Positions 1-56,715 of a stretch of DNA of 56,715 nt are shown here, in pieces; the stretch's first letter is position 1; each line of letters begins with the position of its first letter. This stretch comes from a virus. The position numbers and the translations under genes were made by a program. The notes beneath the pieces were generated by a model. It was given only the letters and a program-made list of their open reading frames with translations. It did not search any database and had not been told where the DNA came from. The stretch lies in IMG/VR virus record IMGVR_UViG_3300009545_000025, positions 1 through 56,715 of that record. The stretch is one strand, 5' to 3'.

Positions 1-831
1 GAAATCTGGATCAACGCCGGACTGCCGGGCTTTGCCTTCCAAAGGCTGGAAGGCGTCTATCCCGAGGTCGGAATCTGTGCGCCCTTCAGCCTCGCGAAGG
101 CCGGCGAATCCCTGATCTGGCTCAGCCAAACCAGTCAGGGTCAGGGCATCGTCGTGATGACGAGCGGATACCAGGCGCAGCGGATTTCCACCCACGCCAT
201 CGAGTACGCCATTGCCCAGCTTCCGACGATGACCGACGCCACTGCGTTCGTTTATCAGCAGGAAGGGCACACCTTCTACGTGATCAATTTCCCGTCAGGG
301 AATGTGACCTATTGCTATGACGTGACCAGCTCGGCCCTTGCCGGACAGCCGATGTGGCACCGCCGTGCGGCTTTTTCGAAGGGACAGTTCAACCGTTGGT
401 GGGCGAATACCCATACCCTGTTCAACGGGGTCAATGTCGTTGGGGATGCCAGCAACGGCAATCTCTATGCCCTCAACATGAACACCCACCTCGATAATGG
501 AAAGCAAAGAAAGTGGGTCAGGTCTTGGCGCGCGCTGCAGAAGCCCAGTATGTCGCCACAGCGGTTCTCGGCCCTGACGATTGACACCCAAACCGGCATC
601 GGAGTCGCGCAGGGAGCCAACCCGCAATACGTCCTGGATTGGTCCGATGACGGCGGACACTCCTTCTCGCCGGAGCGGTTCATGGCGGCTGGACTTCCTG
701 GGGAGACCGCTCACCGCGTGAAATTCAACAGGCTCGGCTCAACCCGCAGGAATTCCGGCCTGGACCGCATCTTCCGCCTGTCCTCTACCGATGTCTGGGA
801 TGTGGCCTTGATGGGGGCCGACCTCGAATGA
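1..831 (+). CDS. P22 gp10-like packaged-DNA stabilisation/tail hub protein, C-terminal part (gene continues from 56125)
   Basis: The frame is open from base 1 with no start codon. It joins in frame to the open frame that runs off the right end of the window (56125-56715). The joined product is 473 residues, against 472 for P22 gp10, and it lies directly after a gp4-like gene as in P22. In that family the protein forms a hexameric tail hub that closes the portal and keeps packaged DNA inside. This part holds residues 198-473 and is rich in aromatic beta-type sequence. The family call rests on gene order, size and sequence character; no search was run. Confidence 0.85.
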   Translation, partial: EIWINAGLPGFAFQRLEGVYPEVGICAPFSLAKAGESLIWLSQTSQGQGIVVMTSGYQAQRISTHAIEYAIAQLPTMTDATAFVYQQEGHTFYVINFPSGNVTYCYDVTSSALAGQPMWHRRAAFSKGQFNRWWANTHTLFNGVNVVGDASNGNLYALNMNTHLDNGKQRKWVRSWRALQKPSMSPQRFSALTIDTQTGIGVAQGANPQYVLDWSDDGGHSFSPERFMAAGLPGETAHRVKFNRLGSTRRNSGLDRIFRLSSTDVWDVALMGADLE

Positions 832-1238
832 GCATCCCAACCCCGCAGAACTTCAGCATCGTCCCGCCCCAGGAGCGGATATGCGACCCCAAGACCGGGA
901 TCATCAGCCGGTCTTGGTGGCGGTATTTCCAGCAGATTTTTGCTCTGTTGGGTGGGTATCAGGCGGGGACTAGCGGTAATCCGACCCTCTCAGCCGTTGC
1001 CGCGGTGGCCTATTCCGAGTTCGGGCGAAGCGGACCCGATTATGGGCGCGAAATCGGGGATCTGGATATCGGTCTTCAGTCGCTCCCGAATTCATCGGGC
1101 CGGATTGCCCAGCTGGAGGCAAGGGTTGCTCGACTGGAAATCCTGGTTGCATTTCTGGCCGGCCCCAAACTCGATCTCATCCCCCTTCAGCGCGAGGCCG
1201 ACATGACCCGCGCCTTTACCATGGGAGTACATGACTGA
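828..1238 (+). CDS. Small tail protein in the position of P22 gp26
   Basis: A 136-residue protein whose ATG overlaps the stop of the gp10-like gene (ATGA). The N-terminus carries a proline-rich stretch and the segment SRSWWRYFQQIF, a pattern seen in small tail adaptor proteins of many phages. Residues about 100-115 (QLEARVARLE) form a short coiled coil. It occupies the slot of the tail-needle gene gp26 but is much shorter than P22 gp26. Role in the tail tip is inferred from position only. Confidence 0.6.
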   Translation: MSIPTPQNFSIVPPQERICDPKTGIISRSWWRYFQQIFALLGGYQAGTSGNPTLSAVAAVAYSEFGRSGPDYGREIGDLDIGLQSLPNSSGRIAQLEARVARLEILVAFLAGPKLDLIPLQREADMTRAFTMGVHD

Positions 1239-1579
1239 TGGCTGTCGCCGTTGTCCCGCCCCTCTTCAACCCGACCGTCCTGACGACTGCAGCCGTGGCG
1301 ATATATACCGCTCCCGCTAGCCCGCTCACCCTTGTGGTGGCTCGTATGCGGGTCAGGTTCACCAACACGACCGCAGGCCCTATTACCGTGACTGCGTATG
1401 CCGTTCCGACCGGTTCGGCTGCGGCTGGAAACTGCTGTGCGAACGCGGAGTCCATCGCCGCGAACAACCACATCGATTTAGACATACCGCAACTTGGTCC
1501 CGGATGGGCGTTCCAGGCTTTGGCGAGCGCGAACACCTCAATCACAGTAACCCTCCTCGATGCCGTGACGTTCTCGTGA
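1238..1579 (+). CDS. Hypothetical small beta-rich virion protein
   Basis: 113 residues, starting at an ATG that overlaps the previous stop (TGATG). The sequence is mostly valine, alanine and threonine with alternating hydrophobic residues, as in a beta-sandwich, and has a paired cysteine (NCCANAES) near residue 67. I do not recognise a family. Its place in the tail gene run suggests a virion component. Confidence 0.6.
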   Translation: MAVAVVPPLFNPTVLTTAAVAIYTAPASPLTLVVARMRVRFTNTTAGPITVTAYAVPTGSAAAGNCCANAESIAANNHIDLDIPQLGPGWAFQALASANTSITVTLLDAVTFS

Positions 1580-2127
1580 ACGACTTCACGCTTATAGATT
1601 CCGGGATCGAGACCGCCCCCTTTTTGGCTCAAATCGAAGAGCACCCCGAGCTATGGAACCAGAACGATGGAAGGACCCGCGAGGGATCGCCGCATTACGG
1701 AATTCCCGATATTTGGGTGAGATACAGGGCGCAGTCGGAAGTGACAGACCCGGCCCAATACAACGAGCCGCACTGGGCGAGCTTCTATCCCGCGTGGGAC
1801 CTCCTGCCGGCGATGCATCCGATCGTGTTCGGCCTCATGGCGAAGGTCAGGGCGACATACCTTGGCGGGATTCTGATCACCAAGATTCCCCCGAAGTGCA
1901 GCGTGCGGCCCCATACAGATCAGGGTGGATGGCACGCGGAAAACTACCCCCTGAAAATCTATATCCCGCTCAAATCCAATCCGGAATGCGTGAACTACTG
2001 CGCCGGCAGCCAAGTAACGATGAGGGCTGGCGAGGCATGGGAGTTCGATAACCTCAAAGTGCATTCTGTCTACAACAACGGCGATGAAGACCGCATCACG
2101 CTCATCGTCTGCTTTAGGACCACATGA
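1576..2127 (+). CDS. 2-oxoglutarate/Fe(II) oxygenase, aspartyl/asparaginyl beta-hydroxylase-like
   Basis: 183 residues from a GTG that overlaps the preceding stop (GTGA). A longer in-frame ATG at 1504 adds only a non-homologous-looking extension. The double-stranded beta-helix signature is visible: H113-T-D115 (iron ligands, RPHTDQGGW), then LKIYIPL, then H163 (NLKVHSV) as the distal iron ligand and R173 (EDRITLIV) as the likely 2OG carboxylate anchor. Family members hydroxylate Asp/Asn or other residues using O2 and 2OG. The substrate here is unknown. The next gene is a sulfotransferase-like protein, so the pair may act on one virion or cell-surface target. Confidence 0.8.
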   Translation: MNDFTLIDSGIETAPFLAQIEEHPELWNQNDGRTREGSPHYGIPDIWVRYRAQSEVTDPAQYNEPHWASFYPAWDLLPAMHPIVFGLMAKVRATYLGGILITKIPPKCSVRPHTDQGGWHAENYPLKIYIPLKSNPECVNYCAGSQVTMRAGEAWEFDNLKVHSVYNNGDEDRITLIVCFRTT

Positions 2128-2711
2128 GCAAGCCGTTCTTCATAACCGGCCTCCCTCGGTCCCGAACGGCATGGCTGGCGCTCGCCGCGACGACGGATCG
2201 AAGCATTTGCTTCCACGAGCCGCTTGCCCGAATGCAGGAGTGGCAGGATGTCTCCCATCTATGGGCCAATGATGTCTATGAGTTCGTCGCGGTTTCTGAT
2301 TCCGGTTTGGGGTTTCATATCGACCACATACTGGAAACCTCCGCGCCCCGGACGCTGATCGTTGAACGGCCTGTTGGGGAGGTCACCGCGTCCCTGCGAG
2401 CCATCGGCATCGACAATCCGTCTTATTGCAAGGCGTTGGCCGAGTACATCGAGAGGGTAAGACCCCACCCCTTGGTTCGATATGTCGGCTTCTCCGACCT
2501 GGCGGACATTAAGGTTGTAGCCGAATGCCTCCGATGGCTGATGCCCGGTCTCGGCGTCGATATGAACAAGCTGGAGGAGCTGTCGAGACTGAACGTCCAG
2601 GCCGATATGGGATTGGTCTGGAAACAGGTTGAGGCGCGCAAAAAGGACTTCGCACCCCTGGCGGGCGTTGAGGTGGCTAATTACCTCAAAACCCTTCCTG
2701 TAGGGGCGTGA
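2124..2711 (+). CDS. Sulfotransferase-like P-loop protein
   Basis: 195 residues, ATG overlapping the previous stop (ATGA). The N-terminal motif GLPRSRTAWL (residues 9-18) matches the 5'-phosphosulfate-binding loop of the PAPS sulfotransferase superfamily (usual form GxPRSGTT). A following histidine-containing segment (CFHEPLARM) resembles the region after the loop in bacterial sulfotransferase-like proteins. It is shorter than typical family members, about 250-300 residues. Acceptor unknown. It forms a two-gene unit with the upstream 2OG oxygenase. Confidence 0.7.
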   Translation: MSKPFFITGLPRSRTAWLALAATTDRSICFHEPLARMQEWQDVSHLWANDVYEFVAVSDSGLGFHIDHILETSAPRTLIVERPVGEVTASLRAIGIDNPSYCKALAEYIERVRPHPLVRYVGFSDLADIKVVAECLRWLMPGLGVDMNKLEELSRLNVQADMGLVWKQVEARKKDFAPLAGVEVANYLKTLPVGA

Positions 2712-2715
2712 ATTA

Positions 2716-2726
2716 GGTAAACTACC
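2716..2726. promoter_or_regulatory. GGTA-N3-TACC palindrome (motif A)
   Basis: GGTA-AAC-TACC lies in the only gap of this gene run, 47 bp before the ATG of the gp7-like gene. It belongs to a family of seven such palindromes in the virion region and is followed by a GC hairpin (GCGCC-GTGAT-GGCGC, 2734-2748). Probable promoter/operator element; the binding factor is unknown. Confidence 0.5.
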
Positions 2727-2730
2727 ATAT

Positions 2731-2754
2731 GCAGCGCCGTGATGGCGCCGCAGC
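2731..2754 (+). repeat. 24-bp exact repeat, copy 1 (contains a hairpin)
   Basis: This stretch is identical to 8585-8608. Both copies follow a GGTA..TACC palindrome and precede a virion gene. It contains the inverted repeat GCGCC-GTGAT-GGCGC. Likely part of a 5' leader or a regulatory element. Confidence 0.75.
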
Positions 2755-2772
2755 TCTGAGAGAGAGGCTATC

Positions 2773-3525
2773 ATGCCGTTTTTGGCAGCGGCGGGCGCAT
2801 TAGGTGGGGGTGCCCTCGCATATAGCGCGAGCGAGGACGCAACCAACGCACAAATCAGAGCCGCCGAAAAGGCCAATGCGCTTGAAAAGCTTATCTACGA
2901 GAACACCAAGAGGAGCGAGGAACCGTTCCTCCACGGCGGTCAGAATGCGCTCTCTGCGCTTCTTAAAGGGCTGGGCCTTGCTCAGGGAAATGCGCCAGGG
3001 ATCAAGCATGGCTCGCTGGACGCTCCGTTCACATTCAAGGACTACCGCGAGTCTCCCGGCTACAAGTTCCAACTCAAGCAGGGTGAGAACGCGGTACTAA
3101 ACAACGCGTCGGCGCTTGGGGGCGTGAATTCCGGCAATACCCTGAAGGCGCTGACTGCATATGGTCAGGGTTTGGCAAATCAGGATTTCCAGCAGGCCTA
3201 CAACAACTATACCAACAACCAGAACAACATCTTCGGTCGCCTGTTCTCACTCACGGGAACGGGGCAAAACGCTGCGGCCAATCTGGGTGGGTTCGGACAG
3301 AGCTATGCCGGGGCGGTCGGAAGCAACCTTGCCGGGATCGGAAACGCTGAGGCGGCGGGGTCGGTCTCGCAAGGCAACATCCTCTCCAATCTACTCAATA
3401 ACCCGCAGCTACAGTCGTCATTCCAGAACCTGTTCAATACGGGTGGCGGCGGCTTCAATTTCGGAGGGCAAACACCCGGGAATAACTACGGCGGGGGCCT
3501 TACCGGCGGCGGGGTTCAGATCTGA
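2773..3525 (+). CDS. P22 gp7-like DNA ejection protein
   Basis: 250 residues (P22 gp7 has 229), start ATG with a GAGAG ribosome site 9 bases upstream. The N-terminus is a glycine/alanine hydrophobic segment (residues 3-20, 'AAAGALGGGALAYSASED'). The middle is Asn/Gln-rich and the C-terminus is Gly-rich (NTGGGGFNFGG). It is first of three consecutive genes matching the gp7-gp20-gp16 order and sizes of P22. Those proteins are packed in the capsid and ejected to form the DNA channel across the envelope. The call rests on order, size and composition. Confidence 0.7.
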   Translation: MPFLAAAGALGGGALAYSASEDATNAQIRAAEKANALEKLIYENTKRSEEPFLHGGQNALSALLKGLGLAQGNAPGIKHGSLDAPFTFKDYRESPGYKFQLKQGENAVLNNASALGGVNSGNTLKALTAYGQGLANQDFQQAYNNYTNNQNNIFGRLFSLTGTGQNAAANLGGFGQSYAGAVGSNLAGIGNAEAAGSVSQGNILSNLLNNPQLQSSFQNLFNTGGGGFNFGGQTPGNNYGGGLTGGGVQI

Positions 3526-4844
3526 TGGCCCAGCTTGATCCGTCCATCATTCTGGCGGCAGGACAAATCAACGATCCCGCACGCCTTATGTCGCTACAGG
3601 AACTTGCTCAGAAGCTGAAGCTACAGGACCAGCAGGTTCAGTCCCAGAACATGCTTAAGCAGATATTCGCCAACCCGAAATCCTATAACCAGCAGACCGG
3701 GATGATCGCCCCGGACGCTCTCCGTGGCGTGCTGGCGACCGACCCAAAGACTGGCATGGACCTGCTGGAAAATCAGTCGGTCCTCCGCGACAACCAGCTA
3801 AAGCGGATGAACGCGATACAGGATACTATTTCCCCTGTCCGCGATGCCTCGCTTGAAGCCTATGACGCCGCGATCAAGGCCGGTGCGTCCCCCGAAGCTG
3901 CCCAGATGGCCGGCCAGAAGGCCCTTGATGATGGGCTGAAGCCGATCCTCGACAGCGGGTACTTTTCGGACGAGGAAAAACAGCAGGTACAGACGAAATT
4001 CGACCCCGCACAGATGCGTGCCCGCGCCCTGTCCTACAAGGACATGAAGGGGTTTGAGGAGAAACAGAAAGCCGACGAACGTGCGGATAAGCGCGAAGAG
4101 CGGATGGAGCACCACGAAGAAGTGATGGAGGGCCTAGCTGAACGGCGGCTCTCTCAGTCCGGGGCAGCGACATCGTTCACGCCGGATATGGGCGCATTGG
4201 GTGCCGCCCTGGCCGAGAAAGGCGTTTCACTTCCTGCTGGGCTAAGGTCCAAGGAGCAGCAAGCTCGCATGTATCAGGGTCTTCTTGATCGTCATCCCGG
4301 CAAGACTGTGGATGAAATCGCCGACATGGTGAAGACAGGCCAGATCGAATTGGCCGCACAGAAGAAAGAGACACAAACCGCCGCCGGGTCGGCTGGCAAG
4401 GTCGAAGTCGCACAGAACGAACTCAAAGAGTTTATTCCTCTGGTTCGGGAAGCCTCTGATGCCGTTCCGCGAGGAAAGTTCGTGCCCCTGAATAAGCTTT
4501 TTCAGATGGCCGATTCCTCGATCTCCGATCCCAACCTGCGCGCCCTTAAGGTGCGGATCAATTCCGTGCTGAACGCCTATGACCAGTTGGCCGCCCGAGG
4601 CGGAACGGACGCCGCCAAGCGTGAGGAGACCCGTAGCCTGTTGCTGTCGGCGGACAGCCCTGAAGTTCTGGATGCCGCACTCAAGTCGTTCGAGCTGGAG
4701 GCGGACGCCGCTCGTCGGGCTGCCGTCAAGGCGACCAAGGTCCCCGAATTAGAAGAGTCGGATACCGACAAGAAGCCGGGCGCGAAGATCGATCACTCGA
4801 AAATGTCTGATGACGACCTGAAGAAGATGTTGGGCATTCACTAA
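3525..4844 (+). CDS. P22 gp20-like DNA ejection protein
   Basis: 439 residues (P22 gp20 has 471). ATG overlaps the previous stop. Largely helical and Gln/Lys/Glu-rich; residues about 165-205 (KGFEEKQKADERADKREERM and onward) are a charged coiled coil. Ends with the acidic/lysine tail MSDDDLKKMLGIH, which resembles a peptide docking or maturation tail. Ejected channel component by position between gp7-like and gp16-like genes. Confidence 0.65.
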   Translation: MAQLDPSIILAAGQINDPARLMSLQELAQKLKLQDQQVQSQNMLKQIFANPKSYNQQTGMIAPDALRGVLATDPKTGMDLLENQSVLRDNQLKRMNAIQDTISPVRDASLEAYDAAIKAGASPEAAQMAGQKALDDGLKPILDSGYFSDEEKQQVQTKFDPAQMRARALSYKDMKGFEEKQKADERADKREERMEHHEEVMEGLAERRLSQSGAATSFTPDMGALGAALAEKGVSLPAGLRSKEQQARMYQGLLDRHPGKTVDEIADMVKTGQIELAAQKKETQTAAGSAGKVEVAQNELKEFIPLVREASDAVPRGKFVPLNKLFQMADSSISDPNLRALKVRINSVLNAYDQLAARGGTDAAKREETRSLLLSADSPEVLDAALKSFELEADAARRAAVKATKVPELEESDTDKKPGAKIDHSKMSDDDLKKMLGIH

Positions 4845-6610
4845 TGGCCGACAGCGAACTCTCCCCGGATGATCGCGCTGCCGCACTGGCGGAGGCGTAT
4901 AAGCGCGGCCTGTTGCCCCCTGAGATGAAATCAGCCTACGAGGAGGCGCAGAAGCGGGGTCTTGTTAAGGCGGCTCCAGCCGAGCCATCCGACTACTCCA
5001 AGTTCATGAGGGGGCAGGAAGGACCCGCCGGAAAACCCATGTCCCGGTGGGAGCGCTTCGGAACGGGAGTTCGGGACATTGCCGAGGGTACACTTCAGGC
5101 CGCCGCCCATATGCCCGTAGCCGATCCTGCCGGGGCGGCGTACGTCGCTGCGCACCCTGAGATCCAGAAAATCCAGCAGCAGGCAGGGAAGCAGGCGGAT
5201 GCGCGCGAGGCCAAGCGGGAATCGCAGATTAAGGCCGATGAGACTGCGTCTGGTGTGACCGGAATAGACTGGGCTCGGCTTGGCGGCAACATCGCCGGAA
5301 CGGCACCACTGGCTGCACTGAATCCGGTAGCCGCAGGCGCCGCATCAGGATCACTCACGCCCGTAACCAGCGGTGATTACGAGAAGGAGAAGGCCAAGCA
5401 AATTCTGTTTGGCGCTGCCGCAGGGAAGCTCGGCCAAGTCGGTGGCAACGTGCTGGCGAAGATCGTCAGGCCCGCCGCCGAGGCTGCGATTAAGCCCGTG
5501 GTCGATATTGCCCGCCGCGCCGGTTATGTCTTGCCACCTCAGATGATGACGGATCGACCGGGGGTGGTTGCGAATGCGCTGTCTGGGTGGTCGGGGAAGA
5601 TCAAAACAGCCCAAGCCGCTAGCGCTAAAAACCAGGAGGTTACAAACGATCTCGCCAAGAAGGCGCTTGGATTGCCGAAGGATGCGGAACTTACGCCGCA
5701 GGCTTTCAAGGACGTTCGAGCTGAGGCCGGAAAAGCCTACCAGGCTGTGAAGGACCGCATCCCCACTACGATCCTCGATGACGAATTCTACACCAAGGTC
5801 AGCCAGATCGGGGGCGCAGGCAGCCAGGCAGCCGAAATGTTCCCGGAGATATACAAGCGCGCCGGCGTCGATGATCTGACGCAAAGCCTCCTCAAGCATG
5901 AGGAAATGCCGACCGACGTTGCCATGGATCTTGTCAAGCAGCTCCGATACGACGCTAACCTAAACCTCAAGGCCCCCGGCGCCCCGGACAAACATGCCCT
6001 CGGCCTGGCTCAGCGCGAGGCTGCCGGGCATCTGGACGATGCCATCGACCGCAATGTCTCAGCGGCAGCTAAATCGGATGCCGCGTTGGGCAGGTCGGAG
6101 ACTGGTGACCTCGCCTCCGCCTACCGTAATGCGCGGCAACAGATAGCCAAATCCTATGACGTCCAGGCTGTCACCAACGGGGCTACCGGAGACGTGAACG
6201 CGGCGGGGCTGGCAAGGCTATCGGACAAAGGAAGACCCCTGTCGGGGGAACTTAAGGCCATCGCCGACACCGCGAACGCCTTCCCGAAAGCGGTGCAAAA
6301 TCCGGCGAAATTCGGTGGCGATGAGCCGATGAGCGCGCTGGACTTCTTCGGCTCCGCATTAGCCGTTGCTCATGGCCGGCCGTCTATTGCTGCCGCAATC
6401 ATGGGCCGGCCGCTTGCCCGGTCTGCTCTGCTTTCAGATGCGATGCAGAATTATCTCGCTCCGCCGAAAGGAAGTGGCATGGAGCTGCTACGGAGCTTCG
6501 CCTCTTCGGCCCCTCAGACGCGCAATATGCTCGCCAATCTTGCGCGGCAGGGCGGCCAGGTTGCGGCCCCAGCGGCGGCCATGGGTGCGAACGCTATGGT
6601 AGGCCCATGA
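4844..6610 (+). CDS. P22 gp16-like DNA ejection protein
   Basis: 588 residues (P22 gp16 has 609). ATG overlaps the preceding stop. Residues about 130-200 hold Gly/Ala-rich stretches (ARLGGNIAGTAPLAALNPVA) that could insert in a membrane, and the rest is helical and charged. In P22, gp16 is injected and allows DNA to cross the inner membrane. Last of the three-gene ejection block; annotation is from order and size. Confidence 0.65.
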   Translation: MADSELSPDDRAAALAEAYKRGLLPPEMKSAYEEAQKRGLVKAAPAEPSDYSKFMRGQEGPAGKPMSRWERFGTGVRDIAEGTLQAAAHMPVADPAGAAYVAAHPEIQKIQQQAGKQADAREAKRESQIKADETASGVTGIDWARLGGNIAGTAPLAALNPVAAGAASGSLTPVTSGDYEKEKAKQILFGAAAGKLGQVGGNVLAKIVRPAAEAAIKPVVDIARRAGYVLPPQMMTDRPGVVANALSGWSGKIKTAQAASAKNQEVTNDLAKKALGLPKDAELTPQAFKDVRAEAGKAYQAVKDRIPTTILDDEFYTKVSQIGGAGSQAAEMFPEIYKRAGVDDLTQSLLKHEEMPTDVAMDLVKQLRYDANLNLKAPGAPDKHALGLAQREAAGHLDDAIDRNVSAAAKSDAALGRSETGDLASAYRNARQQIAKSYDVQAVTNGATGDVNAAGLARLSDKGRPLSGELKAIADTANAFPKAVQNPAKFGGDEPMSALDFFGSALAVAHGRPSIAAAIMGRPLARSALLSDAMQNYLAPPKGSGMELLRSFASSAPQTRNMLANLARQGGQVAAPAAAMGANAMVGP

Positions 6611-6688
6611 GATGAGTCCGAGCGCAAAGCCCTTGATGAGGATGGCCTCGACTTGCTCCGTATTCACGCGCACTCCGGGAGTAATGAC

Positions 6689-7057
6689 ATGTCCCTAAAC
6701 ATCTGCATCAAGACCATACCCCATTCCGAGCAGCGTTACGATACATGTGGCGACTACTGGCGCGACCCGGACGGAACGCTTCAAGTCCGAATCAGCGATA
6801 TGGGGGATGCACGCTACGAAGCCATGGTGATGATCCACGAGCTTGCGGAGCAAATGCTTTGCGATGCGCGCGGGATCACATGCCAGCAAATCGATGATTT
6901 CGACTTCGCTTACAAGGGCGACGGAGAGCCTGGATTTGAGCCGGACAGCCCATACCAGAACGAACACACGATAGCGACGGGCATCGAAATGATGCTCTGT
7001 GCCGCGCTCGGAATCAAATGGGCCGACTATGACAAGGTAGTGACGGAGTTGAAGTGA
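6689..7057 (+). CDS. Hypothetical protein with an HELAEQ motif
   Basis: 122 residues. An upstream in-frame TTG exists, but the ATG at 6689 follows a GGGAG ribosome site. The segment MVMIHELAEQML (near residue 50) has a His-Glu pair followed by another Glu, recalling minimal metalloprotease-like helices, but no full HExxH is present. I do not recognise a family. It is followed immediately by a small lysine-rich gene and an ATP-grasp gene. Confidence 0.6.
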   Translation: MSLNICIKTIPHSEQRYDTCGDYWRDPDGTLQVRISDMGDARYEAMVMIHELAEQMLCDARGITCQQIDDFDFAYKGDGEPGFEPDSPYQNEHTIATGIEMMLCAALGIKWADYDKVVTELK

Positions 7058-7209
7058 TGAAAAAATCCCTGAACATGCTCAAGCATCTGTCCCCCAAGCC
7101 GAAGATGACGGCGAAGGTCAGTGACAACGCCATGAAGGGGTCGCAGCCGAAGAAGTACGACCCGAGCCACCACCTCGGCAAATTCCTGCACAAGCCCAAG
7201 AAGAAATAA
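7057..7209 (+). CDS. 50-residue Lys/His/Pro-rich small protein
   Basis: ATG overlaps the preceding stop (TGATG); the stop TAA directly abuts the ATG of the ATP-grasp gene. About a quarter of the residues are lysine, and it contains MKGSQPKKYDPSHHLGKF and a Lys-rich tail. A similar 53-residue Lys/Gly/Ser-rich gene lies at 39044, before the small terminase candidate. It could be a DNA-binding or capsid minor protein, or a peptide substrate of the neighbouring ligase; neither is shown. Confidence 0.6.
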   Translation: MKKSLNMLKHLSPKPKMTAKVSDNAMKGSQPKKYDPSHHLGKFLHKPKKK

Positions 7210-8541
7210 ATGCGCTGTCTCCTTATCGACCAAGAAGGGCTGTTCCTGGATCTTGCTCTCAGGCTCGCCGCCTGCGGAAACGAAGTCCGTTGGTATGAGC
7301 ATGTCGATAAGGGAAAGCACGAGCCGCGCGATGGAGAGGGCTTCAAGGGGATAAAGAAAGTCCCGGACTGGCGCGAGCATATGCCGTGGGCCAAGGATGG
7401 CCTGATCATCTGCTCCGGCAACTACGTGTTCATGCATGAACTCGATAGATACCGGGAGTTCGGATACAAAATCTTCGGCCCTTCGGCTAAATCCGCCGAG
7501 ATGGAAATCAAGCGCTTCAAGAGCATGGAGGTAATGAAGTCCCTCGGCTTCGATCTCCCGCCCTACCACATGTTCAACAGCCTGGAGGAAGCGGAGCAGT
7601 TCGCCCGGAAGTCGGACAAATGCTACGTCTTCAAGACCAACGGGGACGAGGGGAACAAGGACATGACGTTCGTGTCCTGCGACCCCGCCGAGATGGTCGG
7701 CTGGCTCCGCAACAAGATCGCACGAGGCGTGAAGGTCGGCAGCCAATGCATGCTGCAAGAGAAGATCGATATGCTGTGCGACTACGGCATTTCGGGCTGG
7801 TTCGGTCCCGAGGGATTCCTTCCTGAGAAGTACCAGATTGCGTTCGAACACAAACGGCTGATGGACGGCGAGATCGGCCCCCAGACCGGGGAGCAGGGAA
7901 CGGTTTGTCAGTACGATCCAAACGAGAAGCTTGCCAAGGAAATGCTCCTGCCGATGGCGCCCGTGCTTCAAGCTTTGGGGCACCGTGGAGACTTCGCTAT
8001 CGGTGTGGGCATAGACAGCAAGGGGAAGGCATGGCCCTTCGAAGTCACCGCCAGATGCGGCTGGCCGGCCTTCACCATCCAAACCGCATCGCATAGAGGA
8101 GATCCCGCCAAGTGGATGCGCGACCTGCTGGACGGGAAGGATTCGCTGAAAGTCTCGAACGATGTCGCTATCGGCGTCGTCATGGCGCAACCGATGTATC
8201 CATACGCAAAATCCCCCCCTGAAATGGTCGAGGGTAACCCGATCTCGGGCGTGGATGATGTCTGGGACAACCTGCACCTTCACTCGGTTATGTTGGGGCG
8301 AGGGCCGGTCATGAAGGACGGCAAGGTCACCGAAGGATCGGTCCACATGACAACCGGAGAATATGTTCTGGTTGCTACGGGACTGGGGAAAACCATCACC
8401 AAGGCACGGGATAAGGTCTATTCCACGGTGAACGAGATCAAGTTCCCCTCGGCGATGTACCGAACCGATATCGGCAAAAAACTGGAGGACAAACTTCCGG
8501 CTCTTCACAAGGCCGGATATGCCCTCGGAGTTGAGTATTAA
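7210..8541 (+). CDS. PurD-like ATP-grasp carboxylate-amine ligase
   Basis: 443 residues, about the size of bacterial PurD (phosphoribosylamine-glycine ligase). Visible landmarks: an N-terminal Rossmann-like segment (MRCLLIDQEGLFLDLALRLA), the lead-in FGPSAKSAEMEIKRFKSME (as in PurD GPs..AA.LE.SK), a nucleotide-binding strand CYVFKTNGDEGNKDM, the metal-binding segment FEVTARCGWPAF in place of PurD's E(F)NxRFGDPE, and a C-terminal domain with TGEYVLVATGLGKTI and YRTDIGKKL (PurD YRxDIG). Key residues of the metal site differ from housekeeping PurD, so the substrate may not be phosphoribosylamine. It sits among virion genes, not nucleotide genes. Confidence 0.8.
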   Translation: MRCLLIDQEGLFLDLALRLAACGNEVRWYEHVDKGKHEPRDGEGFKGIKKVPDWREHMPWAKDGLIICSGNYVFMHELDRYREFGYKIFGPSAKSAEMEIKRFKSMEVMKSLGFDLPPYHMFNSLEEAEQFARKSDKCYVFKTNGDEGNKDMTFVSCDPAEMVGWLRNKIARGVKVGSQCMLQEKIDMLCDYGISGWFGPEGFLPEKYQIAFEHKRLMDGEIGPQTGEQGTVCQYDPNEKLAKEMLLPMAPVLQALGHRGDFAIGVGIDSKGKAWPFEVTARCGWPAFTIQTASHRGDPAKWMRDLLDGKDSLKVSNDVAIGVVMAQPMYPYAKSPPEMVEGNPISGVDDVWDNLHLHSVMLGRGPVMKDGKVTEGSVHMTTGEYVLVATGLGKTITKARDKVYSTVNEIKFPSAMYRTDIGKKLEDKLPALHKAGYALGVEY

Positions 8542-8563
8542 CCACTACCAATCGTGTGTCTGA

Positions 8564-8577
8564 GGTAGTATAGTACC
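8564..8577. promoter_or_regulatory. GGTA-N6-TACC palindrome (motif B)
   Basis: GGTAGTATAGTACC lies in the 80-bp gap after the ATP-grasp gene, 44 bp before the start codon at 8622. An additional inverted pair (ACTACC at 8544-8549, GGTAGT at 8564-8569) flanks the left side. It is followed by the 24-bp hairpin repeat shared with 2731-2754. Confidence 0.5.
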
Positions 8578-8584
8578 GCATCTA

Positions 8585-8608
8585 GCAGCGCCGTGATGGC
8601 GCCGCAGC
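8585..8608 (+). repeat. 24-bp exact repeat, copy 2 (contains a hairpin)
   Basis: Identical to 2731-2754. It sits between the motif-B palindrome and the original start codon of the tail-fibre gene at 8622. Contains GCGCC-GTGAT-GGCGC. Confidence 0.75.
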
Positions 8609-8621
8609 CCATGGATGGATT

Positions 8622-8657
8622 ATGGCGGTTGCCCTCTCGCCAACGCTGATCCCGCAA
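8622..8657 (+). pseudogene. Orphaned first 12 codons of the tail-fibre gene
   Basis: The ATG at 8622 opens MAVALSPTLIPQ, exactly the first 12 residues of the gene now starting at 9338. After codon 12 the frame runs into the antisense of an HNH gene and has no sensible continuation. Nine of eleven codons after ATG differ from the copy at 9338, always at the third base. This is the original 5' end, disconnected by insertion of the HNH element. Confidence 0.8.
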
Positions 8658-8666
8658 GCTAACGCC

Positions 8667-9287
8667 CTAATTGGGATCGAGCACCCGTTCTATTGGAAGC
8701 CCCTTGCGGAAGCGCTGATAGATCGAGCCAGACGAAATGCCGAGGCGGGCGGCCCACTGAGCAATGCTCATCGTTACCCCCTTGTGCGTGAGGCGGTGGA
8801 CATTGCGGCGGTTCTGAGATTGCTCTCGAACGCTGGCCCATTTGCAATTATCCGGGGAGTAGTCTCCCTCATTGTCAATTCTTTCGAGAGTCTTGCCGCT
8901 CGGCCTGTGGCCCATGTCGGCAAAGAAGTTCTCGAAGCTCATCCATCTCTCACAAACACGGATGCCCCTGCCCCCGTAGTCAGCGTAACTGCGCGTGTTG
9001 GGATTGTAGCACCTCCGCTTCATGCAACACCAAATACCATAGATTTTGGACTTACCCATTTTATGGGTGGATGTCCGTTCGCCTATAGTCTTTCGACTGG
9101 CGAAACATCCGCAAGAAATGTTGTTACCACTGCCGAGCAACTTGCCCTCAATGGCGCAAGTGTTCCCACAGTCGCATCGGCAGAGCCACTTTCCAGGATT
9201 TCTGAGTGTCCCGTGGAGGTAGCTCATCGTTGTGAGCCTTCCGAACCGCAGGCCTGGCGAAAATTTAGGAATGCTTTTTCCAGTCAT
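8667..9287 (-). CDS. HNH homing endonuclease
   Basis: 206 residues from the ATG at 9287; an in-frame TTG at 9323 is less likely. Domains in order: an N-terminal zinc-ribbon-like segment (WLCRCDCGNTC, then SCGC), the HNH-type core around YGGRGIRVCERW, FFADMGHRPSG, LERIDNEGDYSPDNCKWA, and a C-terminal helix-turn-helix-like segment (MSIAQWAARLGISSGSIYQR). This order is typical of free-standing phage HNH proteins. It lies antisense to the interrupted tail-fibre gene, and its own promoter places the transcript start close to the ATG, so it may be read from a leaderless mRNA. Confidence 0.85.
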   Translation of the reverse strand: MTGKSIPKFSPGLRFGRLTTMSYLHGTLRNPGKWLCRCDCGNTCAIEGKLLGSGNNISCGCFASRKTIGERTSTHKMGKSKIYGIWCCMKRRCYNPNTRSYADYGGRGIRVCERWMSFENFFADMGHRPSGKTLERIDNEGDYSPDNCKWASVREQSQNRRNVHRLTHKGVTMSIAQWAARLGISSGSIYQRFRKGLPIERVLDPN

Positions 9288-9294
9288 GGTCGCG

Positions 9295-9323
9295 ATTGTA
9301 TCGCGAACGAATATGGAATGCAA
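9295..9323 (-). promoter_or_regulatory. Sigma70-like promoter of the HNH gene
   Basis: Reading the minus strand: TTGCAT (9323-9318), 17-bp spacer, TACAAT (9300-9295), then seven bases to the ATG at 9287. The -10 is strong (5/6), the -35 weak. The predicted start lies at about the ATG. Confidence 0.45.
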
Positions 9324-9337
9324 CGGGAATTGCCACG

Positions 9338-9655
9338 ATGGCTGTAGCGCTTTCCCCGACGCTCATTCCACAATATTTCATAGCGGGTCAGCCCGCTTCC
9401 GGGGCGCTTTTGTTCAGCTACATGGCCGGAACTACGACCAAGCAGGCAGTCTATATCGACTCCTCGCAAGGTACGCAGTTCACCAACCCGATCATCCTGA
9501 ACGCTGACGGCTATCCCCAGGATAGTTCCGGCAACCCATGCGGCCTGTGGCTCGACCCCACGCTTGCCTACAAGTTCGTCTTCTCCCCCTCCACCGATAC
9601 CGATCCCCCGACCGATCCGATCTGGACGATCGATAACGTGGTTGCGCCGACGTGA
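9338..9655 (+). CDS. Tail fibre/adaptor protein with recoded 5' end
   Basis: 105 residues. The start ATG at 9338 is preceded by GGGAA, and the first 12 codons are the recoded copy of 8622-8657. The protein has the pattern of N-terminal domains of phage tail fibres: FIAGQPASGALLFSYMAGTTTKQAVYID, then NPIILNADGYP. Such domains attach fibres to the tail. The larger fibre gene at 9663 follows seven bases after its stop. Confidence 0.75.
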   Translation: MAVALSPTLIPQYFIAGQPASGALLFSYMAGTTTKQAVYIDSSQGTQFTNPIILNADGYPQDSSGNPCGLWLDPTLAYKFVFSPSTDTDPPTDPIWTIDNVVAPT

Positions 9656-9662
9656 GGTCGCC

Positions 9663-11129
9663 ATGAAGGTTTTCCCGTCTCTGCTTCTCGCGCTTGCGCT
9701 GCTCCTGTTCGGGGACCAAGCGAAGGCCCAGCTCTTCTGTCCCGGATCGGCCAACGCTCTCGGCCAGGCGAGCCTTCCGATCACCTCCCTGCCCTACACC
9801 GTCAGCGCATCAGACATCTGCCTGATGAAGGTGTTCAACTCGGCGACACCGGGAACGGTCAAGCTCACTTCGGTCAGCCCCGGCTCGAACTTCCCGCTCT
9901 ACATGTGGAACGAGGGGGCCGGAACCGTAACCCTTCAGCCGCAGGCGAGCGATCAGGGCAAAACCGCTCTCATCAACGGCTCGGCGACAATCACTCTGGT
10001 CCAGGGCCAGGGTGCCTATCTTTCCATCGGAGGCGACGGGAACTGGTACGCCAATGCTCCCGTGCCGATTGGGACTGGCTCAGTCCCGTTCTCGCCCAGC
10101 ACTGCCTACAATTGGTCCGCGCTCCAAACGTTCAGCGGTGGGATCAGCACCGGCACGGCGACGATTAACGGTTATCAGTCGTCTGGTACAAATCTAGCCT
10201 CTGGCGGAAACTTCTTTATCGGTGGCTCCGGGTCTGAGGCTGCCGGTGGTTCTTGGCTATCCGGAAATGAAAACACCTATGTAGGCGATAAGGCCGGGTC
10301 GCAGGTCACAACCGGACAATTCAATACGGCATTAGGCCACAACGCGCTTGGCGATGGCGGCGGATGTGCAATCACCGGCTCGAACAATACGGCAATTGGG
10401 ACTGACGCTCTTCGCAATTTCTGCGGCAACAGTGCCGTTACTGCGGTTGGATCTGCTGCGCTAAAGAATCAGACCAACTCGTCGGTAAACAATATCACGG
10501 CGGTTGGCGCATCTGCGGGTCTGAATGAGAACAACGGCAACAGCAGCAACAATAGCACGCTGGTCGGGAATGGCGCTGGCTCCGGCCAAGTGGGTGCTAG
10601 CTACCGTCAGATCACAGCGCTCGGGGCCAATGCGGGTGCGAATTTAACTACGGCAAATAACGATACGCTGGTGGGGGTTAACGCCGCCTCTGCCACACTT
10701 ACAAACGGCACCGGAAACATCATTATCGCGAGCGGCGCGCGGACGGTCGATACCGTGGCTTCCGGGAGCACTGGCGAGATCAATGTAGAGAATGCCATCG
10801 TCGGGTATTCGGCCGGCAATGCGCCGACAATCGCTAGCGGGTTCGCCGCATCTGGGAGCACCATTTCGACGCCGGGAGGGACTTTCCATTTCAGCGTGAC
10901 TGTCGGCAGCACCACACCCGGTTCGACAGGCACCATCACTATGCCGACTGCTCCGACTGGTTGGGATTGCGAGGCTAACGATATTACAACGACCTCCACC
11001 TCTGTTTTTCTGACCAAGCAGACGGGCGGGTCAGCGACGACGGTGGTCCTGACTAACTATAGCAACCTATCCGTAGCCACGGCTTGGGCGGCCAGTGACG
11101 TAATCAACGTCAGATGTTTGGCGTATTAG
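9663..11129 (+). CDS. Tail fibre-like protein with apparent signal peptide and YadA-head-like repeats
   Basis: 488 residues; ATG after TGAGGT. An unusual Sec-type signal begins it: MKVF, hydrophobic LLLALALLLF, then AKAQ (cleavage about residue 23). Residues about 190-390 hold repeats such as NTYVGDKAG, NTALGHNAL, NTAIGTDAL and TAVGSAALK, spaced as in the left-handed parallel roll of YadA/Hia head domains, which trimerise and bind receptors. The C-terminus is a beta-rich domain. The signal peptide is odd for a virion protein made in the cytoplasm; it may be an anchor, or the protein may be cell-surface exposed. Confidence 0.75.
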   Translation: MKVFPSLLLALALLLFGDQAKAQLFCPGSANALGQASLPITSLPYTVSASDICLMKVFNSATPGTVKLTSVSPGSNFPLYMWNEGAGTVTLQPQASDQGKTALINGSATITLVQGQGAYLSIGGDGNWYANAPVPIGTGSVPFSPSTAYNWSALQTFSGGISTGTATINGYQSSGTNLASGGNFFIGGSGSEAAGGSWLSGNENTYVGDKAGSQVTTGQFNTALGHNALGDGGGCAITGSNNTAIGTDALRNFCGNSAVTAVGSAALKNQTNSSVNNITAVGASAGLNENNGNSSNNSTLVGNGAGSGQVGASYRQITALGANAGANLTTANNDTLVGVNAASATLTNGTGNIIIASGARTVDTVASGSTGEINVENAIVGYSAGNAPTIASGFAASGSTISTPGGTFHFSVTVGSTTPGSTGTITMPTAPTGWDCEANDITTTSTSVFLTKQTGGSATTVVLTNYSNLSVATAWAASDVINVRCLAY

Positions 11130-11143
11130 GCTGAATTATGGCC

Positions 11144-11833
11144 CTAAGGCGCAAAGGGAACAGTCCTCAGCCTGCCAAGCAATTGCTGGGGGATCTTATT
11201 GTCTCCAGCAGTGCAGGCGATGAACTGGAATTCCACCGGGTATGCTCGGGTGAAATCCCGCATCGCCACGATCTCGTCCGGCTGAAATTCATCAAAGATG
11301 AACCAGTAGTCTGGGATGTAGTGCCACAGCGTCGTCATCAGGAAAAGGGTCGAGGAGTAGAGGTCCGCGTCGAAGTGGATAAGCGGTACGCCGCCAATCT
11401 TCTCCTCTTTCAGAAAGCCCGGGACGGTGTTCTGAAACCAGCCCTTGATGAATTTGGCGCGCTTATCGTCCGGCTGTGGGGTTTCGCCGTCAGTCGAAAA
11501 GTGCCCGACCTTCATTTCTCCCCATTCTTCCGGAAGCCCCTCGAAGCTGTCGAACCCGTAGAAACGAGATTCGCGGTTGCGAAACTGCCTAAGAATGCGC
11601 TCGAAGCTCCAGCCTCCGTAGACGCCGAATTCCAGATAGGTGATCGGCACATCTCCAATCAGCCGGAAAGCATGCGAATGAAGTTGGTGCTTCTCGCCGA
11701 GAGGATAGAAGGTTTTACAAGGATGCGGCCAATAAAGCTCAGCGAGAGCGCGAGCGAACAGGACATGGTGAGCTTCTCCGTGTCCTTCAACGTTATGGCG
11801 GTTCTGAAAGAATTGCTCGCTCACATCCACCAT
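11144..11833 (-). CDS. TylF/MycF-type SAM-dependent O-methyltransferase
   Basis: 229 residues on the minus strand, convergent with the tail-fibre gene. Class I methyltransferase landmarks: TYLEFGVYGGWSFERIL (SAM-binding loop), FYGFDSFEGLPEEW (acidic residue of strand 2), KGWFQNTVPGFL, and LIHFDADLYSSTLFL plus FIFDEFQPDEI (metal/substrate acid residues of TylF, macrocin O-methyltransferase family). Family members methylate sugar hydroxyls. Nearby virion genes and the phage glycosyltransferase suggest glycan modification. It has its own transcription unit. Confidence 0.85.
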   Translation of the reverse strand: MVDVSEQFFQNRHNVEGHGEAHHVLFARALAELYWPHPCKTFYPLGEKHQLHSHAFRLIGDVPITYLEFGVYGGWSFERILRQFRNRESRFYGFDSFEGLPEEWGEMKVGHFSTDGETPQPDDKRAKFIKGWFQNTVPGFLKEEKIGGVPLIHFDADLYSSTLFLMTTLWHYIPDYWFIFDEFQPDEIVAMRDFTRAYPVEFQFIACTAGDNKIPQQLLGRLRTVPFAP

Positions 11834-11871
11834 CCCTATCGATTTTTAACGACCGGATAACAGCGGATGTC

Positions 11872-11893
11872 ACCGGCTGCGTCAACAGCCGGT
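11872..11893. terminator. Hairpin upstream of the methyltransferase gene
   Basis: Perfect 8-bp inverted repeat ACCGGCTG-CGTCAA-CAGCCGGT, with no T-run on either side. It lies between the minus-strand methyltransferase start and the plus-strand lysis genes. Could be an operator, or a weak terminator for readthrough. On the minus strand the loop contains TTGACG, a possible -35. Confidence 0.35.
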
Positions 11894-11922
11894 AACCACA
11901 AAACAGGAAGGTAAGTCCTGCA

Positions 11923-12045
11923 ATGCGCCTGAAAGATTCAGAATCCGCCGACCCCCGGGGGCTATGGAGCATCACACCCAATGACCGTGAATCGCAACCC
12001 GAGAATTTGCTAGGCGATGACAGCGAGCGCCAAGCCCGTGGTTGA
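11923..12045 (+). CDS. Small acidic/charged hypothetical protein
   Basis: 40 residues (MRLKDSESADPRGLWSITPN...), ATG after AGGAAGG. It overlaps the next gene by 29 bp in another frame. Found only from its start, ribosome site and position at the head of the lysis run; function unknown. Confidence 0.45.
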   Translation: MRLKDSESADPRGLWSITPNDRESQPENLLGDDSERQARG

Positions 12046-12451
12046 GCGCAGGAGCGGGCGCTCATCCGCTCAAGAGCAGATCGACCTCGCATCCTACGAT
12101 AAGGCCGTTGAAGCCGCTGAGGGCTTGAAGGGCCACGAGAAGGTATGCGCCGAGCGGTATCGCAACATCGAGGCGAATATCGGTGAGGTGAAGGCCGATA
12201 TCAAAGAGCTAAGCCGGGACGCCAGAACGGCAATCGATGAACTCGCTGACCGGCAGGAAGGCTACCACAAGGCCAATTCCGAGACCACCGGCAGGCTCGT
12301 CGCGGAGATAGGGCAGATCGCCCAGAAGATAACATCGGCGCAGAGCAAAAGCGATGGGGAGCGCGGAGCTGTGAACCTTATCCTTCGGAACCTTCCGACA
12401 ATCTTCACCGCCATTATGCTGGCCCTGACCATTTGGTGGCACAGGTCATGA
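12017..12451 (+). CDS. Coiled-coil protein with C-terminal membrane anchor, lysis region
   Basis: 144 residues. Residues about 30-115 are a charged coiled coil (DIKELSRDARTAIDELADRQ). A single hydrophobic segment near the C-terminus (TIFTAIMLALTIWW) is followed by HRS. This tail-anchored layout, directly before the endolysin, fits a lysis accessory or spanin-like membrane protein. No family recognised. Confidence 0.65.
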   Translation: MTASAKPVVERRSGRSSAQEQIDLASYDKAVEAAEGLKGHEKVCAERYRNIEANIGEVKADIKELSRDARTAIDELADRQEGYHKANSETTGRLVAEIGQIAQKITSAQSKSDGERGAVNLILRNLPTIFTAIMLALTIWWHRS

Positions 12452-12960
12452 CCGGCGACTTCGACCGCGCCTTCGCCATCGTCTGGCGCAGAGAGAACGG
12501 CGGGGAGGAAATCGCCGTCTCGAATGATCCTCGCGATCCAGGGGCTTATACCCGTGGCGGCGTGGCCCTCAATCGTCATCCTGAACTCAGCCGCTCCCGT
12601 CTGGACGCGATGACCAAGGCCGACTTCGCCGGCTTCTATAAGGCTCGCTATTGGGTGCCGCATAGCTGTGATTCCCTCCCCTGGCCGCTCAACCTAGTGG
12701 TCTTTGACGGGGAGGTAAACTCAGGGGCCGAGGGCGCGATTGCCCTCCAGGCTGTGCTTGGCGTGAAGACTGATGGCGATATCGGGCCGATCACTCTGGC
12801 GGCAGTCGCCAAACGTAACCCCCTCGATCTGGCGTTCCGTACATGCGTCAAGCGGGACGAATATTATCGGACGCTGAAGACCTTCCCCGTGTTCGGGACC
12901 GGCTGGATCATCCGGCTATTTCAGAACATCTACGAAGCCGGTCAGGTGACACCGGCATGA
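12448..12960 (+). CDS. Endolysin, GH108 (N-acetylmuramidase-like) with PG-binding domain
   Basis: 170 residues from an ATG overlapping the previous stop (ATGA). The N-terminal half follows the GH108 pattern: FDRAFAIVWRRENGGEE with the catalytic-type Glu in RREN, then NDPRDPGAYTRGGVAL. The second half (VVFDGEVNSGAEGAIALQAV, VKTDGDIGPITLAAVA) is the peptidoglycan-binding type 3 domain usual in these lysozymes. Degrades murein at lysis. There is no signal peptide, so export should depend on a holin. Confidence 0.85.
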   Translation: MTGDFDRAFAIVWRRENGGEEIAVSNDPRDPGAYTRGGVALNRHPELSRSRLDAMTKADFAGFYKARYWVPHSCDSLPWPLNLVVFDGEVNSGAEGAIALQAVLGVKTDGDIGPITLAAVAKRNPLDLAFRTCVKRDEYYRTLKTFPVFGTGWIIRLFQNIYEAGQVTPA

Positions 12961-13058
12961 AGGAATCCCGCATCTATGCCCTAGCCTTCACAGCTATCGT
13001 TGTTGTCTGGGTGATAGCGGTTGTAGTGGCGAAGAAGCTGTTCGGGGTGGGATTGTGA
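12957..13058 (+). CDS. 33-residue single-span membrane protein
   Basis: ATG overlaps the endolysin stop. The sequence is one membrane helix (YALAFTAIVVVWVIAVVVA) with a short charged N-terminus and KKLFGVGL at the end. The size and place fit a small holin-like or lysis accessory peptide. Confidence 0.6.
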   Translation: MKESRIYALAFTAIVVVWVIAVVVAKKLFGVGL

Positions 13059-13097
13059 TGCGACACGACCCGCAATCGGCTCCCGGCGTCCCAGGAA

Positions 13098-13171
13098 TGG
13101 CGGTGACGGGATTTGAACCCGTGCCCTACGCCTCGGTGGCGTCGCTCTGCTTATCTCTGAGCTACATCGCT
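13098..13171 (-). tRNA. Degenerate tRNA-like sequence
   Basis: On the minus strand: acceptor-like AGCGATG/CACCGCC (five of seven pairs), TA, a D-stem GCTC/GAGC with an 11-base loop lacking GG, anticodon-arm pairs ACGCC/GGCGT closing only a five-base loop without U33, and a perfect T-arm (ACGGG-TTCAAAT-CCCGT). No CCA follows. The T-arm is convincing, but the anticodon arm could not decode, so this is probably a decayed tRNA or a tRNA-derived element, not a working gene. Confidence 0.5.
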
Positions 13172-13262
13172 GCGCAATCACGCGCCTGCCGCATCACTGT
13201 CCCTTGCAAGACACAGACCGGATTCTACCCCAATTCCCATGCTAGCGAAAGGCTGAACGTGA

Positions 13263-13451
13263 TCACCTCGGCCTCTTGCTCGACGGCAGGCGCTCGTACA
13301 TCCAGAGCCAGGACGGGAGCCAGTGCGGGACTGCGCGCTCACCGTCCATCCAGCGGGAGACGGTCTGTCGGTTGGTATCCACGAGACGCGCGAAAGCGGC
13401 CTGGGATAACCCAAGCCGCTCCAGTGTTGCGCGTAAGTCTTCAGCGGTCAT
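13263..13451 (-). CDS. Cro/CI-type helix-turn-helix regulator
   Basis: 62 residues. Residues about 14-45 (LSQAAFARLVDTNRQTVSRWMDGERAVP) are a clear HTH_XRE domain, with little else. Third gene of a short minus-strand unit inside the plus-strand lysis region. Likely a small repressor of its own unit; an inverted repeat upstream of the first gene (13907-13923) is a candidate operator. Confidence 0.75.
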   Translation of the reverse strand: MTAEDLRATLERLGLSQAAFARLVDTNRQTVSRWMDGERAVPHWLPSWLWMYERLPSSKRPR

Positions 13452-13459
13452 GTGCGAGG

Positions 13460-13693
13460 TCAGGCGTCCCTACCGTCAACGAATTTGAATGTGCCGCCTT
13501 CGGTTTCTTTCGCCGGCCGATACATCGCATGTGCGTCGTGCGCACGAAGGCTGCGGGACAACTCGCGAGCTTGATCGAGAGAAAGATCACGAGCGTCGGC
13601 GCCCTCCATCAGTCGCCAGCGTGTCAGGTGGTTTTCCCGCTTGGCGACGGCATAGGTGCGATTCTGCTTGCTGCGGTTCGGATGATTCACCAT
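13460..13693 (-). CDS. Hypothetical small basic protein
   Basis: 77 residues, rich in Arg and His (MVNHPNRSKQNRTYAV..., SLDQARELSRSLRAHDAH). Lies three bases after one gene and eight before the HTH gene, so is co-transcribed with them. No family recognised. Confidence 0.55.
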   Translation of the reverse strand: MVNHPNRSKQNRTYAVAKRENHLTRWRLMEGADARDLSLDQARELSRSLRAHDAHAMYRPAKETEGGTFKFVDGRDA

Positions 13694-13696
13694 GGA

Positions 13697-13870
13697 TCAG
13701 CCTTCCGCCCGTTTGATGAAGTCGCGGAGCTGGGCAGTCTCTTCCGGATCGAGAATGAGCGCGTAAGGCTGAGCACCCCTGAAGGAGAGGGTCAGAAACT
13801 CTCCCTTACCGTCGTTGGCCAACTCGGCGAACCACTTATTCCCCAGATCGTGAACGCGGGGCTTTTCCAT
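13697..13870 (-). CDS. Hypothetical small protein, first gene of minus-strand cassette
   Basis: 57 residues (MEKPRVHDLGNKWFAELAND...), ATG preceded by GGAG with suitable spacing. Ends EETAQLRDFIKRAEG. Compact alpha/beta-looking single domain, no family recognised. Heads the three-gene unit that ends with the HTH regulator. Confidence 0.6.
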   Translation of the reverse strand: MEKPRVHDLGNKWFAELANDGKGEFLTLSFRGAQPYALILDPEETAQLRDFIKRAEG

Positions 13871-13906
13871 CTTTCATCTCCAGCCCCTGAAAACCCGAGG
13901 CGCGGC

Positions 13907-13923
13907 ATCAGCAAAAAGCTGAT
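13907..13923. promoter_or_regulatory. Inverted repeat, candidate operator of the minus-strand cassette
   Basis: ATCAGC-AAAAA-GCTGAT, perfect 6-bp arms, 37 bp upstream of the ATG at 13870. A weak promoter (TTGTAC, 17 bp, TACATT) can be read on the minus strand just upstream. Candidate binding site of the HTH protein encoded in the same unit. Confidence 0.4.
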
Positions 13924-14000
13924 CCCTGAATGTAATCCATTGGATGACGAAGTACAAGCGTTATTTTCCCGAAATCGCACGCCACTGAAAGGCTAATCCG

Positions 14001-14318
14001 ATGTCAGACACCAACACCCCGCCTGATCCTCTACCTCCAACCGTAACGCCGTCAGACTGGCGCGGTGACTTCCTCGCCAAGGCTACCGTTGGCCTGATCG
14101 CGCTCGTCGTGGTCCTGGTCTTCCTGCTGGCCTTCCTGTCCGCGTTTGGTCTGAAGCCGGACGCCTCGTTCGAGACGGTGGTTATCCAGGTGATCACAAC
14201 GGTTCTCGGCTTCGGCGGAATCCTGTGGGGCTTCCAGTTCGGCTCGTCCAAGGGCAGCCAGGCCAAGGACGCTCAGATCGCCGCGCTCACGCCCCCGTCT
14301 TCAAATCCCACCCCGTAA
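14001..14318 (+). CDS. Holin candidate (two membrane spans)
   Basis: 105 residues. Two hydrophobic segments: about 28-50 (TVGLIALVVVLVFLLAFLSAF) and about 65-82 (VITTVLGFGGILWGFQFG), then a charged Pro-rich tail. This resembles class II holins or phage membrane proteins near endolysins. It stands 1 kb after the endolysin and directly before a lipoprotein. Confidence 0.6.
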   Translation: MSDTNTPPDPLPPTVTPSDWRGDFLAKATVGLIALVVVLVFLLAFLSAFGLKPDASFETVVIQVITTVLGFGGILWGFQFGSSKGSQAKDAQIAALTPPSSNPTP

Positions 14319-14331
14319 GGAATCCCACCCC

Positions 14332-14715
14332 ATGCGCTACACTCTCATCCTCCTGATTGCCCTGGTATTGTCAGGGTGCACCACGACTCAGATTCAGAAG
14401 GCCGAATCCGTCCAGGCCAAGATCGAGGCAGCAGTCGCCGCCAATGCCGCCAAAATCCAGGCCGCGTGTGCTGATGTCCTCTTGGTGGCGAACAACCCTC
14501 TCACCGACGTAGCGGCGGCTACAGTGCCTGTCGTTGGTCAGGTACAGGCATCCGTCAAAGCGGGCTGTGCAACCGCCTCCAGCATCGCGCAGATGGCTAC
14601 TAGCGCATCGACGGTGGACTGGCTGGCGTCGGCAAAGATCGTTATGGCCTCGCAGGGTGCGGTTCTCCCGCCCCCGGTCGCCCCGCAGCCTATCGCATCG
14701 GCAAGCGCTCAGTGA
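14332..14715 (+). CDS. Lipoprotein, possible outer-membrane lysis protein
   Basis: 127 residues. N-terminus MRYTLILLIALVLSGCTTTQ is a type II signal peptide with lipobox LSGC (Cys16). The mature part is Ala/Gln/Val-rich and helical, with a Pro-rich end. It could serve as the outer-membrane (Rz1-like) partner, although it is longer than usual o-spanins. Position after the holin candidate supports a lysis role. Confidence 0.65.
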   Translation: MRYTLILLIALVLSGCTTTQIQKAESVQAKIEAAVAANAAKIQAACADVLLVANNPLTDVAAATVPVVGQVQASVKAGCATASSIAQMATSASTVDWLASAKIVMASQGAVLPPPVAPQPIASASAQ

Positions 14716-15239
14716 TCCGCCTCATCCTCTCCCTATGCCTCTTGAGTGGGGTGGCGGTGGCGGGGGATTTGCCGCCGCCCGCCATCCTGACCAATCCGGC
14801 GTTCATCGACCCGGCACCATACCTGCCGAACAACCAACTGACGCCGGGCGTTATCCGGCCCGAGCTGACATTGCAGCAAATCTGCGCCGTAAAGTGGGGT
14901 CAGGATCGCCGCGCCGTGACCGAGGCCATGAAGATGGAAGTCTTCCGGGAATACGGCTATCCGCTGGGCCAGAAAGACCCGCGCTGCCCCTGCGAGATCG
15001 ACCACCGTGTCCCCAGGTCCCTAGGGGGAGCCGACGACATCAAGAACCTGTCCGTCCAGTCATACAGCGGGCCGTGGAATGCCCACGATAAGGATCGGGT
15101 CGAGGATAATGCAGCGCGATCCATCTGTCTCCCCGCTGGCGGCATGAGCCTCGATAAGGCCCGTGCGATCTTCCTCGGCAACTGGACAGACCGCTATCGC
15201 GAACTGTTTGGAATACCGCCCGATGCTCGGGTGAACTGA
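14712..15239 (+). CDS. Secreted HNH nuclease
   Basis: 175 residues from a GTG overlapping the lipoprotein stop (GTGA). A signal peptide is clear: MIRLILSLCLLSGVAVAGD. The core follows the HNH pattern: CPCEIDHRVPRSLGGADDI, then NL..QSYSGPWNAHDKDRVED. The export signal would place the nuclease in the periplasm or outside the cell. Possible roles are degrading host or rival DNA during lysis or superinfection; none is shown. Confidence 0.75.
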   Translation: MIRLILSLCLLSGVAVAGDLPPPAILTNPAFIDPAPYLPNNQLTPGVIRPELTLQQICAVKWGQDRRAVTEAMKMEVFREYGYPLGQKDPRCPCEIDHRVPRSLGGADDIKNLSVQSYSGPWNAHDKDRVEDNAARSICLPAGGMSLDKARAIFLGNWTDRYRELFGIPPDARVN

Positions 15240-15280
15240 ATCGGCACTCTCTTCCCTGGTGCCGATGCCGCTTAGGCGGC
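15240..15280. terminator. Double hairpin between convergent genes
   Basis: ATCGGCAC-N11-GTGCCGAT (15240-15266) is followed immediately by GCCGC-TTAG-GCGGC (15267-15280). The pair lies directly after the nuclease stop and before the convergent minus-strand operon end at 15343. Likely a bidirectional transcription stop, although no long T-run follows on the plus strand. Confidence 0.5.
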
Positions 15281-15342
15281 AGTCCTGCGAACCTTGCCCG
15301 TTCTCTTGGTCTTCGGACTGGGGGATCGGGCGATTTTGTTGT

Positions 15343-15669
15343 TTAATAGTCGAACGATTTGCCGCTGTATGGTTTGGGGTCTTGAACCTCGCCAGTCCGA
15401 GGATATTGGTTTGCTTCCGGGTGGTCCGGTTCGGCACGCCACGACACGTACGTGTATCCTTTGCCGTGATTCGGCCAGCGGTTATAGAGCATGTTATGGA
15501 CGGCATCCTTGTGATCTCTGCCATCGCAGACCTGTCCCCAAACCTCGACTTTGTGTTCAGTTGTGATCGGCAGCCATGGATGCTTAATCCTGGCGTAGAG
15601 CTTGCCGACATTCTGACTGGGAAGTGACGCCAACCAGTTCGCGACCGGCGCGGGCATAAAGTCGTACAT
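15343..15669 (-). CDS. Hypothetical protein, last gene of leftward operon
   Basis: 108 residues from the ATG at 15669, which has AGGGAG upstream; the longer in-frame start adds MKGRLR. Sequence is rich in Trp, Tyr and Pro (WGQVCDGRDHKDAVHNMLYN, GKGYTYVSWRAEPDHPEA). No family recognised. Confidence 0.6.
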   Translation of the reverse strand: MYDFMPAPVANWLASLPSQNVGKLYARIKHPWLPITTEHKVEVWGQVCDGRDHKDAVHNMLYNRWPNHGKGYTYVSWRAEPDHPEANQYPRTGEVQDPKPYSGKSFDY

Positions 15670-15702
15670 CCTCAATCTCCCTTTCACTACCTATACTGGG
15701 GG

Positions 15703-15942
15703 CTACAACCCCAAGCGCTTGGCTTCGTCAGCATCGATCAGCAGAACATTGTTCGGCAGCTTGGCGAAGAACCGTAGACTATCGTCGTCCATGCCATCCA
15801 TCCGTAAGCCGACATCGGATTCGACCGTATGCTCACGCCGCCGACGCCAGAAAGGGCCGACAGATTTAGATGTTACCCACCACCGGCAAACAATCGGCGG
15901 GGCCACCGAGAACGTCCAGTCGATGACGTAGGGGCTGTCCAA
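15703..15942 (-). CDS. Hypothetical protein
   Basis: 79 residues, starting MDSPYVIDWTFSVAPPIVCR and ending LLIDADEAKRLGL. Its ATG adjoins the stop of the upstream gene. No recognised domain. Confidence 0.55.
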   Translation of the reverse strand: MDSPYVIDWTFSVAPPIVCRWWVTSKSVGPFWRRRREHTVESDVGLRMDGMDDDSLRFFAKLPNNVLLIDADEAKRLGL

Positions 15943-16245
15943 CTACCCCTCCTCCTTCAGTATCTCGTCTATCATGGCGGTCCAAGCGTCCTCTGGCATT
16001 GGTCCTTCATAATCATTTTCGCCCAAATACCAGCCGGTCCACCCCGCTTTACGCATCGCTTCACTCGGCACCCGTATTGCCTCGATAGCCGCTCGGGCCA
16101 TCGGCTCGTATTCCTGCCAGATATACATCTGAAAGTTTGGGTTCGAGCCGGGGGCGCGATAGAGCACTTTTAGCGGCTGATCGGGATCATGCCCCGCTTC
16201 TCGCGCAAGCGCCCGCGCCACCCTCTCTAGATCAGCCTTGCTCAT
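15943..16245 (-). CDS. Hypothetical phage protein
   Basis: 100 residues. It contains YEPMARAAIEAIRVPSEAM and WTAMIDEILKEEG, a pattern common in small early phage proteins of alphaproteobacteria ('...A..AI.AMR.PS..M'). ATG overlaps the preceding stop. Function unknown. Confidence 0.65.
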   Translation of the reverse strand: MSKADLERVARALAREAGHDPDQPLKVLYRAPGSNPNFQMYIWQEYEPMARAAIEAIRVPSEAMRKAGWTGWYLGENDYEGPMPEDAWTAMIDEILKEEG

Positions 16246-16433
16246 GACGCATGCTCGCTCATCGCAACGATCTTCACTTCCCCAATTGCCCAGATATCAC
16301 CTGAGAGCTTGGTATCGGTGAACTCATCAGCCTCGCGGCGAGTTTTGAAGCTTCCGCATTCGATCCACGACGGATCAGGTGAACTCGGGTTCTTAAGGCC
16401 CCTGTAGACGATGTAAACCGGGCCCTTGCTCAT
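16242..16433 (-). CDS. Hypothetical protein
   Basis: 63 residues (MSKGPVYIVYRGLKNPSSPD...), with a segment WIECGSFKTRREADEFTD. Overlaps both neighbours by four bases, so is translationally coupled. No family recognised. Confidence 0.6.
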   Translation of the reverse strand: MSKGPVYIVYRGLKNPSSPDPSWIECGSFKTRREADEFTDTKLSGDIWAIGEVKIVAMSEHAS

Positions 16434-17281
16434 TCCTCACCATCCCCGCCGATCATGTCGGACTTCTTGGGTATAGGATCGCCCTTCTCTTTGGCGCGGA
16501 TCGCGTCGAGGCCCTTTTGAAGCTCGGGCAATGCGGCGATTGTGTCCGGCTTATTGCCAGCCATCAGGCGATCAAAGTCACCCTCGGCAGCCTCCGACGC
16601 ATTCTTCTTCCATTCGCCGTCGAAAGCGACATCGAACAGCGCAACCCAGCACTCGGAATCCCGGCTCCATTTGACCTTGGAGAAGCGCATTTCGATCTTC
16701 ATCCCCCATCCCCTATATCTGATGATCTGGCCTTGAGGGCGGGCGATACCGTCGTCAACGATATAGGTCGCTCGGGCGTAAAGCTCAGGGTTCCCGTCGA
16801 TCAGCACGTCCAGCAACTCCCGCTTTTCGGCCAGATAGACCTTCGCGAAGTCGGGGTCGTGCGCTAGAATGGAGCCGGAATTGCTGATCAGGTCGGCGAG
16901 CTTTATGGACTGGCCTTCCGGCGAGGCTTTGGCGAGGTGATCGCGGTCCATGGCCTTCCGGGTGCGGCGGTTTCCATCGGACGGCTTGCTCACGTCCGTA
17001 ACCTCGCTCACGAGTTGAGCGACCCGACTTCCGAAACTGCCACGGATATCGTCGAGCGTTGCAGTCGTATCCTCCACCACATCGTGCAGGAGGGCTGCGC
17101 TCAGAACGTCCCGATCCTCGATCCCCACGCCAAGCAATAGGCTGGCGACCTCTTCGGGATGTCGGATATAGGGCTCTCCGGTATACTTCCGCACTTGATC
17201 GCCATGGGCCTTCTCAGCGAAGTCCCGGACCCAACCTACTTCCGTCCTCTCTAGAAGAGCTATCAGGTCGGATAGGGTCAT
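16430..17281 (-). CDS. HD-domain (p)ppGpp hydrolase-like protein (SpoT/MESH1 type)
   Basis: 283 residues. Residues 20-140 follow the RelA/SpoT-type HD hydrolase: AHGDQVRKYTGEPYIRHPEEV (His41), ALLHDVVEDT (His66-Asp67, Glu70-Asp71), then RTRKAMDRDHLAKA and IKLADLISNSGSI (Asp130, Asn134). These are the metal ligands and nucleotide-contact residues of small alarmone hydrolases. No synthetase domain is present. Residues 185-283 form an extra C-terminal part with no recognised family. Its likely job is removal of (p)ppGpp to hold off the host stringent response; alternatives are other nucleotide hydrolyses. Confidence 0.8.
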   Translation of the reverse strand: MTLSDLIALLERTEVGWVRDFAEKAHGDQVRKYTGEPYIRHPEEVASLLLGVGIEDRDVLSAALLHDVVEDTTATLDDIRGSFGSRVAQLVSEVTDVSKPSDGNRRTRKAMDRDHLAKASPEGQSIKLADLISNSGSILAHDPDFAKVYLAEKRELLDVLIDGNPELYARATYIVDDGIARPQGQIIRYRGWGMKIEMRFSKVKWSRDSECWVALFDVAFDGEWKKNASEAAEGDFDRLMAGNKPDTIAALPELQKGLDAIRAKEKGDPIPKKSDMIGGDGEE

Positions 17282-17574
17282 GATGTGGCCTTGGACTCAA
17301 GAAGATCGGCCAACTTACGCAGGGCATCTGGCATCGGCTTGGGGAGCCAAGTATCGGGGCCGCGAGTGATAGTGTCCGCCACGTAGATCGCGAACCTCAC
17401 GGCTTCGTCCCGAGTCAGCGCCAGATTGAATGATCGCGTCTGACCGGATGCGGTTTCGACCGGCGATGTCATGCGGAGATTGAAGCGCTCGCCCACCTCG
17501 AAGTTGCTCCAGTTTTGGAAAACGTCTCCGGCGGCGAGCGGTTCACGCATCCGCTCCTTTGTCAGTTCGGCCAT
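17278..17574 (-). CDS. Hypothetical protein
   Basis: 98 residues, coupled to the next gene by ATGA overlap. Contains FNLALTRDEAVRFAIYVADT and ends DALRKLADLLESKATS. No family recognised. Confidence 0.6.
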   Translation of the reverse strand: MAELTKERMREPLAAGDVFQNWSNFEVGERFNLRMTSPVETASGQTRSFNLALTRDEAVRFAIYVADTITRGPDTWLPKPMPDALRKLADLLESKATS

Positions 17575-17606
17575 ATCTACTCCTCCTTACAGGGATACCT
17601 TGGCGA

Positions 17607-17819
17607 TCAGGCCGAGGGTGGGGCCGGAAGCGGCATCCAATGGGTGTAGCCCTTAGCATGATAGGCGATTTCCGTGTCCGGAACCCGCCACTGGAACGGG
17701 GGCATCGCCTCATCATCCCATTCGGCTAGCGCGACATGTGTATCGAATTCGCGGCCAAGCAAGACTGGCGTCCCATCCTTCGGCGCAGTTTCAATCGGTT
17801 GCCAGTCGGCCATCATCAC
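17607..17819 (-). CDS. DUF551-like small protein (copy 1)
   Basis: 70 residues with WQPIETAPKDGTPVLLG at the start and THWMPLPAPPSA at the end, the two fixed ends of the DUF551 pattern. Two related genes exist in this genome: 27507-27809 (minus) and 31777-32034 (plus). Function of the family is unknown. Confidence 0.75.
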   Translation of the reverse strand: MMMADWQPIETAPKDGTPVLLGREFDTHVALAEWDDEAMPPFQWRVPDTEIAYHAKGYTHWMPLPAPPSA

Positions 17820-17846
17820 TTCCCTTTCAGTGTCGGTGGTGGCTAG

Positions 17847-19538
17847 CTATGCGTGTGCCGTCTCGGGAAACAGCCAGTCAGCAGCCCGAACTTGCCCCGG
17901 TCCTGGGTAGTCGATCAGCGTAAGTGTCTTCAGCGAGCCGCGCAGGTTAGCGAAGCCGCCGGAACTAGCACTATAGCCCGCGATATCGGCGATTTCAGCC
18001 GAAGATATGGGGTTCGGGTAAGCAGCCAAAGCTGGATCAAGTACACGAACCTGGGGTGCGGACAACTTGGCCCTCACGGAGGCGTGGAAGGCATCCCGCG
18101 TTAGCGCCACGGAGGGAATATTTGAAAGAGCCGCACCCACATCCGTAAGCATCAGCCGGCCGCCAGCCGGATAGTCTATCGACCCCGACGAGCGAAGCTG
18201 CCCGGTTAGGTTGGCGAACCCTCCAGAACTTGGCGAATAGCCAGCGATAAATCCAACCTGTTCCCGGGTCGGCTGTTCGATACCGAAGGCTCTCCACCAA
18301 GCAATGGCGTCGAGAACGCGCTGCTGCGGCACAGTCACGCCATCGGAGGCTGGGCCGCGCTGCTCTTTGGCCTTGGGTGCGGCTCTCTGTGCGGGCTGTG
18401 GTCGCTCTTTCGCCTCGGCGGGTGCATCGACCCGCAAAGCATTCAACGCCTGCTGGGCTCGCGCTATGCCTATGGCGATGCCGACGCACTCACCTTCCTT
18501 GCGCGCCTTCTCTATTTCGTCGGCATTAGCGATCACCGCCGGGAGTGGTTCGGCAGGCGTCGCCGTGATCTTGTTTGCCTGGACCAGTTCGCGGGTAAGG
18601 CGCGCAATCTCGGCTTTCAGCGCCTTCGGATCATTCGCCTTGGTTTCAGCGTCCAACCCCGCTAGCCTTTCCTTGAGGACGCCCAAGTCCAGCGGCTTCA
18701 GGACGGCATTCCGCACGATCTCGCCGCGTTTCGGTGTCCGCGAGCTGTCGAAAGTCGCTTTGGCCGGGAAGGTCGCAGTCTGCAAGACATTGCGCCCCGG
18801 TATCCAGACAACACCTTGGCCCTGCTGCATCGCGGGAAGTGACCCGAGGATTTCCCGTCCCTGGGCTCTGTCGGCCATCCCTTCGATCCAAGCCCCGATG
18901 GCATCGCGATCTTGAGAGGCCGTAAGCTTAAGCGCGATCAAGCCATCCGCCTGGCTAAGCACATCCTTGCTCAGCACCGCCGGTCGTTGCGTGATCAGCC
19001 ATGGGATGAATCCGCGCACACGCCCGCGCCGGACGATCTCTTCCATCCTCGACTGCAACATCGGCTCGCTGGCTTTCTGGGGCGCGAATAGGTCGGCCTC
19101 ATCGAACACCATATGGAACGGCCCGTATTTCGCGTGTTCGGCCTTCCGATAGATCGCGTCAAGGAATGCGAGCATGAACCGCCGTTCTGCCGTCTTTGTC
19201 GCCATCCCTCCAAGGCTAATGACGCAACTCTCGGCCATACCCGCGACAGTCTCGCCGATCAGCGCGCCTGCCTGCTCGCTCAGCGGCAAATCGCCATGCG
19301 CGCCTCCGAAGATCACCACCTTGAACTTCGACGCGCCCTCGCCGTCAGGGCTGACACGCAAGCCCCACCAGACATCAAGGGGGTCAACGATTACGACGCG
19401 AGCGCCAGAGGCCAGTAGCCTCTCGACTGCGGTCCCCGCTGCATAGGTCTTCCCTGATCCCGTCGTGCCAACAAAGGCGAGCCGATCATCAAGGGCTGCG
19501 CTAGGAATAGGATATTTAGCCATCTTCATCTTGACCAT
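17847..19538 (-). CDS. HerA/FtsK-superfamily ATPase with tandem C-terminal winged-helix-like repeats
   Basis: 563 residues. Walker A GTTGSGKT (24-31), Walker B HMVFDEAD (141-148), then WLITQRPAVLSKDVLSQAD, typical of HerA-type hexameric DNA pumps. A coiled-coil/Ala-rich linker covers about 285-400. The C-terminus holds two copies of a unit containing AGYSxSSGGFANL..L followed by IDYP (residues about 404-466 and 494-552), likely DNA-binding. The start ATG lies only three bases from a palindrome shared with the divergent RHH gene, with no clear ribosome site; MAKYP five codons in is an alternative start. Possible role in DNA processing or partition. Confidence 0.8.
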   Translation of the reverse strand: MVKMKMAKYPIPSAALDDRLAFVGTTGSGKTYAAGTAVERLLASGARVVIVDPLDVWWGLRVSPDGEGASKFKVVIFGGAHGDLPLSEQAGALIGETVAGMAESCVISLGGMATKTAERRFMLAFLDAIYRKAEHAKYGPFHMVFDEADLFAPQKASEPMLQSRMEEIVRRGRVRGFIPWLITQRPAVLSKDVLSQADGLIALKLTASQDRDAIGAWIEGMADRAQGREILGSLPAMQQGQGVVWIPGRNVLQTATFPAKATFDSSRTPKRGEIVRNAVLKPLDLGVLKERLAGLDAETKANDPKALKAEIARLTRELVQANKITATPAEPLPAVIANADEIEKARKEGECVGIAIGIARAQQALNALRVDAPAEAKERPQPAQRAAPKAKEQRGPASDGVTVPQQRVLDAIAWWRAFGIEQPTREQVGFIAGYSPSSGGFANLTGQLRSSGSIDYPAGGRLMLTDVGAALSNIPSVALTRDAFHASVRAKLSAPQVRVLDPALAAYPNPISSAEIADIAGYSASSGGFANLRGSLKTLTLIDYPGPGQVRAADWLFPETAHA

Positions 19539-19540
19539 GT

Positions 19541-19563
19541 TGTGTAAGATCGTATATTACACA
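19541..19563. promoter_or_regulatory. Palindromic operator between divergent ATPase and RHH genes
   Basis: TGTGTAA-N9-TTACACA, perfect 7-bp arms. It sits 3 bp before the ATPase start and 27 bp before the RHH start. Probable binding site of the ribbon-helix-helix protein encoded next to it, giving autoregulation of both genes. Confidence 0.6.
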
Positions 19564-19590
19564 CTATAGCATTACGCACAAGAGGATGTT

Positions 19591-19800
19591 ATGCGGTCAA
19601 TGAAGCCATCGAACCCGAACGACAGCATGCCTCCAAAGCTGGACGAAGCCTCCGATACCGAACGCGTTCAGATCGTTGCGCCCGCATCATGGGTTGCTCG
19701 CGTCGAGGAATGGCGTAGGACTCAGCCGAAGATTCCGAGCCGGTCTGATGCAATTCGCCAGCTTGTCGAAATCGGCCTCGGCGCCAAACCCAAACCCTGA
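19591..19800 (+). CDS. Ribbon-helix-helix DNA-binding protein
   Basis: 69 residues with AGAGG upstream of the ATG. The C-terminal part VQIVAPASWVARVEEWRRTQ, then SRSDAIRQLVEIGL has the RHH (CopG/Arc) pattern: a beta strand, helix, SRSDAIR turn and second helix. It is the only plus-strand gene in this stretch and is divergent from the HerA-like ATPase, across a palindrome. Confidence 0.75.
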   Translation: MRSMKPSNPNDSMPPKLDEASDTERVQIVAPASWVARVEEWRRTQPKIPSRSDAIRQLVEIGLGAKPKP

Positions 19801-19861
19801 CACCCCGCCAAGCCCTCTTAACCCTCCCCCTCTAGGTGGATGATGAGGGAGCGGATACCCG

Positions 19862-20128
19862 TCACCCATTGCTCTTCTCCTGGGGCTCGGTGGATGCCGC
19901 ACGAAGGCGGGAGACAAGGCAGTCGGGCGAATGATCAAGTTCTGCTGGGTCCAGATCGTCGTAGTTTTCCGGGTCTGGAATGCAGGCCGAGTGACAGGAA
20001 AAACAGTTCCCATCGCCGTCGTAATGCTCGTCCAGAGGGTCCGCCGCCTCCCCGCACAGCTTCCTGACCTTCGCCAATTCGGCCTCAAGCTCAGCGATAC
20101 GGGCCTCAGTTATATGGTCAGACATCAT
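19862..20128 (-). CDS. Hypothetical zinc-site protein
   Basis: 88 residues from the ATG at 20128 (AGGAG five bases upstream). N-terminal helix (ITEARIAELEAELAKVRKLCG), then CFSCHSACIPDP and HSPDCL, which could bind zinc. The longer upstream frame is the out-of-frame part of the previous gene. No family recognised. Confidence 0.6.
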   Translation of the reverse strand: MMSDHITEARIAELEAELAKVRKLCGEAADPLDEHYDGDGNCFSCHSACIPDPENYDDLDPAELDHSPDCLVSRLRAASTEPQEKSNG

Positions 20129-20153
20129 GTGGGCTCCTATGATGAGGGCGCGG

Positions 20154-20384
20154 TCATGCCGAGCCAGAGGGCTGATCGACGATCTCGCCGGCCAACTCCG
20201 AGGCCATCGTCCAATGCAGACAGGTTTGGTGCCAGCGCTTGCGCGGCCTGACGGGGCTATCGTGGTAGCACTCAGCTTCGCCAGTCGTATCCACCGCGCC
20301 GCTGTCGAACCAGTAGCAGTTACGACAGATTTGATGGATCTGAGTTGCTTGAGCCTATCGGACAGCATCTTCCATTTCGCTCAT
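20154..20384 (-). pseudogene. Zinc-ribbon gene interrupted by an in-frame TAG codon
   Basis: A start ATG with GGGAGG upstream opens MSEMEDAVR, then TAG (20357-20355). The same frame continues AQATQIHQICRNCYWFD...ECYHDSPVRPRKRWHQTCLHW to a TGA at 20154. The C-x2-C...C...C arrangement is a common small phage zinc-ribbon type. There is no other start codon after the TAG. Either one C-to-T change (CAG to TAG) inactivated the gene, or the amber codon is read through. Confidence 0.65.
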
Positions 20385-20419
20385 CCCCACCCTCCCAGGT
20401 CAGTGCTATTAGGGGTTGG

Positions 20420-20617
20420 TCATACCGGCCACCGCTGCTCGATATAGGCGGCTGCGCACAGGTAATTCTCGGCCATCTGCTGGCGGCGCTCGTCTGTGTG
20501 CTGGTGCGGCCAATCATCGGTCGGAAGCTCGACCACGTTGCCGCCGGTCTTTGGCCTGACAATCTCGGCAGCCCTTCGCAGTCCTTCGGCGACTTCGCGC
20601 CACTCCTCCGGGGTCAC
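20420..20617 (-). CDS. Hypothetical small helical protein
   Basis: 65 residues (MTPEEWREVAEGLRRAAEIV..., RRQQMAENYLCAAAYIEQRW). ATG overlaps the stop of the frame upstream (20614-20883). No family recognised. Confidence 0.6.
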   Translation of the reverse strand: MTPEEWREVAEGLRRAAEIVRPKTGGNVVELPTDDWPHQHTDERRQQMAENYLCAAAYIEQRWPV

Positions 20618-20883
20618 GACTCCCCTCCCAGGCTATCGCTATAGGGAACGGTCGCGGAACGCCGCGTGTCAGCAAATTGCCGAACGTGCCAGCGGAAGCC
20701 TTCGCGTTCTTTCGCCGTTCTGCACTCGATTGCGCGCTGCTCTAGAACCCGAATGCGCCAGACTACCGGGGCTAGACATAAGGATTTCCGCCCCTTATAA
20801 GCACCAACCTGCCTTCGGGCGGGCGCGTAGCTCAGCGGGAGAGCACACCCTTCACACGGAGCGGTTCGCAACTTCCTAACCAT
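20614..20883 (-). CDS. Uncertain small gene downstream of integrase, crossing attP
   Basis: 89 codons from an ATG overlapping the integrase end to a TGA that overlaps the next gene's ATG. The last 50 residues (WRIRVLEQRAIECRTAKERE, FRWHVRQFADTRRS) look like real protein, but the first 40 are simply the reverse complement of the tRNA-like attP region. Either the 5' end was replaced when attP arose here, or this is not translated. Integration would separate the two halves. Confidence 0.3.
   Translation of the reverse strand: MVRKLRTAPCEGCALPLSYAPARRQVGAYKGRKSLCLAPVVWRIRVLEQRAIECRTAKEREGFRWHVRQFADTRRSATVPYSDSLGGES
20773..20801 (+). promoter_or_regulatory. Near-consensus sigma70 promoter in front of the tRNA half in attP
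   Basis: TAGACA (20773-20778), exactly 17 bp, then TATAAG (20796-20801): five of six matches in both boxes. The predicted start is about 12 bases before the tRNA 5' end at 20821. No phage gene follows on this strand, so its evident use is to transcribe the tRNA rebuilt on integration. Confidence 0.6.
20821..20859 (+). other. Putative attP core: 5' half of tRNA-Val(CAC)
   Basis: GGGCGCG-TA-GCTC-loop-GAGC-A-CACCC-TTCACAC-GG is a perfect tRNA 5' half through the anticodon loop (anticodon CAC) and two bases of the 3' anticodon stem. After 20859 the match stops and no T-arm follows. It lies directly after the integrase stop on the opposite strand, the usual place of attP. Integration by crossover here would break the host tRNA gene at one end and rebuild it at the other with the phage 5' half. 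Confidence 0.65.
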
Positions 20884-22129
20884 TTGAGCCGCTGTCCTTT
20901 TTCCCTTGTCCAAAATCTCCGCGTGTCTGCGGATTGCCAATCGGTAGCGAATTGATCGCCGCCCGGCGCGTTCCCGAAACGTCATGGATGTAGCGCATCG
21001 GTGAGCGCGGGTCCTTCCATCCTTGTTGATCCATCACCCCTCGCAGGTTCCCGGTGGCGTCCATCGTGTGGGTCGCCAGCCAGTGGCGTAACCAGTGCTG
21101 CGTGACCTGTGCGAGCAATTGGGCGTCGTCCTCCCGCTCGTGCTCGATCAGCCATTTGACTGCCTTCGCGCGGCCATTGCGGAATCCGGTCTTGTTTCGC
21201 CCTCGGCTACCCTTGGCTCCGGCGCCGTAGGGCAATCCTTTGTCGGTCAAGAATAGCGGCCCCTCGCGGTCTTTGAGATTACCCCGCCACGCCAGGTATT
21301 CGCGCAGCTTTTCGGCTGCCCATGGATGGAGCGTCGCTGTCCACGGTTCGCCGTTCTTCGTGTCGAGGAATGTGATTTGCTCGCGACCTTCCGCCAGGAT
21401 CGCATCACAGATGCGGCACTCCATGAGAATGCTGGAAACCCGGTGCCCCGTGCTCCACTCGACCGCGATCTGCGGAATGATATGACGGGGCATGGATTCG
21501 ATGAGCAGGGTTATCATCTCTGGCGTCAGATCCGCGACGCGTCGGCGAGCCGGTGCCTTCTTCGTGCGGGCCTCAGGATATCGCTCAAAGGGTGGCAATG
21601 CGCGGTCGCGCCACATGCGTGATGGATGGTCTGTCCAACCAAGAAAGGCACAGACCGAATTCAGGAAGCGCTCTCGCGTAGACAGCGAGTTCTTCTCCTG
21701 CTTCTTGTCGGCCCACTTTATCCATTCGTCATCTTCTATCTCGCGGATCGGCCTGGTGCGAAAGCGCTTGGCAATTTCCTTGATCACCCAAACGTCATAT
21801 TCCGCCATAGGCTTTTTACGCGGTCGATCTAGGTAGCGCCGGCACGCGATGGAAATTGCAACAGTTGGCTTGACGCCGTAGACGAGTTCATTGAGCGTTT
21901 CGTCTTCAACCCTCTGGCGGATGGCTTCTGCCTTGGGTTTGCTGTCAGCCGTAGCGGCGAATTTAGTACTGCGTCTAACGCGCTTTGAGCGGTCTCCGGC
22001 AACGACAGTTCCGGTGATGTGCCACATCCCGTCCCGGGCTTTGACTTGGAGACCAGGCGCAGCTCGGCTTTCTTTCTGTCGGCCAGCCGGATTGCTTCGC
22101 GCAGGCTTTCGAACTCGCTTTCGGTCCAT
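20876..22129 (-). CDS. int: Tyrosine-recombinase integrase
   Basis: 417 residues. N-terminal arm-binding-type segment (MWHITGTVVAGDRSKRVRRST), SAM-like core-binding part (about 100-190), then the catalytic domain: Arg in WSTGHRVSSILM, Lys in FLDTKNGEPWTATLHP, His-x-x-Arg in TQHWLRHWLATH, and the nucleophile Tyr in PMRYIHD. All catalytic positions are present. The 5' end overlaps an excisionase-like gene; the 3' end abuts the tRNA-like attP core. Confidence 0.9.
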   Translation of the reverse strand: MDRKRVRKPARSNPAGRQKESRAAPGLQVKARDGMWHITGTVVAGDRSKRVRRSTKFAATADSKPKAEAIRQRVEDETLNELVYGVKPTVAISIACRRYLDRPRKKPMAEYDVWVIKEIAKRFRTRPIREIEDDEWIKWADKKQEKNSLSTRERFLNSVCAFLGWTDHPSRMWRDRALPPFERYPEARTKKAPARRRVADLTPEMITLLIESMPRHIIPQIAVEWSTGHRVSSILMECRICDAILAEGREQITFLDTKNGEPWTATLHPWAAEKLREYLAWRGNLKDREGPLFLTDKGLPYGAGAKGSRGRNKTGFRNGRAKAVKWLIEHEREDDAQLLAQVTQHWLRHWLATHTMDATGNLRGVMDQQGWKDPRSPMRYIHDVSGTRRAAINSLPIGNPQTRGDFGQGKKDSGSNG

Positions 22130-22266
22130 CTCGGACTCCGCCCGTTATAGTGGTGGACATTCAGAGTTTCATCCTCGGCAAGCCGGGATTGCAACCATCT
22201 TGGAGAGCGCGCCAAGCGTTCGGCGATCTCGGCAATGGATTGCTCGTCGGGATTATGGTGCATCAC
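21829..22266 (-). CDS. Excisionase-like HTH protein overlapping integrase
   Basis: 145 codons from a GTG (ATG one codon later). The N-terminal 65 residues (SIAEIAERLARSPRWLQSRL, RSPRWTESEFESLREAIR) resemble a small MerR/AlpA-like HTH plus helix, as in Xis proteins. From about residue 46 the frame overlaps the 5' end of integrase, by 300 bp in all, and the tail has low-complexity character. Its upstream end overlaps the preceding stop. Confidence 0.55.
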   Translation of the reverse strand: MMHHNPDEQSIAEIAERLARSPRWLQSRLAEDETLNVHHYNGRSPRWTESEFESLREAIRLADRKKAELRLVSKSKPGTGCGTSPELSLPETAQSALDAVLNSPLRLTANPRQKPSARGLKTKRSMNSSTASSQLLQFPSRAGAT

Positions 22267-22480
22267 CCCCCCCCTCAGTGGTTTGGTCGGCCGCTGGATT
22301 GAGTGCTGAACGACCCGCGTCGGTGATCTCGAATACGTCGCCGTATTTCAGCCTGACCCGCTGGACATAGCCCAAGGACATCAGCTTCTTGAGTGGTGGA
22401 TACCCATCGTCGCATGTTCCGCGAGCTGCCGCGAAATCGTTCAGGAGAACGCGCTGAGGTTCGGTCAGCTTTCCCATCAT
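22253..22480 (-). CDS. Small winged-helix-like protein
   Basis: 75 residues. LTEPQRVLLNDFAAARGTCD, LKKLMSLGYVQRVRLKYGDV and FEITDAGRSAL are spaced like a compact winged helix. The gene ends in a run of nine G in its coding strand (GAGGGGGGGGGT). Related in layout to 22866-23186. Regulatory role possible. Confidence 0.6.
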   Translation of the reverse strand: MMGKLTEPQRVLLNDFAAARGTCDDGYPPLKKLMSLGYVQRVRLKYGDVFEITDAGRSALNPAADQTTEGGGDAP

Positions 22481-22869
22481 CCCTCCTTATCGATCCCGAG
22501 AGCGGCGGTGAGGGCGGCACGGGATACACGGCGGCAGTCTTCGGCAACGCATCGGCTGCATGTGATGGGTGCTTGGCTCTCGGCAAGAGAGCAATCTCCA
22601 TAGTGTTCGGCTTGGCTGAAATCAGGCCAACTGAGGCCGCTTCCATCGATCAGCGGATCGGCAAAGACAGCCCGCGCCCCAGCCTCCACCATCTCCTCCG
22701 TCACCACCATTCGTGAGGACATGGCGGCTTGGAAGCCTTCCCATGCGCACTGGACCGTAAGGAGCTTATAGGTCTCCGGTTCGACCGCGATGCGCTTTAG
22801 CGAGTGTGGCAGATAGTCGGGCGTTGTCGCGAACCAAGCCTCGAACTGTTCCCGTATGGTATCGGTCAT
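22477..22869 (-). CDS. Hypothetical phage protein
   Basis: 130 residues from the ATG at 22869, coupled to the upstream gene (ATGA). Contains FEAWFATTPDYLPHSLKR and MVVTEEMVEAGARAVFADP, then CSRCVAEDCRRVSRAALTAA. The 'eemveagaral' pattern is common in early phage proteins of unknown role. Confidence 0.65.
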   Translation of the reverse strand: MTDTIREQFEAWFATTPDYLPHSLKRIAVEPETYKLLTVQCAWEGFQAAMSSRMVVTEEMVEAGARAVFADPLIDGSGLSWPDFSQAEHYGDCSLAESQAPITCSRCVAEDCRRVSRAALTAALGIDKEG

Positions 22870-23186
22870 ATCTCCACCACCTCGTCGTTCTGGACGGTGA
22901 AAGAGCCGCCCGAGGCTATGCATCGAAGAATGTCAGCCTCGATGCCTGGGTTGCGATGGAGCGCACGGCCAACGTCGTTGATCCTATAGCGCTCGACCTT
23001 GCCGCCATCGGCAACGTCCCGTAACGCGACCAACCGAAGAAGCTCATCCAGCACGACCGGCGAAACTTGCTGAGAGCCTATCCAGCACGACCGGCGCTCC
23101 CGCACGATCTCATCTTCGTAATCGGGGTCCGATGCGTTGCCGGCAGCGATCAGAACACCCAGAACAGTATAAGCCTTGGGCGTCAT
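22866..23186 (-). CDS. Hypothetical winged-helix-like protein
   Basis: 106 residues from ATG 23186 with GGAGGG upstream. TPKAYTVLGVLIAAGNASDP, a central helix pair, and YRINDVGRALHRNPGIEAD suggest a small winged-helix fold. No family recognised. Confidence 0.6.
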   Translation of the reverse strand: MTPKAYTVLGVLIAAGNASDPDYEDEIVRERRSCWIGSQQVSPVVLDELLRLVALRDVADGGKVERYRINDVGRALHRNPGIEADILRCIASGGSFTVQNDEVVEI

Positions 23187-23232
23187 CGCCCTCACCCTCC
23201 CCTATAGCTAGATTGGGATATGTGGTTGGGGG

Positions 23233-23433
23233 TCATGGTGCAGACTTCCGGGCGAGGGTATGGAACTTCAGGGCCAGCGGGGCCGCATGATTTTCCCATG
23301 CCCGGCGTTCGAAAGTTGGCCGGCGAGGACTGCCATTGCGCTCCAGGGCGCGGATCGTTCGGCCATCGAGGGACCGATTGAGATACCCGCGCCACATTGC
23401 ATCGTTGGCGAACTTCGGCAGGTAGACTTTCAC
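23233..23433 (-). CDS. Hypothetical basic protein, GTG start
   Basis: 66 residues from a GTG overlapping the upstream stop (GTGA) with AGGA nearby. Sequence starts MKVYLPKFANDAMWRGYLNR and is Arg-rich. No family recognised. Followed by about 45 bp containing no gene. Confidence 0.6.
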   Translation of the reverse strand: MKVYLPKFANDAMWRGYLNRSLDGRTIRALERNGSPRRPTFERRAWENHAAPLALKFHTLARKSAP

Positions 23434-23858
23434 GCTGCATCCTTTCCTGAGTTGGTCCTCATCCGGGCTATCCGGTCTTGGGCATGGCGGAGGCTTATCC
23501 GCTCGTAGGCTTCCAACTCTTCGCCCCGACATGACCAGAGGGCCTTAGCTAGTTCGCGGCCCAACACTCCCCGCGACATCAGCCAAGCCTCTTCGCCCAT
23601 TTCGATGGCCCGCTTATCGAGGTGGACCATGTTGTGCGCCCTGGGAGAAAGCGGGATCGCCCATTTGTCATCGTTCTTCTTGCCCACGCCGCGTGAGTTC
23701 GGATCGACGCGCATCAGGTGGTGGGCGTGGATTTCGCCGGTTGTGCCGAACACTGCGCATGGCAGCTTGCGGATCATCTCCAAGTGCTTCGGATCGTTGC
23801 CGTCGTTCGGGCGCCCCATCTTTGGGACCGATGCTTTTTGGATGCGGGAAGTAGGCAT
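23430..23858 (-). CDS. HNH-like recombination nuclease (DUF968/Ref-like)
   Basis: 142 residues; ATG overlaps the NinB stop (TAATG). The pattern CAVFGTTGEIHAHHLMRVDP, then KNDDKWAIPLSPRAHNMVH matches the bHH... K..D.w.iPL...H...H core of DUF968 and Ref-type nucleases. In related phages this gene sits with NinB or Rad52-type recombinases, as it does here. Likely cuts DNA bound by recombinase filaments or joints. Confidence 0.7.
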   Translation of the reverse strand: MPTSRIQKASVPKMGRPNDGNDPKHLEMIRKLPCAVFGTTGEIHAHHLMRVDPNSRGVGKKNDDKWAIPLSPRAHNMVHLDKRAIEMGEEAWLMSRGVLGRELAKALWSCRGEELEAYERISLRHAQDRIARMRTNSGKDAA

Positions 23859-24253
23859 TAGGCAGCCCACCTTTCTTCCGGCAGAGGGAGCAAGATTCCC
23901 TCCGATGCCGCGAAGGCGTAGACCCGATCCAGATACTCGGACATCTCGCCCACGTTCATCTTCGCAGTGCTGTAGGTTGTCACGGTCTTCCCGAAAACCT
24001 CGGCGACCTTAGCCTCGGCAAACATCTGCTTGAATGTCTCGTGAAGCTGATCGGTGTCGTTGCCAGTCACTCGGCTGATGATGCCTAGCCACATCCAGTA
24101 GAGTGCATTCTGATCCAGACTGCGCTTCTTGCGATGACGACGCAGGATAACTTCCAGCGGATGGTCGGCGTCGGGCTTCACGCCACCGATAGCCCGGACG
24201 GCAAGGTCTACTTGCGCCTGGGTGCGGAGGATGATGGTGTGTCCGTCGCTCAT
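23858..24253 (-). CDS. ninB: NinB-family recombination protein
   Basis: 131 residues. The segment KKRSLDQNALYWMWLGIISR is the hallmark of NinB/Orf family proteins (RS..QN...W), and the rest matches in size. Lambda Orf (NinB) is a recombination mediator that helps load recombinase at SSB-coated gaps. Flanked by the Rad52-like gene and the HNH nuclease. Confidence 0.8.
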   Translation of the reverse strand: MSDGHTIILRTQAQVDLAVRAIGGVKPDADHPLEVILRRHRKKRSLDQNALYWMWLGIISRVTGNDTDQLHETFKQMFAEAKVAEVFGKTVTTYSTAKMNVGEMSEYLDRVYAFAASEGILLPLPEERWAA

Positions 24254-24255
24254 GA

Positions 24256-25146
24256 TTAGAACGGAATCTCGTCGTCCAGATCGACCGGCGCCCGGGCGAA
24301 GCTACTTGCGGGGGCCGACATGCCGGACAACCGGCGACGAGCAGCATTCGCAGCGCGGTCGAAAGCGGCTCGCTGATCGGGTTCCAGCGCATCGATGGTG
24401 GCTGAATTCGCTCGTAGGAACGTGTCGAGCTTTTCCGCGCTGACAACCTTTTCCATGGCCGTGATCTGCCGGTTTACCCAAGCCTCGCGGGCATCGACAG
24501 CACTGGCGGTCGGTTTGATCTTCGCCAGCGTTTGGTCGCGAGCCTCCGTGACGCGCTTTTGTGCCCCTTCCGGCAGGCCGAGGAACCAATCAAGGTTACG
24601 GCTCCATGCCTTGTTGATCTCGCCCGCGTCAGTCTGCGCGACAATCCACGCGACTGAATCGGCAACCTCGCCTTCGATCTGTGACGGGTCCGGCGAGTGA
24701 TCGACGTTCTCCCGCGTCTTGTCGTAAAGCGCGAGGCCGAACGGATTGCCGAAGGTCATGAGGGCGCGCTTCATCGCATCGCTCTCCGCTTCCTTGACGG
24801 CGCTTTCATGGGCCGCAACTAGATCGACATCCACGCCGCTACCGCAGCCGGTTCCTTCACGAACGATATCGCCGATGGTCACGCGGACCTTCGCCATGTA
24901 GCCGACGCCCCAACCATCCTTCGGGTTGGTCTTGCCGACCTTCCGCTGGACCTCGGCAATCTTCGTGATGCTGATCGTCTCACGGCTCCAGCCGTCGAAA
25001 CCGAAGATACGGTTGGCCTCCGCGATAGCGTGCCACGCCTCGATATAGGACAGCGACCGCCCCGCCTGGTCGCGCGTCTTGACCACCGATCCATCGAGCT
25101 TCTTTTCGAGCTTAGCAACCTGCTCAGGACTGAACTTGAAAGTCAT
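24256..25146 (-). CDS. Rad52/Rad22-family single-strand annealing protein
   Basis: 296 residues from the ATG at 25146 (GGAG upstream). Residues about 20-140 follow the Rad52 core: SLSYIEAWHAIAEANRIFGF, DGWSRETISI, GVGYMAKVRVTIGD, GCGSG, AHESAVKEAESDAMKRALMTFGN. The C-terminal half is helical, with an acidic tip (DLDDEIPF) like SSB-interaction tails. Acts in phage recombination by annealing complementary strands. Two bases separate it from ninB. Confidence 0.85.
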   Translation of the reverse strand: MTFKFSPEQVAKLEKKLDGSVVKTRDQAGRSLSYIEAWHAIAEANRIFGFDGWSRETISITKIAEVQRKVGKTNPKDGWGVGYMAKVRVTIGDIVREGTGCGSGVDVDLVAAHESAVKEAESDAMKRALMTFGNPFGLALYDKTRENVDHSPDPSQIEGEVADSVAWIVAQTDAGEINKAWSRNLDWFLGLPEGAQKRVTEARDQTLAKIKPTASAVDAREAWVNRQITAMEKVVSAEKLDTFLRANSATIDALEPDQRAAFDRAANAARRRLSGMSAPASSFARAPVDLDDEIPF

Positions 25147-25179
25147 CGTTTGATCTCCACCAAACATCATAGTAATATA

Positions 25180-25989
25180 TCAGAGTTTCATTTCGTACGA
25201 AATGGTAAACCCGGGAAGTTCATCAGGAAGATGATCGCCAAACCGAATGTGTTCGTTCGCCAGACCATACAAGAACTCGTTCACGTCGCGCGGCCTCGTC
25301 TTGCAGAAATGCCGCAACGCCAGAACTGCGGGGTGCGGTTCATTTGGGTCTTCGCTCACTTCATTGAGCTTGACGCTGTACGCCTTGCGCAGCCTGATGG
25401 ACCTTCCGCCGAAATTGCCCGACACACTGGCCTTGGACTTTCCGGCGCGGTCGGCGTCCCGCTCCAGGCTCTTCGCCTCGGTAAGCAGTTCCTCCGCAAC
25501 CTCACGCTCGGCGAGGTTTGATGGATCTGATGCACGGAGAGCTTCTTGCGCCTTGGCTGCCGCTTCATCGGCGATCCGGCGCTTCTCGGCAGCTTCGGCC
25601 TCTATCCGGTCGGCTTCGGCCTTCAGCCACGGCTCCAGAGCCTTGTCGATAGCCGCAAACGCTTTATGGGTGAGTCCGGTAATCTTCGTGGTCTTGCCGA
25701 TCAACAGGTTATATCGTTCCTGCACCTCGGCCTTCCCGTCATCGAAAGCTTTGTTTTCGGCCTTACGCGCATCGTCCGCCTCCGCGTGTGCCTTCTTCAT
25801 TTCGTCGCGGAGATTCTTGATCCCGTCAGCCAGGTCGGCGCTATCGACAACCGCGCCGTCCAGCCATAGCTTGGCCTCGCCGTACAGGTCCTCGATCCGC
25901 TTCTTTGCCTTCTCGTATGGCGTCATCTCGACCGGCGGCTCATTGTTGCCGATCACCGCGCGCGGGTTCGGTTCGTGTATGTCTGGCAT
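25180..25989 (-). CDS. Coiled-coil protein of the recombination operon
   Basis: 269 residues. Residues about 60-190 are an Ala/Glu/Lys/Arg coiled coil (RIEAEAAEKRRIADEAAAKA). The C-terminal part (SIRLRKAYSVKLNEVSEDPN, LANEHIRFGDHLPDELPGF) is globular. Proteins of this build often stand beside Rad52/RecT-type genes in phages; function is unknown. Confidence 0.65.
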   Translation of the reverse strand: MPDIHEPNPRAVIGNNEPPVEMTPYEKAKKRIEDLYGEAKLWLDGAVVDSADLADGIKNLRDEMKKAHAEADDARKAENKAFDDGKAEVQERYNLLIGKTTKITGLTHKAFAAIDKALEPWLKAEADRIEAEAAEKRRIADEAAAKAQEALRASDPSNLAEREVAEELLTEAKSLERDADRAGKSKASVSGNFGGRSIRLRKAYSVKLNEVSEDPNEPHPAVLALRHFCKTRPRDVNEFLYGLANEHIRFGDHLPDELPGFTISYEMKL

Positions 25990-25990
25990 T

Positions 25991-26206
25991 TTATGCCGCC
26001 CTCGAAATGACGGGGTTACGATCCTCGGCCTCGATCCTCTCGCGATGGATGGAAAGAGCCCGGTCTATCTGTTGCTTGGCGCGGATGAGTTGTCCGGCAT
26101 ACCCGGAGAGCAATAACCCTCCATCCTCCATCGCTATGACCAACCGATCGGCAGCAATGCACACGTCATCCGAACGCTGGCCGGCGAAGTCTCCAGGGCG
26201 GCTCAC
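25991..26206 (-). CDS. Hypothetical small protein
   Basis: 71 residues (MSRPGDFAGQRSDDVCIAAD...), helical, ending ERIEAEDRNPVISRAA. One base separates its stop from the next ATG region. No family recognised. Confidence 0.6.
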   Translation of the reverse strand: MSRPGDFAGQRSDDVCIAADRLVIAMEDGGLLLSGYAGQLIRAKQQIDRALSIHRERIEAEDRNPVISRAA

Positions 26207-26406
26207 GACACCACCCCATAGACCACCACAGCCATACCAGCCCCTAAAGCTGACAAGATCATTGATAGGCCGAACCTGCGTTTCCAGCTTGTCCGCTTAG
26301 GCTTGTAGCTCGGTAAGCTCTTCTGGCAGGTGACGGAGGTGATCCGGGACTTGAGTGCGCGGGTCCGAGTGTCGATCAAGACCGAGCGCAATTGGATGGG
26401 GGTCAA
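26203..26406 (-). CDS. Small basic membrane protein, TTG start
   Basis: 67 residues from a TTG that overlaps the preceding stop (TTGA). Basic N-terminal part (KPKRTSWKRRFGL) and one C-terminal membrane helix (LSMILSALGAGMAVVVYGVVS). The start is chosen by coupling; the frame itself is supported by the overlap with the next gene. Confidence 0.45.
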   Translation of the reverse strand: MTPIQLRSVLIDTRTRALKSRITSVTCQKSLPSYKPKRTSWKRRFGLSMILSALGAGMAVVVYGVVS

Positions 26407-26876
26407 AATGGGTATTCCTGATGAAGAGTTTCCCCGCGCCACGGGTTGCAGCTATAGCCTTCCTGGTGGCCCAGGCTTTCGGGCCATTCGCAGGATTTGC
26501 AGATTGTCTGCGGCTCTCCGGTTCGTGGTTTCAGGCGGGAAAGCGTGACCTTGCAGAAACCATTACCGCGCGGCTCGAATTGGTAGCCTCCGGACTCGCT
26601 CGTCGCATCTTTCTCGACGTAGACAAGCACCTTGGAGCCAAGCAACCGAATGACGATGGCGGGAAAGTCTGCAACCGTAACACCATAGTCGGGATCGCAA
26701 TCGGCCCCGAGCCGGGCATAGACGGGATCGCCGGGATTGTAGCGGGGTTTCCGGGTCGGGCACTTCCATTTGATCGACGTTACGCCAAGCCCCTTAATGG
26801 CCGCGCGCATCGTCTCCTTAGTCGGACAAAGCTCGCCCGAATACAGGCAGCCCACGCATGTTGGATATGCCGTCAT
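26403..26876 (-). CDS. Hypothetical protein with two cysteine clusters
   Basis: 157 residues. An N-terminal CVGCLYSGELC and C-terminal CKSCEWPESLGHQEGYSC could each bind zinc; the middle (RYNPGDPVYARL, VTVADFPAIVIRLLGSKVLV) is beta-rich like an SH3 barrel. No family recognised. Confidence 0.6.
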   Translation of the reverse strand: MTAYPTCVGCLYSGELCPTKETMRAAIKGLGVTSIKWKCPTRKPRYNPGDPVYARLGADCDPDYGVTVADFPAIVIRLLGSKVLVYVEKDATSESGGYQFEPRGNGFCKVTLSRLKPRTGEPQTICKSCEWPESLGHQEGYSCNPWRGETLHQEYPF

Positions 26877-27076
26877 ACCCCCTCCCTCTTCTCTGCGCTG
26901 TCTGCTAGCTGGATGGCACGGTCGTTGTGCGCGCGGATGGCCTGGGTGACGTTTCCGCAGCCGGGGCCGAAATACAGGCAGCTATTGCATTCGACGTGAA
27001 TCCATCCGCTGTCATACTTGTAGTAATTGACCTCGGCACGGCACTGAGGGCACGGCTTCATCTTCGGGTAGGTCAT
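26873..27076 (-). CDS. Lar-like zinc-ribbon protein (copy 1)
   Basis: 67 residues with KPCPQCRAEV...HVECNSCLYFGPG, then VTQAIRAHNDRA. This matches the restriction-alleviation (Lar) type of small zinc ribbon. A second Lar-like gene is at 38301-38576. Rac-phage Lar modulates type I restriction; here the role is unproven. Confidence 0.65.
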   Translation of the reverse strand: MTYPKMKPCPQCRAEVNYYKYDSGWIHVECNSCLYFGPGCGNVTQAIRAHNDRAIQLADSAEKREGV

Positions 27077-27510
27077 GACTTCTCCCCTCTCGCCGCCTTC
27101 AGTGCGGCACTCGTTTTCTGCTGGCTGAAGAAAAGCCGCTCAGCCCAGTCGCCATCGCGGCAGTTGAAGCCTGTCATTGCGGCCTCGGCGATCAGCTTCT
27201 GGACGTTCTCCAGCGCCTCTATCAGCCCATAGTGGGCGTGAACTGCGCGCACGATGAGGTGTGCATTGGCCTCGTATTCGGCGCGCGACCGCTCCCGATG
27301 CGTTCGGCCGTCATCGGCACCATCGGCCCAATGACTCATCTTCGGGAACTTCTCCATCCATCGATCTAGGATCGCGTAGGCGTTGACGGTGGCGACTGGG
27401 AAACCATCAGCGTCAAGGATTACGGGGTCGGTGCCGTCCTCGTATCCGTCGTACAGATCAAGGGTCCACGGCAGTTCTGTATGTCCCCTATGGGGTGTAT
27501 CGGTGGTCAT
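27073..27510 (-). CDS. Hypothetical protein
   Basis: 145 residues from ATG 27510 (ATGA overlap with the preceding gene). PWTLDLYDGYEDGTDPVILD, ANAHLIVRAVHAHYGLIEAL, then FFSQQKTSAALKAARGEKS. The 'ANA.LIVRAVN.H..L..AL' segment is common in phage early proteins of unknown role. Confidence 0.7.
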   Translation of the reverse strand: MTTDTPHRGHTELPWTLDLYDGYEDGTDPVILDADGFPVATVNAYAILDRWMEKFPKMSHWADGADDGRTHRERSRAEYEANAHLIVRAVHAHYGLIEALENVQKLIAEAAMTGFNCRDGDWAERLFFSQQKTSAALKAARGEKS

Positions 27511-27809
27511 GATGCGGACTCCGGGTTTTTGGGAAGCGGCGGCAGTCGTGTCCAATGCGTGTGGTAGCCGGGCCATCCGCCGACCATGAACCGGGACGCA
27601 AGGCCCCGGTGGGTGTGGACTTCCACCGTTTGTCCGAGACAAAGAGGGCTGCCGACGTATGGCGCTTCCGTCATGGGGAAGAACCACCACAGCACGTCGC
27701 CGTCCTCTTCGGTCCAGTCAGATAGAGGTCGCGCGATTTGCCGTTCCCTCGCCTCTTCGATCTCTATGGATGCTGCGGTGGCTTCGAGGACAGTCAGGGG
27801 GCCGTTCAT
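27507..27809 (-). CDS. DUF551-like protein (copy 2)
   Basis: 100 residues from ATG 27809. Lacks the WxPIETAPKD start seen in the two other copies but ends with the same GGWPGYHTHWTRLPPLP type of motif. Divergent member of the DUF551-like group. Confidence 0.6.
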   Translation of the reverse strand: MNGPLTVLEATAASIEIEEARERQIARPLSDWTEEDGDVLWWFFPMTEAPYVGSPLCLGQTVEVHTHRGLASRFMVGGWPGYHTHWTRLPPLPKNPESAS

Positions 27810-28018
27810 TCGTCGCCCCCTGTGTAGAGCTTCAGGCAGGAGCCGAGCGGACCAAGTATCCAGCACAGCGTGACAGTCGGGTCGCGAACGGTCAGGTTGA
27901 ACTGCTTCTCAGCCTTGGAAAACTTGTCGTATGTCCCGACATGGACAGTGCCTTTGCCATCGGCACGGCGCAGATAAAGGCCAATATCCGGGGTTCCTGT
28001 CGCTTCGCCGAGGGTCAT
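27806..28018 (-). CDS. Hypothetical protein
   Basis: 70 residues (MTLGEATGTPDIGLYLRRAD...). Small beta-rich protein, coupled to both neighbours by ATGA overlaps. No family recognised. Confidence 0.6.
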   Translation of the reverse strand: MTLGEATGTPDIGLYLRRADGKGTVHVGTYDKFSKAEKQFNLTVRDPTVTLCWILGPLGSCLKLYTGGDE

Positions 28019-28422
28019 GCTGGCAGTTTCCAGGGCTTGAAAGCCTTCACATCGGCGACGGATGGAAACTTGCCGGTGAACTGCACGGCGCGGTCATCGA
28101 TGGTCATGATCGCGGACGGCTTCGTGCGGGAGAATTCGACATCCTCCAGCCCGAGACCGAAGCCGTATTCATACCAGCAGTGCTCGGCCATCGCGTGCTT
28201 ATAAAGCCACTTGCGCATGGCCCGGATGCCGCCGAAGTGCTGTCCACGACTACTATGGATAACCACACGCCAACCTGCGTTAAGCATGTCCAGCATGAAC
28301 GCCAGCGAGCCGGGCATGGGCGGATCGGGAATGTTCCGCGCGCCCTTCCATCCACTGGTGTAGGAGTGGATCACGCCGTCGAAATCGAGGCACAGGATCG
28401 GCTTGTGGGGCTTTGTCATCAT
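28015..28422 (-). CDS. HAD-superfamily phosphatase
   Basis: 135 residues. The first motif LCLDFDGVIHSYTSGW carries the nucleophile Asp and DxD acid. VVIHSSRGQ supplies the second-motif Ser and TIDDRAVQF the final acidic pair. Shape and size match small phage HAD hydrolases that dephosphorylate nucleotides or polynucleotide ends. Substrate unknown. Confidence 0.8.
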   Translation of the reverse strand: MMTKPHKPILCLDFDGVIHSYTSGWKGARNIPDPPMPGSLAFMLDMLNAGWRVVIHSSRGQHFGGIRAMRKWLYKHAMAEHCWYEYGFGLGLEDVEFSRTKPSAIMTIDDRAVQFTGKFPSVADVKAFKPWKLPA

Positions 28423-28464
28423 GCGTTTCCTTGGGTTTTGCAGGGGATGCGAACCGAGCGCGGA

Positions 28465-28683
28465 TCATCGGCCCGGCCCGGCAGTCGTCACGCCGACCGA
28501 AGCGGCGCAGACCGAACATTTGACCACGTAGACGCCGCAGCGCTTGGCGGGGTACGGAAGTTGGGTCGCGCATGATGGATGGCCCTGCGAAAGGTCCACG
28601 TCGATGCCGAGCGGGAACTTGGGATTTGGCGCGCACTTCGGCTCGCGACCGCGATCCAGCCATTCGACAGAAAGCGCGCTCAT
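28465..28683 (-). CDS. Hypothetical protein with CxxC pair
   Basis: 72 residues; ATG overlaps the preceding stop. Contains HPSCATQ and VVKCSVCAAS, possibly a zinc site. No family recognised. Confidence 0.55.
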   Translation of the reverse strand: MSALSVEWLDRGREPKCAPNPKFPLGIDVDLSQGHPSCATQLPYPAKRCGVYVVKCSVCAASVGVTTAGPGR

Positions 28684-29048
28684 TCGGCGGCATCCCTAAA
28701 ATGCTCCGCCATATCGAGCGCAGGTATCGATACCCCTATCCCAAGCCGCTCATCGGCAAGTTCCAGCTCGATCTCAAAGAGGGCATTCGCCATTGCTTCG
28801 GCATGCTCTTGGGTGGGTTCGAGGATGGGGGCGAGAAGTTTGGAGACTGCGGCGTCGGCGGCTTCACGCATGGCATCTGCCGTGATCAGGGAGCGGCGAT
28901 CCTCTGGCAGTTCCCGGAGGAATGCTCGCCAGACGATCTCGGTGGCTGCGGATAGATCGCGCTCGAACCGGAGTGCGTCGTCCAGCGCCTTCGCGGCCTG
29001 TTCGGAGACTGTCTCAGCGATGCGGAGTTGGGGGATGAGGTCGGTCAT
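28680..29048 (-). CDS. Hypothetical helical protein
   Basis: 122 residues from ATG 29048 (ATGA overlap). Long helices: LRIAETVSEQAAKALDDALRF, MREAADAAVSKLLAPIL. Common 'mReAadAA' style early phage protein; function unknown. Confidence 0.6.
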   Translation of the reverse strand: MTDLIPQLRIAETVSEQAAKALDDALRFERDLSAATEIVWRAFLRELPEDRRSLITADAMREAADAAVSKLLAPILEPTQEHAEAMANALFEIELELADERLGIGVSIPALDMAEHFRDAAE

Positions 29049-29431
29049 TCGGCGGCCTCCGCCATCTGGAGCAGACCCGCATCCGCCGCGATCTCCCGGA
29101 GATAGGCATCCACGTAATGCGACACGCTTCCGGCACGAACGATGTCGCTCGGAAGGGTCGATGCCAGCGCGGCGAAGACCTCCCTCCGATCCACCGATAA
29201 CCCGATGGCATCCCGGCAAGCCTTGATCTGGCGATGGGGCATACCGGCTTCCCGGCAGAGTTCGGTGAAGCCGACTAGGCCAGCGGCAAAGCGCTCAGCG
29301 AAAGCGGCCTCGGACTGCCGGATCAGTTCGGCCTCACGGTCCATCGTCTCCGCGCTATACTCGTGATAGGTGGATTCATCCGCAAAGCGAGTACCCACGG
29401 AGAGGCCGCTATTGATCAGGGAGGGGGTCAT
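29045..29431 (-). CDS. Hypothetical helical protein
   Basis: 128 residues from an ATG overlapping the upstream stop. Mostly helical with VGFTELCREAGMPHRQIKAC (HTH-like spacing) and VSHYVDAYLREIAADAGLLQ. No family recognised. Confidence 0.6.
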   Translation of the reverse strand: MTPSLINSGLSVGTRFADESTYHEYSAETMDREAELIRQSEAAFAERFAAGLVGFTELCREAGMPHRQIKACRDAIGLSVDRREVFAALASTLPSDIVRAGSVSHYVDAYLREIAADAGLLQMAEAAE

Positions 29432-29730
29432 CACCGACGCCCCGGACGGTTCTTCGGGCGAAGCTCCAGGCCGCGCTCAGCTAGCGCATCGCAGATGGAA
29501 TCGCCGACTTCGTGAGTGAGGAAAAGCAGGAAAATGAAGACGGCAGCGACTAGGGGGCCAACCATCATCCCGAGGGGCCACGGGACCTCATTGTAGCCTG
29601 GGCCGGATACCTCCTGAAGCCAACGAGCAAATTTGAGATCGGCATATCCAAGGGCGCCGATGATCGTGATCCCGATGACGCTCTCAGTGATCTCTCGGCG
29701 AGGCTCGCGGAAAATATTGGTGAGTGCCAT
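29431..29730 (-). CDS. Two-span membrane protein
   Basis: 99 residues from ATG 29730 with GGGAGAG upstream. Hydrophobic segments around SVIGITIIGALGYADL and GMMVGPLVAAVFIFLLFLTH, then a charged tail (LELRPKNRPGRR). Early membrane protein; superinfection exclusion is one possibility, without evidence. Confidence 0.6.
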   Translation of the reverse strand: MALTNIFREPRREITESVIGITIIGALGYADLKFARWLQEVSGPGYNEVPWPLGMMVGPLVAAVFIFLLFLTHEVGDSICDALAERGLELRPKNRPGRR

Positions 29731-29758
29731 GATATCTGCTCTCCCGTTACCTTTGGGG

Positions 29759-30001
29759 TTAGGCGGCGCGGCGATCAGCTTCCGCCTTGAGGAAGCTGCG
29801 CGCGCAATCCATTCCGAAAGGAAACCAGCCTTGAGAGCGGTCGGCGGGAACATCAGAGAAGTCGTGGTAAGTGTTGGTGCGCTGGTCTAGTTCGAGCCAC
29901 GCCATGCGGTTTGCCAGCTTTCGCGCGCAATGCGTGCAGTACCGATCACTTGCCGGTAGAGCGCTGGCTTTCTCGGTAATCCGGGGTTCTGGCTTCGCCA
30001 T
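29759..30001 (-). CDS. Hypothetical small protein, first gene of leftward operon
   Basis: 80 residues, ATG with GGGAG upstream. Contains YCTHCARKL and a later MDCARSF, a possible zinc site. First gene after the leftward promoter/operator at 30046-30088, the position of lambda N, but it lacks an arginine-rich motif. Confidence 0.65.
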   Translation of the reverse strand: MAKPEPRITEKASALPASDRYCTHCARKLANRMAWLELDQRTNTYHDFSDVPADRSQGWFPFGMDCARSFLKAEADRRAA

Positions 30002-30045
30002 CTGTCTGCTCCCATCTTTCCGCCAACCAATGGCGTGATGAGGAC

Positions 30046-30074
30046 AGGCTACAAGCTCACAAGAAACAAGTCAA
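30046..30074 (-). promoter_or_regulatory. Leftward early promoter (pL-like)
   Basis: On the minus strand: TTGACT (30074-30069), 17-bp spacer, TAGCCT (30051-30046). The -35 is good, the -10 weak (3/6). It overlaps the CACAAGAAA inverted repeat and precedes the gene at 30001, so is likely the repressed leftward promoter. Confidence 0.55.
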
Positions 30075-30088
30075 CAAGTTTTCTTGTG
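30058..30088. promoter_or_regulatory. Leftward operator (oL-like)
   Basis: Inverted repeat of CACAAGAAA (30058-30066) and its complement TTTCTTGTG (30080-30088), separated by 13 bp that hold two more CAAG steps. The same 9-mer occurs at 30869-30877 and, inverted, at 30909-30917. It covers the -35 and spacer of the leftward promoter. Confidence 0.65.
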
Positions 30089-30871
30089 TTATCGGGCAAG
30101 CGTCTTGTAGAGGCTTCCCGTCACAAGATGGATGGCCTCAAAATCTGACCAGGCGATAGTCTGGGGTTCGGTGCATGGTGTGCGAACGATAATGCCGTTG
30201 CCATCCTGATCTACGTACTGGCGGATGGAAATGGGATGATCTTCGCCTTCGCCCTTTAGATAGATGATGATGCTATCGCCTGCCCCGATCTCCGTTAGGC
30301 TAACGGGAGCAATATGAAGCGTTTCGCCGTGCCGGTGTCGGGGGGCCATTTCGTTGCCCAGACATTTTATGGCGTAAGCATCTGAAACATTGATCAAATT
30401 CGACGGGCGTTCAATTTTGGAACTGGAATGAGCGCGCACTGCAATGACTCCGGTCTTTAAGTCCCGCACGACCTCTCTTACTTCAAGGCCCTCCTGCCCA
30501 CCTGGAATTCCTTGAGTTTCCGAGCCTTTTTGCCCGTGTTTCGCGGTCGTTGAAAAATTAACGTGCGCCACATTATCTGGGCTGTAAAGTGGAATTGTAT
30601 TCCCGTAACCCACCGCTTCTATCGGTAAAATAAGCTCTTCCGGCACGTCCCCCCTCGACCGCAAATAGTCGATAACCTTAGGCATAAAGGTTGGGGCGTA
30701 GCCGGTTGGGCTTCCCCATCCGCTGAGATGCTGTTGGGCAACGGTTTCACCAGTGAAACTCGCCATTTCCCGGGCGAATTCGCGCTGCGTGATGTTGTTT
30801 TCCTTTAGCCACTTGAGCAAAGGACGCCATACCACGGCGAGTTCGGAATTTGGGGTCCCGACGCGCTTCAC
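30089..30871 (-). CDS. CI-like repressor with S24-type C-terminal domain lacking the catalytic Ser
   Basis: 260 residues from the GTG at 30871, chosen because AAGGGG lies seven bases upstream and longer starts would overlap the operators. The N-terminal HTH is around NITQREFAREMASFTGETVAQQHLSGW; the C-terminal LexA/CI-like domain begins about residue 162. The conserved GxSM is GNEM here (Glu174 in place of the nucleophilic Ser; the codon is GAA), so standard self-cleavage seems impossible. Divergent from the Cro-like gene, as in lambdoid switches. Confidence 0.8.
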   Translation of the reverse strand: MKRVGTPNSELAVVWRPLLKWLKENNITQREFAREMASFTGETVAQQHLSGWGSPTGYAPTFMPKVIDYLRSRGDVPEELILPIEAVGYGNTIPLYSPDNVAHVNFSTTAKHGQKGSETQGIPGGQEGLEVREVVRDLKTGVIAVRAHSSSKIERPSNLINVSDAYAIKCLGNEMAPRHRHGETLHIAPVSLTEIGAGDSIIIYLKGEGEDHPISIRQYVDQDGNGIIVRTPCTEPQTIAWSDFEAIHLVTGSLYKTLAR

Positions 30872-30882
30872 AAGAAAGCCCC

Positions 30883-30911
30883 TTGACGGCCCACAAGAAC
30901 ACAAGTAGTTT
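30883..30911 (+). promoter_or_regulatory. Rightward early promoter (pR-like)
   Basis: TTGACG (30883-30888), 17-bp spacer, TAGTTT (30906-30911). The -35 matches 5/6. The operator palindrome is centred on the -10. The predicted transcript start (about 30918) lies only a few bases before the Cro-like ATG at 30921, implying a leaderless message. Confidence 0.6.
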
Positions 30912-30917
30912 CTTGTG
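30892..30917. promoter_or_regulatory. Rightward operator (oR-like)
   Basis: CACAAG at 30892-30897, CACAAG at 30900-30905 and CTTGTG at 30912-30917. The last two form an 18-bp palindrome with a 6-bp centre exactly over the -10 box. A further CACAAGAAA at 30869-30877 covers the repressor start codon. Confidence 0.65.
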
Positions 30918-30920
30918 ACC

Positions 30921-31178
30921 ATGAGTATCTCAGCGCTCCAACGAGCTGTCGAAATTTGCGGCGGTCAGACAAAGCTAGCGTCCCTCATCGGCGTTAAGCA
31001 GGGCCACGTTTGGTGGTGGCTCAATAAATCTAGGCGCGTTCCCGCAGAGCGTGTTGTTGCGATTGAAACGGCTACGCGAGGGTTCGTCAGCCGATCCGCT
31101 CTAAGACCCGATATATATCCCCCCGAGCGGGCGACTCTTAATGCGAGCGCTTCGCAAGACAAGGCGTCCATTCCGTGA
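30921..31178 (+). CDS. Cro-like repressor (YdaS/Cro type HTH)
   Basis: 85 residues from the ATG at 30921 (an in-frame GTG at 30915 lies inside the operator). LQRAVEICGGQTKLASLIGVKQGHVWWWL is a Cro-type HTH, followed by VPAERVVAIETATRGFVSRS, as in YdaS/Cro proteins (position x 'v.aiE..t.g.v.r..lRPDiyP'). First gene of the rightward operon; no ribosome site is visible, in keeping with a leaderless transcript. Confidence 0.85.
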   Translation: MSISALQRAVEICGGQTKLASLIGVKQGHVWWWLNKSRRVPAERVVAIETATRGFVSRSALRPDIYPPERATLNASASQDKASIP

Positions 31179-31462
31179 ACGCCAGAGAATCTGCCGCACT
31201 GCAACTTAGCCATCGGGTAGCCTCCGAAATCCACCGCGCTTTGGCCGATGCCAACATGAGCATCGAAGATCTGGCGGTGAAGATCGGCGAATCTCCTGCC
31301 TTTTTGAAGCGCGTGCTGGTCGGAGAAAATGGCTCATTGCGCCTGATCCGATTGCCGCTCCTTTCGGATATCTCGTGGGCAACGCAGCAATGGATATCCA
31401 TTTCGATTACCCCGCTTGATCCCGTTGAACCCGTCAACGCTGTGGAAAGCGGGGAAGCATGA
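31175..31462 (+). CDS. HTH protein, CII-like position
   Basis: 95 residues from a GTG overlapping the cro stop (GTGA). LSHRVASEIHRALADANMSIEDLAVKIGE and SPAFLKRVLVGENGSLRLI suggest an XRE-type HTH. Second gene after cro, the place of cII in lambda, but it is not evidently a CII relative. Confidence 0.65.
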   Translation: MNARESAALQLSHRVASEIHRALADANMSIEDLAVKIGESPAFLKRVLVGENGSLRLIRLPLLSDISWATQQWISISITPLDPVEPVNAVESGEA

Positions 31463-31508
31463 TTTCCCCCACCCTCAATCACAATACCCGCATAGCGCGG
31501 AGGCAGGG

Positions 31509-31643
31509 ATGAGCCCCCTCTGGTTCCTCACCCTCCCCTGCCTAGCAGCAGCCCTATTGATTCCCCGTGCCTTGGCTAAGGGGAGGAAGGCTGTTGCGGA
31601 GGATTGGGCGGACTGTCGGGACGTGTCGGGGGGCGTGCAGTGA
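31509..31643 (+). CDS. 44-residue membrane peptide
   Basis: MSPLWFLTLPCLAAALLIPRAL is one membrane span, followed by a charged tail. A 17-codon open frame (31460-31513) precedes it with overlapping stops and starts. Small early membrane protein, role unknown. Confidence 0.5.
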   Translation: MSPLWFLTLPCLAAALLIPRALAKGRKAVAEDWADCRDVSGGVQ

Positions 31644-31780
31644 TCCGCGCGCTCAAATGGTGGTGGCATTGGTTCGGTCCTTTCTCGCCGCTGACCCCTG
31701 TTCCGGCTGGCCTACTCACCGCCGTCCAGATAGTCGCGATCTACGATGCGGCCCTCGGTCTGTGGAGGACGCTCCTGTGA
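31640..31780 (+). CDS. 46-residue Trp-rich membrane peptide
   Basis: GTG overlapping the previous stop (GTGA). MIRALKWWWHWFGPFSPLTP followed by a hydrophobic stretch (AGLLTAVQIVAIYDAALGLW). Found by the chain of overlapping start/stop codons; low information. Confidence 0.45.
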   Translation: MIRALKWWWHWFGPFSPLTPVPAGLLTAVQIVAIYDAALGLWRTLL

Positions 31781-32034
31781 TCGCCCCGGATGCAAACGGC
31801 TGGATGCCGATTGAAACGGCTCCGAAGGATGGGACGGCGATCTTGGTTGCCGGGACCAACCGCAACGGCGCTCCCATGCTCGGCGAAGCATATTGGCACG
31901 TGAATCCTGATGGGCGCGATGATGTTGGCTTCTGGTGGGCCAACACTGATCCCGGCGACTACTACGCCTGCCAAATCGATGAGGGCGCGCTCACCCACTG
32001 GCAACCCCTCCCCAAGCCCCCGGTGGCATCATGA
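31777..32034 (+). CDS. DUF551-like protein (copy 3)
   Basis: 85 residues from a GTG overlapping the previous stop. GWMPIETAPKDGTAILVAG at the start and THWQPLPKPPVAS at the end match copy 1 at 17607-17819. Domain of unknown function frequent in phages. Confidence 0.75.
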   Translation: MIAPDANGWMPIETAPKDGTAILVAGTNRNGAPMLGEAYWHVNPDGRDDVGFWWANTDPGDYYACQIDEGALTHWQPLPKPPVAS

Positions 32035-32210
32035 CCGGCCCCCGCCTATTGGACACCCTCCAAACCCTCCACGGCGAGCAACTGTACGGAGCTTGCTGCC
32101 TTCTCTTCGCCGCCCTCTGTGGATTCATATGGCTGGTCAAGTCGTATGTCGGGCTGTGGCGGGCGGCCAAGCTTGAGCCTCGGTATTCCGAATGGGAGCG
32201 CCACTGGTGA
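32031..32210 (+). CDS. 59-residue membrane protein
   Basis: ATG overlaps the preceding stop. One span (YGACCLLFAALCGFIWLV) then SYVGLWRAAKLEPRYSEWER. Coupled to the next gene through GTGA. No family recognised. Confidence 0.55.
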   Translation: MTGPRLLDTLQTLHGEQLYGACCLLFAALCGFIWLVKSYVGLWRAAKLEPRYSEWERHW

Positions 32211-32386
32211 TCCGCCCGGAAACCCACATAGCCGAGGCTGAGATATTCGCCCGCTCCGTCAAATACCATTCCGGTGTTGACGCGCTGATCCTGACCTTCC
32301 GAGTGCTCATGCACTTGGCGGCTTCCCGTCGTGACTTCGTGATGGCTCACCCGCCCTGCGGCTCCTACTGGAAGGAGCCGTATTGA
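32207..32386 (+). CDS. Hypothetical small protein
   Basis: 59 residues from a GTG overlapping the previous stop. MIRPETHIAEAEIFARSVKY, then LILTFRVLMHLAASRRDFVM. Followed by a 196-bp gap that holds only a terminator hairpin. Confidence 0.5.
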   Translation: MIRPETHIAEAEIFARSVKYHSGVDALILTFRVLMHLAASRRDFVMAHPPCGSYWKEPY

Positions 32387-32527
32387 TGGGTGCGTTTTCG
32401 TCAGACAGGTATTTGCGCCATTTCAGCCGGCTAGCCCTCTGCGGATCGGCTGCATCCTCTTTGATCCCGCCCCCAGGTCCCTCACCCCGTACACCTTCCC
32501 CGTGCGGTCTGAGAGGGGGCGTAACTT

Positions 32528-32560
32528 CCCCGATGGCTTCGGCTGTCGGGGTCTTTTCTT
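32528..32560 (+). terminator. Rho-independent terminator with UUCG loop
   Basis: CCCCGA-TG-GC-TTCG-GC-TG-TCGGGG followed by TCTTTTCTT: a GC stem with stable tetraloop and T-rich tail in a gene-free stretch (32387-32582). It lies inside the rightward early operon, upstream of the gene at 32583, so may act as an attenuator or be relieved by antitermination. Confidence 0.75.
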
Positions 32561-32582
32561 CCCCAACCTCCGAGGTTTCGAA

Positions 32583-32729
32583 ATGTGCACCACCAAAGCC
32601 GCAATGCGCCGTCGCCGTAATGCCAAGTTCGACGAACGGTATGCAGGTCAGTCGCGTGTTCCGGCCGATGTCGCTGCCAAGCGTCGTGCTCGCGCCGCTG
32701 CCAATCTCAAAAAGATCGGTAAGGGCTGA
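32583..32729 (+). CDS. Small highly basic protein
   Basis: 48 residues (MCTTKAAMRRRRNAKFDERY..., VAAKRRARAAANLKKIGKG). GAGG is upstream of the ATG. Arg/Lys-rich, directly after a terminator hairpin; an RNA-binding antiterminator-like role is conceivable but unsupported beyond charge and place. Confidence 0.5.
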   Translation: MCTTKAAMRRRRNAKFDERYAGQSRVPADVAAKRRARAAANLKKIGKG

Positions 32730-32825
32730 GCGCCCGTTCTCACCTGGAAACGACCCTACCGATCTCCCCCTCTCCGACGAGATCAACCCGATATACGGGA
32801 ATAATCCGAACACGAAGGACCTGAC

Positions 32826-33188
32826 ATGAGCCGGGGTGCGGGAAATTACATCCGCTTCACGAGCGAACAGGCGGAATTGATCGCGCAGCATCTGGTTGAT
32901 GGGACGCCCGTCCCGGAGATCGCCCGCATCCTCGGCATGCCCTATTCCCGCGTGAGGGATAAGGTTAGGGCGCTGGTCTTGGCCTCTCTCGACAAGCCGA
33001 TACAGAAGCGATCCTCCGCCAAACGGTTCAAGACGCCTGTCTCTACCCGTTCGATCCGCGATTGCCTCTCGTGCCATCGGGATTTTGTTAGCGACGGTCC
33101 GCACAATCGCATCTGTGACCGATGCAAGTCCTGCGGTCACGGCGAGGCCGCTAGGTTCGTAACCGCGCATTCCGTGGGGCGGCTATGA
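32826..33188 (+). CDS. HTH plus zinc-finger regulator
   Basis: 120 residues. N-terminal HTH (FTSEQAELIAQHLVDGTPVP, EIARILGMPYSRVRDKVRAL), basic linker, then CLSCHRDFVSDGPHNRICDRCK, a treble-clef-type zinc finger. The layout recalls GcrA-like and other alphaproteobacterial phage regulators. Could control later genes of the operon or the virion region. Confidence 0.7.
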   Translation: MSRGAGNYIRFTSEQAELIAQHLVDGTPVPEIARILGMPYSRVRDKVRALVLASLDKPIQKRSSAKRFKTPVSTRSIRDCLSCHRDFVSDGPHNRICDRCKSCGHGEAARFVTAHSVGRL

Positions 33189-33382
33189 CCCCACTCGTCC
33201 AGTGCCACCGCTTGGCTCTCGGTAGCTACGCTTGTTTGAGGCCGGCGAGCGTGAGCACCGAGGTCCCTACACTTTCTGGCCCGGTACTCGGCCAGGTCGA
33301 TCACCACTTCGTTCAGAGGCCGTCCGTCCAACTCTGCCAGGAGATCACGGACAGCCTCCCCAATGCTAACGAAGTTTTTCAT
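33137..33382 (-). CDS. Hypothetical minus-strand gene
   Basis: 81 residues from ATG 33382. VSIGEAVRDLLAELDGRPLN, VVIDLAEYRARKCRDLGAHA reads like a genuine small protein, whereas the plus strand here does not. It converges on and overlaps the end of the HTH/zinc-finger gene by 52 bp. Start uncertain; an earlier ATG at 33487 is possible. Confidence 0.45.
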   Translation of the reverse strand: MKNFVSIGEAVRDLLAELDGRPLNEVVIDLAEYRARKCRDLGAHARRPQTSVATESQAVALDEWGHSRPTECAVTNLAASP

Positions 33383-33476
33383 CGCTTTACGTGTGCCCCT
33401 TTCAGTCACCCCAAAGGTGATCGAAAGGAAGTCCACCGTGTCGGACAAGTTATCCACCAAATCGGACAGTTCGAAG

Positions 33477-33911
33477 ATGACTGCCATTGCGCCTGACGAT
33501 GCGCGCCAATTCGTGCGCACGCAGCTCGAAGACATCGCACGTACTCGTCGCCCCGGTGAGAGCGTTAAGGCAATGCTTGGCCGCGTATCACGGGATGTCG
33601 GCCTCGGGTTCTCCAAGGTCCGCCGGTACTGGTACGGCGAGATCGACAACATTCCCTGGCACGAAGCCGAAACCATCCGACAGCGCGCCCAGCAAGTTCG
33701 TGAACGATGGGAACTGATGCAGCGCCGGCAAAGGCTTGCGGCTGAGATCACCGAACTCAAAAGGACCGAGGAATATGGCGCTGAAGTTGCGCGCCGCCGG
33801 GAGGATAGCCGACGCGCTCATTTGGACGGGAACGAAGCTGAGGACGCTGAGCCGTATCTGTTTTGGCTTGGCCGACCGGATAACGAACTGGATCGAGAGG
33901 GAGGCGAATAA
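33477..33911 (+). CDS. Hypothetical phage protein with HTH-like region
   Basis: 144 residues from ATG 33477 (GAAG upstream). RRPGESVKAMLGRVSRDVGL, SKVRRYWYGEIDNIPWHEAE looks like an HTH recognising unit; then a coiled coil (RQRAQQVRERWELMQRRQRL). Upstream lie two direct repeats TCGGACA (33441 and 33465 approx.). Confidence 0.6.
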   Translation: MTAIAPDDARQFVRTQLEDIARTRRPGESVKAMLGRVSRDVGLGFSKVRRYWYGEIDNIPWHEAETIRQRAQQVRERWELMQRRQRLAAEITELKRTEEYGAEVARRREDSRRAHLDGNEAEDAEPYLFWLGRPDNELDREGGE

Positions 33912-34226
33912 ATGATCCGACCGCGCACCGAAGAACGCCCCCGCCCTCGTCTGGTCGAGGCCACCGATACCGGACCTGACCCCGCGACCAGCGATAGCAG
34001 CGCTGCGCGCCTGAAGTCATTCGTGGAACGGCTGGAGAGGCTTGACGAAGAAATCACCGGCCTCAACGCCGACAAGAAAGAGGTCTACGCCGAAGCTCGC
34101 GGGACCGGCTTCGATGTCAAAATCATGCGCAAGATCATCCTCCTGCGGAAGATGGATCAAGCCGACCGTCTCGAACAGGAAGAGCTTCTGGACTTGTACC
34201 AGAAAGCGCTTGGGATGCGCGTCTGA
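33912..34226 (+). CDS. GapR (DUF2312) nucleoid-associated protein homologue
   Basis: 104 residues. From residue about 30: RLKSFVERLERLDEEITGLN, ADKKEVYAEARGTGFDVKIM, RKIILLRKMDQADRLEQEEL, DLYQKALGMRV, which follows the DUF2312/GapR pattern almost throughout. GapR of Caulobacter tetramerises and binds AT-rich, overtwisted DNA ahead of replication forks. The phage copy stands in the early operon before the replication gene, so could alter host or phage DNA topology during replication. Confidence 0.9.
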   Translation: MIRPRTEERPRPRLVEATDTGPDPATSDSSAARLKSFVERLERLDEEITGLNADKKEVYAEARGTGFDVKIMRKIILLRKMDQADRLEQEELLDLYQKALGMRV

Positions 34227-34495
34227 TGGTTGGCACGCCGATTGCTACGCGTGCAGGAAGCCGCAACGCTGCCGGAAGGTTCATCCGGTCACAGGCCACC
34301 ATCGCGGCTGAGATCGCCGCTTTGCAGATGCGCGCGCGCCTGGAACGCGAAGTTCCCGCCGCTGAACATGCCCGAGGTGTCGTCTACGAACGCGGCCACT
34401 ACCACAAGCTCCCCGGCTACCATCCTCCAGTCTCTGATAATGGGGAAGGTGAGAGGGTTGTAGAGACGCTGTTCGATGTGGCGAGGGCGGCGTAA
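34226..34495 (+). CDS. Hypothetical protein
   Basis: 89 residues, ATG overlapping the gapR-like stop region. Contains SRNAAGRFIRSQATIAAEIA, then RGVVYERGHYHKLPGYHPP. No family recognised. Confidence 0.55.
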   Translation: MVGTPIATRAGSRNAAGRFIRSQATIAAEIAALQMRARLEREVPAAEHARGVVYERGHYHKLPGYHPPVSDNGEGERVVETLFDVARAA

Positions 34496-34761
34496 TGGAT
34501 ACGAACCTATTTGGCGAGGTCGTCGTTGAGCCGGTCCGCAAGATCAGCCAGCGTAACCCGACGCGACCGAAGGGATATGCCGCGCCACCCGGAAGTGGCC
34601 CAGCCGGAGAAACCTGCCGATCCTGTAAGCACTACGTCCGGAAGCATTACCACCGCTACGTTCATCTGAAATGCGGGCTGATGCAAGCTGCTTGGACGCA
34701 TGGCCCTGGCAGCGACATCCGCGCCAGTTCGATGGCCTGTAAGAAGTGGGAAACGGCATGA
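34495..34761 (+). CDS. Zinc-ribbon phage protein
   Basis: 88 residues. CRSCKHYVRKHYHRYVHLKC, WTHGPGSDIRASSMACKKWE is a frequent pattern in phages (C..C..y......KC......sDIR...pAC..wE). Probably zinc-binding; adjacent to a DUF1064 nuclease gene in this and similar phages. Confidence 0.7.
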   Translation: MDTNLFGEVVVEPVRKISQRNPTRPKGYAAPPGSGPAGETCRSCKHYVRKHYHRYVHLKCGLMQAAWTHGPGSDIRASSMACKKWETA

Positions 34762-35135
34762 CCGCAGCAATCCCCTTCGGCCCACGCCCCGGCATCAAAA
34801 CCCGCATGTACGCACTCGGTCGTCTGCCCAAGGGCAGGATGAACAACACCGAGAAATCATACGCCGATGCTCTGGAGCTTCGGAAGCAGGCCGGCGAGGT
34901 TGCTTGGTATCGGTTCGAAGGCATCAAATTACGCCTAGCCGACAGCACGTTCATCACCATTGATTTCCCGGTGATGCTGACCAGCGGCATTCTGGAAATG
35001 CACGAGGTCAAGGGATTCTGGACTGACGACGCGCTGGCGAAAACCAAGATCGCCGCCGGAATGTACCCCTTCGTGTTCAAGATCGTCCGCAAGGCTAAGG
35101 GCGGCTTCTGGGACATTACTGAGGTGGCGGCATGA
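34758..35135 (+). CDS. DUF1064-family endonuclease/resolvase-like protein
   Basis: 125 residues from ATG 34758 (ATGA overlap). MNNTEKSYADALELRKQAGE (Glu of the PD-(D/E)xK first motif), ITIDFPVML (Asp), EMHEVKGFWTDDALAKTKIAA (ExK) give the nuclease core; the family consensus is N.tE..ya..L...k..Ge ... PDF ... EVKG. Thought to act as a phage Holliday-junction or branched-DNA nuclease. Confidence 0.8.
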   Translation: MTAAIPFGPRPGIKTRMYALGRLPKGRMNNTEKSYADALELRKQAGEVAWYRFEGIKLRLADSTFITIDFPVMLTSGILEMHEVKGFWTDDALAKTKIAAGMYPFVFKIVRKAKGGFWDITEVAA

Positions 35136-35209
35136 CCGACCCGCCACCTCCCGGCCCAGCCGAATAACTCACAACGACCCCACTACAAGACCGACAGGGA
35201 CCCGAGCCG

Positions 35210-35557
35210 ATGCCATTCACCAGCAAATACCACATACCGGAAAGCGTTCTTCGGGCAATTATTGCCGGGGATCGCGGTGTCTGTGAAGTCGCAAGGGAGT
35301 ATGGCTGCGGCCATTCCGCCGTTCGATATCATGTTGATCGCATTAAAGGGGGACACCCAAGCGCCCCTGATCGGGCATCGATGATCGACAAGGGTATCGG
35401 GGGCGACAAGGCGTTTGCCAAGCTGATCTCAGCAAGCGGTCTTTCCTTCACCAACAGCCCCCGTGCGGAGCGTAAGGAGCCGTTCGTTTCAATCCCCCGT
35501 CCATCGAGCCATGACTTCAGCCTGACGGGTTGTGGCAGCGCTCTGGCGTGCGCGTAG
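35210..35557 (+). CDS. Hypothetical HTH-like protein
   Basis: 115 residues. ESVLRAIIAGDRGVCEVARE, YGCGHSAVRYHVDRIKGGHP is an HTH_23-type segment. The rest is low in information. Located directly before the replication gene; 74 bp upstream holds no gene. Confidence 0.55.
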   Translation: MPFTSKYHIPESVLRAIIAGDRGVCEVAREYGCGHSAVRYHVDRIKGGHPSAPDRASMIDKGIGGDKAFAKLISASGLSFTNSPRAERKEPFVSIPRPSSHDFSLTGCGSALACA

Positions 35558-35563
35558 GCCATA

Positions 35564-36676
35564 ATGGCGCGCATCCGCTCTGTTCATCCCGGCCTGTTCA
35601 CCGATGAGCGCTTTGTCGAGCTTTCGATGGCGGCGCGCATTTTCCTTATCGGGCTTTGGACTGAGGCCGACGATCAGGGGGTGTTTGTCTATAAGCCAGT
35701 CACCCTCAAGATGAGACTGTTCCCGGCGGACAATGTATCCGCCGAAGAAGTGCTAGCCGAGGTCACTGCAACCGGGGCCGTCGTTAGGTTCCAAAGCGAC
35801 GGCAAGGAGTACGGGGCAATACGGAACTTCTGCAAATGGCAGCGTCCGAAGTCTCCGCAGTATATCCATCCCTGCCCGGCGGAAATTGCTGAGATCGTTT
35901 TGCTCCCCAAGACACCTGAAGACCCGGACAGTGAGCGCGGAACGGCCCTTGGCCGGATACTTTGCGAAGCGCAGAACGGCAAATGCCACTACTGTGAGGC
36001 AGATATAACTTTCTATCGCAAGCGCGCGAATTCGCTAGAGGTAGAGCACCGGATTCCAATTTCTCGCGGCGGAACAGACAAGATGGATAATCTTGTCGCA
36101 GCCTGTAAGTCGTGCAATCGGCTAAAGCGAAACCTCACCGATGCCGAGTTTTTGGCGAAGTTCGCAAAATCCGATCTCGCCGAGAGAAGCGCCTCGCAAG
36201 TTGCGAAAGATAATTCGCATTCGTTCGCAAAAGCGAAATCGGAAACTCTGCCGCAGAGGGAGGAGGGAATAGGAATTGGAAAAGAATCCCCCCCTACCCC
36301 CCCTCCGGGTGGGTTTGATCAATTTTGGAATGTCTACCCTCACAAGATCGAGGAAGACGCAGCTCGGATAGCATTCAACGAAGCCGAGAGGGTTGAATCG
36401 GTCGATGTGATTTGCGCTGGCGCCCGGCGCTATGCCGCCGGTAAGCCGAAGGACCAGCCCTGGCAGAAGGCGCACCTCTGGCTGAAAAAGAGACGCTGGC
36501 GCGACCAGTGGGGAAATATCCCCGTGATCGGAGCGAAGCCGTCCACGTCAAGCCTCTGCACCTACGACGAGATGAAGGCCAAGCAGAAGCGCCAGGCCGA
36601 CGATGGGTCTGGCCCAAAGCCGATTTCATCCATAGCGCCAACCGTCCTTCTCGAAGTCGAAGGGGTGATTTCATGA
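35564..36676 (+). CDS. Replication initiation protein with embedded HNH domain
   Basis: 370 residues. N-terminal domain MARIRSVHPGLFTDERFVEL, then LMRL..-type helix segments (VTLKMRLFPADNVSAEEVLA) and FCKWQRPKSPQYIHPCP, typical of winged-helix phage replication proteins. Residues about 125-190 form an HNH nuclease: CEAQNGKCHYCEADI, EVEHRIPISRGGTDKMDNLV, ACKSCNRLKRN. After a Ser/Lys linker, residues 245-330 (FDQFWNVYPHKIEEDAARIA, WQKAHLWLKKRRWRDQW) match the usual C-terminal helicase-loader-like part. The linker-coding DNA carries iteron-like repeats. Confidence 0.8.
   Translation: MARIRSVHPGLFTDERFVELSMAARIFLIGLWTEADDQGVFVYKPVTLKMRLFPADNVSAEEVLAEVTATGAVVRFQSDGKEYGAIRNFCKWQRPKSPQYIHPCPAEIAEIVLLPKTPEDPDSERGTALGRILCEAQNGKCHYCEADITFYRKRANSLEVEHRIPISRGGTDKMDNLVAACKSCNRLKRNLTDAEFLAKFAKSDLAERSASQVAKDNSHSFAKAKSETLPQREEGIGIGKESPPTPPPGGFDQFWNVYPHKIEEDAARIAFNEAERVESVDVICAGARRYAAGKPKDQPWQKAHLWLKKRRWRDQWGNIPVIGAKPSTSSLCTYDEMKAKQKRQADDGSGPKPISSIAPTVLLEVEGVIS
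36127..36290. other. Candidate replication origin inside the replication gene
   Basis: TTCGC or its complement GCGAA occurs seven times in about 110 bp (36127, 36155, 36161, 36203, 36214, 36224, 36233), often as TTCGCAAAA, with two palindromes: GCGAA-G-TTCGC (36155-36165) and TTCGC-AAAA-GCGAA (36224-36237). A purine-rich run (36257-36287) follows. This is the arrangement of lambda ori within gene O: iterons plus an easily melted tract. Confidence 0.55.
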
Positions 36677-36900
36677 CCCGAGCAACCACGCCGAGCAAAA
36701 AGCTGAACGAGTTTCTGAAGGCCAACGGAAGGGCTGTCGGAGAGGCTTTGCGCGATCAGGCCGCAGAGCATGAAATTCCCGCCGACCGCGACTTGTCGCC
36801 GGAATCTCGCGAGGCGCTGAACAACGCGCTGGAGCATCTGAAGAAGGCCATCCCCACCCACGGCCTGGACAAGGCCTTTGAGAAGGCGACGAGACCATGA
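36673..36900 (+). CDS. Hypothetical helical protein
   Basis: 75 residues, ATG overlapping the replication-gene stop (ATGA). SKKLNEFLKANGRAVGEALR and SREALNNALEHLKKAIPTHG are amphipathic helices. No family recognised; may assist the replication protein by position. Confidence 0.6.
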   Translation: MTRATTPSKKLNEFLKANGRAVGEALRDQAAEHEIPADRDLSPESREALNNALEHLKKAIPTHGLDKAFEKATRP

Positions 36901-37181
36901 GTGAGGCTTGGGCTGATTCCGTTCTGGCCTACGCGCTTTTCTGCGAGGAGGGCGCCGGGCCATACGACCGGATTTATGTGGATCGCATCGTGCCCGCTTC
37001 CCGCGATGGCGACTGCTTGACCTGCGATCTGACCGTCGAACGAGGGTCGCTCATCCGTGCTTTCGGAGCGCGGGTTGGCAACCGACTGATACGCGGACGC
37101 TGCTGCAATTCCTGCTGCCAAGCCATGGCCGAATTGGCATCAGCGCGGCCAGCCCCATCCATACCTGAGAGGGAGATATGA
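36897..37181 (+). CDS. Hypothetical cysteine-containing protein
   Basis: 94 residues; ATGA overlap with the previous gene. DCLTCDLTVERGSLIRAFGA and GRCCNSCCQAMAELAS contain CxxC-type clusters. No family recognised. Confidence 0.55.
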   Translation: MSEAWADSVLAYALFCEEGAGPYDRIYVDRIVPASRDGDCLTCDLTVERGSLIRAFGARVGNRLIRGRCCNSCCQAMAELASARPAPSIPEREI

Positions 37182-37372
37182 GAGACGATTGCGGAAATTG
37201 CCATACCTGTTTGGCTGGCAAGATCGACCCAATCACTAAGTTTCCGCTCGCCCGAATGCGGATGATCCTTTGTGATCGGTGCGGAAACAAGCGCTGTCCG
37301 CAAGCGACAGACCACAATCACGCTTGCACAGCAAGCAATGAACCAGGGCAACAGGGGAGCGTCTACGCATGA
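37178..37372 (+). CDS. Small Cys/His-rich protein
   Basis: 64 residues with CGNCHTC, CDRCGNKRCPQATDHNHAC. Likely binds one or two zinc ions. The CPxATDHxHxC pattern occurs in small phage proteins of unknown role. Confidence 0.6.
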   Translation: MRDDCGNCHTCLAGKIDPITKFPLARMRMILCDRCGNKRCPQATDHNHACTASNEPGQQGSVYA

Positions 37373-37674
37373 CCACCAAACCAGACCTCTCCGCCATTCA
37401 CGAGCGTAAACCACGGATTGATCTCAACGATAAGTCTGTGGTCTGCCGAGACCGGATTCAGTTCGGTGTTTGGGCGGCAAGGACGCTCATTCTCGCTGAC
37501 AGCAGCAGAACGCTGAGGGCAGAAAAAGCATTGCCGATGGCCGGTCAAATTGTCCTCGAATTCCTCGCCGACTGCCACATCGAATATGGCGATCATCGGT
37601 ATTCGTGGACCCGCGCCGACGCTGAAACCATCGCCCATGAATACGGCATCGATCATTGGGAGAAGGCAGCATGA
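37369..37674 (+). CDS. Hypothetical protein
   Basis: 101 residues; ATG overlaps the previous stop. ARTLILADSSRTLRAEKALP, then HRYSWTRADAETIAHEYGID. No family recognised. Confidence 0.6.
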   Translation: MTTKPDLSAIHERKPRIDLNDKSVVCRDRIQFGVWAARTLILADSSRTLRAEKALPMAGQIVLEFLADCHIEYGDHRYSWTRADAETIAHEYGIDHWEKAA

Positions 37675-38030
37675 CACCAGAACATCTAGCCGCCATTACC
37701 TCCCGATATGAGAAGGCTACGCCGGCTCAGCGAGAGGCGCTTTGCAGGCTCAGTGACGGCACAGTCGGCCATTGGCTCAAGGACGTAAAGGTGGCCAAGG
37801 CCGACTTACGGGAGGCCCTGTCCTATGTCGGAGAACTTGAGTCCCAAGTGAAGGCGAGGCGCGATCTTGTCCTCGAAATGGCCGAAGGCATCCGTGATGG
37901 CGCTGAGGCGATGCGCTACCTACTTGCCTTCCCTAATGCACCGAAGGCTCAGGAGGGTGCTCGACGTTGGATGGCGTCTTTCAACCAGACCGCGCACAAC
38001 ACCCTCACCAGCGAAGACAAGGGGGAATAG
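37671..38030 (+). CDS. Hypothetical helical protein
   Basis: 119 residues from ATG 37671 (ATGA overlap). YEKATPAQREALCRLSDGTV and a long helix (LREALSYVGELESQVKARRD). No family recognised. Confidence 0.6.
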   Translation: MTPEHLAAITSRYEKATPAQREALCRLSDGTVGHWLKDVKVAKADLREALSYVGELESQVKARRDLVLEMAEGIRDGAEAMRYLLAFPNAPKAQEGARRWMASFNQTAHNTLTSEDKGE

Positions 38031-38033
38031 ACT

Positions 38034-38231
38034 ATGGACGTTCTCGAATGGTGCGGCAGACATCCTATCATCACGATACTGGCCTTGTGGTCCATCGTCG
38101 AACTGATCCTGAAAGGGCTCAGCCGGACCTATCGGATGATCATGGTCTCGGCGCGCGGATGGCCGCCGCCTCATCTGGACGCGGACGGCGACTGGAAGCC
38201 CGAACAGAAAGCCGAGGACGGAACGCCATGA
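38034..38231 (+). CDS. Small single-span membrane protein
   Basis: 65 residues; GGGG site upstream. One membrane span (HPIITILALWSIVELILKGL) and a cytoplasmic charged tail. Late-early boundary gene, function unknown. Confidence 0.55.
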   Translation: MDVLEWCGRHPIITILALWSIVELILKGLSRTYRMIMVSARGWPPPHLDADGDWKPEQKAEDGTP

Positions 38232-38434
38232 CCACTGAAGAACACCAGCGCCTAAAGGACCAGGTGGTGGAAGCAGCTATGCGCGATACCAATTTCAAGC
38301 TTGCCGCACGATCTCGACAAAGCCTGTTTGGCCCTCCGCGATTACCTCTCCCGCTCATCCATCCAGGAAGCTCCTGCGCTGCTACCCTGCCCGTTCTGCG
38401 GCGGAGCGGCGAAGCTATGGACTGGACCACTTGA
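38228..38434 (+). CDS. Hypothetical protein, possibly frameshifted
   Basis: 68 codons from an ATG overlapping the previous stop. The first 25 residues (MTTEEHQRLKDQVVEAAMRD) look genuine; the rest overlaps the Lar-like gene in another frame and reads as noise. May be the 5' part of a gene joined to 38301-38576 before a frameshift. Confidence 0.4.
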   Translation: MTTEEHQRLKDQVVEAAMRDTNFKLAARSRQSLFGPPRLPLPLIHPGSSCAATLPVLRRSGEAMDWTT

Positions 38435-38576
38435 ATCATTCGTAGAATGCACTGAGTGCGCCGGGTCGATCGGCGGCACAGATACGGCTGACGAGGCTAT
38501 TGCCGACTGGAACACTCGCGCCCCTGCCTACCACCATCAGCAGATACCCAGGCAGAGAAGACCGACGCTAAGCTGA
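38301..38576 (+). CDS. Lar-like zinc-ribbon protein (copy 2)
   Basis: 91 residues from a TTG start. ALLPCPFCGGAAKLWTGPLE, FVECTECAGSIGGTDTADEA, IADWNTRAP is a complete Lar-type ribbon (PCPFCGG ... C..C ... A...WN.RA). No ribosome site and no ATG before the domain, which supports a frameshift from the upstream frame. Confidence 0.6.
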   Translation: MPHDLDKACLALRDYLSRSSIQEAPALLPCPFCGGAAKLWTGPLESFVECTECAGSIGGTDTADEAIADWNTRAPAYHHQQIPRQRRPTLS

Positions 38577-38590
38577 TCAGCGATGATGAG

Positions 38591-38962
38591 TTGCAGAGCT
38601 TCCTCGCCAGGCTCGCCGCGCACGATTACCCGCGCCCGCAAATCGTCTGCTTGCGCGGCTGGCTCAAAGAGAAATTCGGTTCGCAATCCGAGGTCACAGA
38701 GCAGGTATATCCCTCCGATGAACAGATTGAGGCGCTCATCTATCGCGAGTGCCCCGAAGCGGCCAGATTCGATTGCTACGAATTCTCGCAAAGCACAGTT
38801 ACCGAGATCGTCAAGGCTGCTCTAAATCAGTTTGCCAAGTCCTCACCCCCACCAAGCATATCGGATGAGACGCTGAAACACCTCTTCACCCTCGCTAAGA
38901 CCGAAGCATGGGAACAGTTTCGGGTGGATGCTAGGGCGGTGATCGAGGGGGCGGGGAAATGA
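38591..38962 (+). CDS. Hypothetical protein, start unclear
   Basis: 123 codons from TTG 38591; the good-looking sequence begins earlier in the same frame (AEKTDAKLISDDELQSFLAR) without an ATG. Helical, acidic, ends WEQFRVDARAVIEGAGK. Possibly formerly continuous with the Lar-like frame. Confidence 0.5.
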   Translation: MQSFLARLAAHDYPRPQIVCLRGWLKEKFGSQSEVTEQVYPSDEQIEALIYRECPEAARFDCYEFSQSTVTEIVKAALNQFAKSSPPPSISDETLKHLFTLAKTEAWEQFRVDARAVIEGAGK

Positions 38963-38982
38963 TTGCAGCACGCCTAGACCTT

Positions 38983-38997
38983 GTAGTATCATGCTAC
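38983..38997. promoter_or_regulatory. GTAG-N7-CTAC palindrome (motif C)
   Basis: GTAGTATCATGCTAC, 47 bp before the ATG at 39044, followed by the hairpin GCGC-AGGATT-GCGC (39004-39017). Shares GTAGTAT with motifs B and F. First such element upstream of the packaging genes; probable start of the late transcription unit. Confidence 0.5.
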
Positions 38998-39043
38998 CGA
39001 CACGCGCAGGATTGCGCCTAATCCCATGGAAGGATTTCTCGTC

Positions 39044-39205
39044 ATGATGAAGAAAGGCTCCGCCGACAAGGGCAAGTCCTCGCCGATGAACACCGCAGTC
39101 GGTTCCGGCAGCAAGCCCAGTGGCGGCAAGATCAACATCAAGACCTCAGCGCCGATGGATCCGCGCACGCTCGGCGGTCGCGCCCCGAAGGGCTGGCTGA
39201 AGTAA
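39044..39205 (+). CDS. Small Lys/Gly/Ser-rich protein
   Basis: 53 residues from ATG 39044 with AAGGA upstream. MMKKGSADKGKSSPMNTAVG and PRTLGGRAPKGWLK; net basic. Similar in style to the 50-residue gene at 7057. First gene of the packaging region; function unknown. Confidence 0.6.
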   Translation: MMKKGSADKGKSSPMNTAVGSGSKPSGGKINIKTSAPMDPRTLGGRAPKGWLK

Positions 39206-39214
39206 TCTCCGTTT

Positions 39215-39227
39215 CAGTAAACTACTG
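39215..39227. promoter_or_regulatory. CAGTA-N3-TACTG palindrome (motif D)
   Basis: CAGTA-AAC-TACTG with perfect 5-bp arms and the same AAC centre as motif A, 20 bp before the small terminase candidate ATG. Confidence 0.45.
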
Positions 39228-39246
39228 ATGAGCTAGTGGTTCAGCC

Positions 39247-39498
39247 ATGCCAAAGGGTATCACGCCCCCCAACGCAGGTAAGGGCCGCCCCAAGGGGTCG
39301 GTCAACAAGAGTTCGGCGCTTCTGAAGGACATGATCCTGAAGGCGCTCGATGGCGCTGGGGGGGTGGAATATCTCCAGCGCCAGGCGGATGAGAACGCCG
39401 CCTCTTTCCTCACGCTCATCGGCAAAGTCCTCCCTCTGCAAGTCACCGGAGACGGCGGCGGTCCGGTCATCGTCGTAACCGGCGTGGAGCGTGACTAA
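39247..39498 (+). CDS. Small terminase subunit candidate
   Basis: 83 residues. KGRPKGSVNKSSALLKDMIL, ALDGAGGVEYLQRQADENAA, FLTLIGKVLPLQVTGDGGG is a common phage protein pattern found directly before the large terminase (N-terminal GRPKGS AT-hook-like DNA-binding motif). Overlaps the large terminase start by eight bases. It is half the size of P22 gp3, so the assignment is by context. Confidence 0.6.
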   Translation: MPKGITPPNAGKGRPKGSVNKSSALLKDMILKALDGAGGVEYLQRQADENAASFLTLIGKVLPLQVTGDGGGPVIVVTGVERD

Positions 39499-40768
39499 GG
39501 TCCATACTGGCTATCAAGCCAGACCTCAGTTCGCCCCGCTCCACAAGCGCAAGCAACGCTGGGGAATCGCCGTTGCGCATGTCAGGGCCGGCAAGACGGT
39601 CGCCTGCATCAACGACCTCGTAGACGCGGCCTTACGCTGCACGCTTCCTAATCCCCGCTTCGCCTACATCGCGCCGTTCTTCAGCCAAGCTAAGGACGTG
39701 GCGTGGATGTATCTCAAGCAGTACACCGCCAACATCCCAGGCGTTCAGGCAAACGAGAGTGAGCTGCGGGTTGACATGCCCGGCGGGCGTAGGGTGAGGC
39801 TTTACGGCGCCGATAACTACCAGAGGCTCAGCGGCATCTATCTGGATGGCGTCGTGCTCGATGAATTCGGCGACATGGACCCGCGAGCGTGGAAAGAGGT
39901 TATCCGCGCTCGTCTGTCAGATCGCAGCGGCTGGGCTTTATTCATCGGCACACCCAAGGGCGTCAACCATTTCGCTGATCTTTGGGAGGCCGCACAGTCG
40001 GATGATGAGTGGTTCAAGCTCAAGCTGCGGGCATCAGAGACAGGCATCCTGCCCGCCATTGAGTTGGAGAATGCCGCTCGGCAAATGACCGAGGAAGACT
40101 ATCAGGCGCAGTACGAATGCAGCTTCGAAGCCTCGGTGGTCGGCTCGTATTGGGGTCGCGAGATGCTTGCCGCCGACAAGGCTGGGCGGATTACAAACGT
40201 CACCTATCAGCCTGAGATCGGCGTCGATACGTGGTGGGATCTGGGCGTGGCTGACGCCACCGCGATCTGGTTTACGCAAACGGTCGGGCGCGAAGTCCAT
40301 GTGATCGACTACTACGAGAACTCCGGCGAAGGCCTGCCCCATTACGCCAAGGTGTTGCAGGATCGCGGGTATATCTATGCCAGCCACAATGCGCCGCATG
40401 ACATAGCCGTGCGTGAGTTGGGCACAGGAAAGTCCAGGCTGGAGACGGCGGCAAGCCTCGGCATCAAGTTTGTCACCGTTCCCAACATCGGCTTGGCGGA
40501 TGGCATCGACGCGGTGCGTCCCTTTATCTCCCGCTGCTGGTTCGATCGCGCGAAGACAGAGCAAGGGCGCATGGCGCTTATCAGCTATCGCAAGACCTGG
40601 GATGAGAAGCGGAAGACGTTCAGCACAGCACCCTTCCACGATTGGTCATCGCACGGTGCATCGGGATTCCGGTATCTGGCGGTCGGCCACAAGATATCGT
40701 CGCCTCGTGCTGTCGTTAAGAAGGCTTCTGCGAGGGGTGGCGGCGATCATTCGTGGATGGGGCGTTGA
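39491..40768 (+). CDS. terL: Terminase large subunit
   Basis: 425 residues from a GTG with GGAG upstream. ATPase: VAHVRAGKTVA (Walker A variant), GVVLDEFGDMDP (Walker B and catalytic Glu), FIGTPKG coupling motif. Nuclease: WWDLGVADATAI (first Asp), a central acidic region, and HDWSSHGASGFRYLA (late Asp/His). Headful-type motor that pumps DNA into the procapsid through the portal; circular permutation of the window agrees with headful packaging. Confidence 0.9.
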   Translation: MTKVHTGYQARPQFAPLHKRKQRWGIAVAHVRAGKTVACINDLVDAALRCTLPNPRFAYIAPFFSQAKDVAWMYLKQYTANIPGVQANESELRVDMPGGRRVRLYGADNYQRLSGIYLDGVVLDEFGDMDPRAWKEVIRARLSDRSGWALFIGTPKGVNHFADLWEAAQSDDEWFKLKLRASETGILPAIELENAARQMTEEDYQAQYECSFEASVVGSYWGREMLAADKAGRITNVTYQPEIGVDTWWDLGVADATAIWFTQTVGREVHVIDYYENSGEGLPHYAKVLQDRGYIYASHNAPHDIAVRELGTGKSRLETAASLGIKFVTVPNIGLADGIDAVRPFISRCWFDRAKTEQGRMALISYRKTWDEKRKTFSTAPFHDWSSHGASGFRYLAVGHKISSPRAVVKKASARGGGDHSWMGR

Positions 40769-40778
40769 TTATTAAACG

Positions 40779-40797
40779 GTAAATGTTTATAGTTTAC
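40779..40797. promoter_or_regulatory. GTAAA-N9-TTTAC palindrome (motif E)
   Basis: Looser member of the palindrome family, only 4 bp before the ATG at 40802. AT-rich. Confidence 0.35.
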
Positions 40798-40801
40798 GTC
40801 T

Positions 40802-41128
40802 ATGAGCAAGCTTGACCAACTCCGCGCGATGCGGGAGGCGAACTATGAGCGACGAAATCGAACTAAGCCCGGAGCAGCAGGAGTTTCACGACCGCCTGAC
40901 TCTGGAGGAGCACGGCCCGAACCCGGTATGGGTCAATCCAGCCCCAGGACCAGGAAGGACAATCCGCGTCCGCATCCCGCTAGGCTCGATCAAGAACAGG
41001 ACCGGGCACAGGCTCACCGCGACGACATGCGAGAGCGGATGAGGTTGAAGCGGGCCAAGGAACGAATTCCCAAGCTCGAAGCAGAGCTAAAGCGCCTGCG
41101 TGAACTGGTGGGCAAGGAGAGCGAGTGA
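40802..41128 (+). CDS. Hypothetical basic coiled-coil protein
   Basis: 108 residues. The N-terminus (MSKLDQLRAMREANYERR) and C-terminal coiled coil (RLKRAKERIPKLEAELKRLR) look genuine; the middle is Pro/Arg-rich and may be read in a second frame (see 40845). Confidence 0.5.
   Translation: MSKLDQLRAMREANYERRNRTKPGAAGVSRPPDSGGARPEPGMGQSSPRTRKDNPRPHPARLDQEQDRAQAHRDDMRERMRLKRAKERIPKLEAELKRLRELVGKESE
40845..41042 (+). CDS. Alternative overlapping frame
   Basis: 65 codons with a good ribosome site (GAGGCGAACT). MSDEIELSPEQQEFHDRLTL, EEHGPNPVWVNPAPGPGR reads well at first; the end is weak. Overlaps the gene at 40802 in another frame. Either truly overlapping genes or a frameshift. Confidence 0.35.
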   Translation: MSDEIELSPEQQEFHDRLTLEEHGPNPVWVNPAPGPGRTIRVRIPLGSIKNRTGHRLTATTCESG

Positions 41129-41286
41129 TGGACAAAGATGAGAAGGCTTGGATGGACCGACACGCAGGAGAGCCCCCGTCGCCGACTTACGTTTGGATGG
41201 GTTTCCTCGGGTGGCAGCCAACGGAATTTGCTGAACTGTTCACTTCCCCGCCCGATCCGGATCGTGAACTGGTGGGTGAGAAATGA
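41128..41286 (+). CDS. Hypothetical small protein
   Basis: 52 residues; TGATG coupling. MDKDEKAWMDRHAGEPPSPT then WMGFLGWQPTEFAELFTSPP. No family recognised. Confidence 0.5.
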   Translation: MDKDEKAWMDRHAGEPPSPTYVWMGFLGWQPTEFAELFTSPPDPDRELVGEK

Positions 41287-41456
41287 GCCGAGACATTGCT
41301 GCGTGGCTGCTGGTTTACACTGCGCTAGCACTTTTCGCGGTTGGAAATATTCGTTGGCCGAAAGCGGATTTCAGGCACTCTGGATTCAACTACTGCTGGG
41401 GCGATTGCAGAGATGCAGCCGACCAAGATGTCCGTGAACTAGTGAAGGACAAGTGA
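41283..41456 (+). CDS. Small membrane-anchored protein
   Basis: 57 residues; ATGA coupling. N-terminal span (AAWLLVYTALALFAVGNI), then FNYCWGDCRDAADQDVREL. No family recognised. Confidence 0.5.
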   Translation: MSRDIAAWLLVYTALALFAVGNIRWPKADFRHSGFNYCWGDCRDAADQDVRELVKDK

Positions 41457-41656
41457 TGCACACAGCCGTGGTTGTGTTTGAGGCTATCGGGTGCGCCGTG
41501 ATCGGCGCGTTCGGCTATGCCATTTTCCACAATCTGCTCGTGGCCGGTCGTCGCATCGAGGCAATATACGCGCGTGTTGACGAAATCGCCGCTGTGCTGG
41601 TGAAGGGTAAGGACTGCACCACTGCGCGCGATCCAGCCTCCGGCCACCACGAATAG
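41456..41656 (+). CDS. Small membrane protein
   Basis: 66 residues from an ATG overlapping the previous stop. Span VVVFEAIGCAVIGAFGYAIF, then a helix. No family recognised. Confidence 0.5.
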   Translation: MHTAVVVFEAIGCAVIGAFGYAIFHNLLVAGRRIEAIYARVDEIAAVLVKGKDCTTARDPASGHHE

Positions 41657-41675
41657 ATTGCACCCCATATCTTGA

Positions 41676-41689
41676 GGTAGTATATTACC
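41676..41689. promoter_or_regulatory. GGTA-N6-TACC palindrome (motif F)
   Basis: GGTAGTATATTACC, differing from motif B at one position and like it lying in a gene-free gap; a short GGC-TTC-GCC hairpin follows (41706-41714). 29 bp before the start at 41719. Confidence 0.5.
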
Positions 41690-41718
41690 ACTATCACTAG
41701 ATCGGGGCTTCGCCAGTC

Positions 41719-41943
41719 TTGCCGCTGACCTACTCGCAAATCCGCTACCGGACAGCCGATTACGAGCACAAGCTTGCTCGGATATCGATATGCGATGAGA
41801 GGGGTGGGGAGCATTTTGTGGTGGTGCATGACAACGCCGGAGCCAAGGCATTCCGCGAGCGCCGCGACGAGGCAATCGAGCTGATAGCCGATCACATCGA
41901 GGCCGGTTACGATCCGGGAGAGGTTGGGCATGTCGGACTATAA
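41719..41943 (+). CDS. Hypothetical protein
   Basis: 74 residues from a TTG (no ATG available). KLARISICDERGGEHFVVVH, AFRERRDEAIELIADHIEAG. Overlaps the next gene by 14 bp. No family recognised. Confidence 0.5.
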   Translation: MPLTYSQIRYRTADYEHKLARISICDERGGEHFVVVHDNAGAKAFRERRDEAIELIADHIEAGYDPGEVGHVGL

Positions 41944-42304
41944 ATTATTCAAGGGCATCACCTCTTCGCAGACCCTATCGGTCATCAACCCCGATGGCGG
42001 CTCTAATCCCGCCGTCAAGCCGTGGGGATCGGGCGACAACAACAACTCGCCGACGACACAGCAGGCATTCCAGGCAACCTTGCGCGGACGGGGGACTGTC
42101 TCGGGCAGCATCCAGATCGTGGCGTCGAACGACGGCGTGAACTTCGCCAACTACGGGTCGGCTGTCACGGTGTCGGGTACAGCGGATGACGGGGCGCCGG
42201 TGGTCGCGACGGCAACCGGCAGCGGGTCGTTCGTCTATTACGGCGGGTATGTCGCTGCGATCAGTGGAACGAACGCGGCGGCTGATTTGGATATGAGCGC
42301 ATGA
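41930..42304 (+). CDS. Beta-rich virion protein candidate
   Basis: 124 residues from ATG 41930 (GGGAGAGG upstream). Ser/Thr/Gly-rich, with GTVSGSIQIVASNDGVNFAN, GSFVYYGGYVAAISGTNAAA. Resembles jelly-roll decoration or accessory proteins. Located between packaging and portal genes. Confidence 0.55.
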   Translation: MSDYKLFKGITSSQTLSVINPDGGSNPAVKPWGSGDNNNSPTTQQAFQATLRGRGTVSGSIQIVASNDGVNFANYGSAVTVSGTADDGAPVVATATGSGSFVYYGGYVAAISGTNAAADLDMSA

Positions 42305-42501
42305 CGCCCACGCGCCGCACTATGCTCAAGCTAATAGGTATTGCGCCTGCCATACCTGCATTGTCGCAGGCAGTCCGACCGCTTGCGGCAGTGGCGGTTC
42401 CGGCCCGCACCTCTGACCCGAGGCGGCTATACAACTACTGGGAATTGGCAAACACCGAGACCTTCTACCTGGAGGAAGACGACCAGAGGCATCCGGCATG
42501 A
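42301..42501 (+). CDS. Small protein with Tat-like signal
   Basis: 66 residues. MTPTRRTMLKLIGIAPAIPA has the twin-arginine pattern (RRTMLKL) plus a hydrophobic stretch and LSQAVRPLAA as possible cleavage region. The mature part is only about 40 residues (RRLYNYWELANTETFYLEED). Coupled to neighbours. Confidence 0.55.
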   Translation: MTPTRRTMLKLIGIAPAIPALSQAVRPLAAVAVPARTSDPRRLYNYWELANTETFYLEEDDQRHPA

Positions 42502-42767
42502 CCCCCGACGAAGCAGGCCAGTTCCTTCTCAACAATGCCGGCAAGGTGCAGGACATGCATGTCGCTGTCCTGTGGTGGCTCAATGGCGAGGGACATATCA
42601 GCTTAGGCGTGGACGGCAAGTACACCCACCTTGCCCTTGGTGACGCGGCCAGCAGCTTGTTCAGAGGCATCATCGACAAGCTTGAAGACCATGCGCCGAA
42701 GAACCTTGAGGACAAGCTGGCATCGACGCGAGAGCAGATCGACCGGATTCTGAGGGTTAAGCCTTAA
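42498..42767 (+). CDS. Hypothetical protein
   Basis: 89 residues; ATGA coupling. VAVLWWLNGEGHISLGVDGK, then helices (LFRGIIDKLEDHAPKNLEDK). No family recognised. Confidence 0.6.
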   Translation: MTPDEAGQFLLNNAGKVQDMHVAVLWWLNGEGHISLGVDGKYTHLALGDAASSLFRGIIDKLEDHAPKNLEDKLASTREQIDRILRVKP

Positions 42768-43000
42768 TGGCAACCCAACCCGAAATGTGGCGCATGAAGC
42801 GCGAGGGCTGCGCACCCGTGCTATTTCAGCGCGCGATCTTCCATCCCAACTCAGGACGCATCATCGGCTTCAGGCACGCTCCATCCGTTGAGGATCTGAT
42901 CCGCGAGAGCCTGGCCGCCGATGGGTTGGTTGAGCGGGATAAGGCCGCAACCCTGGAGCGCCCCGCCAGCATCGACATGCGCAAAGGATCGAGCGGGTAA
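42767..43000 (+). CDS. Hypothetical protein upstream of portal
   Basis: 77 residues; ATG overlaps the previous stop. MKREGCAPVLFQRAIFHPNS, SVEDLIRESLAADGLVERD. No family recognised. Confidence 0.6.
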   Translation: MATQPEMWRMKREGCAPVLFQRAIFHPNSGRIIGFRHAPSVEDLIRESLAADGLVERDKAATLERPASIDMRKGSSG

Positions 43001-43057
43001 ACCCATGATCCATAGTGAGCGTCGGATGACGGTCAGCAATACATACGGACGGTCGTA

Positions 43058-46000
43058 ATGGCCGGCCAGGACCCGCTCAAGCCGAAGGATTCGGGCAAGA
43101 TCGGCTTGCCTCGTCTCGGGCCAGGCATGAACAAGAAGCCCCCGACACCCAAGAGCGGCGGCAAGGGGTCCAAGGACGACAAGAAGTCCCTCATGCTCGG
43201 CTCCGACACGGACAGCAAGGGCAAGAAGGACAAGCAGCTACAGGAGGATCAAGACCTCCTAGCTCGGATGCGGAAGAACTTCGACAAGGCCATCAGCAAC
43301 GAAGCTGAGAACCGCCGGGATGGCTTGGACGATGACAAGTTCTATGCCGGCGACCAGTGGCCGAACGTCATCCAGCAGAACAGGAAGCTTGATCAGCGTC
43401 CCTGCCTGACGATCAACAAGTTCCCGACCTTCGTCCACCAGATCACCAACGACCAACGGGAAAACCGCCCGACCATCAATGTAAGCCCGGTCGGAGATCG
43501 ATCGGACCCGGAAGTCGCGAAGATGTATCGCGGCCTCATACGGTTCGTTGAGCGGGAATGCACCGCCGAGACGGCATACGACGAGGCGTTCGAAAGCACA
43601 GTCCGAAAGGGCTGGGGCTATTTCCGCATGATCACCGAGTACGAGAGGCCCGACAGCTTCAACCAGGTGCTTCGGGTTATCCCCGTGTGGAATGCCTTCA
43701 CCGTCTATGCCGACGACCAGGACCAGTCCGATACAGGCGAGGACATGAAGTGGTGCTTCATCACGGAGATGATCCCGAAGAAGGAGTTCGAACAGGAATA
43801 CCCGGACGCCCAAGCTCTTGCGTGGGAGCTTCAAGGGACAGGCGATTCCATGAAGAACTGGTTCTCGCCCGATGCAATCCGGGTGGCGGAGTATTTCGAG
43901 ATCAAGAACGAGATGCGCGATCTCGTTTACCTGTCCACCGGACACACCGGGTGGAAGGACGAGCTGAGCGACGAGATTCTGGACGATATTGAGTCGGGTA
44001 AAATCACCATCGAACGCGAGCGGCGTTCACCGCAGCCCAAGGTCAAGTGGTACAAGGCGACTGCTCTTGAGGTGCTGGAGCGCAACGATTGGATCGGCTC
44101 CTCCATCCCGGTCTATCGGGTCATCGGAGATCGGATCAACGTCGAGGGCAAGAACAAGCTCTTTGGCATCATCCGCAACTCCAAAGACGCCCAGCGGATG
44201 TACAATTACTGGTGCCCGCTGTCGCTGGATACGCCGATCCCGACACCGACCGGCTGGACGACAATGGGCGATGTGCGACCCGGTGATTACGTGCTGGGGG
44301 ATGACGGCAAGCCGACTCTTGTCGTTGGAGAAAGCCCGATCAAGATCGGCACTCCCTGTTATCGAGTAACGTTCGATGACGGCTCGCACATCGATGCCAA
44401 CGACGAGCATCCGTGGCAGGTCAGCGAGCGCGGGAAGCGCACGGCAAGGAACTGGTCGTGGTCCACGAAGATCGTCACCACCAAAGAACTTACGCCCAGA
44501 AAGCACTACATCCCCACAACCTTACCGCTCGATTTACCTGAGACCGACCTTCCTATCCACCCGTACTTCCTGGGTGCGTGGCTTGGCGACGGGAAATCGA
44601 CCGAGCCGCAGATGTGCGCAGGGGACGCGGACATCCACGAGATGCACCAGCGTCTTGCCGCCTTCGGTTGCAGGGTCGGCGGGATACGCAAGTATGGCGA
44701 CCGTGTCGGAGTGTTCACGGTTCATGGCGTTCGCAAGGAATTCAGCAGGCTTGGCCTATTAGGCAATAAACACATCCCGGCAATGTATCTTCGCGCCTCC
44801 CGCACTCAGCGCCTGATGCTTCTCCAAGGGCTGATGGATACGGACGGTGCGATATCCAAGAACCATCAGTGTAGCTTGACAACCGTCTTCCCGGGACTGG
44901 CTGAAGGTTTTGCTGAGCTGCTTCGCGGCCTCGGCATTAAGGCCGTGAGCATTAAGCGCGCCGGTAGGAGGCAAACATTCCCAGGCGGCAACACTTACGA
45001 TTGCTCCGACGCGATTCAGTTCTCTTTCTCTCCCCAGTCGGAAGATCGGGTCTTCTTGCTTGCTCGTAAAGCCGCCGAGCTAAACAGGAATCGCGTATTT
45101 CACCGCCTGCGCACGAAGCGGCATTCGATTGTGTCGGTGGAGCCGATCCCCTCTGTGCCCGTCAAATGCATCCGTGTGGACAACGCCTCTCACCTATTCC
45201 TCGCCGGGGAGAGCATGGTTCCCACGCACAACACTGCGGAGACGGAGATCGTCGCCCTTGCCCCCAAGGCCCCGTGGGTTATGGAGGAGGGCCAGATCGA
45301 GGGCCATGAGGACGAGTGGCAAACCGCCAACACCAGATCCATTCCTGTGCTGCAATATCGCGGCGTAAGCGTTAACGGCACCCTCGCCCCTCCCCCACAG
45401 CGTCAAACACCTTCCCCCGTGCCCTCGGGCATTGTCAACGCCAAGCAGGGCGCTGCCCAAGATATGATGGCGACGACCGGCATCCGGTTCGACAGCACGT
45501 TGCAGGAGCGGACCTACGATGAATCCGGGCGCGCTCTCAGGGAGTTGCAGCGCAAAGGCGACGTTGGTTCATTCCATTACTTCGACAATCTGTGCCGGAC
45601 CCTGAAGCGATTGGGCGCCGATATGGTGGAGTGCATCCCGAAGGTCTATGACGCTGAACGGATTGTCACCATCCTCCGTGAGGACGACAGCGAAGAGCGG
45701 GTGAAGATCGATCCGCGCCAGTCCAGGGCTTCGAGCGAGGTCCGGGGCAAGGACGGCAAGACCCTCAAGATATTCAACCCTACCTTCGGGGAATATGGCG
45801 TCACCGTCACCATCGGGCCGAGCTACGCAACGAAGCGGATCGAAGCCGTTGAGTCCATGATGCAGTTCGTCTCTGCCCTGCCTGAGACTGCTAAGTACGT
45901 CGTTGACCTGATCGCGAAAAACCAGGATTGGCCGGGAGCCTCTGAGATCGCCGGCCGCCTCGCCAAGGTTCTGGCGATGCAGGCGCCGCAACTGATGATG

Positions 46001-46381
46001 CCCGACATGAAGGACGTGCCGCCTGAGGCCGCCGCGCTGATCCAGGGCATGGACGCGCATATCAAGCAGATGACGCAGCAGCAAATGCAGATGCTGCGCG
46101 CCTTGAACGACAAGGAGGCCGACCGCCAGGTTGATCGTGAGAGCATCCAGAAAGACTTCGAGGCCAAGCTTCTCAAGGTCGTCGCGGACTATGACGCGAA
46201 GATGCACCAGTCTCATCAGAAGATCGTGGACACCATGCTTTCTCACGGTCGGTCGGTCGATGAACTGGGAACTAAGGTTATCGAGCTTTCCCACAAGATT
46301 GAGCAGGGCGAGCGGTCGTCCGACTTGGCCGAGCGCAAGCTTGAGCAAGATGGGCAACAGGCTCAGCAGAGCGCGGCATGA
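43058..46381 (+). CDS. Portal protein precursor containing an intein (P22 gp1-like)
   Basis: 1107 codons; removal of the 340-residue intein (residues 386-725) leaves 767, close to the 725 of P22 gp1. The N-extein runs to RMYNYW, and the C-extein resumes TAETEIVALAPKAPWVMEEG, QIEGHEDEW, a highly recognisable P22-portal segment. The end (residues about 1020-1107) is a charged coiled coil, like the P22 portal barrel. Forms the dodecameric vertex through which terminase pumps DNA; it is followed by scaffold and coat genes as in P22. Confidence 0.9.
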   Translation: MAGQDPLKPKDSGKIGLPRLGPGMNKKPPTPKSGGKGSKDDKKSLMLGSDTDSKGKKDKQLQEDQDLLARMRKNFDKAISNEAENRRDGLDDDKFYAGDQWPNVIQQNRKLDQRPCLTINKFPTFVHQITNDQRENRPTINVSPVGDRSDPEVAKMYRGLIRFVERECTAETAYDEAFESTVRKGWGYFRMITEYERPDSFNQVLRVIPVWNAFTVYADDQDQSDTGEDMKWCFITEMIPKKEFEQEYPDAQALAWELQGTGDSMKNWFSPDAIRVAEYFEIKNEMRDLVYLSTGHTGWKDELSDEILDDIESGKITIERERRSPQPKVKWYKATALEVLERNDWIGSSIPVYRVIGDRINVEGKNKLFGIIRNSKDAQRMYNYWCPLSLDTPIPTPTGWTTMGDVRPGDYVLGDDGKPTLVVGESPIKIGTPCYRVTFDDGSHIDANDEHPWQVSERGKRTARNWSWSTKIVTTKELTPRKHYIPTTLPLDLPETDLPIHPYFLGAWLGDGKSTEPQMCAGDADIHEMHQRLAAFGCRVGGIRKYGDRVGVFTVHGVRKEFSRLGLLGNKHIPAMYLRASRTQRLMLLQGLMDTDGAISKNHQCSLTTVFPGLAEGFAELLRGLGIKAVSIKRAGRRQTFPGGNTYDCSDAIQFSFSPQSEDRVFLLARKAAELNRNRVFHRLRTKRHSIVSVEPIPSVPVKCIRVDNASHLFLAGESMVPTHNTAETEIVALAPKAPWVMEEGQIEGHEDEWQTANTRSIPVLQYRGVSVNGTLAPPPQRQTPSPVPSGIVNAKQGAAQDMMATTGIRFDSTLQERTYDESGRALRELQRKGDVGSFHYFDNLCRTLKRLGADMVECIPKVYDAERIVTILREDDSEERVKIDPRQSRASSEVRGKDGKTLKIFNPTFGEYGVTVTIGPSYATKRIEAVESMMQFVSALPETAKYVVDLIAKNQDWPGASEIAGRLAKVLAMQAPQLMMPDMKDVPPEAAALIQGMDAHIKQMTQQQMQMLRALNDKEADRQVDRESIQKDFEAKLLKVVADYDAKMHQSHQKIVDTMLSHGRSVDELGTKVIELSHKIEQGERSSDLAERKLEQDGQQAQQSAA
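44213..45232 (+). mobile_element. LAGLIDADG intein in the portal gene
   Basis: 340 residues. Block A: Cys1 in CPLSLDTPIPTPTGW; block B around DANDEHPWQV (His67); LAGLIDADG motifs YFLGAWLGDGK (about 118-128) and LLQGLMDTDGAISK (203-216); blocks F/G KCIRVDNASHLFLAGESMVP-THN with the penultimate His and terminal Asn. The +1 residue is Thr. All residues needed for splicing and both endonuclease acids are present, so it should be active. The insertion lies at the conserved YNYW/TAETE junction of the portal. Confidence 0.93.
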
Positions 46382-46405
46382 ACATGCTTGCAACCTACTA
46401 CGTGT

Positions 46406-46419
46406 GGTATTATGATACC
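46406..46419. promoter_or_regulatory. GGTAT-N4-ATACC palindrome (motif G)
   Basis: GGTATTATGATACC in the 146-bp gap between portal and scaffold, followed by CTGC-CACAA-GCAG (46424-46436). Likely internal late promoter/operator ahead of scaffold and coat. Confidence 0.5.
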
Positions 46420-46527
46420 GCCACTGCCACAAGCAGGCGCGGGTCTACCGCACTCCATACCGACCGGTGGTTAACCGGGCACATGCACCATCGCATCTTC
46501 GATGGGCTTCCGTAATGGAGACTAATT

Positions 46528-47568
46528 GTGGCTGAAGCGAAAGCTGTTCTCGACATCTTGCCGAATCGTGAAGGACCGCCCCTGTCGGCGGTTTCTGACA
46601 TGCCTGTCGCCAAGGCAGCCCCTGTTGCGGTCGCTGAACCTGCCGCTCCTGAAGTCACCACGGAAGCCGAGTCTGTATTGAGGGCCGACCCGCCCAAGCA
46701 GATCGAAGCGAAGGAGCCTGATGCCCCCGAGACTGAGGCCAAGGCCGAAGAGCCTGAGCCGAAAGCCGCCAAGGAAGACACGACCGATCCCGCCATCAAA
46801 CGGGAGATCACCAAGGCGCGCAATAAGCAGCGCGAAGCCGAAGCCAGGGCCGCAGCGGCCGAGGAGAAGGCGGACAGCTTCGCTGGCGAGCTTGCCAAGC
46901 TCAACGAGTCCATTGCCAAGCTCACGAACAAGCCGGTGGAAGAGGTTCAGGACCCCCGCCCGACGCGCGACAAGTTCGAGACGCCGGACGCCTACGACGA
47001 GGCCCTGATTGAGTGGTCCGGTCGTCAGGCAGGCGAGAAGGCCCGTCTCGAAGCGCAGAAAGAGCACCTGGAGGCAGTCGAGCGTGATAATGCCGAACGT
47101 ATCCAGAAGGAACAGAAGGCGACTGCGGATGCCGTCCTGGCCGACTGGGCCGCTAATCGCGAGAAGGCTGCGGAAAAATACGCCGATTATGCCGAGGTGG
47201 CCGAAGCGGATGATGTGCCGATCTCCGCGCCCGTGGCCTTTGCCCTGATGGGCCTTGGGGACAGGGGGCCTGAACTGGCCTACCACCTCGGCAAGAATAT
47301 CGATGAAGCGAAACGGATCGCCGCCCTGGTCATGCCAGACGGGACGCCGAACGCCCCGCTTCAGGTCTTCGAGCTTGGCCGGCTTGCCGAGCTCGCCTTT
47401 GCGCCGGCAAAGGTATCGAAGGCCCCCGAACCGATTACGCCGCTCGGCAGCAGGGAGCGCGCAGCCGGTACGCCGCCCAGCGAACAGTCGATGGAAGAGT
47501 ATGCCAACAGCGCCGCTGTTCAAGCGAGGCTGAAGGCTGATCGCCGCCCAGGAGGTTACGCCAACTAA
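46528..47568 (+). CDS. Scaffolding protein (P22 gp8-like)
   Basis: 346 residues from a GTG with GGAGA upstream (P22 gp8 has 303). Extremely rich in Ala, Glu, Lys; an acidic disordered N-terminal third, coiled coil (REITKARNKQREAEARAAAA) and a C-terminal helical segment ending in a basic tail (LKADRRPGGYAN), as expected for a P22-type coat-binding helix-loop-helix. Directs procapsid assembly and is released on packaging. Position between portal and coat supports this. Confidence 0.85.
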   Translation: MAEAKAVLDILPNREGPPLSAVSDMPVAKAAPVAVAEPAAPEVTTEAESVLRADPPKQIEAKEPDAPETEAKAEEPEPKAAKEDTTDPAIKREITKARNKQREAEARAAAAEEKADSFAGELAKLNESIAKLTNKPVEEVQDPRPTRDKFETPDAYDEALIEWSGRQAGEKARLEAQKEHLEAVERDNAERIQKEQKATADAVLADWAANREKAAEKYADYAEVAEADDVPISAPVAFALMGLGDRGPELAYHLGKNIDEAKRIAALVMPDGTPNAPLQVFELGRLAELAFAPAKVSKAPEPITPLGSRERAAGTPPSEQSMEEYANSAAVQARLKADRRPGGYAN

Positions 47569-47699
47569 GGCCCGCGCTGCGCCCAACACGGGACACTTAA
47601 CACATCCGAACCACGGGCAGGTTCGAACAGGAGCGCTGTGAAGCGCCCCGGCCCTTAGAAGGAAGCCCTACTTTGGTAGGTGTGTGTAAAAATGTTGTG

Positions 47700-48212
47700 A
47701 TGCTGGAGAAGCGGTGCTCCCGATGCGGAGAAACGCAACCTCTCGCCAACTTTTACCCGCACAACTCAACGCTGGATAGGCGGGCACCGCACTGCAGGGA
47801 TTGCGAGCGCACCCGCTGCAAGGAACGCTACAACGATCCCGAGAGAGCAGCGGCACGGCTGGCTAAGCGCGAGGCCAAGCGCCTGGCTCGGGTTGCTCGC
47901 GGTGCACCGAAAGCGCCCAAGCGTGTGTTCAATTTCGCGGGCCGCGTGAAGTCCATGTACGGGGTGACCTTTGAAGAGGTCAGGCGCGCTTTGTCCGACA
48001 ATCTCGGCCTATGCGCGAACGTCGCCTGCGGCAAGGAAATCACCTTCGACGTTCGCGGACACGAGCACAACCGGGCGATGATCGACCACGACCACGCGAC
48101 AGGAAAGTTTCGCGGCGTTCTGTGCCGTGAATGCAACACAAGTCTCGGCTACTTTGAGAAAGACAAGAACTACATACTTGGATTAACCAAGTACTTATCA
48201 GAACATTCGTAA
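47700..48212 (+). CDS. Endonuclease VII-type HNH homing endonuclease
   Basis: 170 residues from ATG 47700. N-terminal zinc ribbon (KRCSRCGETQPLANFYPHNS, APHCRDCER) with a basic linker, then the EndoVII core: MYGVTFEEVRRALSDNLGLC, MIDHDHATGKFRGVLCRECN, TSLGYFEKDKNYI. Such genes are common free-standing homing endonucleases. It stands alone between scaffold and coat, where P22 has no gene. Confidence 0.85.
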   Translation: MLEKRCSRCGETQPLANFYPHNSTLDRRAPHCRDCERTRCKERYNDPERAAARLAKREAKRLARVARGAPKAPKRVFNFAGRVKSMYGVTFEEVRRALSDNLGLCANVACGKEITFDVRGHEHNRAMIDHDHATGKFRGVLCRECNTSLGYFEKDKNYILGLTKYLSEHS

Positions 48213-48260
48213 CCGAATTGACTGTTGTGAAACAGCCAGTCCTAGTAAAAGGAAAGTACA

Positions 48261-49445
48261 ATGAGCACTGAAGCGCTCCTGACCCCGCAGATAATCACAA
48301 AAGAGACGCTGGTTATTCTGGAGAACAACCTTGTCGCCGCGAACAAGGTCAATCGCCAGTTCGAGAATCAGTTCGTCAAGATCGGCACGAACCTGACGAT
48401 CCGCAAGCCGAACCGCTTCCAGACGGTCAAGGGCCAGGCGCTTCAGATCCAGAACATCACCGAGCCGTCCACCTCGATCACGATCAACCAGCAGGCGCAG
48501 GTCGCGTTCCAGTTCACCTCACAGGAACTGACCCTCACCGTGGAAGAGTTCCGCGAGCGCTACCTGAAGCCCGCCGCGCTGTCGATTGCCAACACCTTGG
48601 ACTTCGACGTGCTGACGAACTTCAACCAGCTCTTCAACGAGGTCGGCACTCCGGGCACGATCCCCGCATCGTTCAACTCCCTGGCCTCGGTCGGACAGCG
48701 GATGGATGAAGGCGCTGTGCCGCAGGATGGACGCGTGATGATCCTGAACCCGGCGGCCTACTGGTCGTTGGCCTCGGCTCTCACCACCCTGTTCGTCCAG
48801 TCGGTTTCGGAGCCGGCGCTGAAGGGCTTCCTCGCGAACATCGCGAACTTCGAAATCTACATGGACCAGAACATCCAGGTCCAGACGGTCGGCAACTACT
48901 CGGGGACCGGCGTCGTCAACGGCGCAAACCAGACCGGTTCGCAGCTCGTCACCAATGGCTGGACCGCAAGTGTTACCGGTCTTCTGAACATCGGCGATGT
49001 CTTCACCATCCCCGGCGTCTTCGCGGTCAACCCGCAGAACCGGGTTTCCACCGGGTCGCTCCAGAACTTCGTCGTGACAGGCACCGTGAACACCGATTCC
49101 GCCGGCAACGCGACAATCCCGATCTATCCGGCGATCACCACCTCGGGTGCCTACCAGACGGTTTCGGCCTCGCCAGCCAACCTCGCGCCGCTAACGGTGA
49201 AGGGCACCGCCAACACGCAGTATGCTCAGAACGTCGGCTTCGTGAAGGACTGCATCGGCCTCGTGACGGTGCCGCTGGAAATCTACAACGGCACCGACTT
49301 CTCGGCTCGGGAGATGTGGCGCGGCCTGTCCATGCGTGTCTGGCGCCAGGCCGACATCTTCAACGATGTCGCCCCGTGCCGTATCGACCTGCTGTACGGC
49401 ACAACCACGTATTATCCCGAACTCGGCGTCAGGCTGACGAACTGA
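48261..49445 (+). CDS. Major coat protein (P22 gp5-like)
   Basis: 394 residues (P22 gp5 has 430). Start ATG with AAGGAAAG upstream. N-terminal LTPQIITKETLVILENNLVA, ANKVNRQFENQFVKIG, and the terminal WRGLSMRVWRQADIFNDVAP fit the P22 coat family (HK97 fold with an inserted Ig-like domain, here probably residues about 220-320). Order portal-scaffold-coat supports it. Abundant virion protein by role. Confidence 0.9.
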   Translation: MSTEALLTPQIITKETLVILENNLVAANKVNRQFENQFVKIGTNLTIRKPNRFQTVKGQALQIQNITEPSTSITINQQAQVAFQFTSQELTLTVEEFRERYLKPAALSIANTLDFDVLTNFNQLFNEVGTPGTIPASFNSLASVGQRMDEGAVPQDGRVMILNPAAYWSLASALTTLFVQSVSEPALKGFLANIANFEIYMDQNIQVQTVGNYSGTGVVNGANQTGSQLVTNGWTASVTGLLNIGDVFTIPGVFAVNPQNRVSTGSLQNFVVTGTVNTDSAGNATIPIYPAITTSGAYQTVSASPANLAPLTVKGTANTQYAQNVGFVKDCIGLVTVPLEIYNGTDFSAREMWRGLSMRVWRQADIFNDVAPCRIDLLYGTTTYYPELGVRLTN

Positions 49446-49452
49446 GGCGACG

Positions 49453-49782
49453 ATGGAACTCGCAGCCCTCAGTCGTCCGAACTGGATGCTCACCCGCAAG
49501 CAGCGGCAGCTCAAGGCTCGCTACGAATCCCAACTGGAGCAGGAGCGCAACGGCGCTCCCATTCCGGGAGAGATCGCGGAGCGCATGACCAGGCCGAAGG
49601 ACGAAGCTTTGTTCCAGTGCTTCGTCCAGCAGAAGGGCGAGAACGGCGCGGACAATCTCGTCGCGGTCGGACCCAAGGGCTCCAAGGATTTCGTCGAGCA
49701 ATTTCAATTCGCCATCCTGACCGGCATCGCGTCCGGCAAGGAACGTCTATGGACCAACCCGCATGTACTGCGGCTGATTTAA
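49453..49782 (+). CDS. Hypothetical virion-region protein
   Basis: 109 residues, ATG seven bases after the coat stop. RKQRQLKARYESQLEQERNG, APIPGEIAERMTRPKDEALF, SKDFVEQFQFAILTGIASGK. Common small helical protein after coat in such phages; function unknown. Confidence 0.65.
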   Translation: MELAALSRPNWMLTRKQRQLKARYESQLEQERNGAPIPGEIAERMTRPKDEALFQCFVQQKGENGADNLVAVGPKGSKDFVEQFQFAILTGIASGKERLWTNPHVLRLI

Positions 49783-49794
49783 GGAGACATCACT

Positions 49795-50868
49795 ATGGCC
49801 GTCACCACTGCGGGTACTGTCACCACTTCCACCTTCTTCCGTCAGCTTTCGGACGGCAATCCCAATGGCACCGTCTTTGGGCGAATCCTCGCTTCCGATG
49901 GCACGCCGGACAAGATCGGGCACTTCGGCAGCACGCCTGTCGTGCAGCCCGCCAGCTACGGCTCTTTGACTGGCGCTGTGGGTACCGTCACGATCTACTC
50001 GACCACGCAGTCGCCCACCTCGGTTGCGCCGAACACTTCGGCTGAGCAGGCTCTGACCGTAACCGGTGTGGCGACGGGGCAGCTCGTCATCGCAACCAAG
50101 CCGACCGCTCAGGCCGGCCTCATCGTTGGAACCGCGCGTGTCTCGGGCGCGAACACGGTGCAGATCACGCTCGGCAACGCCACCGCCGCTACCATCACCC
50201 CGACCGCTTCGGAAACCTGGAATTTCGATGTCATTCCCGCGTCGATGGTTCTCACCGCCGTTCTCAGCCCTGCGTCGGTTGCCCCGAATACCGCATTGGA
50301 ACAGCAGTTCCCGGTTGCGGGCGTCGGCGGCTCGGCTCCTGTTGCGGTGAACAAGCCGACCGCGCAGGCGGGTCTCATCATCACGGGCGCGCGCTCGGTG
50401 TCTCCGGGTGTGCTCGGCATCACCTTCGCCAATCTCACCGCAGCCACGATCACCCCCACAGCATCGGAGAGCTACCTGGTCTTCGCGCAGCAGGGGATTT
50501 CGATTGCTCCGGTCGAACAGGTCATCAACGTCCAGCTTTCGCCGGCTTCCGTCGCCGCCAACACGTCGGCGGAACAGACCTTCACCGTTCCCGGCCTTCC
50601 GGCTGGCTCGACGGTGTTCGTGAACCTCGACGTTCCGCAGGCCGGTCTTTCCATCGGCGGAGCGCGTGTGTCTGCCCTGAATACCCTGGCCATCACCTTC
50701 GTCAACAACACTTCGGCGGCGATCACTCCGACAGCCGGTGCGACCTACAATGTCGGGTCGTTCCCCACTGCCTCTCCGGCCGCCGGTTCCAGCACCGCTC
50801 TTACGTCGATGGCGGGCGGCTCGGACCACGCGGCGCTGGTCTCTCTGGGGCTGATCGCGGCTCCGTAA
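49795..50868 (+). CDS. Decoration/head-fibre-like protein with three Ig-like repeats
   Basis: 357 residues; AAGGAGA upstream. An N-terminal 70-residue domain is followed by three repeats of about 90 residues that each begin with S-P-A/T-S-V-A-P/A-N-T, contain (K/V)PTAQAGLI or similar, and end ITPTAxExY. Repeat starts lie about residues 72, 162 and 248. Tandem beta-sandwich repeats are typical of surface-exposed decoration proteins and host-attachment modules. C-terminal 35 residues are Ser/Gly-rich. Confidence 0.75.
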   Translation: MAVTTAGTVTTSTFFRQLSDGNPNGTVFGRILASDGTPDKIGHFGSTPVVQPASYGSLTGAVGTVTIYSTTQSPTSVAPNTSAEQALTVTGVATGQLVIATKPTAQAGLIVGTARVSGANTVQITLGNATAATITPTASETWNFDVIPASMVLTAVLSPASVAPNTALEQQFPVAGVGGSAPVAVNKPTAQAGLIITGARSVSPGVLGITFANLTAATITPTASESYLVFAQQGISIAPVEQVINVQLSPASVAANTSAEQTFTVPGLPAGSTVFVNLDVPQAGLSIGGARVSALNTLAITFVNNTSAAITPTAGATYNVGSFPTASPAAGSSTALTSMAGGSDHAALVSLGLIAAP

Positions 50869-50878
50869 CGACTGAATA

Positions 50879-50899
50879 GGGCCGGTGAAATTCCGGCCC
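50879..50899 (+). terminator. GC hairpin after decoration gene
   Basis: GGGCCGG-TGAAATT-CCGGCCC, 10 bp after the stop. No T-run follows, so either a weak terminator or an mRNA processing/stability hairpin separating coat genes from the glycosyltransferase gene. Confidence 0.4.
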
Positions 50900-50924
50900 G
50901 TCACCTCTTCACGGAGATGGGCAA

Positions 50925-51638
50925 ATGAAACCTGTATGTGTGTTTGCTACCCCGAGTTTGGATCATCGGGTCACGCTTGACTATCTGCGGTCTTGGACAA
51001 AAACCGTGTCCCTGCTCAAGGACAGCGGAATCGACCACGGCATGATTTCCCGTGGCGGAGACTGTTTCGTTGCCAAGGTTCGCAACAAGCTGGTCAAGCA
51101 GTTCCTCGATGGTCCCGGAACGGACCTATTTTTCATCGATGATGATCTCGGCTGGCCGGAGCAGAAGGTCCTTGAGTTCATTCTCAGCCCAGAGCCGATC
51201 ATTGCCGGTGTTTATCCCAAAAAGAGCGATGACCTGGACTGGCCTGTCGGCCTCGAATGCGACCTGACTAGGGGAAAACTGATCGAAGAGAGCGGCCTTT
51301 TCATTGCGAGCTTCGCGGGCAGCGGCTTCATGCGGATCAAGCGCGAGGTGCTGGAGGCGCTGGTCAAGGTGGTACCGACCTTCAAAGATATCGAGATGGG
51401 CGGAAGGACCGAGGAATTCCCGATGGTTTTCAGCAGCGGGCTTGACGCCGATGGCTGGTTCTGTGGCGAAGATGTCTCCTTCTGCCGCCTGGCCCGTGTG
51501 CACGGCTACCCCGTAGCGGTGGACCCGAATATCGAGTTCAAGCATCGCGGCGGGAAGACCTGGAAGGGCACTCTTGCCGATTCAATTCCCCATTTTCGCG
51601 CTCGCGCCAGCATGGCTGTAGCCAAGGAGGCGGCGTGA
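50925..51638 (+). CDS. Glycosyltransferase (GT-A-like)
   Basis: 237 residues. An N-terminal nucleotide-sugar fold (VCVFATPSLDHRVTLDYLRS), the metal motif LFFIDDDLGWP (71-77), FAGSGFMRIKREVLEAL, and GEDVSFCRLARVHGYPVAVD, then IEFKHRGG. These are the DxD, acceptor-binding GEDxxF and late metal His features of GT2-like phage enzymes. It lies between decoration and tail genes, so it may glycosylate virion proteins or host glycans. No membrane span. Confidence 0.8.
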   Translation: MKPVCVFATPSLDHRVTLDYLRSWTKTVSLLKDSGIDHGMISRGGDCFVAKVRNKLVKQFLDGPGTDLFFIDDDLGWPEQKVLEFILSPEPIIAGVYPKKSDDLDWPVGLECDLTRGKLIEESGLFIASFAGSGFMRIKREVLEALVKVVPTFKDIEMGGRTEEFPMVFSSGLDADGWFCGEDVSFCRLARVHGYPVAVDPNIEFKHRGGKTWKGTLADSIPHFRARASMAVAKEAA

Positions 51639-51733
51639 TCACCCAAGGCAGGCGGTCCTCCCCCGTCCGTGACATGTGTTGCGCCGAGCATGGCCTAAAT
51701 CGGCGCGCCTATCACGAAGCGAGGAGATCATGA
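51635..51733 (+). CDS. 32-residue small gene
   Basis: GTG overlapping the glycosyltransferase stop, stop overlapping the next ATG. MITQGRRSSPVRDMCCAEHG and Arg-rich tail. Supported only by the tight overlaps at both ends. Confidence 0.35.
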   Translation: MITQGRRSSPVRDMCCAEHGLNRRAYHEARRS

Positions 51734-52584
51734 GCGATTACCCGAAGACCCTTTACCACCCCGCCTTCAATCCCGGAAAGCCGGCCAAGCCGCTCAGCGG
51801 TCAGGACCTGATCGACGGCAAGGAGCAGGAGGCAGGCATTCCCGCCCGGTTTCCCCCTGTCACGGTGAAAACGCAGAAGGACGAGGACTACCACCGGGCC
51901 ATGGGCTACATGGGCCAGCAGGAAAGCCACGTCTTCGCCGCCTACTCCGAATACCCGAAGATGATGGTCCACCCCGACCATGTGGATGCGATCCCCGATG
52001 AGATCGACGCCAAGAAGGAAGAGAACGGCTCGATCACTCGGATCGTCAAGCCTGGTCGCCCGGAAGTTCACCCTCACGCTTTCGTGAACAGCGAAGAAGA
52101 GGAAGAGGCTTATCGGGCCAAGGGCTACGAACTTCCCGGCGTGTTCGACCCCAAGACCGCAGCTGATCTCAGGGTTAACCATATCGAGGGATACGAGGCG
52201 GAGCAGTACCCCGCCCTGATCGACGGCAACGTGGTCAACCCGAATGCGGCCGCCGGCGGACCCGACGAATATCCGAAGTACGTCAATGGGACCATCGTCA
52301 ACAGCTACGCCGAGGAAATGGCACTCAAGGGGCCGGAAGACCCGGAGGCGGTGGCGAAGCGGGACGCCGATGCGAAAGCCGCTCGCCGCGCTGAACTGCT
52401 GGCCGAGTTGGAAGCATTGGATGGTGCAGCGCCGATAGATGCGGCGGCACTCGCGGCTGACATCGGTGAGGCTACGAAGCCCGGAGATCGTGAAACTCTC
52501 CTCGCCGAGGCCAAGGCCAAAGGCATCAAAGTCCACCACAAATGGAGCCTCGATAAACTCCAAGAGGCGCTGAAAGCCGCATAA
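51730..52584 (+). CDS. Virion-region protein with repeated EYPK units and HeH/Rho-N-like C-terminus
   Basis: 284 residues from ATG 51730 (GAGGAG upstream; earlier in-frame start rejected). Units beginning DYPKTLYHP, EYPKMMVHP, QYPALIDGN and EYPKYVNGT recur, each followed by V-x(1-4)-E-E-E-x(2)-Y/A..KG-type segments. The last 40 residues (LLAEAKAKGIKVHHKWSLDK, LQEALKA) match HeH/Rho-N-type nucleic-acid-binding helices. Head or neck accessory role by location. Confidence 0.65.
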   Translation: MSDYPKTLYHPAFNPGKPAKPLSGQDLIDGKEQEAGIPARFPPVTVKTQKDEDYHRAMGYMGQQESHVFAAYSEYPKMMVHPDHVDAIPDEIDAKKEENGSITRIVKPGRPEVHPHAFVNSEEEEEAYRAKGYELPGVFDPKTAADLRVNHIEGYEAEQYPALIDGNVVNPNAAAGGPDEYPKYVNGTIVNSYAEEMALKGPEDPEAVAKRDADAKAARRAELLAELEALDGAAPIDAAALAADIGEATKPGDRETLLAEAKAKGIKVHHKWSLDKLQEALKAA

Positions 52585-52589
52585 CCGCC

Positions 52590-55319
52590 ATGAAATATAT
52601 CATCGCTGCGATAGCGACGATCCTCCTTCTCAATGGACCTGCTGCCCGGGCTCAGAATCCGGGGAGCGGACTTTGCTCGTACCCCAAGGTAACGACCCCT
52701 CTTTCGGGGACGGAATGCTGGCCGCTGAACCAGAACGGCGTCACGAAAACGGTGACGGCGGCGGGTTTCTTCAAGAACGCCGTCCAGGGGCCGAACTCAT
52801 CGGTTGTGGGTGACGCGGCGGTTTGGAACGGGACAACCGGCATACAGTTGGCCGATGCCGGCGCTCCGCCTCTGTTCAAGATCGCCACCAACTATGCGAT
52901 GCAGAACTTCCTCTTCGTGACGAGCGCCGCAGGCTTTACCGTCATGCGGACGGGTTATTATGCGGCGGGAGATTCCCCTGCGACCGTATATGTCCTCAGC
53001 ACCAGCCCATGCTCTCTTAACGCGGGGGCCGGTGACGGTGGCAGTCAGGTCCCCGCGAACAGTGGGGCATGGTGCTGGCTCATCGGCAACCAGACGATTT
53101 ATGACGTTCGTCAGTGGGGTGCGGTTGGAACCACCACTACAACCACCGGCACGATCAGCCAGGGGTCTCCGTCCCTCTCGGTCGCAAGCTCGTCGGGTTA
53201 TTCGGTCGGTCAGGCGATAGATGTCTACGGGGCAGGTTCTACCAGCACCGTCAATGCTCCTACGTCCGTGACGATGGTTACGGAGGGAACGACCGCCAGC
53301 GTGACCTACCATGCCCAAGTAGTGGCGATTGATTCCGATCATGGCTATGGACCCGCGTCTGGCATTATTAGCGGCGACGGTTCGGGGAATGCGACCCTTC
53401 AGGTCCCTCAGGCCGGCTCGGACGCGCAGGATCAGCTTATTTCATGGAGTGCGCCGAGCGGCACGGTTCCGACCAGCTATGCCGTCTATGATGACGCCGT
53501 AAACACCTCTCCTGGCTCAGGGGCTCTGATCTGTCGCGGTGTGACGGTGCAGACCTTCTGGCGCGACTATGGCCAGATCCAGAACAGCTTGACCAAGACA
53601 AACGAGTGCCCCAGCTGGCTTCCGACCAACCCACCCACAAGCGCGGGTAAGGACCTGTTCAGGGCCACTATTGTAAGCCCCGTTGTCGGTAATACCCTTG
53701 TTCTATCCAGCAACGCCCCGAACGCGTGTTCTGGCTGTACGGTCGAGCACGACGACACCGCGCCTATCCAGAATGCGGTCAATGTCAAGACAGTGACGCT
53801 GATCCCGTGCGGCAACTTTCATACCACGGGCGGAATCACGCTGACTGGCAACAACAAGACCCTTCGCGGCAACAACAAGGGCTGCTCCCTTATCGCCCCG
53901 TCCGGGTCGTTCGAGATCACAACGTTGGGTGGGACAGGAACCACCTACTTCTCTCAGGAGATCGACAACCTTCAGATCACCGCCCTGGACATGGCCTCGG
54001 GCGACTGCATGTTCATCCAGAACACAAACCGCTTCATCGTCGATAACATTGAGTTGTCCAATTGCTACAACGAGATGCAGATAAATAATGTCTTCATCGC
54101 CGAAATCCACGACTTCTTTTCCTCGACAAGACGCCGAGGTGATTACGGCTGGTGGCTATGGGCCAATGGCAGCGGCGGAGGAACGCAGACCGCTAATCTT
54201 GAGCTGCGCCATGTGAACACCGCGAATGCCTACCAGGGCATCTCTTTCCACTTGGACGGCAATGTAGCCTCCCTTCGCGCTCGCTACCTCGGCATCCAGA
54301 GCGGCCCCTTCGAGATGGTCAGCAACAACGCTGTAGCGGCACCGCAAACCCCGATCTACGGGCAGTTCTACGATACCGGCTTCAATGTCTGCTGGCGGCT
54401 GTGCCTGAACGTCACTGATGGCACGCTGATGCAGTTCTATTCGCCCTATATCCAGCAGGTGAACGGCGGCGGGGCGAATAACCATGCCGTTGTCATTTCG
54501 GCGGTCGATAACACTGCAACTCCCGCAACCGGCAGTGTGGGGTTCCAAATCCACGGCGGCACGGTCTTCGGCGGAAACGATGTCATCCTCGACAACGGAA
54601 ATGGAACGATCATCGAAGGAGCCAATATTTTCGGCAACTTCGATGCAGCCATAGAGTGTGGCCCCTTCAGCAACGGTCTGCTTGTCACGGGGGTGAACAC
54701 CTATAACGCCCCCGCCAACATTCCGATAGCGGCTCAGGATTACGGCATGAAGTTGGACGCGGGATGCTCGAATGCCACCGTTCTGGGAACATTCGTGGGC
54801 CAGAAGTCCAATGTCCTCAACAACACGTCACCCACGCAAGAGGTCAATGTCAACGGCCAAATCGATCCGCCGCAGACGACGGTCCTGACTGCGACCCCCT
54901 ACACCCTGACGAACGCCACGTATCCATGGGTCTATCAGGGTCAGGCGGGGGCGGCGAATATCATTGAGGTATCCGGGTCGTTTTCCGCACAGAACCTGAC
55001 CACAGACACCGCGACCAACATCATCGCCGGATTGAACAATCCCCAGGTCGGCACGCAAATCTGGTTCATCGTCAGGAACCACAACCATAAGGCCACCTCC
55101 GGCGGCGCCGATGCGGTATTGACCCTTGTCGGTGGGGCCGGCGTTACGATTACTGGAACAGCAACCGTTCCTGATGCCGCTCAGGGTCAAGTGACCTCTG
55201 GTGGCGTGCCGCAGTCCGGCATCTACACGTTCAGGAAGTTCGTCGGGACGATCACGAATGTCGGTGCGCCGGCTATCACTATCCATGGTTGCTCCACCAC
55301 GGCGGGAGCCGCCTGCTGA
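52590..55319 (+). CDS. Tailspike-like right-handed beta-helix protein with apparent signal peptide
   Basis: 909 residues. N-terminus MKYIIAAIATILLLNGPAAR followed by AQ is a Sec-type signal, as in the fibre gene at 9663. Residues about 150-190 begin with IYDVRQWGAVGTT, the typical entry to pectate-lyase-like parallel beta-helices of tailspikes; repeated turns (LRGNNKGCSLIAPSG, IDNLQITALD, IEGANIFGNFDAAIECG) follow to about 740. C-terminal part is beta-rich and probably trimerising. Such spikes bind or cut surface polysaccharide. Position between head genes and gp4 is unusual. Confidence 0.75.
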   Translation: MKYIIAAIATILLLNGPAARAQNPGSGLCSYPKVTTPLSGTECWPLNQNGVTKTVTAAGFFKNAVQGPNSSVVGDAAVWNGTTGIQLADAGAPPLFKIATNYAMQNFLFVTSAAGFTVMRTGYYAAGDSPATVYVLSTSPCSLNAGAGDGGSQVPANSGAWCWLIGNQTIYDVRQWGAVGTTTTTTGTISQGSPSLSVASSSGYSVGQAIDVYGAGSTSTVNAPTSVTMVTEGTTASVTYHAQVVAIDSDHGYGPASGIISGDGSGNATLQVPQAGSDAQDQLISWSAPSGTVPTSYAVYDDAVNTSPGSGALICRGVTVQTFWRDYGQIQNSLTKTNECPSWLPTNPPTSAGKDLFRATIVSPVVGNTLVLSSNAPNACSGCTVEHDDTAPIQNAVNVKTVTLIPCGNFHTTGGITLTGNNKTLRGNNKGCSLIAPSGSFEITTLGGTGTTYFSQEIDNLQITALDMASGDCMFIQNTNRFIVDNIELSNCYNEMQINNVFIAEIHDFFSSTRRRGDYGWWLWANGSGGGTQTANLELRHVNTANAYQGISFHLDGNVASLRARYLGIQSGPFEMVSNNAVAAPQTPIYGQFYDTGFNVCWRLCLNVTDGTLMQFYSPYIQQVNGGGANNHAVVISAVDNTATPATGSVGFQIHGGTVFGGNDVILDNGNGTIIEGANIFGNFDAAIECGPFSNGLLVTGVNTYNAPANIPIAAQDYGMKLDAGCSNATVLGTFVGQKSNVLNNTSPTQEVNVNGQIDPPQTTVLTATPYTLTNATYPWVYQGQAGAANIIEVSGSFSAQNLTTDTATNIIAGLNNPQVGTQIWFIVRNHNHKATSGGADAVLTLVGGAGVTITGTATVPDAAQGQVTSGGVPQSGIYTFRKFVGTITNVGAPAITIHGCSTTAGAAC

Positions 55320-56125
55320 TGGGCTGGATTCTCGACAGCACCGGGCACTACGTCCTCGATAGCAGTGGCAATCCTGTAGTCGATAGCACCCCCTTCCCGA
55401 CAGTCCGAGACATGATCCAGGACGCGGTGGAGAAGTTGGGCGTCTATGCGGCTGGGGAAGTCCTGTCGGCTGCGGATGCGCGAAGGTCCATGGCTGTTCT
55501 CAACGACATGATCGACTCATGGTCGAACGAGTCCCTGACCTGCTACGCGATCCTGGAGGAATCGGGGCCGCTGAATGTGGGTCAGCAGCAGTACACGATT
55601 GGTCCGGGCGGATATTTCAATGTTCCCCGTCCCATCCGGATCAACGACGCTCCTGGGTCCGCCTATATCCAGGACTCTCAGGGCAACATCTATCCTTTGG
55701 ATGTGGTGCCGAAGAACACATGGAACCTGATCGGTCAGAGGTTCGTGAACTCGAACCTGCCTGACACTCTCTATTACGACAATCAGTACCCGCTCGGCAT
55801 CATCAACATCTTCCCGGTGCCGAACATCAACTACACGATCTTCTTCGACAGCTACCGGCAGATCGACAGTTTCAACAACCTCGATCAGCAGCTTGTCATG
55901 CCCCCCGGCTACAAGAAGGCGATCCAGGACAACCTGGCGGTTGAGCTTCATCCGTACTTCAAGCCGGACCAGGAGGAAGTGCCGCAGAAGCTTCTCGTGA
56001 TCGCCGCGCGGAGCAAGGGCAACGTCAAGCGCGCGAATATGCGCCAGATGGTGGCGCGATACGACAGTGAGTTGGTGTCGCGGATCAACGTCACGCCGAA
56101 CATCTTCACTGGCGGGACGAACTGA
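55319..56125 (+). CDS. P22 gp4-like head completion/neck protein
   Basis: 268 residues from an ATG overlapping the tailspike stop (TGATG). PTVRDMIQDAVEKLGVYAAG, LSAADARRSMAVLNDMIDSW matches the start of gp4-type tail accessory proteins, and the following gene is the gp10 homologue, as in P22. In P22, gp4 binds the portal first and starts tail assembly. The protein is longer than P22 gp4 (166), with an added C-terminal part. Confidence 0.8.
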   Translation: MGWILDSTGHYVLDSSGNPVVDSTPFPTVRDMIQDAVEKLGVYAAGEVLSAADARRSMAVLNDMIDSWSNESLTCYAILEESGPLNVGQQQYTIGPGGYFNVPRPIRINDAPGSAYIQDSQGNIYPLDVVPKNTWNLIGQRFVNSNLPDTLYYDNQYPLGIINIFPVPNINYTIFFDSYRQIDSFNNLDQQLVMPPGYKKAIQDNLAVELHPYFKPDQEEVPQKLLVIAARSKGNVKRANMRQMVARYDSELVSRINVTPNIFTGGTN

Positions 56126-56715
56126 TGGACACGCCCTTCCTGGGGCCGCTCAACGTTAGCCGCTCAAAAAACTTCGCTGACAACGAGTTGATTAACCTGT
56201 TTCCCGAGATCGGGGAGACCAAGGACGCTAAGAGCATTGGCGCCTTCTATATGTGCCCCGGCCTCGATCTCCTTGTGACCTGCGGCAACGGACCTATCCG
56301 GGGAACAGAAGCGCTCAGCGGCAATCTGTACGTCGCATCCGGTCCTGATGTTTACGAGGTTACTCCCGGCTACAGCGCGAGGCGCATCGGCGGCCTGACC
56401 ACCAACTCCGGGCCTGTGAGCATGATCGAAAACGGCTCGCAGATGAACATCTTCGACGGGAGCAGCGGCTACCTGGTGACAGGAGGGACGCTTACCGCCC
56501 AGCCCCTTCCTTTTTCGGGGCCGGTTTCAGCGTCTTATCAGGATGGTTTCGGCCTTGTGAATGAGGTCGGTACGGACAAGTGGTGGCAGTCCAATCTCTT
56601 CGATCTCTCGAACTGGGCAGCGCTCAACTTCTCGTCCGCAGATTCTCGGCCCGATAATATCGTGGCAGTGAAATCCATCCATCGCGAGGTCTGGTTGATC
56701 AAGCAGAAAGAGAGC
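56125..56715 (+). CDS. P22 gp10-like tail hub protein, N-terminal part (continues at base 1)
   Basis: 197 codons from an ATG overlapping the gp4-like stop, running off the window end with no stop. MDTPFLGPLNVSRSKNFADN, ELINLFPEIG is the characteristic start of gp10-family proteins. The frame joins exactly to base 1 and ends at 831. See the C-terminal part for details. Confidence 0.9.
   Translation, partial: MDTPFLGPLNVSRSKNFADNELINLFPEIGETKDAKSIGAFYMCPGLDLLVTCGNGPIRGTEALSGNLYVASGPDVYEVTPGYSARRIGGLTTNSGPVSMIENGSQMNIFDGSSGYLVTGGTLTAQPLPFSGPVSASYQDGFGLVNEVGTDKWWQSNLFDLSNWAALNFSSADSRPDNIVAVKSIHREVWLIKQKES

Follow-up and report, generated by a model that had tools for sequence, protein, structure and literature searches.

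Homing endonucleases that lie outside introns and inteins have no self-splicing to spare the gene they enter, which raises the question of how they can invade conserved genes and still leave the phage viable. One answer is a replacement for the lost gene end, carried by the element itself. Such replacement ends are known from the mobile ORFs of fungal mitochondria, described in atp6 of Allomyces macrogynus and in atp6, atp9, cox2 and nad3 of Glomus (PMC3630166). There, the endonuclease gene lies beside the host gene, an imported end of foreign origin completes that gene, and the native end, in a case differing from a relative only synonymously, is left duplicated (PMC3630166). The fungal enzymes belong to the LAGLIDADG or GIY-YIG type, and the ends concerned are C-terminal ones in mitochondria (PMC3630166). 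Unlike these, the elements described below carry HNH enzymes, reside in phages and prophages, occur at 5' as well as 3' gene ends and are often antisense.

Among phages, the mob and seg genes of T4-like phages are the most similar in kind. According to the available text of PMC2988022, they encode HNH or GIY-YIG enzymes without an intron, lie in or next to a host gene, and spread by break repair with co-conversion of their flanks. The same text describes T4-type insertions that leave the host gene divided in two separate functional parts (mobE in Aeh1 nrdA, mobA in gene 60), and no replacement end appears in that part of it. Phage HEG islands similarly place nuclease genes at exchange boundaries and carry neighbouring genes along, but in the accessible part of PMC10448857 the cargo consists of whole genes or operons, and duplicated gene ends at the insertion point are not described.

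At the locus reported here, unlike the genes split by mobA and mobE, the downstream gene restarts from codon 1. A synonymously different gene end is also supplied by e14 and phage 21 when they integrate in E. coli icd; these use an integrase and att sites, whereas an endonuclease and break repair are proposed here. The logic of a replacement end further resembles that of engineered rescue drives, in which the rescue copy is recoded. Home-and-rescue drives (PMC7968924) cut an essential gene and supply a working, cut-resistant copy; they are designed, CRISPR-based and used in animals. Our search of the open-access literature found no phage paper on replacement ends or on translation passing through an antisense endonuclease gene.

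The window analysed here is the whole stretch of 56,715 nucleotides that forms positions 1 to 56,715 of IMG/VR virus record IMGVR_UViG_3300009545_000025. We consider it probable that a free-standing HNH homing element has entered the 5' end of a tail-fibre-family gene in this window and brought a replacement 5' end with it, by the repair route and with the ribosome passage proposed below. Its layout appears to resemble that of the fungal mobile ORFs, and with an HNH enzyme at a 5' end we claim no shared lineage. The parallel with fungal mitochondria drawn in the original prediction was accurate, the replacement-end endonuclease ORFs being those of PMC3630166.

A duplicated gene start flanks an HNH gene

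The peptide MAVALSPTLIPQ is encoded twice on the plus strand of the window, at 8622-8657 and at 9338-9373. The upstream copy, which we call the stub, reads ATG GCG GTT GCC CTC TCG CCA ACG CTG ATC CCG CAA, and the downstream copy, which opens the restored gene, reads ATG GCT GTA GCG CTT TCC CCG ACG CTC ATT CCA CAA. Three codons are the same (ATG, ACG and CAA) and the other nine of the 12 each differ by one synonymous third base, exactly as had been predicted to the base. After codon 12 the copies part exactly, the stub running into GCTAACGCC... and the gene into TATTTCATA..., and 5' of either ATG there is no similarity. The duplicated peptide scored 57, more than any of 601 cross-locus null comparisons (maximum 51), and this score was reached by one of 635 pairs in a second null set.

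Synonymous positions are saturated in this pair, since nine codons differ where 7.0 of 11 would be expected if both copies were drawn at random from the window's own codon usage. The N-terminal codons of tail-fibre relatives vary, with a median of 5 of about 12 identical. Given this variability, identity at 12 of 12 residues combined with saturated synonymous change would be unusual for natural divergence.

The DNA between the copies (8658-9337), which is missing in syntenic relatives, takes in the HNH gene together with the leader that precedes the replacement start. The HNH gene (8667-9287, minus strand) encodes a putative homing-type endonuclease; its predicted identity was borne out by a match to PHROG 374 (6.9e-61), and other HNH and restriction-endonuclease families matched as well. 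Its start is the ATG at 9287, with TTG 9323 as an alternative. The protein has a CxCG zinc-finger-like N-terminus, an HNH core and a C-terminal HTH-like repeat, and belongs to our alignment A1, in which the core motif residues are among the invariant columns. It had no Pfam match at 0.01, and a PDB search gave no close sequence relative. A perfect inverted repeat, TCGCGAT-tgt-ATCGCGA (9290-9306), lies in the gap that separates the start codons of the HNH gene and the restored tail-fibre gene and is a candidate operator; promoter-like sites in the element did not exceed chance. When the locus DNA was searched against phage DNA, similarity was confined to the HNH gene. Downstream, the intact tail-fibre-family gene (9338-9655, plus strand, 105 aa) has 13 IMG/VR relatives, the best at 58% identity.

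Group I introns and inteins can carry HNH enzymes of related kinds, and an element of either sort would make the two copies exons joined by splicing. Here, however, the HNH gene is antisense. The downstream copy has a start codon of its own and is complete as a gene, so that a stub spliced to it would repeat the peptide. Rfam matched no RNA family at the gathering score, leaving no intron signal. We regard splicing at this locus as scarcely credible.

The upstream copy lies at the native position

An ATP-grasp / GARS-C-like gene (7210-8541, plus strand; Pfam GARS_C, 3e-13) lies upstream of the stub and marks the position of the native tail-fibre start. The same gene stands directly 5' of the tail-fibre gene in IMG/VR relatives L001-L007, L015, L016, L028-L031 and L037, and its stop and the tail-fibre start often overlap in IMG/VR relatives. 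The HNH gene is absent between the two genes in most relatives and is thus polymorphic in presence. These relatives bear out an insertion after codon 12, as the gene is uninterrupted in them behind the same ATP-grasp gene. More widely, an ATP-grasp / phosphoribosylglycinamide-synthetase-like gene is a conserved tail-fibre neighbour in many phages.

Between the ATP-grasp gene and the stub lies a 5' leader, GCGCCGTGATGGCGCC (8588-8603, plus strand), of which CGCCGTGAYGGCGCC is shared with L016, where it also stands between ATP-grasp and tail fibre. Because the upstream copy occupies the syntenic position and has this leader, we take it to be the native stub, made up of the tail-fibre gene's own first 12 codons, start codon included, upstream of the element. 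The downstream copy would then be a replacement start that came with the element or was changed by it. That it keeps the protein, as predicted, follows from both copies encoding the same peptide. Which copy came from donor and which from recipient we infer from synteny and from the other loci described below, since no relative is near enough for codon comparison at an empty site. A degenerate DNA pattern of the 11 codons after ATG had no match in IMG/VR, so the empty site of the window's lineage was not found there.

The two copies could alternatively derive from tandem paralogous tail-fibre genes, with the HNH gene having taken the place of most of the first copy or left it degraded. One relative, L008, does carry two tail-fibre copies in tandem. 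In syntenic relatives, however, a single copy follows right after the ATP-grasp gene, and two separate full-length genes were looked for and not seen there. Moreover, the similarity between the window's copies ends exactly at the HNH junction. An element inserted into one gene therefore remains our preferred reading.

The start of the tail-fibre gene seems to be a repeated HNH target. Another HNH gene lies at the window's locus in L027, without a recognisable stub.

The layout recurs at both ends of phage genes

Relatives of the HNH protein were gathered from viral and bacterial contigs, and the best peptide shared between the two flanks of each element was compared with that of cross-locus flanks, with a score of at least 56 taken as a flank duplication. 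This threshold was reached by 9 of 201 elements against 0 of 601 null pairs in a first set, and by 4 of 128 new elements against 1 of 635 in a second. Pooled, the difference is 13/329 versus 1/1236 (p=1.5e-8), or p=3e-7 without two low-complexity hits. Flank hits at L159, L209, L206, L389, L384 and L424 were dropped as low-complexity by eye. A recognisable stub is present in just a few percent of HNH relatives.

The duplications take two mirror-image forms. In the first, a 5' stub, the HNH gene and a complete gene follow one another; besides the window, these cases are L070 (ParB-like), L164, L194 (RusA-like), L199 (helicase-like), L191, L068, L064, L156, L254 and L049/L045. In the second, the complete gene comes first and the HNH gene separates it from a 3' stub, as in L050 and L272, L167 (integrase-like), L088, L203, L373 (ligase-like) and L370. 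The scores of L191, L203, L199, L068, L254, L156 and L049 were below the threshold, and these were accepted by inspection. The "-like" names are taken from sequence motifs rather than from a family search. The stub forms an in-frame fusion with the beginning of the HNH gene in L194, L199 and L049, L045 being grouped with L049 as a stub-HNH fusion, and in L088 and L203 the HNH end continues into the 3' stub.

Cultured phages carry the layout too. Xanthomonas phage LucasX has a 5' stub of a macro-domain-like gene with a score of 97, and in Vibrio phage 1.133.O the HNH gene is fused to the 3' stub, here from a MazG-like gene, with a weaker score of 46. Empty-site searches for L194 and L199 in the host families returned distant orthologues without the duplication, too far away for codon comparison. 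They do show that the site is a conserved motif, which reads LPYPxSA|NRYW for the RusA-like gene.

The original prediction had expected few phage examples, which does not hold: the layout recurs across the HNH family. Replacement gene ends, familiar from fungal mitochondria, thus recur in phages, at both gene ends. The same order around unrelated ParB-, RusA-, helicase-, ligase-, integrase-, MazG- and macro-domain-like genes also argues against tandem paralogues, an origin that we judge very improbable for the window.

Other HNH genes were seen along with these. Further antisense HNH genes at the start of a window-type tail-fibre gene are found at L027 5320-5862 and L156 2403-3421 (reverse complement). 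In APSE-1/2 and Caulobacter phage RW, HNH genes of the same family lie within or overlap annotated DNA polymerase genes.

Replacement ends resemble diverged orthologues

Across 16 pairs of duplicated ends we counted 100 synonymous and 69 non-synonymous codon differences, the latter being under-counted because the pairs were chosen by peptide similarity. The window and L272 are the extremes, with zero non-synonymous differences, and the spread among pairs suits imported orthologous ends that had diverged to different degrees. As most pairs also carry amino-acid changes, the apparent recoding in the window is probably the ordinary divergence of an imported orthologous gene end. Of the recoded replacement exon that had been predicted, the synonymous replacement start is there in the window; purpose-made recoding is unneeded, given the non-synonymous changes in other pairs.

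Recoding could instead have been selected if an element captured the end of the gene it had entered and selection, disfavouring both renewed cleavage and recombination with the stub, later pushed the intact copy to change synonymously. The window's differences suit this, being all synonymous and saturated in spite of an N-terminus that varies between relatives. So do the copies in L050, where 13 of 16 codons differ and a single residue is altered, and those in L164, which start identical and diverge toward the junction. Most other pairs, however, show the amino-acid changes expected of orthologues (the 69 against 100 above). A long-dead stub should also change at all codon positions, yet the window's copies differ at synonymous ones only. 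Selected recoding is therefore unlikely in our view, and an imported orthologous end is the reading that we follow.

One pair of phages bears on how such ends travel. L050 and L272 are two phiKZ-like contigs whose flanks are about 75% identical and whose HNH proteins are 85% identical, and the intergenic part of the element, from the gene end to the HNH gene, reaches about 97% (counted from the alignment). Since element and replacement end are more alike than their surroundings, they would have been transferred after the hosts diverged, which points to movement of the element between phages together with its replacement end. The native 3' stubs of the two differ mainly synonymously, so these ends appear to have diverged while still coding, before the insertion; this again speaks against selected recoding. 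The L050 gene has phiKZ-like homologues at about 40% identity, whose C-terminus was too divergent for calling native and imported copies.

A proposed route of insertion

These observations suggest the following route. The HNH enzyme would cut the recipient gene after codon 12, in a conserved stretch near the gene end. One broken end would be repaired by homology on a donor phage, in which the HNH gene lies beside that phage's own, already diverged version of the gene, and the other would be linked to the element's left edge by a non-homologous join. Of the recipient's gene start, the 12 native codons would then stay behind as the stub, with the cut marked by the point where it ends. The end supplied by the donor, synonymously different, would restore the protein and lose the original site. 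Should cleavage, repair and resistance of the new end proceed in this way, the stub end would predict the cut site of each enzyme; target sites could thus be mapped from sequence alone, and cleavage is directly testable.

Antisense HNH genes are often free of opposite-strand stops

From the stub ATG, a plus-strand frame (8622-9347) crosses the antisense HNH gene without a stop for 241 codons and ends at a TAG (9345-9347), ten bases inside the restored gene. Similar antisense frames are present in L027, where the stop overlaps the restored start as ATGA, and in L064. The original prediction had overlooked that the stub frame stays open to the restored start.

Fully open in-phase antisense frames were counted across HNH genes and compared with a codon model fitted on co-directional HNH genes. 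In the first set, 6 of 20 antisense genes were fully open against 1.29 expected, and 6 of 138 co-directional genes against 5.4. The result was replicated on new loci with the hypothesis fixed beforehand (antisense 11/23 against 1.38 expected, co-directional 4/79 against 2.3). Antisense HNH genes thus lack stops on the opposite strand more often than co-directional ones (pooled 17/43 versus 11/217, p=1.5e-8). The contrast persists when loci are clustered at 60% identity (14/37 versus 6/163, p=1e-7), and the open antisense genes are at most 56% identical to one another. It is seen almost only in the in-phase frame (17, 0 and 1 open cases by frame). Neighbour strands were called heuristically and a few calls are wrong (L050 is co-directional but was labelled antisense); as far as we have seen, such errors dilute rather than create the contrast.

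GC content or codon bias may by itself produce open frames of this kind. GC-rich genes frequently have an open in-phase antisense frame, and with flanking-gene codon usage as the baseline the excess shrinks, although 17 open cases still compare with 8.0 expected (P=1.4e-4). Co-directional HNH genes of matched GC are nevertheless rarely open (5/109 versus 13/30 antisense, p=8e-7), the prediction was recorded before the replication on new loci held, and two HNH genes in the AT-rich phage L357 are fully open at 37-38% GC. The stops of open frames also lie near the next start: the distance is at most 25 nt in 8 of 17 open cases and in 3 of 34 other frames (p=0.003), a moderately significant difference that depends on an automatic, noisy choice of start, wrong for the window. 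An explanation by base composition or codon usage is thus rather unlikely.

Selection for ribosome passage would account for the open frames differently. In antisense insertions, selection would keep the strand opposite the nuclease gene free of stops, so that ribosomes from the native start or from an upstream gene terminate at the restored or next start and are handed to it, leaving translation of the operon unbroken. In the window, ribosomes may pass through the element from the stub to the restored start in this way, as the codon statistics suggest. We consider it evenly balanced whether antisense homing endonuclease genes in phage operons are, in general, dual-strand sequences under selection both for the nuclease and for stop-free passage. 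If true, this would be dual coding by a selfish gene, of which we found no earlier report in the open-access literature, and together with the replacement end it would make the insertion nearly invisible to the host.

Junctions of the kind seen in L027 occur elsewhere. The antisense frame ends in TAATG in L398 and L357, and in the cultured Gordonia phage CherryTomatoes it spans 220 codons and ends in ATGA with the next gene. Around the open cases, the antisense neighbours look like typical structural and lysis genes of phages. Neither of the two antisense HNH genes of L357 has an in-phase antisense stop, and one of them seems to have left a tiny 3' stub (AKV stop) with a TAATG junction. In L394 (2375-4108, reverse complement), a 577-codon open frame begins at a short upstream start, crosses the antisense HNH gene and continues into downstream sequence.

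Follow-up and report, generated by a model that had tools for sequence, protein, structure and literature searches.

A probable phage attachment site holding the 5′ half of a tRNA-Val(CAC) gene and an apparent copy of the host gene's promoter

Islands integrated in tRNA and tmRNA genes usually carry a fragment of the 3′ end of their target. Among the 3,919 such islands mapped by Islander, 3,760 have a 3′ fragment and 159 a 5′ fragment (PMC4383910), which agrees with a remark in the initial annotation of the locus described here that most tRNA-targeting phages duplicate the 3′ end. Tyrosine integrases that act at the anticodon loop (the symmetric sublocation in the classes of Williams 2002, as these are summarized in PMC8371274 and PMC4383910) are described in those summaries as crossing over in a 7-base loop flanked by a palindromic stem, with a tRNA half in attP that restores the interrupted gene. 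All of this has an observed or predicted counterpart in our locus. According to the same summaries, however, nearly all of these integrases rebuild the 3′ half, and the native promoter continues to drive the gene, whereas the locus studied here would rebuild the 5′ half and bring a promoter along with it.

The window, that is, the whole stretch of DNA analysed, is the virus record IMGVR_UViG_3300009545_000025, with a length of 56,715 bases, and represents a soil-type phage. Its attachment region (Table 1) contains a promoter, a leader and the first half of a tRNA-Val(CAC) gene, and 16 bases beyond the half tRNA lies the stop codon of an integrase gene encoded on the opposite strand. The identity shared with host tRNA genes stops two bases past the anticodon loop. 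The core of the site is identical to a stretch of a host tRNA gene, ends at the anticodon stem-loop and is adjoined by a tyrosine recombinase gene. Because only the 5′ half is present, the 5′ part of the host gene would be the displaced fragment, as in islands of the 5′-fragment type. To the left of the half tRNA lie a gene for a DNA-ejection protein and a weak match to a tail spike; to the right lie the genes for the terminase, the portal protein and the major head protein. The presence of phage structural genes on both sides identifies the site as the attP of a non-integrated genome and not as a prophage junction. An Rfam search returned no match near the attachment site.

Table 1. Features of the putative attachment region, with positions given in the window.
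Feature	Position	Strand	Remarks
TAGACA (-35 box)	20773-20778	+	coordinates in the initial annotation checked and found right
Spacer between TAGACA and TATAAG		+	17 bases
TATAAG (-10 box)	20796-20801	+	a 19-base leader runs to 20820
Promoter and 5′ leader of tRNA-Val(CAC)	20770..20820	+	end of leader CCTGCCTTCGGGC; likeness to host, matrix score
tRNA-Val(CAC) 5′ half, first 39 bases, GGGCGCGTAGCTCAGCGGGAGAGCACACCCTTCACACGG	20821..20859	+	exact in host genes
Anticodon loop TTCACAC, presumed 7-bp overlap for strand crossing	20851..20857	+	GG follows
Tyrosine integrase, 417 aa	20876..22129	-	PF00589 and phrog_1 matches

Several other genes of the phage deserve mention. A HerA/DUF87-like ATPase is encoded near the attachment site (17847-19538, minus strand). 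The portal protein is P22-like (43058-46381, plus strand) and is interrupted by a LAGLIDADG intein at about 44213-45232, which corresponds to residues 386-725 (the first residue is C, the last two are HN, and T comes next); this intein explains the apparent terminase matches inside the portal gene. The gene at 35564-36676 (plus strand) combines an N-terminal replication-initiation match with a following HNH endonuclease domain in a single reading frame.

A search of a genome collection found the 39-base half exactly in 68 alphaproteobacterial genome contigs. In 67 of them it opens a complete tRNA-Val(CAC) gene, and in the 68th the fetched stretch ends within the gene. These results bear out the initial annotation, which had described a perfect tRNA 5′ half that runs two bases beyond the anticodon loop and had proposed a comparison of the 39-bp core with host tRNA-Val(CAC) genes. 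When the 39-mer is completed with the 3′ half taken from the gene in the metagenome-derived genome (MAG) bog_932, the product is that host tRNA gene, base for base. Two further virus records contain the exact 39-mer. No orphan half with the exact 39-mer was found among the 68 genome contigs, where it always belongs to tRNA genes. The initial annotation had also suggested looking for prophages with this integrase. The genomes searched yielded no lysogen either of this phage or of any close relative; a candidate left junction of the 5′ type was seen beside an unrelated integrase (L111, see below). The integrase was absent from the 5 genomes of the matching order, and a search that also took in 385 genomes of the class gave a single 28% match. 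Both integration junctions of the phage are accordingly presented here as predicted ones.

We examined the promoter with a two-box matrix trained on 66 native tRNA-Val promoters, from which the two look-alikes described below (genomes G001 and G002) had been left out. The best matrix site in the 80 bases upstream of the half tRNA is exactly TAGACA-17-TATAAG, and its score is reached by only 0.15% of random phage 80-mers. A generic sigma-70 scan misses this site because it accepts only a second hexamer that ends in T. The promoter and leader, with the tRNA excluded (20758-20820), were compared with the whole genomes of five members of a small order (G001-G005, also labelled L176-L180). The top matches in G001 (MAG bog_932; 82% identical, E 4.5e-8) and G002 (MAG RYN_452; 80% identical, E 1.7e-7), both Rhodospirillales, lie directly upstream of tRNA-Val(CAC), and the remaining genome matches are at chance level. 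The local alignments of promoter and leader score 59 and 55, compared with a maximum of 32 for shuffled sequences. G003, another genome of that order, has part of the -10 box and the leader in common with the phage. The homology takes in the spacer and the leader and ends at the -35 box, which argues for common descent and not for convergence on a consensus. These alignments indicate that the phage carries a copy, since diverged, of the promoter that natively serves its target, the tRNA-Val(CAC) gene. The matrix score shows that the promoter recognised in the initial annotation is no chance likeness. The copy, together with the exact 39-mer, also points to the putative host group. A search for the promoter pattern in other viral contigs found none. 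When folded, the leader and half tRNA were no more stable than shuffled sequences, and we therefore claim no structural role for them.

We consider it very probable that a temperate phage uses this locus as its attP, that the integrase encoded beside it recombines at the anticodon loop of the host tRNA-Val(CAC) gene, and that the gene is rebuilt from the phage promoter and 5′ half. With the 5′ half in attP, integration would leave the host promoter and the host 5′ half isolated next to the integrase gene, and at the opposite end of the prophage the phage promoter, leader and 5′ half would be joined to the host 3′ half. The phage promoter, a homologue of the native one, would probably drive the rebuilt gene. 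It may have been taken up together with the half gene, and it is probably kept because lysogens need it. The initial annotation had likewise read the locus as an attP at which the host promoter is lost on integration and a phage-borne promoter serves the tRNA. This much of the interpretation is supported. Its further proposal, that the prophage would control the host tRNA(CAC), is weakened, since a promoter copied from the host would be expected to give the rebuilt gene near-native expression and not to place it under phage control.

The integrase matches PF00589 (E 2.8e-6) and the phrog_1 integrase (E 4.8e-16). Its nearest relative in named phages is the integrase of the Labrenzia phage vB_LagS-V1, in which the other (3′) half of tRNA-Val(CAC) adjoins the integrase stop; plasmid and phage searches returned this phage alone. 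A single-sequence search of viral contigs gave no match, and alignment-based searches found 24 related viral integrases. A tRNA half could be detected in 13 records, with the Labrenzia phage counted in. All 13 are 3′ halves on the integrase strand, none is a 5′ half, and the tRNAs are Val(CAC), Thr(GGT) or Arg(CCG). The 3′ half begins 13-72 bases past the integrase stop in 11 records and lies about 500 bases off in the other 2. Among the remaining relatives, the record breaks off at the integrase stop in 8 and shows no half in 4. A complete gene for tRNA-Arg(CCG), which is the target of some related integrases, is present within the phage of the window itself (13098-13171, minus strand).

On the integrase strand, the sequence of the 7-bp loop reads TTCACAC in three of the related phages (L073, L085 and L193) and GTGTGAA in the window. 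The loop starts 21 bases from the stop codon in both the window and L193, in opposite orientations. Because a CCC/GGG stem flanks the loop in many of the related sites, we infer that inversion of the loop inverts the half that is rebuilt. The rebuilt half might thus flip in evolution: given the palindromic stem, inversion of the 7-bp loop and a swap of the distal half would convert a 3′-restoring attP into a 5′-restoring one, and the phage would then be obliged to capture and keep the promoter of its target, a 'promoter prosthesis' that tracks the host lineage. We regard the case for this scenario as evenly poised.

Three unrelated integrases lie next to a 5′ half that is identical or nearly identical to this one. 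One of them (L002) has the identical 39-mer in quite different flanks, and another (L110) lies beside a near-identical 5′ half. In the third, L111 (UViG_2788500370_000004, from an isolate genome), the tRNA ends after the loop and the integrase follows. The upstream ORF of L111 matches that of L119 (52% over 59 aa), as does the promoter (93% over 88 bp), and in L119 the tRNA is complete. L111 has the appearance of a left junction in a 5′-type lysogen, with the host promoter stranded; the right junction falls outside its record. In a tree the 5′-half integrases do not group together, although the deep branches are weak and several branches are long. Since the search for 5′ halves was limited to Val(CAC), a preference for tRNA-Val(CAC) cannot be claimed. 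Five relatives within the L002 family have, on the strand of the integrase, a 3′ half of Thr(GGT), Arg(CCG) or Ser(GCT). The matrix recognised no promoter at the 5′ halves of L002 and L110, which shows that not every 5′-type site has a recognisable promoter, and the region upstream in L002 gave no match when compared with host promoters.

The orientation of the promoter allows another use for it. The promoter is directed at the 3′ end of the integrase gene, and because a scan of 20860-21300 found no terminator-like site in between, transcription antisense to the integrase 3′ end is predicted, both in attP and in the left junction. The latter would have the same geometry, with the host promoter facing the integrase, as in L111. 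The promoter and half gene could then serve mainly to make an RNA in the phage, in which case read-through would damp the integrase and rebuilding of the tRNA would be secondary. We think this quite unlikely, because the host homology begins exactly at the -35 box and finishes exactly where the shared half does, as a tRNA-rebuilding unit predicts, and because in related phages a 3′ half occupies the equivalent place. The half gene could also be a passive relic of an old transduction that came to lie beside the integrase and not an attachment site at all. That the genomes searched contained no junction of the phage would fit such a relic, but tRNA halves occur at the same position in the integrase relatives, and L002 has the identical 39-mer in entirely different surroundings, which makes a relic highly improbable.

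A further alternative concerns the first owner of the promoter. The gene order 3′ of tRNA-Val(CAC) is common to G001, G002 and G003, and on the 5′ side the three have nothing in common, as repeated insertion on the 5′ side would leave it. The promoters of G001 and G002 could accordingly be phage-derived, brought in by integrated elements of the 5′ type, with the phage as the older owner. This synteny is only suggestive, because most of the upstream genes tested in G002 and G003 have ordinary metabolic roles, and none of those tested is an integrase or a recognised phage gene. In addition, no orphan half tRNA was found in these genomes, and plain rearrangement accounts equally well for the break in synteny. 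We therefore consider phage ownership unlikely; that G001 and G002 share no upstream genes makes the host, as against a mobile element, only the probable first owner of the promoter.

With the promoter read as a copy of the host's, the locus offers a clear sequence case of a phage with the native promoter of its target gene. Such a copy answers how 5′-restoring phages can leave integration harmless, and it can be used to predict the host of a phage that is uncultivated. In addition, the window and its relatives form a matched pair (one target, related integrases, opposite halves) in which the control of integration polarity is directly testable. One close comparison is with vB_LagS-V1 and the UViGs L085 and L193, whose integrases are about 42%, 41% and 40% identical to that of the window. 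They share its target, tRNA-Val(CAC), and have the core just past the integrase stop, but they carry the 3′ half and the loop is opposite relative to the integrase. In the archaeal pTN3-like integrases (Cossu 2017, as cited in PMC8371274), the integrase gene is described as being split on integration and the driver as the integrase promoter, whereas in the window the driver would be a copy of the host tRNA promoter. Mycobacteriophages with tRNA-dependent lysogeny (PMC10865867) resemble the window in that the phage offsets, with a promoter, the tRNA lost on integration; unlike the window, they carry a whole separate tRNA gene, and neither junction rebuilds the host gene. The 5′ type of integration is thus a known, rare minority, to which this locus adds a promoter copy of apparent host origin and matched relatives of opposite polarity.
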